DNA from: a virus | Length of the DNA: 21,416 bases | Strand: one strand, 5' to 3' | IMG/VR virus record: IMGVR_UViG_3300043449_000486 | Coordinates: 1 to 21,416 of that record | Part shown: positions 1 to 21,416 of the stretch, one piece after another | Position numbering within the stretch: the stretch's first letter is position 1 | Layout of the letters: each line of letters begins with the position of its first letter | Position numbers and translations under genes: made by a program | The notes under the pieces: generated by a model | The model's input: only the letters and a program-made list of their open reading frames with translations | Told to the model about the DNA's origin: nothing | Databases searched by the model: none

Positions 1-87
1 GCCGTTCGACTGAATATTTAAATTTCCTGTCGTATCTGCGCTCTGTACGAGGCCAGCAGAAGTTGAGGCGTTAATTGTCACGGCCAT
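1..87 (-). CDS. Fibre-type protein, N-terminal fragment (runs off window)
   Basis: An ATG at 87 opens a frame that stays open to the left edge of the window, giving 29 residues that begin MAVTINASTSAGL and continue with a Thr/Ser/Asn-rich stretch ending in IQSNG. This kind of start is familiar from the N-termini of phage tail-fibre and receptor-binding proteins, and the gene follows a run of such genes with a 1-bp gap after the stop of the 307-residue S74 protein. Role as a fibre is inferred from the N-terminal style and position. Nothing can be said about its tip, length or specificity because the rest lies outside the window. Confidence 0.7.
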   Translation of the reverse strand, partial: MAVTINASTSAGLVQSADTTGNLNIQSNG

Positions 88-88
88 T

Positions 89-1012
89 TTATTTAGCCTC
101 CAGTTTTTCGATTCGTGCTGTGAGTTCTGCTATTGCATCTTGTTGAGATTTGTTTTGTGCGGAGAGTTCTTGGATTGCTGCGGTTAGTGTGGCGACCAAG
201 AACGAAACATCCACGCCTTGATAGGATGGTTTCCCATCTTTATCAATAGCATCTTTCTCGCCTGATACACAATTTGGCATAACTTCAGCCAACTCATGTG
301 CGATAAACCCCTGACCCTCTGACCCGTCAACTCGCCATTTAAAAGTAACGGGTTTTAGCGCAGCGACAACAGATAGCGCATCAGTCATCGGCGCGACGTC
401 TGTTTTCAGCCTGTAATCGGATGAGGTGTTAAACGCTGTTGCAGAGCCGCTGGTGGATATGCTACCGACAGTTCCATTACTGTTACTAAATATAAATTGG
501 TTGTAGTTGCTTGTAGTTGTCGCAGAACTAGACCAGAAATTTTGTCCAAAAGTCCCACATATTCGAACACCCGAGACGCTAGCGTTTGGGTCTGAAGTGG
601 TGTTAAACAGTGTATAGCCATTACTAGCAAACCGCACTCTTTCCACTTGTGGCAGACCCGTCCCTGCTGTTGCCACAGTAGAGATCGCCATGCTTATACC
701 AGCGCCATCATAAAATCCAGAGATGGCAGCAGTCTTTCCGCTGTCATCGTCGTAGCCTAACCACAAACTGCTTCCTGTGCCAGAACCACTACCAGCATTC
801 GTGCCAATGAACGATTTTGTCGCTGAGCCACCAGTAGCTGCTCCATTGGTTCTTGTAGTCCCAGTAACCACCTGATTACCAACAAAAGTATTCGCCCCAA
901 GCGTAGCGAGCGTAGCAGTAGCACTCGGCAGCGTGATCGTGGCAGTAACAGCATCAACCGGAGATAGCGTTGTAGAGCCGCTGGTTGCGCCATTTAATAC
1001 AAGTGTGCCCAT
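89..1012 (-). CDS. Tail fibre/spike with C-terminal S74 intramolecular chaperone domain
   Basis: A 307-residue protein. Residues 1-190 are Gly/Ser/Thr-rich and low in charge, as in trimeric beta-structured fibres. From about residue 196 the sequence turns into a peptidase S74 / endosialidase-type intramolecular chaperone: SSDYRLKTDV, then a GQGFIAHEL block, and a C-terminal coiled coil (about 272-307, with QELSAQ and IEKLEAK). In the known family a Ser-Lys pair five residues apart cuts the chaperone off after trimer folding; S198 and K203 have this spacing here, so self-cleavage just before S198 is expected. The product would be a homotrimeric receptor-binding fibre or spike tip. It starts 1 bp after the stop of the 51-aa gene. 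Confidence 0.85.
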   Translation of the reverse strand: MGTLVLNGATSGSTTLSPVDAVTATITLPSATATLATLGANTFVGNQVVTGTTRTNGAATGGSATKSFIGTNAGSGSGTGSSLWLGYDDDSGKTAAISGFYDGAGISMAISTVATAGTGLPQVERVRFASNGYTLFNTTSDPNASVSGVRICGTFGQNFWSSSATTTSNYNQFIFSNSNGTVGSISTSGSATAFNTSSDYRLKTDVAPMTDALSVVAALKPVTFKWRVDGSEGQGFIAHELAEVMPNCVSGEKDAIDKDGKPSYQGVDVSFLVATLTAAIQELSAQNKSQQDAIAELTARIEKLEAK

Positions 1013-1013
1013 G

Positions 1014-1169
1014 TTATTTAATCTCCATTGGCGGAAGTTCTGCTAGGTAAGTTTCTTCGCTGATGAATTCAGGCACGAGATTTTGCTCGGCTAGCATTTG
1101 GGTGATTGTTTCTTCACTCATGCCTTCGTAAGCTACAAGGGAGGAATTAATTCTTGCGTAGAGTTTCAT
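1014..1169 (-). CDS. Small acidic 51-aa protein in the fibre cluster
   Basis: ATG at 1169 overlaps the TGA of the upstream 158-aa gene (ATGA junction), and the TAA at 1016-1014 lies 1 bp before the ATG of the S74 fibre gene, so the frame fills its slot exactly. The product starts MKLYARINSSLVAYEGMSEE and is acidic, with a helical-looking middle (SEETITQMLAEQ) and a Pro-containing end (LPPMEIK). No family is recognised. The exact fit between two fibre genes and the coupled start argue that it is a real gene. A fibre-assembly factor or a fibre-tip partner is a guess from position only. Confidence 0.7.
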   Translation of the reverse strand: MKLYARINSSLVAYEGMSEETITQMLAEQNLVPEFISEETYLAELPPMEIK

Positions 1170-1642
1170 CTCACTCTCCTTGCAGAGATTCTGTAGCCGA
1201 CCAGCGGCGGCCCACCTATATAACTCACATATGCGTTAAAGTAGTAAGTTGTTGTGCTTGAAATTGACACTCTATAAGATGGAATAGCTAAAGGTAAATA
1301 ATCAGCAGTAGATGGAGGTGGGGTAAAAGCCACATAATTACTACCCATAGTTCCACCAGCGCCGCTGTTGGCAACAGAGGTAATTTGTGCATAAATTTCC
1401 GTCCATGTTGCACCAGAACGCAAAAATACGGCTGTCAAAGACGTATCCCAATCTCCCGCAGTAAGCGAAAGGCTTGCAATACTGCTCCATGTACTGGAAC
1501 TTCCGATAGCGCCAGACCCGCTACTTGCACTCACATACTCCCCCACATATCCAGCCGCAGCGGAGTCGTTCGTCGTAGTGCCTACAATCGCTTTCGTTGC
1601 TGGCCCGGTTATGCCGTTTGTACCGTCGAGAGTTATCGCCAT
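1166..1642 (-). CDS. Short fibre-associated beta-rich protein
   Basis: A 158-residue protein starting MAITLDGTNGITGP, a start common in phage fibre genes, followed by a small Gly/Ser linker with GYVGEYVSASSGSG. The second half (about 50-158) has alternating hydrophobic residues with LTAGDWDTSL, a jelly-roll-like pattern often seen in short head or tail fibre tips, and ends in a basic RISARRVR tail. An AGGAG box lies 7 nt upstream of the ATG. The stop overlaps the start of the 51-aa gene. Receptor binding or fibre attachment is inferred from the N-terminal style and the neighbours; there is no catalytic motif. Confidence 0.75.
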   Translation of the reverse strand: MAITLDGTNGITGPATKAIVGTTTNDSAAAGYVGEYVSASSGSGAIGSSSTWSSIASLSLTAGDWDTSLTAVFLRSGATWTEIYAQITSVANSGAGGTMGSNYVAFTPPPSTADYLPLAIPSYRVSISSTTTYYFNAYVSYIGGPPLVGYRISARRVR

Positions 1643-1651
1643 TTCATGCTC

Positions 1652-1981
1652 CTAAAGTACGACCCAAGAATGCCCGCTCGGGATAGTAACTGTCACTCCA
1701 CCGTTAATCGTGATCGGGCCTACGGACATGGCAGAAAATCCGGTTGAGAGCGTGTAGTTTGTCGTGACGACCAACTGATTCTGCACGAATACCTGATCTC
1801 CTCCGCCACCCGTAGCGCCGCCGCTTATTGCAACAACATCGCCACTGTTGTTCTTGGTGTACAACACTCGATCAGTGACATTGATCGCTATCTCACCAAC
1901 CGACATATTCCCGGCCGATGGCGTAGCGGCAGCCGTCGTGCTTCTGTAGGGGATTATTGCTGTATAGCCGGATTGACTCAT
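1652..1981 (-). CDS. Short fibre-type protein sharing the C-terminal module of the long fibre
   Basis: A 109-residue protein. The N-terminal half has the phage structural pattern IPYRSTTAAATPSAG followed by VGEIAINVTDRVLYTKN, typical of tail-associated repeat proteins that display a short beta strand set. After a Gly-rich linker (GGATGGGGDQ) the last ~45 residues (about 65-109, with SAMSVGPITINGGVTVTI and a terminal SWVVL) closely match the C-terminus of the preceding 951-residue fibre, with about 24 of 42 positions identical by hand alignment. A GGGA-type ribosome binding site precedes the ATG. It may be a minimal fibre that uses the same C-terminal cap or interaction surface as its large neighbour. 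Confidence 0.75.
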   Translation of the reverse strand: MSQSGYTAIIPYRSTTAAATPSAGNMSVGEIAINVTDRVLYTKNNSGDVVAISGGATGGGGDQVFVQNQLVVTTNYTLSTGFSAMSVGPITINGGVTVTIPSGHSWVVL

Positions 1982-1991
1982 TTTTGTTCCC

Positions 1992-4847
1992 TTAAGACAC
2001 TACCCACCGGGCAGTTCCAGACAACGTCACCGATACACCCCCAGAGATAGTAATTGGCCCTGCGCTCATGGCAGAGTTCCCTGTGGCCACAGTATAACTG
2101 GTTGATACCGTTTGGCTATTCACCACAAGCCCATTGGTTGCATTCAGCACCGTCGAAGCCAATTCACCCGTTGATGGCTTGTAGAGCAGCTTTGCATTGG
2201 AGGTGTAAATCGCGCTTGCTGTTCCTGACGTTGCCGCAAGGAATGCCGGATAAACATTCGTGGCCGTAGTGGTGTCATTGGTTATTGCTGACCCGCCCAC
2301 CGACGACCACGCCGTCCCGTTATAGCCTTCAAATTCCGTTGTCGTCGTGTTGAAGCGCAACTTTCCAGCGACGCCTGTTGGTCGTTGAGCCGTAGTTCCG
2401 CTGGAAAGCTGAACTGCGCCCGTCGATGTAAATGACGAGTCCGACGAGGCTGTCATTGTCGTGAACGTACCAGCCGCAGGAGTTGTTGCGCCTACTGTCC
2501 CGTTCAGAGCCCCAGAAAACCCGGCACCGGTTACCGTCAAGGCACCAGTTGATGGGTTAAAACTCAATTTTGTCGAAGTTACCTTTGCCGGCAAATTCCC
2601 GGTATTTGCGGTAACCCAGACGGGGTACATCGTTGCGTTGGTCGAGGCGTCATCTGTAATGCCGATGTTCGTGCTGTTTGTGGCATTGGTGGCCGATCCA
2701 ACCGCAAGAGTGCTTTGAGCCACATACTGCGGGGCTGATGCCCCTGCCGTTAGAACATACCCAGATGTTCCAAGATTCAGGAATGTGGTCGTCCCGGAGG
2801 CCGAGTTATACGGCAAAGATCCAGTACCGCCACCGGCAATGTTGGTGGAAGAAGTTGCGGTCGACGCATTTCCGTTAAGACTTGCCGTAATCGTTCCGGC
2901 ACTGAAGTTTCCAGAACCGTCCCGCTGAACGATGGCCGAAGCCGTATTTGCTGATGTGGCCGTCGTCCAAGTCGGAGTTCCCGCTCCAGCAGAAGTCAGA
3001 ACCTCACCAGAAGAGCCGGCGGCGGTAAAGGCGTATGCCGTTCCAGTTCCATAAGCCATTGCCCCAGCAGTGGGGGTTGCAATCGCATTTGTGCCGCCGT
3101 TTGCGATAGCCAGCGTTCCGGCCATCGTAATCGTTCCGCTGGTGGTGATTGGGCCGCCAGAGAACGTCAGGCCAGTCGTCCCGCCCGACACGTCAACCGA
3201 AGTAACCGTTCCCAGTGGGTTTGTAGACCATTGGAAAGTCGCACCAGACCATTCAAGGTAGGTGTTAGCTATCGTCGGAGCGGTAATAAAATTGGTCGTT
3301 CCAGAACCGGTCTGGTAGACAATCTGGTTTGCGGCGCCTCCGGCAAGATTGGTCGATGTCGTCGCAGATGTGGCCGTTGCGGCATTACCTGATATCCCAA
3401 TGCCCCAAGTACCCGTGGCCCCTGTCCCATCAGTCTTTGGGGCGCCAACGGTGCTGTAATCAACAGTTCTAGCTGCAGAACCATTGAAAGAGGTGTTTGG
3501 AGCATCACCGCCCGTACTGTTAAAAGTCACCGAGTTAGCAACAGAACCTGCTTGACCAGTCGTGTTTTGATTTAGCGTCGGAACATCCGCAGCCACCATG
3601 GCCCGGAAAGAAGGCACGCCCGGAGCGCCATTAGGGGCTGCAAAAATATAGTTTTGGGTTTGGCTTGCCCATGCACCGGTCAGAGTTCCTGATGTCGTAA
3701 CGGGAGAACCGCTGACAGAGAATTCTGAAGGCAACGAAAGGCCAACAGAGGTCACCGTGCCAAGAGGGTTCACCGACCACTGGAAAGCAGAGCCAGACCA
3801 CTCCAAAAAGCTATTGGCGACAGACGGCGCAACCACAAAGGTAGTTGCTCCGGGGCCGGAGTTGTAAATAATCTGGTTGGCAAGCCCGCCTGAGACATTG
3901 GTGCTGGTTGTTGCGGTTGCAGCGTTTCCTGAAATATCTATATTCCAAGTTCCAGTTGCACCTGATCCAGAACGAGATGGAACGTCAAGATTGGTACGCG
4001 CATTACCTGCATTGGCTGCGCCAGTGCCCCCGTTATCCACGTCCAACGTCCCACCCAGCACCACGGCCCCAGAAGTTGGCGTCGATGGCGTCAGCCCCGT
4101 GGAACCTCCACTGAACGTTGTGACCCCGCCGGTAACCGAAAATTGTTCCCACGATCCGCCGGCAAAACCGTAGAAATTCTGGTCATCTGAGTTAAAGCGG
4201 ATCTGGCCATCAACCCCTGCCGGCTCCTGCGCTGTCGTCCCAACCGGGATCTTCATTGCTCCGGTGCCCGGAATAACAGGGTTGGCAGCGATCGACAGCG
4301 TTGGGTTCCCACCGGAACCGTTGCCATTGGCCACGTCGATCTGATTGGCCGTTCCTGCCACTAGCACGGTCCCGGCAGTCGTTCCCCCTTGAACCGCTAC
4401 CAACCCCGTCCCGCCGACACTAGCCAATGCTCCCGCAAGCCCATCCAGAGACACCGTAGGGTTTCCAGAGACACCAGATCCGTTGGTAATGGATAACCCA
4501 TCCCCGGAAACCGCAATAGAACGGGCCGCCACGGTGTTTGACCCGGTCTTGGCTACCATCCCATTGCCCATGGACTCAAGCGACCCAGAAGCCCCGTTTA
4601 GCGTGATTTGGAGGGTGCTTTGGGCCCCACCGTCCGTCAGACCAATTCCAGTTCCACCTGACAACGCACGGCTATTTGGTAACGTGGGTTCCTGATTTTT
4701 GGTAATGAACGTCTGCTGCTGGTCCGGGGCGCCAGCCACGGCAGAAGTCGTTGTTCGAACCGTTATGCCGTTTTGAACGATTGGAACTAATTCGTCCCCA
4801 TCTATCGGGCCGGCCGCCGGCAGGTCAGAAATTGAAATGTTAGGCAT
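1992..4847 (-). CDS. Long tail fibre protein (951 aa) with internal repeats
   Basis: A 951-residue, Gly/Ser/Thr/Ala-rich, low-charge protein with no enzyme motif, as expected for an elongated trimeric fibre shaft. Residues 1-35 form an N-terminal module (ISDLPAAGPIDGDELVPIVQ) that recurs in the 194-residue protein upstream, probably for virion attachment. A block of about 100 residues occurs twice (about 294-391 and 474-574), each with SGNAATAT, ANQI, LEWSG, FQWS and NPLGTVTSV; a degenerate third copy starts near 657. GTTAQxPxGVxGxxRFN units at about 203-218 and 818-833 are common in phage fibres. The C-terminal ~44 residues match those of the 109-residue protein. The ATG overlaps the previous stop (TAATG). 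Confidence 0.88.
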   Translation of the reverse strand: MPNISISDLPAAGPIDGDELVPIVQNGITVRTTTSAVAGAPDQQQTFITKNQEPTLPNSRALSGGTGIGLTDGGAQSTLQITLNGASGSLESMGNGMVAKTGSNTVAARSIAVSGDGLSITNGSGVSGNPTVSLDGLAGALASVGGTGLVAVQGGTTAGTVLVAGTANQIDVANGNGSGGNPTLSIAANPVIPGTGAMKIPVGTTAQEPAGVDGQIRFNSDDQNFYGFAGGSWEQFSVTGGVTTFSGGSTGLTPSTPTSGAVVLGGTLDVDNGGTGAANAGNARTNLDVPSRSGSGATGTWNIDISGNAATATTSTNVSGGLANQIIYNSGPGATTFVVAPSVANSFLEWSGSAFQWSVNPLGTVTSVGLSLPSEFSVSGSPVTTSGTLTGAWASQTQNYIFAAPNGAPGVPSFRAMVAADVPTLNQNTTGQAGSVANSVTFNSTGGDAPNTSFNGSAARTVDYSTVGAPKTDGTGATGTWGIGISGNAATATSATTSTNLAGGAANQIVYQTGSGTTNFITAPTIANTYLEWSGATFQWSTNPLGTVTSVDVSGGTTGLTFSGGPITTSGTITMAGTLAIANGGTNAIATPTAGAMAYGTGTAYAFTAAGSSGEVLTSAGAGTPTWTTATSANTASAIVQRDGSGNFSAGTITASLNGNASTATSSTNIAGGGTGSLPYNSASGTTTFLNLGTSGYVLTAGASAPQYVAQSTLAVGSATNATNSTNIGITDDASTNATMYPVWVTANTGNLPAKVTSTKLSFNPSTGALTVTGAGFSGALNGTVGATTPAAGTFTTMTASSDSSFTSTGAVQLSSGTTAQRPTGVAGKLRFNTTTTEFEGYNGTAWSSVGGSAITNDTTTATNVYPAFLAATSGTASAIYTSNAKLLYKPSTGELASTVLNATNGLVVNSQTVSTSYTVATGNSAMSAGPITISGGVSVTLSGTARWVVS

Positions 4848-5197
4848 TAGTTTGACGAGGGCGTAACCTCAATCCCTTCCATGTTGCCGTCATTTTGAAC
4901 GATCCCGCCACTTTCACCCACCGACAAAATAGCGCCACTGTAGCCCCCAACGGTCAAATTATTTGGGTTTGTGGCGACACTGACATCAGGACGGGGGAAA
5001 CGAAGGTTGATCCGCTCCGTCTGCCTTGCTGGGAGCCGGTACGGGTCTTTTTGATCAGCGCAACCACGCCCGCATACCTGCAGACCGGGAAAATTGGGAT
5101 CACTTCTCATCTCGGCATGAGGCCGCTTCATACGACAGCGGTCACAGATTGCTATTGCAATCGTTGAGTAGCCGCGAGTGTCAAGGAATCTAGGCAT
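4847..5197 (-). CDS. Zinc-ribbon-like small virion-region protein
   Basis: A 116-residue protein. Residues 14-52 hold a CDRC pair (C18, C21) and a second pair CGRGC (C42, C46) separated by ~20 residues, suggesting a zinc-binding knuckle; DPYRLPARQTERINLRFPRPD (51-71) follows and looks conserved in style. The C-terminal 45 residues are Gly/Ser/Asn-rich and flexible. The gene sits between the head-tail adaptor and the long fibre and is coupled to both by TAATG overlaps, which points to a role in tail or connector assembly. Zinc binding is inferred from cysteine spacing; the function is unknown. Confidence 0.75.
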   Translation of the reverse strand: MPRFLDTRGYSTIAIAICDRCRMKRPHAEMRSDPNFPGLQVCGRGCADQKDPYRLPARQTERINLRFPRPDVSVATNPNNLTVGGYSGAILSVGESGGIVQNDGNMEGIEVTPSSN

Positions 5198-6282
5198 TAG
5201 CGAGAATACACAGAAATGTTTGGCGCAAAATAAATTGGACTTTTATCCCTTTCTTCCTGCTCTGCTTCATACAAATACTTATCGGATTGTTTTTCCAAAT
5301 AACCGATGCGATCTACTGCAACACCGGGTATTTCCATGCTCATTTGATGTGCAAGCATGGACTGAATGGCCAAGTACCACCGTTGAGGAATTTCCAATTC
5401 ATCCGATAACGCCCCGACATCCTGAATTTGCCTTGAGCACCAGACCGTCATTTGCACAAAAGCATTTGAAGGCACCGGCCACAGATACATGGAAGGTTGC
5501 GGAATGGTCCTGTCGAACCAGAACTGGAACGGCTGATTCGCCGTGAAGTTCTTGTTCGGAAGGTTGGTGTAGTCATCGCGGTTCAATCTGGCCATCGTGA
5601 TTTCTGTCGAGTTGTTCCCGACATAGAACTCACGCAATGCCAAAGTCGTTCCACTGTAAGCCCTTACACGGTAATGCTGAACATTCTGTCCCGGATCAAT
5701 ATCATTCCAAATCCATTGGTTGTCAGTGACCGTCACTTCACCAATGTCATACAGCGTAGTCCACGTTATTCCGTCCGTGGAATACTCCAGAATGAGAGAC
5801 CATATCGCAGAACCACCTCCGGCCACATAAGGCAAAACGCCTATCGAGCCGGCATAAATGGGGTTTGAGGTCCCGTAATCAATGGCAATGTTGCCATTTG
5901 CCGAGGTTTGAATGCAGGCCGTATCAGTATCATTGTCAAACGCATTTGCTACCGTTCCCCCTGCCGACGTGCTGTACCCACCAGTGGCGTTTGGCGTGGG
6001 ACGATTCATCTTACGATACAGCGCATTCAACACATCCACAGAACCCAGCGGAAGCGTGTAGATGTACTTGTTTGGCGTCAGCCCAATAACCTTCTTGGTG
6101 ATCGCCCAGTACTGAATCCCGCGATTGGCAAGGTTGGACAACAGATAAAAAAGACTCTCCCTTGCTGAAAGTTGCTGCTCTGACGTGAGTTCTTCAGCCA
6201 ACTTTCCGCATCGACGAGCGCCATGATCGATGAGTGTTTGCACGTCTACAACGGTTTGTCCAGTCGTTCCACTGTAAGACAT
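5197..6282 (-). CDS. P22 gp4-like head-tail adaptor with inserted discoidin-like domain
   Basis: A 361-residue protein. Residues 10-95 (QTLIDHGARRCGKLAEELT, ARESLFYLLSNLANRG, YTLPLGSVDVLNALYRKMNR) and 226-361 (EITMARLNRDDYTNLPNK, FWFDRTIPQPSMYLWPVPS, ELEIPQRWYLAIQSMLAHQM, YFAPNISVYSR) have the helix-strand-helix style of podovirus connector/adaptor proteins, which dock on the portal and plug the filled head. Between them, about 96-224, sits a beta-rich block with FDNDTDTACIQT, IAIDYG, LEYSTDGITWTTLYD and HYRVRAYSG, a pattern like F5/8 type C (discoidin) carbohydrate- or surface-binding domains. The two flanks read as one adaptor if the block is removed. A GAGGT site precedes the ATG. Adaptor role is likely; the insertion's identity is by pattern only. 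Confidence 0.75.
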   Translation of the reverse strand: MSYSGTTGQTVVDVQTLIDHGARRCGKLAEELTSEQQLSARESLFYLLSNLANRGIQYWAITKKVIGLTPNKYIYTLPLGSVDVLNALYRKMNRPTPNATGGYSTSAGGTVANAFDNDTDTACIQTSANGNIAIDYGTSNPIYAGSIGVLPYVAGGGSAIWSLILEYSTDGITWTTLYDIGEVTVTDNQWIWNDIDPGQNVQHYRVRAYSGTTLALREFYVGNNSTEITMARLNRDDYTNLPNKNFTANQPFQFWFDRTIPQPSMYLWPVPSNAFVQMTVWCSRQIQDVGALSDELEIPQRWYLAIQSMLAHQMSMEIPGVAVDRIGYLEKQSDKYLYEAEQEERDKSPIYFAPNISVYSR

Positions 6283-6290
6283 TTTTTACC

Positions 6291-6698
6291 TCACCATCCG
6301 GGGCAATTCCAGCGTTTCATAGATGCACGGGCTCGGCTTCCCTTTTCACTCTTCTCTGCAACGGGCGCCATTCTCGCGCAAAACGAATCCCGGCGAGGGC
6401 CTCCTTGGGGTTGCGGAGCCTTCAGATTTGAACCCGTTTCACGGTTGTATTTTTCACGCCCCTTGGCGGTCAGCCCAGCGCCTTGCTCGGCAGGCAACTT
6501 CTCGCCCCGACCCACAGCCAGCGACACCTCGCCGCCCTTTTTCATGCGCTCAGGCAGGCTGCTGTACGCCTTCTTGCCCTTGTTGGAGGCCGTGAACTCA
6601 GCCGCCACGGCGGGCTTGATTCCGACCTTCTTCGCGAACTTCGGGTTGTTCTCTGCGGCCTTCATCAGCCGGAATTGGGCTTGGGACTTGGCTGGCAT
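6291..6698 (-). CDS. Small basic phage protein, DUF6321-like C-terminus
   Basis: A 135-residue, Lys/Arg-rich protein. The N-terminal part has KSQAQFRLMKAAENNPKFAK and VAAEFTASNKGKKAYSSLPER, then a KKGGEV motif (53-58) like those in the 360-aa and 1006-aa proteins. Residues ~73-132 (GAGLTAKGREKYNRETGS, NLKAPQPQGGPRRDSFCARM, MKRWNC) resemble the phage family I know as DUF6321, of unknown function. The basic charge suggests binding to DNA or to the acidic capsid interior, but this is inference. The ATG directly follows the stop of the 194-aa gene and has an AGGTGG site 5 nt upstream. Confidence 0.78.
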   Translation of the reverse strand: MPAKSQAQFRLMKAAENNPKFAKKVGIKPAVAAEFTASNKGKKAYSSLPERMKKGGEVSLAVGRGEKLPAEQGAGLTAKGREKYNRETGSNLKAPQPQGGPRRDSFCARMAPVAEKSEKGSRARASMKRWNCPGW

Positions 6699-7283
6699 TT
6701 AGACCACCTGCAACATGGTGACGATGACCGATGGGATCGCCGGGTATGCAGGGGTCACGCTGGCCGGTAGGTGTTCCATGGTCACAGTGATGGCCGTGGG
6801 CAACCAAACAACCTCGACATAATCGTTGGCGGTCAAGTCCAGCAGGAAGGTCAGGGACGCAACACCGTAGCCAAAGATGCTGGCGCTCTTGCGAGCCGGG
6901 ATCGTGTACTGGGTGGCCGAGTTGGCCAGATCGACACCGTTGACTCGAAGCCAGACCGTGACATCCTCCTGCGCGTTGTTCGTGTTCTTGAATTGCGAAC
7001 TGAATTGCAGGTTGTACTTGCCGGTGTTGGGCACGGTGATGCGGCTGCTGCTGACCAGCGTCACGCCGTCGGCCACATCAATCGTATCGAGGGTCATCAC
7101 GGTGCCTGCGCTCACGCTACCCGTCTGGTCTGTGCCGTCACTGAATCCGCCGTAGGCGTTGTCATACGTACGCAAGGTATCGACCGTGACCTTCACATTT
7201 GCACCGCTTTGCACCAAAGGCACGAGTTCCGCGCCAGTCAGAGTGGCCGCAGAAGGCATCGCGGAAATTTTTTGGTCTGCCAT
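6699..7283 (-). CDS. Head-fibre or tail-fibre-like protein with shared N-terminal attachment module
   Basis: A 194-residue protein. Residues 1-35 (ISAMPSAATLTGAELVPLVQ then SGANVKVTVDTLR) match the N-terminus of the 951-aa fibre. The rest is beta-rich with a C1q/TNF-like pattern: SSRITVPNTGKYNLQFSSQF, VTVWLRVNGVDLANS, LTANDYVEVVWLPTA, PAIPSVIVTMLQVV. Such jelly-roll tips are known in phage head fibres and short tail fibres. The position between head-decoration and adaptor genes fits a virion-surface protein. The ATG overlaps the previous stop (TAATG). Trimerisation and receptor binding are inferred from the fold-like pattern, not shown. Confidence 0.75.
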   Translation of the reverse strand: MADQKISAMPSAATLTGAELVPLVQSGANVKVTVDTLRTYDNAYGGFSDGTDQTGSVSAGTVMTLDTIDVADGVTLVSSSRITVPNTGKYNLQFSSQFKNTNNAQEDVTVWLRVNGVDLANSATQYTIPARKSASIFGYGVASLTFLLDLTANDYVEVVWLPTAITVTMEHLPASVTPAYPAIPSVIVTMLQVV

Positions 7284-7516
7284 TACGAGACCTCCAGAGT
7301 AATTTTGCTGTTGTCCTCCTGAAGCACATACCCCGGAGTCGTCTCATCAGCAATGTAAAAAGTCGTCACAGGTGTGCCGCCATAGAGGTCAACAACACCA
7401 TCGTCGCCCACATCTTCGCCGATGCCCGCGCCCACCGCGTTGACGGCGCTTGTCTGACCAGCAAATCCGTCGGTGGTGTTCGCCTGATCTGCTACATCAC
7501 CATACCCTACGGGCAT
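7283..7516 (-). CDS. Small acidic 77-aa phage protein of unknown function
   Basis: A 77-residue, acidic, Gly/Val-rich protein starting MPVGYGDVADQANTTDGFAG and ending TPGYVLQEDNSKITLEVS. No family is recognised and no motif stands out. It is held between the 100-aa and 194-aa genes with a 2-bp gap on one side and a 1-bp TAATG overlap on the other, so it is very likely translated. It has only a weak ribosome binding site, which fits coupling to the gene before. A minor virion component is suggested by position only. Confidence 0.7.
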   Translation of the reverse strand: MPVGYGDVADQANTTDGFAGQTSAVNAVGAGIGEDVGDDGVVDLYGGTPVTTFYIADETTPGYVLQEDNSKITLEVS

Positions 7517-7518
7517 AA

Positions 7519-7821
7519 TTAAATACCAGCCTGAACCAGTTTTAGGGTTGCGGTGCCATCACCAGAATTCACCAAAACCTTGATGCCAGTTACCGGGAAA
7601 GCATAGTTGCCGTCTTGATTTGTCGTCTCACCAGTGATGGTGGGGTGCGAGAACCAAGTCGTAAACCCCACAGCGGGATCATCAAAGGTGTGCTGAACGG
7701 TGTAGTCCACAGTGCCGGTCACAATTACGCCAAAACCAACATTAAAAGGCGTGATGTCAGTGTTCATCACCAAAGCAGAACTGGAGCCAACACCCGTCTT
7801 TGAAATAATTTGCACTTTCAT
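7519..7821 (-). CDS. Small beta-rich virion-type protein (100 aa)
   Basis: The start is taken at the ATG at 7821 (MKVQIISKTGV), not an upstream in-frame TTG at 7833, because GGAG lies 6 nt before this ATG and the TTG would lie between that site and the terminator tail. The 100-residue product is rich in beta-branched residues, with VGFGVIVTGTVDYTVQHTFDD, TTWFSHPTITGETTNQDG, YAFPVTGIKVLVNSGDG and TATLKLVQAGI, a small beta-sandwich pattern like decoration or stabilisation proteins. It is the first gene after the 7839-7866 terminator. The function is not recognised. Confidence 0.75.
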   Translation of the reverse strand: MKVQIISKTGVGSSSALVMNTDITPFNVGFGVIVTGTVDYTVQHTFDDPAVGFTTWFSHPTITGETTNQDGNYAFPVTGIKVLVNSGDGTATLKLVQAGI

Positions 7822-7838
7822 ACGTATCTCCAATTCTT

Positions 7839-7866
7839 AAAAAACAGGGGCCGAAGCCCCTTTTTT
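7839..7866 (-). terminator. Strong intrinsic terminator with UUCG tetraloop (also works in the other direction)
   Basis: On the minus strand GGGGC-TTCG-GCCCC (7860-7847) is followed by TG and six T (7844-7839). This is a perfect 5-bp GC stem closed by a C(UUCG)G tetraloop, the classical Rho-independent form. On the plus strand the same palindrome is followed directly by six T (7861-7866), so it can act both ways. It begins right after the TGA of the 360-aa gene and lies before the ribosome binding site of the next gene, so it should reduce or end head-gene transcription before the downstream genes. Confidence 0.9.
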
Positions 7867-8948
7867 CAATTAACGTTGCCGCCCTTTTTGCGTTGAGGAA
7901 CGACAGTCGTTGATTCCCGAGTCTTCGTAACAGCGCCCGGTGCAGATCCCAACGCACCCTTGACCTTGTCCACCAATGGGCGGATATAGGTCATCGGGTT
8001 TAGCGCGTCACTCAAAGCCTTGTTTTCTTCAGCTTCCCGCTCGTAATGGGCCTTAAAGCCCTTTGACTCACGCTCGGATTGCTTGTCCGACAAGCCACCC
8101 CCATTTTTTCTCTGAACCTTCCCGCCATTCTTGAAAGTTCCAGAAAGCTGGTTGATGACTACCGGAGGTGTTGGCTTTTTATGACCTTGCGGCATCGCCA
8201 CAGGTTTCCCCGTATTAACAAGGCCCCCCGTGGCGAAAGCTTTTTTTAGGGCACCACCTTTCTTGTAGCCCCCAGCATTAGCTTTCTTGACTTCGCCGGT
8301 CGTGGTGTTGGTCTTTCCCGGCGGAGTGCCAACTACGTTACCTTCAACGTAATCCATCACGCCACCATGGCTCTTGCGAGCGACCTTGCCACCATTCTTG
8401 TATCCACCAGCATTGGCATTTTTGACGCTACCAGTCTTGGCGGGCGAATTATCACGATTGGCTTCGTGCATCAGGGTAGTTTTGTACGGCCCCACACCCC
8501 TCTCAGACTTGATGATGCCGCCAGAGGCAAACCCTGCAGCCCCCATCGCAACACCACCAGATTTGAGTTTGAGTTTGGTGCCTTTGCCACCTTTATGCTC
8601 TTGCGCATCATGCTGTGCCATGGCCTTCTTAATCATGGCTTTGTCTTGCGCGACATCTCCGCCACTCTTCATGGGACGTTGCCGTGCCATTTGCGCCATC
8701 ATCATCGCCTTACGCCGATCCGCCATTGAAGGACGACGCGGGGCAGCAGCCTCAAGAGGCGCGGCGCTTCCACCAACCATTGGCAGACCACGAACGCCCA
8801 TAGGGCCACCATCAAACTTGTGCATCGGCTTATGACCGCTTTCCGCCTTTGCACTGCCCTTTACAGAAACGTGGCCACCTTTCTTCAACTTAAGCATGAC
8901 TGAAGGTTCAGTGGTTTCCATCTTCACCATCGGTTTGAATTGACCCAT
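7866..8948 (-). CDS. Lys/Gly-rich repeat protein with K-x-G-G motifs (360 aa)
   Basis: A 360-residue, strongly basic, low-complexity protein. The motif K-[KSN]-G-G followed by a hydrophobic residue within two positions recurs at about 22, 94, 129, 184, 229, 273 and 354, with related ASGG and ATGG at 141 and 239. A ~20-residue direct repeat is present (about 171-192 and 216-236), both containing NANAGGYK or KANAGGYK. The C-terminal third has a helical, charged stretch (LSDKQSERESKGFKAHYERE). AAGGA lies 6 nt before the ATG. It follows the 149-aa capsid-region gene and precedes the terminator. No enzyme domain is seen; binding to DNA, membrane or capsid is possible from charge but not shown. Confidence 0.78.
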   Translation of the reverse strand: MGQFKPMVKMETTEPSVMLKLKKGGHVSVKGSAKAESGHKPMHKFDGGPMGVRGLPMVGGSAAPLEAAAPRRPSMADRRKAMMMAQMARQRPMKSGGDVAQDKAMIKKAMAQHDAQEHKGGKGTKLKLKSGGVAMGAAGFASGGIIKSERGVGPYKTTLMHEANRDNSPAKTGSVKNANAGGYKNGGKVARKSHGGVMDYVEGNVVGTPPGKTNTTTGEVKKANAGGYKKGGALKKAFATGGLVNTGKPVAMPQGHKKPTPPVVINQLSGTFKNGGKVQRKNGGGLSDKQSERESKGFKAHYEREAEENKALSDALNPMTYIRPLVDKVKGALGSAPGAVTKTRESTTVVPQRKKGGNVN

Positions 8949-8950
8949 GA

Positions 8951-9400
8951 TTAGTCCTTCTGCGCATAAACCACCGTCAGGCGGAAAACACCCTGAGTAG
9001 TGGAAACAGTGCCATTGGGATCAACGGTGATGTAGACAGTCTGATTGGTCGAGATGTTTGCCATCGCCAGCGTTTGCGCCGCAGTCGGGGAAAACGCCAA
9101 ACGACCACCAGCAATGCCGTCAGTTGATGACATGTATTGCGTGCCGGCAGCGGCAGAACCAACAGTAACTGCAATCGCAGTAGCAGTCCCGCCACCCACA
9201 ACGGCCGCAACCGTACCATCAACAATTATGTCAATGATCTGGGAATTGGCCGGAAGGTACACGGTGCTGCTAACGGCAGTACCCGCAGCAACAGTAGTCG
9301 CGGTCGTTGTCTGAGACATGACGACATAACCACCGTCGACAGTATCAGTCAACGATCCAGACCCCGCCCGCAGGGTTGAACCGAAATAGGTTTGAGACAT
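8951..9400 (-). CDS. Probable capsid decoration-type protein (149 aa)
   Basis: A 149-residue protein with low charge and many Thr/Val/Ala, starting MSQTYFGSTLRAGSGSLTD. It reads as a run of beta strands: YVVMSQTTTATTVAAG, STVYLPANSQIIDIIVDGT, AIAVTVGSAAAGTQYMS, TNQTVYITVDPNGT, GVFRLTVVYAQKD. This pattern and its place just after the major capsid gene suggest a head decoration or stabilisation protein. AAGGAG lies 9 nt before the ATG. The ~100-bp gap before it is filled by a stem-loop. No named family is recognised. Confidence 0.72.
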   Translation of the reverse strand: MSQTYFGSTLRAGSGSLTDTVDGGYVVMSQTTTATTVAAGTAVSSTVYLPANSQIIDIIVDGTVAAVVGGGTATAIAVTVGSAAAGTQYMSSTDGIAGGRLAFSPTAAQTLAMANISTNQTVYITVDPNGTVSTTQGVFRLTVVYAQKD

Positions 9401-9428
9401 TGTCTTTTACTCCTTAGAGAAGATGGGG

Positions 9429-9500
9429 CGAGGATTGACGGGCATCAGCGATTTCCTGTTACGGGTTTCACTGATGCCTGCGTCATTTTACAAATCCTCG
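9429..9500 (-). other. Long imperfect stem-loop in the RNA directly after the major capsid gene
   Basis: On the minus strand three perfect paired segments nest inside each other: CGAGGATT (9500-9493) with AATCCTCG (9436-9429), GACG (9484-9481) with CGTC (9440-9437), and GGCATCAG (9478-9471) with CTGATGCC (9448-9441). That makes 20 Watson-Crick pairs, with an 8-nt and a 2-nt bulge only on the 5' side and a ~22-nt apical loop. The structure starts at the base after the MCP TAA and ends before the ribosome binding site of the next gene. No T-run follows, so it is not a normal intrinsic terminator; a 3'-end protecting or processing element is more likely. Confidence 0.7.
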
Positions 9501-10415
9501 TTAGACGCCCGGAGTTCCGTACATTGCACGGGGGTCCGTAAAACCGACCTGATACCGCTCCGTCGCCTTGTAGCGCATCGAATCAGTTTCAAAGTCGCCT
9601 TCCATCGTCTTCTCCAAGCCACGGCGCATCAGAAGCTTCATGCCTTCCGGTGCGTCGGTCTGCACCCACCATGCGGTGGACGAAGACAGACGCGACAGGA
9701 CAGCAGCACCTTCGTCAAGCAGACCAATCGACTTGATCGGGTTGACGTCGTTGTTTGCCGTGCCGGTGCGCAGAACGCTCTTCAGCAGCACTTCCGCTTG
9801 GAACACATTGCCCGGAGCCACCACGAGTTGACGCGGCACCAGACGGATCTTCTTACCGTTGTTATCAACGGCTTGACGGATCTGGATCAGCATCTGCTCA
9901 AGGGAGGTTTGGGAAAGGTTCGCAGCAGTGGTTAGCAGGTTGCTGAACGTGCCGTTCACGATTGGGTGAGAGGCACTGTTCAGCGCAACACCGTCGCCGC
10001 CCGGATAGGACGAGTTGAAAGCGCGGTTCAGCACATTGGCCGCCAGCGTTTCTTTCGTCTCAATCAGGGACTGCGCAAGGTGCTTCGCATACACTTGCCC
10101 GATACGGATGTGGTCGCCATCCTCCACCAGCACTTTGGTCAACGCAAAGGCCAAGCCATAAACGTTGTACACATAACGCTGAAGGAACAGGACGCCACCT
10201 TGCTGATACGCAACCGCAGTGCCGTCAGGCAGTTGCGGAGCCGCACCAAAGCCGTAAAGTACCGGCTCTTCATGGTAGTTGCGCGGAATGCCGTTCTGCT
10301 CGCGGAAAACCCGCGACCATTCATCAGCACGTTGGTCATAGACGCCGTCGAAACATTCGTTGAGGATCGGCTCAACAATCGAGCGGAAGTCTGTACTTCT
10401 CATCGGAGCAGCCAT
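9501..10415 (-). CDS. Major capsid protein (MCP)
   Basis: A 304-residue protein starting MAAPMRSTDFRSIVEPILNE. It has features expected of an HK97-fold coat protein: an N-terminal helical arm, LIETKETLAANVLNRAFNSS (long spine-like helix), LEQMLIQIRQAVDNNGKKI, then RLVPRQLVVAPGNVFQAE (the typical coat-protein strand naming a reference value), NPIKSIGLL, WWVQTD and a C-terminal DSMRYKATERYQVGFTDPRA. GGGAGG lies 7 nt before the ATG, the strongest ribosome binding site of this region, and a promoter and 5' hairpin lie upstream, as suits the most abundant virion protein. It is shorter than the P22 coat (~430 aa). Assignment is by pattern and position; the exact family is not certain. Confidence 0.88.
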   Translation of the reverse strand: MAAPMRSTDFRSIVEPILNECFDGVYDQRADEWSRVFREQNGIPRNYHEEPVLYGFGAAPQLPDGTAVAYQQGGVLFLQRYVYNVYGLAFALTKVLVEDGDHIRIGQVYAKHLAQSLIETKETLAANVLNRAFNSSYPGGDGVALNSASHPIVNGTFSNLLTTAANLSQTSLEQMLIQIRQAVDNNGKKIRLVPRQLVVAPGNVFQAEVLLKSVLRTGTANNDVNPIKSIGLLDEGAAVLSRLSSSTAWWVQTDAPEGMKLLMRRGLEKTMEGDFETDSMRYKATERYQVGFTDPRAMYGTPGV

Positions 10416-10428
10416 TTTTTAGCCTCCC

Positions 10429-11001
10429 TTAGATGGCATTAACGGTCGCGCGGTACTGCGACTCGTTTATGGTTACCCGTACAATCGTGTACGCATCGCC
10501 CCATGCATTGTCTACGTAGGGTGCCAAGTCAACGATCTGCAGTTGCGCACTGTTTCCAGAACCAACCAAGGTGGTGGAAATGGTACACGCCGACAGTCCG
10601 GTGGTGGTGGAACCTGCCGTCGCATTGGACAGGTCGGCCATGTCGCCGATTGCCGTTTGCGCAAGAGATCCATCCGCCTGAATTTCATAAACGATGTTCG
10701 GATCGTTGTAGAAATAGGCAACGCACGAACCAGTCTGGTACGCGGTAGACGCCGGCCAGTAGTTCGATACACGACGACGACCCGTGGTGTCAGTCCATTC
10801 AACACCAGCAAAGGCGCCCTGAAACGAATCGCCAGCCGCAGCTTGGACGATGTTCCCCGAAGAATTAAGCTTTACCGCTTGGCCCTTCAGAATGTCGCTC
10901 GAATAACCGGAAGCAATGCCACCAGCAATCGCTTGCGCACGATCCAGCCCAGACGGGTGGAAAGCAGGCCTCATCCCAAAGGGAGCATTTGTTGCACTCA
11001 T
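10429..11001 (-). CDS. Capsid-associated / decoration-type protein ahead of the MCP gene (190 aa)
   Basis: A 190-residue protein starting MSATNAPFGMRPAFHPSGLD, then YSSDILKGQAVKLNSSGNI and a mostly beta C-terminal part with GAFAGVEWTDTTGRRRVSN, SCVAYFYNDPNIVYEIQADG and VDNAWGDAYTIVRVTINESQYRA. This head-region type is common in environmental phages directly next to the MCP gene. AGGAG lies 6 nt before the ATG. It is the first structural gene after the 11235-11263 promoter, and the MCP follows after 13 bp, so both should be made from one transcript. Decoration or capsid-vertex role is inferred. Confidence 0.78.
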   Translation of the reverse strand: MSATNAPFGMRPAFHPSGLDRAQAIAGGIASGYSSDILKGQAVKLNSSGNIVQAAAGDSFQGAFAGVEWTDTTGRRRVSNYWPASTAYQTGSCVAYFYNDPNIVYEIQADGSLAQTAIGDMADLSNATAGSTTTGLSACTISTTLVGSGNSAQLQIVDLAPYVDNAWGDAYTIVRVTINESQYRATVNAI

Positions 11002-11100
11002 ATTAAGCTCCTGAATTGAATTGAAAAAGGGTTTGACTACTACGCCACGCCTTCCGCGTTCGAAAACGCTCCTAGTCGTGCGTTTCAGCCCAGTTTTTTT

Positions 11101-11190
11101 TCACCATGGGTCGAAGGTGCTTTCGTTGCACTTACGACGCCCGTTGCAGGCATCCGGCTCCGTACTACATTTTTGCAGTCTACCAGCCAT
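11101..11190 (-). CDS. Possible 29-aa Cys-containing leader peptide
   Basis: An ATG at 11190 opens a 29-codon frame ending in TGA at 11103-11101. The peptide begins MAGRLQKCSTEPDAC and has three cysteines (C8, C15, C21) and a FDPW end. There is no clear ribosome binding site, and the start lies at the edge of the 5' stem-loop of the predicted transcript, so translation could depend on its folding. It looks more protein-like than a random frame but is short; it may be nothing. Confidence 0.25.
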   Translation of the reverse strand: MAGRLQKCSTEPDACNGRRKCNESTFDPW

Positions 11191-11225
11191 CAAAACTTTT
11201 TTAAGCTTTTCCGGACTGGCAGACT
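11177..11225 (-). other. Stem-loop at the predicted 5' end of the capsid mRNA
   Basis: On the minus strand AGTCTGCCAG (11225-11216) pairs with CTGGTAGACT (11186-11177): nine Watson-Crick pairs and one G-U. Inside, AAAAGCTT and AAGTTTT can pair with a bulged G and an A-rich loop. The first base is about 10 nt from the -10 box, so it would form within the first few bases of the RNA. Such 5' hairpins are known to protect mRNA from RNase E, which fits a long-lived capsid message. Confidence 0.6.
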
Positions 11226-11234
11226 TATTACGCT

Positions 11235-11263
11235 TTAATAACAACAATTTTTTATTTCGTCAA
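11235..11263 (-). promoter_or_regulatory. Sigma70-like promoter for the capsid genes
   Basis: On the minus strand TTGACG (11263-11258) is separated by exactly 17 nt from TATTAA (11240-11235): five of six bases match the -35 consensus and four of six the -10. The spacer is A/T-rich. It sits in the only sizeable gap between the packaging/assembly genes and the capsid genes, and a stem-loop starts just past the predicted start point. Use by host RNA polymerase is inferred. Confidence 0.6.
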
Positions 11264-11275
11264 GTTATTTTGCGC

Positions 11276-11291
11276 CCCCGGTTTCCCGGGG
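11276..11291 (-). terminator. GC hairpin with GAAA tetraloop after the 176-aa gene (weak terminator or processing site)
   Basis: On the minus strand CCCCGG-GAAA-CCGGGG (11291-11276) is a perfect 6-bp stem with a GNRA loop, 8 nt after the TAA at 11302-11300. No T-run follows (GCGCAAAAT), so it may only slow polymerase or protect the 3' end. It stands 12 nt ahead of the -35 box, so it may insulate the upstream operon from the capsid promoter. Confidence 0.5.
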
Positions 11292-11299
11292 ATGCACTT

Positions 11300-11830
11300 T
11301 TACCTGAAAATCGGCGCAGGAATCGGTTTGTCAATGGCATCCAGCCCATCCCCCTCGATCTGCCCCAATCGCTTCCCTGAACTGTCTCGGCCCACCTGCT
11401 GCTCGGCCTGAACCCGGATTTTGCTCGCCTCTTCCAAGGGCTGCTCGTGATGAAAGTGAGTCATGATGTCCTGATAATGATCCATCGGGATCTTGTAAAG
11501 CAGCATTTCGTTACATGCGATATACCCCGTTCTTTCCCCAGCCGTGACCCGGTAATTGTCAAATCCGGGTAGTTCGTCGGACTTAACGGGGACATAGCCA
11601 AGGCGCATCCTCTTGTCAATGCTGTCGTAACTGTTCGTCGTCGACAGCCAGCAAAGGTGCCAGCCGGGGATCTCCGGTACGGATGGCAACGCACTTTGCC
11701 GCCACTCATCACGCCACATCTTCCGTCGATCCTCCGTTGAGACCATTTCCGGCACCGACCGCATTTCATCCAAAGCAGCGCGACTTTCACGCCCGGATGA
11801 CAAAGACTTCTTAATTCGTTGATCTTCCAT
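11300..11830 (-). CDS. Conserved-looking 176-aa phage protein between scaffold and capsid
   Basis: A 176-residue protein. The N-terminus is charged (MEDQRIKKSLSSGRESRAAL), then a compact core with GWHLCWLSTTNSYDSIDKRM, RLGYVPVKSDELPGFDNYRV and GYIACNEMLLYKIPMDHYQD, and a charged C-terminal helix with HHEQPLEEASKIRVQAEQQ. I recall similar cores between scaffold and capsid genes in environmental podoviruses, but no name or function. AGGAG lies 9 nt before the ATG and the previous stop is 2 bp away. It closes the upstream operon before a hairpin. A head-assembly or internal virion role is inferred. Confidence 0.75.
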   Translation of the reverse strand: MEDQRIKKSLSSGRESRAALDEMRSVPEMVSTEDRRKMWRDEWRQSALPSVPEIPGWHLCWLSTTNSYDSIDKRMRLGYVPVKSDELPGFDNYRVTAGERTGYIACNEMLLYKIPMDHYQDIMTHFHHEQPLEEASKIRVQAEQQVGRDSSGKRLGQIEGDGLDAIDKPIPAPIFR

Positions 11831-11832
11831 GA

Positions 11833-12780
11833 CTAATTACTCCTTGAGCGTTGTTCTTGAGCGTAACGGCGAATCATTTTTGCTCGTTTTTCGGGGTCTT
11901 CCCACATGCCGGCATCCTTCATCGCCCTGACCTGATCAGGCGAAAGCGTGAACGACGTTCGACCACCGCTACTGGCCGCATTTTCCCGACCGCTGCTGGT
12001 CACAACGCTTCGCGGGGTTCGTGGAGCGACCCGTTCTTCGCTCTCCTCGTACCTGTGCGGGAGCCTCTTTTGGAGTCTGGCGTCCAGTTCTTCCCAGTAA
12101 TCAGGGTCTGCCGGGTTCCAGCCTTCCTTAACCAATCGTTTATCAATGGTCAGGGCAATTTCGGAATCCTCATCGTTCCCGCTCGGGTCGTACCAGTCGT
12201 TTTTCTCCATCCACCGCGCCGCCATCTTCTGAACGTTACGGTCAGGGGCTATGGTTGGCTGTTGGCGGGGTTCCGTCGCCCTCTGCTTCAAAGCCTCCAG
12301 CGATTCAGCGGCCCGACGCGCCTCAAACCACATTTCCTGCGCATTGGCCATCCCTTCGCCGTCTTGGGCGCTCGCAGCTTCAGACATCTTCATCTTTGCA
12401 TACTGGATTCGAACCTGCTGATCTTCTATGGCCTTGTCGATTCTCGCCAATTCAGAACCATGCGTCCGTTGCTCTACGGCCGACAATCGAGCCAACAGGT
12501 CTTGATTCTGCCGCTGCAGTTGCTGGAAGCGAATGTCCTTTTCCTGCTGCTGTTGCCGGTGGTAAATCTTTTTTGCTTTGCGTTTTTCACGGCGAGCAGC
12601 ACGAATCGCTTCAGTGTCGTCAGGGTGGTCTTCTTCCTCTTCAACCTCCTTTGCGGGCTCGGCCTCAATAGTAACTTTGCCCTCTTCCTCCGGGACATCT
12701 ACGCCCTCAATTGTGGCGCTACCGTCGGATTGCTCCGCAACGACCAGTTCATCTTTTGGGATTTCTTTTTCTTCGTTCAT
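11833..12780 (-). CDS. Probable capsid scaffolding protein
   Basis: The start is taken at ATG 12780 (MNEEKEIPKDELV), which overlaps the TGA of the co-chaperonin gene (ATGA); a longer in-frame extension to 12900 would read back through that gene and gives an unlikely sequence. The 315-residue product has a very acidic N-terminus (about 20-60, with EVEEEEDHPDD), a Gln/Lys/Arg-rich coiled-coil region (about 60-165, with HRQQQQEKDIRFQQLQRQNQ), a central region with WMEKNDWYDPSGNDEDSE and a basic C-terminal helix (DPEKRAKMIRRYAQEQRSRS). Acidic, helical and ending in a basic helix is the usual shape of phage scaffolds, which bind coat protein by that end. Its place before the capsid genes agrees. 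Confidence 0.72.
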   Translation of the reverse strand: MNEEKEIPKDELVVAEQSDGSATIEGVDVPEEEGKVTIEAEPAKEVEEEEDHPDDTEAIRAARREKRKAKKIYHRQQQQEKDIRFQQLQRQNQDLLARLSAVEQRTHGSELARIDKAIEDQQVRIQYAKMKMSEAASAQDGEGMANAQEMWFEARRAAESLEALKQRATEPRQQPTIAPDRNVQKMAARWMEKNDWYDPSGNDEDSEIALTIDKRLVKEGWNPADPDYWEELDARLQKRLPHRYEESEERVAPRTPRSVVTSSGRENAASSGGRTSFTLSPDQVRAMKDAGMWEDPEKRAKMIRRYAQEQRSRSN

Positions 12781-13208
12781 ACAAATGCTCGCATTTCTAG
12801 CGGGTTGCCAGTGATTTTTGCGATGATCTCGTGATCGTTCAACACCATGAACTCCACTTTGTCCTCGCCTTCCGGTGCTCCCGGAACCATCACTTCCCAC
12901 CGATCAGCAGTCCATTTCGGCACTCGCAGATAATCACCAACATCGCACCACGAGCCTTCAGGCCACGGCTCCATTGAGTCGCGCTTTTTGAAAGCCAGCG
13001 GGCCTATCGACACCACCTTACCCACAGGATTCTGGGCTTTTTCGGTGTCTCGGGTTTCCTGCGCCAAGATAATTCCTGATGCAGTCACCCGCTTTTTCGG
13101 CATCCTCAATTGAACAAGGACTCTAGCGCCAAGGGGAATCGCACCGGGATCTACAGCAGGGAAAGCCCCCGCCAAATCAGCATCGTTAGACGCTACCGGA
13201 TTATTCAT
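12777..13208 (-). CDS. Phage GroES-like co-chaperonin
   Basis: A 143-residue protein with the GroES/Cpn10 pattern: GARVLVQLRMP (first strand), a mobile loop RVTASGIILAQETRDTEKAQ (40-59) holding the hydrophobic G-I-I-L that in GroES contacts GroEL, then PVGKVVSIGPLAF, WCDVGDYLRVPKWT and a final VEFMVLNDHEIIAKITG. GroES is ~97 residues; this one has a ~25-residue N-terminal extension and an insertion around 73-85, as in phage versions such as T4 gp31, which replace GroES to fold the phage coat protein in host GroEL. No GroEL gene is in the window. AAGGA lies 5 nt before the ATG, and the start overlaps the end of the 59-aa gene by 8 nt. Confidence 0.85.
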   Translation of the reverse strand: MNNPVASNDADLAGAFPAVDPGAIPLGARVLVQLRMPKKRVTASGIILAQETRDTEKAQNPVGKVVSIGPLAFKKRDSMEPWPEGSWCDVGDYLRVPKWTADRWEVMVPGAPEGEDKVEFMVLNDHEIIAKITGNPLEMRAFV

Positions 13209-13380
13209 TTTCTTCCTTTAACAAGTTATTGAGAATTTGCAGAGCCTCTTCCAGCCCCGCGTACTGACCGACCAGCCTTTGGTACGTCTCAAAATTCACC
13301 GCATGACCTGCAGTGAGAGAATTGGCTATTTCAGCCTGCCGTACCTTGACTTGGTCGATGAAGTCTTCGACATAACGCAT
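13201..13380 (-). CDS. Small helical 59-aa protein
   Basis: An ATG at 13380 shares one base with the TAA of the 44-aa gene (TAATG), and the frame ends in TAA at 13203-13201, overlapping the co-chaperonin start. The product starts MRYVEDFIDQVKVRQAEIAN and ends LEEALQILNNLLKEENE; it is almost wholly helical in pattern and could form a small coiled coil. Such ~60-residue helical proteins next to portal genes are common in phages but have no named role. The exact fit between its neighbours supports it. Confidence 0.72.
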   Translation of the reverse strand: MRYVEDFIDQVKVRQAEIANSLTAGHAVNFETYQRLVGQYAGLEEALQILNNLLKEENE

Positions 13381-13514
13381 TATTTTTTCTTGGCTTGTGC
13401 CAGACCTCCAGTCTTTTCCTGTTTTGGTATCGGTTGATTCACCGGGGCCCCTTGCGCAAGCCTTTTATGCTGGGGTACCAGTTCACTTTTTTGCTCTTTA
13501 TCGCTCGTTCCCAT
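13380..13514 (-). CDS. Very small basic 44-aa protein after portal
   Basis: An ATG at 13514 lies 1 bp after the portal TGA, with AGAGGAG about 7 nt upstream inside the portal end. The frame ends in TAA at 13382-13380, overlapping the next ATG by one base. The product starts MGTSDKEQKSELVPQHKR, is Lys/Gln-rich and has a KTGGL piece (34-38) and a KKK end, similar in style to the K-x-G-G motifs of other proteins here. No family is recognised. Confidence 0.65.
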   Translation of the reverse strand: MGTSDKEQKSELVPQHKRLAQGAPVNQPIPKQEKTGGLAQAKKK

Positions 13515-13515
13515 A

Positions 13516-16029
13516 TCAAACTCCTCTTAAATTGCGTTGAATTTCATTTTGCAAGGCAATTACTGATTCGCCCTGCTCCTTTTTAAGCCTTGCGGCCTCC
13601 AAAGTCAGATCGAGCGTCTTCATGCGCTCGTTTGTAAGATTATTTTCAGTGTTTTGAGCGGCTTCAAACTGCAATTTTTGCGATTCCAGCATGTTTTTGT
13701 TTTGCATTTCCGCTTGTTTCAACTGAATATCAGCCTGATCACGCGCAGCACGACGCTGAGTCTCTGCCGTTGACGCCTGAAGCACCGCTTGAGCGTCCCC
13801 ATCCATCGGCGCAGGCTTGGGTTGCGAGAATTGCTGGGCTACCTGCATCAATTGCTGGATCTGCGGCATGATTTGCGCAAAGGTTTGCTGCGAATCCATC
13901 TGCAAATGCGCCGCGGCAACCGCCATTGCCCGGTCAATCTCCGGCGCAAGCTTGGAGTCTTCGTATTTTTGCTGTTTCACCTTCGCCGGCACCAGCGTGT
14001 ACCCGTTCATTTTCTGCGTGTACCACAACATCATGTGCTGCTTAATGTGCGCAAGCACTCCGGGAGCAAATACCGGCGCAACGATCGGGTTCATCCCCAA
14101 TGCCGGGTCCAAGGCGAACGCCAAGTGAGTTGCAATGTGCGCCATGTGGTCCTGCCGGGGGTACGCTACCGCTATTCGCCCCATAGCTATGGCAGCATTT
14201 TCATCGGCGGCATGCATTTCCTGCGGCTTGGAGTACTGCGGCATCATCGCCTGAAGATTCGGGATCTTCATCTGCTTTAATGCCTGACCCACCACTACTC
14301 GTCGGTCAAACAGATCAGGATATTTGTCCATGTAGGACAGCACCGCCTGCGTCTGCGCCATTCTCTGAGTCTCGGAGAATATATGCGGATCTGAGACCGG
14401 AATAACGTCCCCATTGCGCTTGAAATCCTCTTTCTTGATGGGCAATTCCGCAACAACGTCGCCCTTTTTCTGTTCATCAAGATACCAGCGATTCAGTCGC
14501 TGAAGCACTTGAAGAACTCGCCGTTGTGAGTTATGCAGTCGCGCATGAATTGCTGAAAATACCGCCGCGCCTTGCTCAATCAATGCCTGCGTCGTTCCAA
14601 CAGGGGCTTGACTGGTGATGTCAGCAATCTTTTCCTCGCTCGTGGTCACAACACCCTTGGCTGCTTTCTCAAGGAACCCCAAGAGACTGAAAAGCACCGT
14701 TGAGGGTGGGTTGAACGGCATTGCAAAGGCAATTTTCTTGATGTCGTCTACACCGGGAGCGCCCTCAATTTCCACCACCTGCGTGACGTCCACTTGCTGG
14801 CTTTGGCCGCTTATACGAGCCCCTTTGAGCTTCAGCATCGTGGGGGCATTGTTGATGTGGGCCGAGTCCAGCAACGCCCTCAGAGCGCCCGTGAGAGCGG
14901 CAGCAAGCCCTCCAATCAGATGTGGAAGACCAATTGCGTAAGCCCCACGCCACGGGATGAATTTGAACTCAATCAGCCAATCCAGTTTGGTGAACGTTTC
15001 GTCGCCGTCTTCCCAGTTTCTGTACAGGCCAAGCACTTCCATGTCCAGTTCGTCGACCATCAGAATGTAGGGAGCGTTCTTGCCCTTGGTTTTCGGGTCG
15101 TCCTCCAGATCCAGCCAAGTGTAGATATGGAAGACACGCCGCAGCCCATCTTCACCGCTCTGGTATTGCTTCCCCTCGATCTTGTTATTGGCCTTTTCAG
15201 CCAAGCTGGGGTCCGGCTCCATCGAGGCGCGGATAATATCCACATCACGGTAAAGCCCGCGGGAAATGCGATTCTTGAATTCCCATTCCGAGATGTTATG
15301 CACCTCAGTTACTCGTTGCGCAGTGTAGAAATTCACCGCGCTGAACGGCAGATACACATTATCAATCGGCACAAACTCAACACACGGCCGCTTTTTCTGA
15401 TCGTCCCACCACATCTTCAGGAACTGACTCCCGCCCAATGGAAGCTGCGCAAGTAATTGTTCCTGCTCGTCGCGGAACTCTTCAATCTGCTCGGTCAATT
15501 GCCAGTTCATGTAGTCGCGCTTGCGCTCGGCAACCTCCGTTTTTGCTTCCGTAGCCTCGCCAATGATGTTGGTTCTTGCGGGGCCGTCCGGTGGAAACAA
15601 CTCCTTGATTGCTTTGGCAGCAAAGTCAACACAGGCTTCAGCCATTACCGGATGAACAACTTTCGATGCCCCATTAAACGTCGCCCCGCCGGGAGCGTCG
15701 TTTCCAAGACCCGTCCTTCGCAGGCCGTCCTCGTACTGCTTGTCACGCTCTTTCCTCGCTTCCTTGTCCTTCTCGATCAGGTCAAGGTAACGTGACGCAA
15801 TGGAATTCAGATCGCCAATGTCCAGAGTGTCTGCAAGGTTTTCATAAAAGTCTGCAGACTCCTCCGGGCCGCGCACGTTGTCCTCTACCGTGACAACCGC
15901 AGATCCATCCCCCAGTTCTTCAACGTCCATGGGTTGATCAGCGATGGAGACCTCCGCCCCACCATTTGGAAGCATGGTCAGTCCGTCAATAAAACGCCCG
16001 AATTGCGGATCTATGGGCATATCAGCCAT
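13516..16029 (-). CDS. Portal protein (P22-like in style)
   Basis: An 837-residue protein, in the size range of large podovirus portals (P22 gp1 is 725). The N-terminal ~60 residues are acidic. The core has FNGASKVVHPVMAEACVDFA (118-137), FPPDGPARTNIIGEAT, LPLGGSQFLKMWWDDQKKRP (196-215), FVPIDNVYLPFSAVNFYTAQ and PPSTVLFSLLGFLEKAAKGV (441-460), typical of portals that tell DNA-filled heads from empty ones and form a 12-subunit ring. From ~700 the chain is Gln/Ala-rich and helical, about 130 residues, like the C-terminal barrel of P22 portal. It overlaps the 1006-aa gene by 8 bp. Assignment is by pattern and position. Confidence 0.85.
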   Translation of the reverse strand: MADMPIDPQFGRFIDGLTMLPNGGAEVSIADQPMDVEELGDGSAVVTVEDNVRGPEESADFYENLADTLDIGDLNSIASRYLDLIEKDKEARKERDKQYEDGLRRTGLGNDAPGGATFNGASKVVHPVMAEACVDFAAKAIKELFPPDGPARTNIIGEATEAKTEVAERKRDYMNWQLTEQIEEFRDEQEQLLAQLPLGGSQFLKMWWDDQKKRPCVEFVPIDNVYLPFSAVNFYTAQRVTEVHNISEWEFKNRISRGLYRDVDIIRASMEPDPSLAEKANNKIEGKQYQSGEDGLRRVFHIYTWLDLEDDPKTKGKNAPYILMVDELDMEVLGLYRNWEDGDETFTKLDWLIEFKFIPWRGAYAIGLPHLIGGLAAALTGALRALLDSAHINNAPTMLKLKGARISGQSQQVDVTQVVEIEGAPGVDDIKKIAFAMPFNPPSTVLFSLLGFLEKAAKGVVTTSEEKIADITSQAPVGTTQALIEQGAAVFSAIHARLHNSQRRVLQVLQRLNRWYLDEQKKGDVVAELPIKKEDFKRNGDVIPVSDPHIFSETQRMAQTQAVLSYMDKYPDLFDRRVVVGQALKQMKIPNLQAMMPQYSKPQEMHAADENAAIAMGRIAVAYPRQDHMAHIATHLAFALDPALGMNPIVAPVFAPGVLAHIKQHMMLWYTQKMNGYTLVPAKVKQQKYEDSKLAPEIDRAMAVAAAHLQMDSQQTFAQIMPQIQQLMQVAQQFSQPKPAPMDGDAQAVLQASTAETQRRAARDQADIQLKQAEMQNKNMLESQKLQFEAAQNTENNLTNERMKTLDLTLEAARLKKEQGESVIALQNEIQRNLRGV

Positions 16030-19000
16030 GTCGTTTCCTTAGTTGTTTGTTCATCACAGCCATCTGCATAGCATCTTGGTTTACAGGGCCACCGCGCTTC
16101 ATGCCACCTTCAGGTTGCTTCCAGGGATACAAAAACTGATCGATTTCATCTTGCGTAGCATAACCGCCTAACTTTTCCCGCATAGCTTTCGCCAGTGGCT
16201 CATCACCGTACGAAGAGGCTATGTTCTTTAACCCCGTATTCTGCAAGTCCCCCACATCGCTCCACTGCTGCGACTTAACGAAGTCTTGAATGAAGGGCAA
16301 GTCTTCCGGATTAGGCTTCTTGTTTTGCAAACCTTTAATCTCAGCAATCTTTGGAGGAAGTTCAGCGGTAAGTTTGGCAAACTCTTCTGGGTTTGACTGT
16401 TGGAGCCAAGGCCAGAAGTTGTCGGAGAAGTGCATAGTGTGTTTGCCAGATGCGGCAAATGCTTTTTGATACTCGCCCAGCAACTCTGGAGGAACGCCTG
16501 CAATATCCCGTAATCCCCTTGCCGGGTCGTTGCGCGCTTGCTGCTTTGTACTAATTTGCGCTACAGCCTTGCCTTCTGGGTTATGCAGCACATACAGCCG
16601 GTTGTTGCCACTCCCATATCGCATAGCAGTGTTTGCGCCTTCCGTACACCACCCACCTTGACAGCCAACTTCAGTAGCGTATTTCAAAGCTTCTGGGCTG
16701 GTTTGCAGGTCAGGCAACGCCAGCCATTGGTAGCCTTCCGGATACTCTTTATGAACAGGGATGCCTTCACGTGCAACGTTAAGTGCGTCTTCACTTTGCA
16801 CTTTACGCCATGCGTTGATCTCATCAACTCGTGCAACAGCTTGCGGCACGGACCACTTGGGTAAGTCTTTCGGGTCAATCTGGAATGCTTTGGGCAGGTC
16901 GGTGTCCGCACGAGTCGCGTTGCGTAGTTCGTCGATGAGATGGTTAAAGCCAAGCTTCTCAGCCGCTTGTTTAGTGGCCAATGAATATGCCATCGCATTG
17001 GGGTTGGCAACTGCATATTCACCACCAAGATCTCTTAACGCCCCGGGTAAACGATCAGGCGTGGCTTTACTTGTGCCACGAAGACGATTACCGTATGTGT
17101 CGCCAAAAACAGCCGCATCTGCCACGTCTTCCCAAGCCCGACCTTGCGCGCCTCTCCCTCTAGTGTAGTACTTTTTGTCACCAATGCTGCTCGTCGCGCC
17201 TCGAGCCAAGCTTGCATCAGCACTGACATCCTCCGGTTTAAAGTGCAACCCAGTGCGCCCCTCAATCAATTCTTTTTCTTTTTCCAGATCGCGGATTCGA
17301 GCCTGCGATCGTGTCAGCATCTCCGGGTTCACACCTCTCTCTGACTGAGCCTTGCGCAAATCAGCAGTCGCTTTGTCAATCTGTTTTTGCTTGGCGGCAA
17401 GCAACTCTGCTTTCACTTTTGGGAATGACTCGGCCTGAAGGCGAACAGGGTCCTTCTCAGTTGCCATCTCGTTCTTGACGTATTTTGTCAAGTTCTTGTC
17501 GACCCAGTTGTTAATAGAAGATCTTGCGACAAAATCCTCTGTGTGCTCACCCGGAATCTGAATAACAGTGCCTGACCTTAGATCATCCAACGGATAAGTC
17601 CCACCAGCGATCCAGTTGCCGCCCGGATCTTTGATGATGTTCAGACCGTGCGAAGGCTCTGAAATTTTTGATGCGGCAAAGGGCTTCAAACGCTTGTCAA
17701 CACGTCGACCTTCATCAGAAGTCGCACGAAGCGCCAATCCAGCTCTTGTCAGATAGTTCTCAGCCATCTCCCCGGCTGTTGGTGCAAGTGCTTTAGCACC
17801 ACGACCAATGGCCTTGGCCACCTGAGGCAATGATGCGATTGCTTGTGCAATTGCCACTGCGTTCCCGCCTGTGATCCCAGCCTTTAGATCGTCCGATGTG
17901 TTTTCAGGCAAATAGTATTCTTGCAATCGTTCTGTCGTAGGCAGCGCACGTAGCACCTCGGGAAGCTCAGGAGCGCTTGAAGGCTTGAACTCCTCGTACA
18001 GCGAAAGCAAGTCACCCGGAATCCCGGGCAATTGCGCGGCATAACCAGCCAGCGCGCCCATTGCGCCTTTGCCAAGCCCCGCCGCTTTTGCAATGGCGTC
18101 ATCAATGCTTTTTGGAATCCGCTCAGTCAGCAATCGTTGCCGCGCCTCTTGTTGTGCCGCGAGGTACTGATCAAAGTCTTTTTCGAACTGACTTATCGTT
18201 CGGGTTCGCGCTGGAGCATATCCCCTAATCGGCCCTTGCTTGGCTTGCGCGAGCTTGGCTTGCGCGATGGTCTCGTCAACATTTTTATTCACAGCGCCAC
18301 CTTTGCGGAATGGGAAATCTTCTGGGTCACCATACTGCGGTTTTTTCGCCAGCACCAACGGACCAATCTGTATTACCTCATCAGCAGAAACTATCGGCGA
18401 CATAGTCTCCCGGTCGTAAAAGTACCCATGCCGCTCTGGATCATAACCAACCTGCCGCCAGTCCTTGTGCTTCAAGTACTTCTGAGCCTGCTCCACAGCA
18501 AATGCTTCATCCATCGGGTTCCACCCGCCGCGAATGACGGCAAACGGTGCCTTTGACGTCTCGCCCGTCGCCACCTTCATTGCTTTTTCCGGAGAAGGAA
18601 TCATCGTCGCATCGGTCACAGACGATGTCGACCCATACACCGTAGGAGCCCCCTTGCGATGAATGCTATTTACCCAGACGCCGTGCTGACTGTATGCAGG
18701 GATGTCCAACCTGAGATCCGTCACCTCTCCGGCACCAATATCAGCGGTTTTCCCGTATGCACCGCGCTTGTTTGATGTCAAAGCAGCAATAGCCTCATCA
18801 ACGGTCGCTGGCTTTGGAATAAATTCATAGGGCTTAACGGGCTTCAGCGCATTGACAAGAGCAGCATACTCGCTCTGGGTCATCCTGCCGGCCTGCACCC
18901 GTCTAGCGGCCTCTGTAAGTTCAGGAACGCGAGCGGTCACGTCCTTGTATGACATATCAAGCCGATTAACCGCTGGCACGTCAACCTTCGGCGCGAACAA

Positions 19001-19042
19001 ATCAACCACTGCTTTGAGTGCTCTCTTTTTACTCACGATCAA
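16022..19042 (-). CDS. Large polyvalent-type protein between terminase and portal (1006 aa)
   Basis: The start is TTG at 19042, overlapping the terL TGA; a GTG at 19036 (MSKKRALKAVVDLF) is equally possible and neither has a clear ribosome binding site. Residues ~90-240 form one compact region (VWVNSIHRKGAPTVYGST, HKDWRQVGYDPERHGYFYDR, ADEVIQIGPLVLAKKP), a pattern I know from phage large polyvalent proteins. A KGG motif (247-249) follows, then helical linkers, a coiled coil (~545-600) and ~770-870 with WLALPDLQTSPEALKYATEV, GGWCTEG, LYVLHNPEGKAVAQIS, which recalls PcfJ-like domains in weak form. The end has MKRGGPVNQD. Such proteins are thought to enter the host with phage DNA; that is inference here. 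Confidence 0.7.
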   Translation of the reverse strand: MIVSKKRALKAVVDLFAPKVDVPAVNRLDMSYKDVTARVPELTEAARRVQAGRMTQSEYAALVNALKPVKPYEFIPKPATVDEAIAALTSNKRGAYGKTADIGAGEVTDLRLDIPAYSQHGVWVNSIHRKGAPTVYGSTSSVTDATMIPSPEKAMKVATGETSKAPFAVIRGGWNPMDEAFAVEQAQKYLKHKDWRQVGYDPERHGYFYDRETMSPIVSADEVIQIGPLVLAKKPQYGDPEDFPFRKGGAVNKNVDETIAQAKLAQAKQGPIRGYAPARTRTISQFEKDFDQYLAAQQEARQRLLTERIPKSIDDAIAKAAGLGKGAMGALAGYAAQLPGIPGDLLSLYEEFKPSSAPELPEVLRALPTTERLQEYYLPENTSDDLKAGITGGNAVAIAQAIASLPQVAKAIGRGAKALAPTAGEMAENYLTRAGLALRATSDEGRRVDKRLKPFAASKISEPSHGLNIIKDPGGNWIAGGTYPLDDLRSGTVIQIPGEHTEDFVARSSINNWVDKNLTKYVKNEMATEKDPVRLQAESFPKVKAELLAAKQKQIDKATADLRKAQSERGVNPEMLTRSQARIRDLEKEKELIEGRTGLHFKPEDVSADASLARGATSSIGDKKYYTRGRGAQGRAWEDVADAAVFGDTYGNRLRGTSKATPDRLPGALRDLGGEYAVANPNAMAYSLATKQAAEKLGFNHLIDELRNATRADTDLPKAFQIDPKDLPKWSVPQAVARVDEINAWRKVQSEDALNVAREGIPVHKEYPEGYQWLALPDLQTSPEALKYATEVGCQGGWCTEGANTAMRYGSGNNRLYVLHNPEGKAVAQISTKQQARNDPARGLRDIAGVPPELLGEYQKAFAASGKHTMHFSDNFWPWLQQSNPEEFAKLTAELPPKIAEIKGLQNKKPNPEDLPFIQDFVKSQQWSDVGDLQNTGLKNIASSYGDEPLAKAMREKLGGYATQDEIDQFLYPWKQPEGGMKRGGPVNQDAMQMAVMNKQLRKRHG

Positions 19043-20469
19043 ATCGCATAAGGGTTTGCACGATTTGGTCGTGCATCAACAAAATCGTCGCTATCATCGC
19101 GTTGTGTCGGGTCTATATTAACCCAGCCCATGTCACGAAGAATACGAAGCGCCTGCGTTGTGCTATCAACAAGATCGTCGTGTCGAACTTCAGGGAATGC
19201 ACAAAGCTGATTTAGCCATAGCTCAGCCCAATCCCTAACAAACCCCGGCCTATTGGCCGACTCTGGAACATACACGCGGCGATGTTTAAGTATGGGTGAC
19301 ACAACATTCAGGCGTTGCGTCTTGTCAGCCATGCCCGGGTTGTAGGACCTTACAGGCAGGCCTGCCCTTTGCAAATCCTGTACTAATGAAATGCCGGCGG
19401 ATTTGTCCTCGATCAGGATGACATCAACTTTTTTGCCGTGCCCAAACTCATTAGCGTCTCCATAAATCGCTTTAGACTCTTCGATAACCTTGGGGCGGAG
19501 CTCCGGATACTGCAAATAGTCTTCCCAACAATCAATGAGCATGACACTCATAGGCTCGTCAGGCCCGGGCTTAAAGACGCCCCATACTGTGCATGCTGTA
19601 GGATCATTCTTTGTTTTGTCTGACGTGGCGCAATCGTAGCTTTGTAAGACATACTCAAAGCGAGGAAGTGGCTTGCCTTGCGGCCACAGCTTAAGCCATT
19701 CGCGTTTCACGATCCCGGCTTCTTCAGGGTCGATAAGCTCTGCATAAATTTCTTGTCGGCCTAAGGAGGTTCCCTCATACTGAAGGATCTGATTTCTAAA
19801 TGTAGGTGCTAAGTTTTGAAGGTTGTCGTAGGTAGACGCGGATGTGTAGGCCACGTCCTCGCCATCACGGGCAACGAGATCCAAAACTAAAGGCTTGGGC
19901 TTGGGGGTTGTGGTCGCAATGATTTTAGGTGCGTCGCCTAGTCGCATGCCAAACTGCAGCATGTCCCATGACTCGTCAAGGTAGTCCCATGCAGCCAGCT
20001 CATCAAGCCAACCACCATGAAACTGAGGGCCGCGGAAGCGGTCAGGCTCTGACGCTGGGATACCTTTAAGCAAAGAGCCATTGACGAGATATATCTCATG
20101 CAGAGATCTTGTGTAGCGATCAACGAGCTGGCGAGGTATCACATTAAGCAAACCTGAGTCGCCTTCAAAGCATACGTCACGAACATCTGCTGACGTTGGC
20201 GCAGAAATTAACCAACGCGAATTCGATTTTGTCCATGCCTCCCACCATGCCCATTCGGCAGCACAGCGAGTTTTACCAGCTCCTCGACCCGCTAGCAGTA
20301 ACCATACAGACCACCAAGAGCCTCGCGGCGGGATTTGATGCTTACCTGCTGTAGATAACCACTTTGTGCGAGCCTTGATGGCAAGCTGCCATTCTGGTGA
20401 AGCCTTGTTTAAATCAGGCCCGCCCTTAATGCGAGAGGCGAAATCATTTGCTACTGCTTGACTCAGCAT
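19039..20469 (-). CDS. terL: Terminase large subunit (packaging ATPase/nuclease)
   Basis: A 476-residue protein of usual terminase length. Walker A is GRGAGKT (61-67); Walker B is WLDEL (154-158), with D156 binding Mg and E157 as catalytic base; the coupling motif is ATTTPKP (185-191). The C-terminal RNase H-like nuclease shows its acidic residues at SYDCA (D279), LIEDKSAG (E354, D355) and RHDDLVD (D431/D432/D435). It cuts concatemeric DNA and pumps it through the portal using ATP. It overlaps the end of terS by 26 bp and the next gene by 4 bp. The motif layout agrees with the Terminase_6 type; the packaging mode (headful or cos) cannot be read from it. Confidence 0.95.
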   Translation of the reverse strand: MLSQAVANDFASRIKGGPDLNKASPEWQLAIKARTKWLSTAGKHQIPPRGSWWSVWLLLAGRGAGKTRCAAEWAWWEAWTKSNSRWLISAPTSADVRDVCFEGDSGLLNVIPRQLVDRYTRSLHEIYLVNGSLLKGIPASEPDRFRGPQFHGGWLDELAAWDYLDESWDMLQFGMRLGDAPKIIATTTPKPKPLVLDLVARDGEDVAYTSASTYDNLQNLAPTFRNQILQYEGTSLGRQEIYAELIDPEEAGIVKREWLKLWPQGKPLPRFEYVLQSYDCATSDKTKNDPTACTVWGVFKPGPDEPMSVMLIDCWEDYLQYPELRPKVIEESKAIYGDANEFGHGKKVDVILIEDKSAGISLVQDLQRAGLPVRSYNPGMADKTQRLNVVSPILKHRRVYVPESANRPGFVRDWAELWLNQLCAFPEVRHDDLVDSTTQALRILRDMGWVNIDPTQRDDSDDFVDARPNRANPYAI

Positions 20470-20914
20470 CGCGCTGTCGAGCGATTAGCAACTCATCCAT
20501 CAAGGATTGCGCGAAGTCATGCACCACGTCAACTTGCACAGGACCCCCTGCGTTGCCTGTGACCTCAACTTTGGAACGATCTGAGTATTCGCGAGGAAAC
20601 CGCGCTGCCATTGACCGCGACCACAGCCCAGTATTTATTTTTGGCCCACCCGGGGTTTCAATCATATGCTGATGTGCCGTCGTCTCCCAATATGCCAACG
20701 AATCCTGCACGGCGAGATCAAAGGCCACGCGAAATTCCGGGAATGATTCAGCCCAGCCTCGCAAATTTATCACCAACACGCCGAGATGCGCCGCCATTTG
20801 CGCATGCGAATAACCGAGCTTGCCAAGCTCACGGATTTGCTGCGCGTACTCCGGCTTGTACTTTGATGGGCGGCCGAGAAAAGATCCGTGCTTGGAAGGT
20901 GTTTTGGTTGCCAT
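20444..20914 (-). CDS. terS: Terminase small subunit
   Basis: A 156-residue protein. Residues ~14-55 (GRPSKYKPEYAQQIRELGKL, GYSHAQMAAHLGVLVINLRG) form a helix-turn-helix with a phage small-terminase pattern, followed by FPEFRVAFDLAVQDSLAYWE, a helical oligomerisation region, and a C-terminal tail with VVHDFAQSLMDELLIARQRD that may contact TerL. In known phages TerS recognises the packaging site, often in or near its own gene. Directly upstream is a 259-bp AT-rich stretch with GTAAC repeats. No ribosome binding site is seen before the ATG; the start may be reached by a short or leaderless mRNA. Confidence 0.85.
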   Translation of the reverse strand: MATKTPSKHGSFLGRPSKYKPEYAQQIRELGKLGYSHAQMAAHLGVLVINLRGWAESFPEFRVAFDLAVQDSLAYWETTAHQHMIETPGGPKINTGLWSRSMAARFPREYSDRSKVEVTGNAGGPVQVDVVHDFAQSLMDELLIARQRDAESSSSK

Positions 20915-21173
20915 ATGGAAAGGGAATATAGTCTAAAAAAAATAAAATGTACAACAAAAACATCGTAGCAGGCAGGTAACACTCAGTGGTAACACCAAGC
21001 CAAAACTCTCTATAGCAAGCGCTATATCTATATATCTATATATCTATTACCTATATATATATATATATTATTAATATTTAGTTACTATAGTTACTATTGA
21101 TATTATATAAATAAATCAACACTTTAGAGAGCTACATTTTAGTAACAACTCCGCACTAGTAACAGCTTTTTCA
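20915..21173. repeat. AT-rich non-coding stretch with GTAAC repeats and TA tracts upstream of terS
   Basis: No gene is seen here. GGTAACAC occurs at 20975-20982 and 20988-20995, AGTAACA at 21141-21147 and 21158-21164, and the reverse form GTTACTAT at 21081-21088 and 21090-21097, six GTAAC/GTTAC cores in 190 bp. A perfect hairpin TATAGC-AAGC-GCTATA lies at 21011-21026, an 8-bp tandem repeat TATCTATA (2.9 copies) at 21025-21047, and a TA run at 21052-21068. A TATAAT on the minus strand (21107-21102) lacks a good -35. Such a layout suits a binding site for a phage protein (packaging, repression or replication); which is not known. Confidence 0.6.
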
Positions 21174-21416
21174 TCAAAAAGACGCATCTTGCTCAATTTC
21201 CTGCTGTATGAGCATCTCCGTATTTCTTGCAATCTCGGAGTCCTTAACACTACTCGCCGGCGACTGTGTTACTCTAAAAAGCAGGTATCTCGCCGTTTTG
21301 CCGTTCACTTTTATGAGTTTGCTGGCCTCAATATCCCCGTATGCGAGCAGCGCCTTTTTGATGTATTGCATTTTAGGTCGTGTGTCGTGACCCCATTTTT
21401 CGCATAAAATTGCGAG
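21174..21416 (-). CDS. Partial gene of unknown function at the right edge (3' end)
   Basis: The frame ends at 21174 and stays open to the window edge, giving 80 residues. The first ATG inside is at 21371 (MQYIKKALLAYGDIEAS), but upstream codons read LAILCEKWGHDTRPK, which looks like coding sequence, and no ribosome binding site precedes that ATG, so the true start probably lies outside the window. The visible part is soluble, mixed helical (IKKALLAYGDIEASKLIKVN) with an acidic C-terminus (MLIQQEIEQDASF). No family is recognised. It is the last gene before the repeat-rich gap, so it may belong to a different, earlier transcript. Confidence 0.6.
   Translation of the reverse strand, partial: LAILCEKWGHDTRPKMQYIKKALLAYGDIEASKLIKVNGKTARYLLFRVTQSPASSVKDSEIARNTEMLIQQEIEQDASF

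Follow-up and report, generated by a model that had tools for sequence, protein, structure and literature searches.

The stretch of DNA analysed here (21,416 nt, positions 1 to 21,416 of IMG/VR virus record IMGVR_UViG_3300043449_000486; hereafter the window) carries a run of genes specifying the small and large terminase subunits, a 1006-aa protein, the portal, a GroES-like protein, a possible scaffold, the capsid protein, small proteins and an adaptor of 361 aa (nt 5197–6282). The adaptor is followed by a Cys-rich, zinc-ribbon-like protein of 116 aa (nt 4847–5197) and then by fibre genes, among them one for a 951-aa fibre-like protein (nt 1992–4847) with the N-terminal module ISDLPAAGPIDGDELVPIVQNG. 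These three genes, and all parts of the adaptor described below, lie on the minus strand, and the order of adaptor then fibre is like that of phage SU10. A module of the form ISxLPxAxxxxGxELVPxVQxG is shared by the N-termini of the proteins encoded at nt 6699–7283 and nt 1992–4847 (E 2e-9, fibre profile) and may represent a common attachment module. Among the remaining genes, the 1006-aa protein (nt 16022–19042, between terminase and portal) gave no confident family match, the GroES-like co-chaperonin (nt 12777–13208, between the portal and capsid genes) matched PF00166 with an E-value of 9e-8, and a 360-aa low-complexity protein with KKGG/KSGG repeats, encoded beside the capsid genes (nt 7866–8948), had no family match.

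Of 158 insert-bearing relatives, 148 have the Cys-rich gene following their adaptor gene. At one related locus (L348:3001–4050) the adaptor frame continues into the Cys-rich protein, giving a single reading frame of 350 aa, and in another relative (L056:6068–6637) a short gene, the start of which resembles an HNH homing endonuclease (HKHHIIPRYMGGT), lies between the two. By eye, the Cys-rich protein may also be related to the N-terminus of a larger protein encoded after the adaptor in phages CRP-901 and HTVC027P.

The 361-aa protein was recognised as an adaptor from its reading frame, matches to phrog_12985 and Pfam, and an AlphaFold model. The phrog_12985 family (238 aa, function unknown) matched with an E-value of 2e-15, best over residues 223–316, while PF24175 (SU10_adaptor) scored 19.1 bits (E 0.0019), below the curated cut-off of 27 bits. 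The PF24175 scores of insert-bearing relatives reach 27.1–30 bits, and those of insert-free homologues range from 37 to 57 bits. At E ≤ 0.01, 40 of 48 aligned relatives matched PF24175 and 31 matched PF00754 (F5/8 type C). In BFVD the best full-length match came from an uncultured phage and is itself uncharacterised (E 6e-30, TM 0.70); a search of NCBIfam returned no match, and sequence searches against solved structures gave weak matches of the gp4 or CBM32 type and nothing stronger. At least 590 stretches in IMG/VR are related to this adaptor, and the insert-bearing version is carried by a phage group that is mostly freshwater.

Residues 92–224 (nt 5611–6009) form an F5/8 type C (discoidin/CBM32) domain that is absent from insert-free relatives, and its insertion within a portal-tail adaptor is, in our judgement, close to certain. 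The first-pass annotation had placed a discoidin-like beta-sandwich at residues 96–224 (nt 5611–5997); the mapping is correct and the fold assignment holds, with domain edges lying nearer 92 and 224. Submitted alone, residues 96–224 matched PF00754 with an E-value of 7.4e-7 and 29.8 bits, above the cut-off of 28.2, compared with 26.6 bits for the whole protein and 33.6 bits for a relative (G002). The full-protein AlphaFold model, made from 48 sequences, has a mean pLDDT of 80.7, and the insert is among its best regions (mostly 80–93). There, residues 92–224 fold as a jelly roll, matching CBM62 2yg0 and CBM32 7d29 (Z 16.4, rmsd 2.5, 126–128 residues); galactose-, fucose- and alginate-binding modules rank next, and lectins too are among the matches at Z of about 16. 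With known CBM32/F5/8C domains (PF00754; 7d29, 2j1a) it has in common the jelly roll (Z 14–16), a DGxxxT-like motif and a C-terminal Glu, but those examples occur in enzymes and lectins that are secreted or lie at the surface, and their ligands have been demonstrated, whereas the present domain is part of a phage neck protein. Discoidin-like domains do occur on virions, as at the C-terminus of the phage LKA1 tailspike (PMC5701251), although there the carrier is a tailspike and not an adaptor ring.

Conservation points to a probable structural calcium-site motif, N113-x2-D116-x4-T121 (nt 5920–5946), with E218 (nt 5629–5631) as a probable further ligand; these residues presumably constitute the usual calcium site of the F5/8C family. 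In 79 window-like sequences N113 is present in 78, and D116, T121 and E218 are each invariant (79/79). A PF00754 search of 20 records found one match in each of nine, always in the adaptor, and a second match in none.

The remainder of the protein consists of an N-terminal flank (residues 1–91, nt 6010–6282), assigned by models and by alignment with insert-free homologues, and a C-terminal flank (residues 225–361, nt 5200–5610) supported by the phrog_12985 and PF24175 matches and the model. The former holds the first helices and the first strands of a fibre-dock-type beta-domain (residues 59–91, nt 6010–6108), ending with the strand directly preceding the insert. The latter holds the rest of the dock domain (residues 225–285, nt 5428–5610), a second helix pair and, at low model confidence, a conserved C-terminal arm (347–361). 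Both dock halves were mapped by alignment from an insert-free model. Since the list of structural matches for the full protein was filled by the insert, the adaptor part was assessed on L118, a homologue that has no insert and is related to Roseobacter phage CRP-901 (model pLDDT 74.9). The L118 model matched portal-tail adaptors of A4 (Z 12.4), VP1 (12.1), GP4 (11.6), Pa223 (10.6), N4 (10.1), SU10 (9.8) and T7 (9.0), full-length over about residues 8–214, i.e. across both the helix bundle and the fibre-dock beta-domain; at an rmsd of about 5–6, the likeness is one of fold and not of details. Its residues 58–154 also matched the T7 gp17 N-terminus, gp48/gp49 of Shigella phage B2, and baseplate domains of T4 and P1.

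In the published description of the SU10 adaptor, a helix bundle is accompanied by a dock domain for the long tail fibres and by an embracing loop at the C-terminus; P22 gp4 has no dock domain (PMC9509320). On the strength of the fold match, the middle beta-domain predicted here is equated with the fibre dock of SU10 and T7. The helices, a peripheral beta-domain of the fibre-dock kind, the second pair of helices and a C-terminal arm recur in SU10 gp11 (PF24175) and T7 gp11, and insert-free homologues match PF24175 by sequence and these structures at Z of about 9–10; the SU10 dock, unlike the present one, carries no discoidin domain. The flanks had been read in the first-pass annotation as a gp4-like connector. 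An adaptor fold was indeed found, but one of the SU10/T7 type; a plain P22 gp4 type does not fit, as the model contains a beta-domain of the dock type. A weak N-terminal similarity of the insert-free profile to gp4 nevertheless remains (E 0.015). The accompanying premise that adaptors are buried at the portal-tail joint does not suit this class, in which the middle domain is not normally buried and is the place where fibres attach. In the L118 model a hairpin loop, about 11 residues long and lying between strands 80–90 and 102–104, joins the flanks, and model comparison shows the discoidin domain replacing this loop.

Annotated phage relatives found by tblastn include adaptors without the insert, in CRP-901 and CRP-902 (226 aa), Alcaligenes phage QDWS535 (230 aa), ct2G2228 (220 aa) and ct7L0027 (230 aa), and adaptors with it, in the Caulobacter phages RW, RLK, KcrB and GB2A (328 aa) and in ctpbd312 (352 aa). 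HTVC023P (231 aa) and DSL-LC04 (221 aa, with the record note "Pam1 adaptor protein") likewise have none. CRP-901 gp54 aligns with both flanks and matches PF24175 over its own residues 13–204 (E 1e-13). The locus scans, which gave the best matches of each scan and not a random sample, showed that each of the 237 full-length adaptors of the insert-bearing groups is long enough for the insert (103 window-like, 55 ctpbd312-like and 79 Caulobacter-like), with two further reading frames in the same groups shortened. The relatives lacking the insertion that the first-pass annotation had proposed to look for amount to 218 loci in three clades (CRP group 80, HTVC023P group 75, ct7L group 63) and six single phages. 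The shorter Caulobacter-type insert is homologous to that of the window (hhalign probability 98, E 7e-14) and, despite having no N-terminal part, including the calcium motif, has been kept.

Whether the block is an insertion or an integral part of the adaptor fold can be decided from these comparisons. Its occurrence in every full-length close relative sampled would fit an integral part, but in several lineages of homologues about 10 residues connect the flanks at this point, and the insert-free model already possesses the whole adaptor fold. The insert-free homologues rule this reading out, and we assign it practically no weight. With a beta-sandwich match for the block, and adaptors that align with both flanks and are devoid of it, the first-pass proposal of a discoidin domain inserted in a head-tail adaptor is upheld. 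In a tree of the flank columns a branch with a support of 0.998 sets the insert-bearing adaptors apart from the others. Because homologues without the insert exist and those with it form one clade, the F5/8C domain was most likely acquired and not ancestral, judging from sequence; as the tree was built with FastTree and rooted at its midpoint, gain is likelier than loss but is not proven.

In Pelagibacter phage HTVC027P and related phages (75 loci; L085:5455–6393, relatives L250–L329) the adaptor belongs to the same family and likewise has an extra domain of about 75–80 residues in the dock region. It differs from the discoidin domain in sequence and, when placed by eye, lies ahead of the strand after which the discoidin domain begins, and is apparently a separate gain; HTVC023P, a neighbour of the HTVC027P group in the tree, has no insert. 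A further variant was seen in 023Pt_psg01 (L089:5374–6471), the adaptor of which has about 125 extra N-terminal residues that have no Pfam match and contain a cupredoxin-like-looking motif, YYCTAHSGMGN.

In 18 of 20 records (e.g. L084:20049–20684, L083:14925–15578 and L082:13577–14203) PF24175 was matched at E 1e-21 or better by a further protein (phrog_2941), about 215 aa long and lacking the insert, which fits this SU10-type family better than the discoidin-bearing adaptor does. A single adaptor of this kind has been described for SU10, while the present phages encode two, and two different chains of the GP4 portal-tail complex match the insert-free L118 model. Phages with the phrog_2941 paralogue may therefore have two adaptor rings in the neck, of which the discoidin-bearing one may be the portal-proximal or the second; given this paralogue in the same phages, its place at the portal is unproven.

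The insert is less conserved than its surroundings, with a mean pairwise identity among 79 window-like sequences of 66%, compared with 78% and 81% for the flanks. Median dN/dS values were 0.10 for the insert and 0.07 and 0.03 for the flanks in window-like sequences (from few pairs with high dS), and 0.28, 0.24 and 0.19, respectively, in the Caulobacter type. With dN/dS values near those of the flanks, the insert is kept by purifying selection, slightly relaxed, and is not hypervariable.

SU10 and T7 adaptors are dodecamers, and by analogy the present adaptor would also form a 12-mer. The dock domain would then lie outside the ring, so that the F5/8C domains would form an outward-facing collar around the neck, beside the fibres. 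This arrangement appears probable because the dock is on the outside of the ring and a domain of 130 residues is too big for the channel. The figure of up to 12 copies around the neck, given in the first-pass annotation, is plausible to the extent that the SU10 and T7 dodecamers and the placement of the insert in a peripheral fibre-dock domain can be extrapolated. The termini of F5/8C domains are together at one end, and consequently the loops at the opposite end, which in other members of the family are the ligand-binding ones, would be directed outwards from the ring. Some F5/8C domains are structural and some bind protein, and binding of a glycan or other surface by this one is suggested tentatively. 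The reading that we favour, with a probability of roughly 0.4 for the whole, is that the domain was acquired once, by the ancestor of the phage group, in the hairpin loop of the tail-fibre-dock domain, that it is displayed outwards as a collar, and that weak, multivalent binding of surface or extracellular glycans assists an adsorption led by the fibres, this last step being a speculative best guess. Several observations count against an adhesive role. Receptor-binding parts are often hypervariable and the insert is not, its invariant positions look like residues of the fold core or the calcium site rather than of a ligand site, and the Caulobacter version is kept without the calcium motif.

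Bracing or docking is nearly as likely as adhesion, though still doubtful when taken alone: the domain would be an elaboration of the fibre dock by which the tail fibres, or the small Cys-rich protein, are braced or held in position at the neck, its ligand being another virion protein. The location in the dock domain and the purifying selection are in line with this, as is the proximity of the Cys-rich gene and a characteristic fibre, whose N-terminal module is found at 71 of 80 window-type loci and at 0 of 80 insert-free CRP-type loci. This association is confounded with clade, however, and the insert-free ct7L has a related N-terminal module. The partial distance correlation with the fibre N-terminus is also lower for the insert (0.14) than for the N-terminal flank (0.35), but such correlations with the fibre or Cys-rich protein do not separate the readings because neighbouring genes share their history. 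It is less probable that the domain serves as a spacer or gasket in the neck, stabilising the virion by occupying the space left between capsid, portal vertex and tail, with no outside binding. In SU10 the dock loops of the adaptor lie opposite the capsid, with a symmetry mismatch between the two (PMC9509320), and the discoidin domain is fixed in its clade, which would suit a spacer; against it, relatives manage without the domain, and an unrelated small domain was inserted nearby in HTVC027P. Set beside these, the adhesion collar could also be one case of a wider pattern, to which we give only limited credence: the fibre-dock domain would be an evolutionary insertion site for display modules, producing a neck collar of about 12 binding domains, separate from tail fibres and capsid decorations, and the discoidin version would be an adhesion device in its own right.

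Adaptor rings are regarded as conserved joints. The component parts of the present protein are already known, and in the open-licence literature searched no description was found of an adaptor combined with a discoidin or galactose-binding domain; the closest report by wording, on Vibrio phage Peru-2 (PMC13320782), concerns a tailspike and not an adaptor. A widespread domain of sugar-binding type, maintained by selection in the fibre dock, together with an unrelated domain gained close by in another lineage, would turn the neck of common freshwater and marine phages into a site of modular display. Two phages of a model host, Caulobacter phages RW and GB2A, carry a version of the insert, which makes the proposal directly testable.
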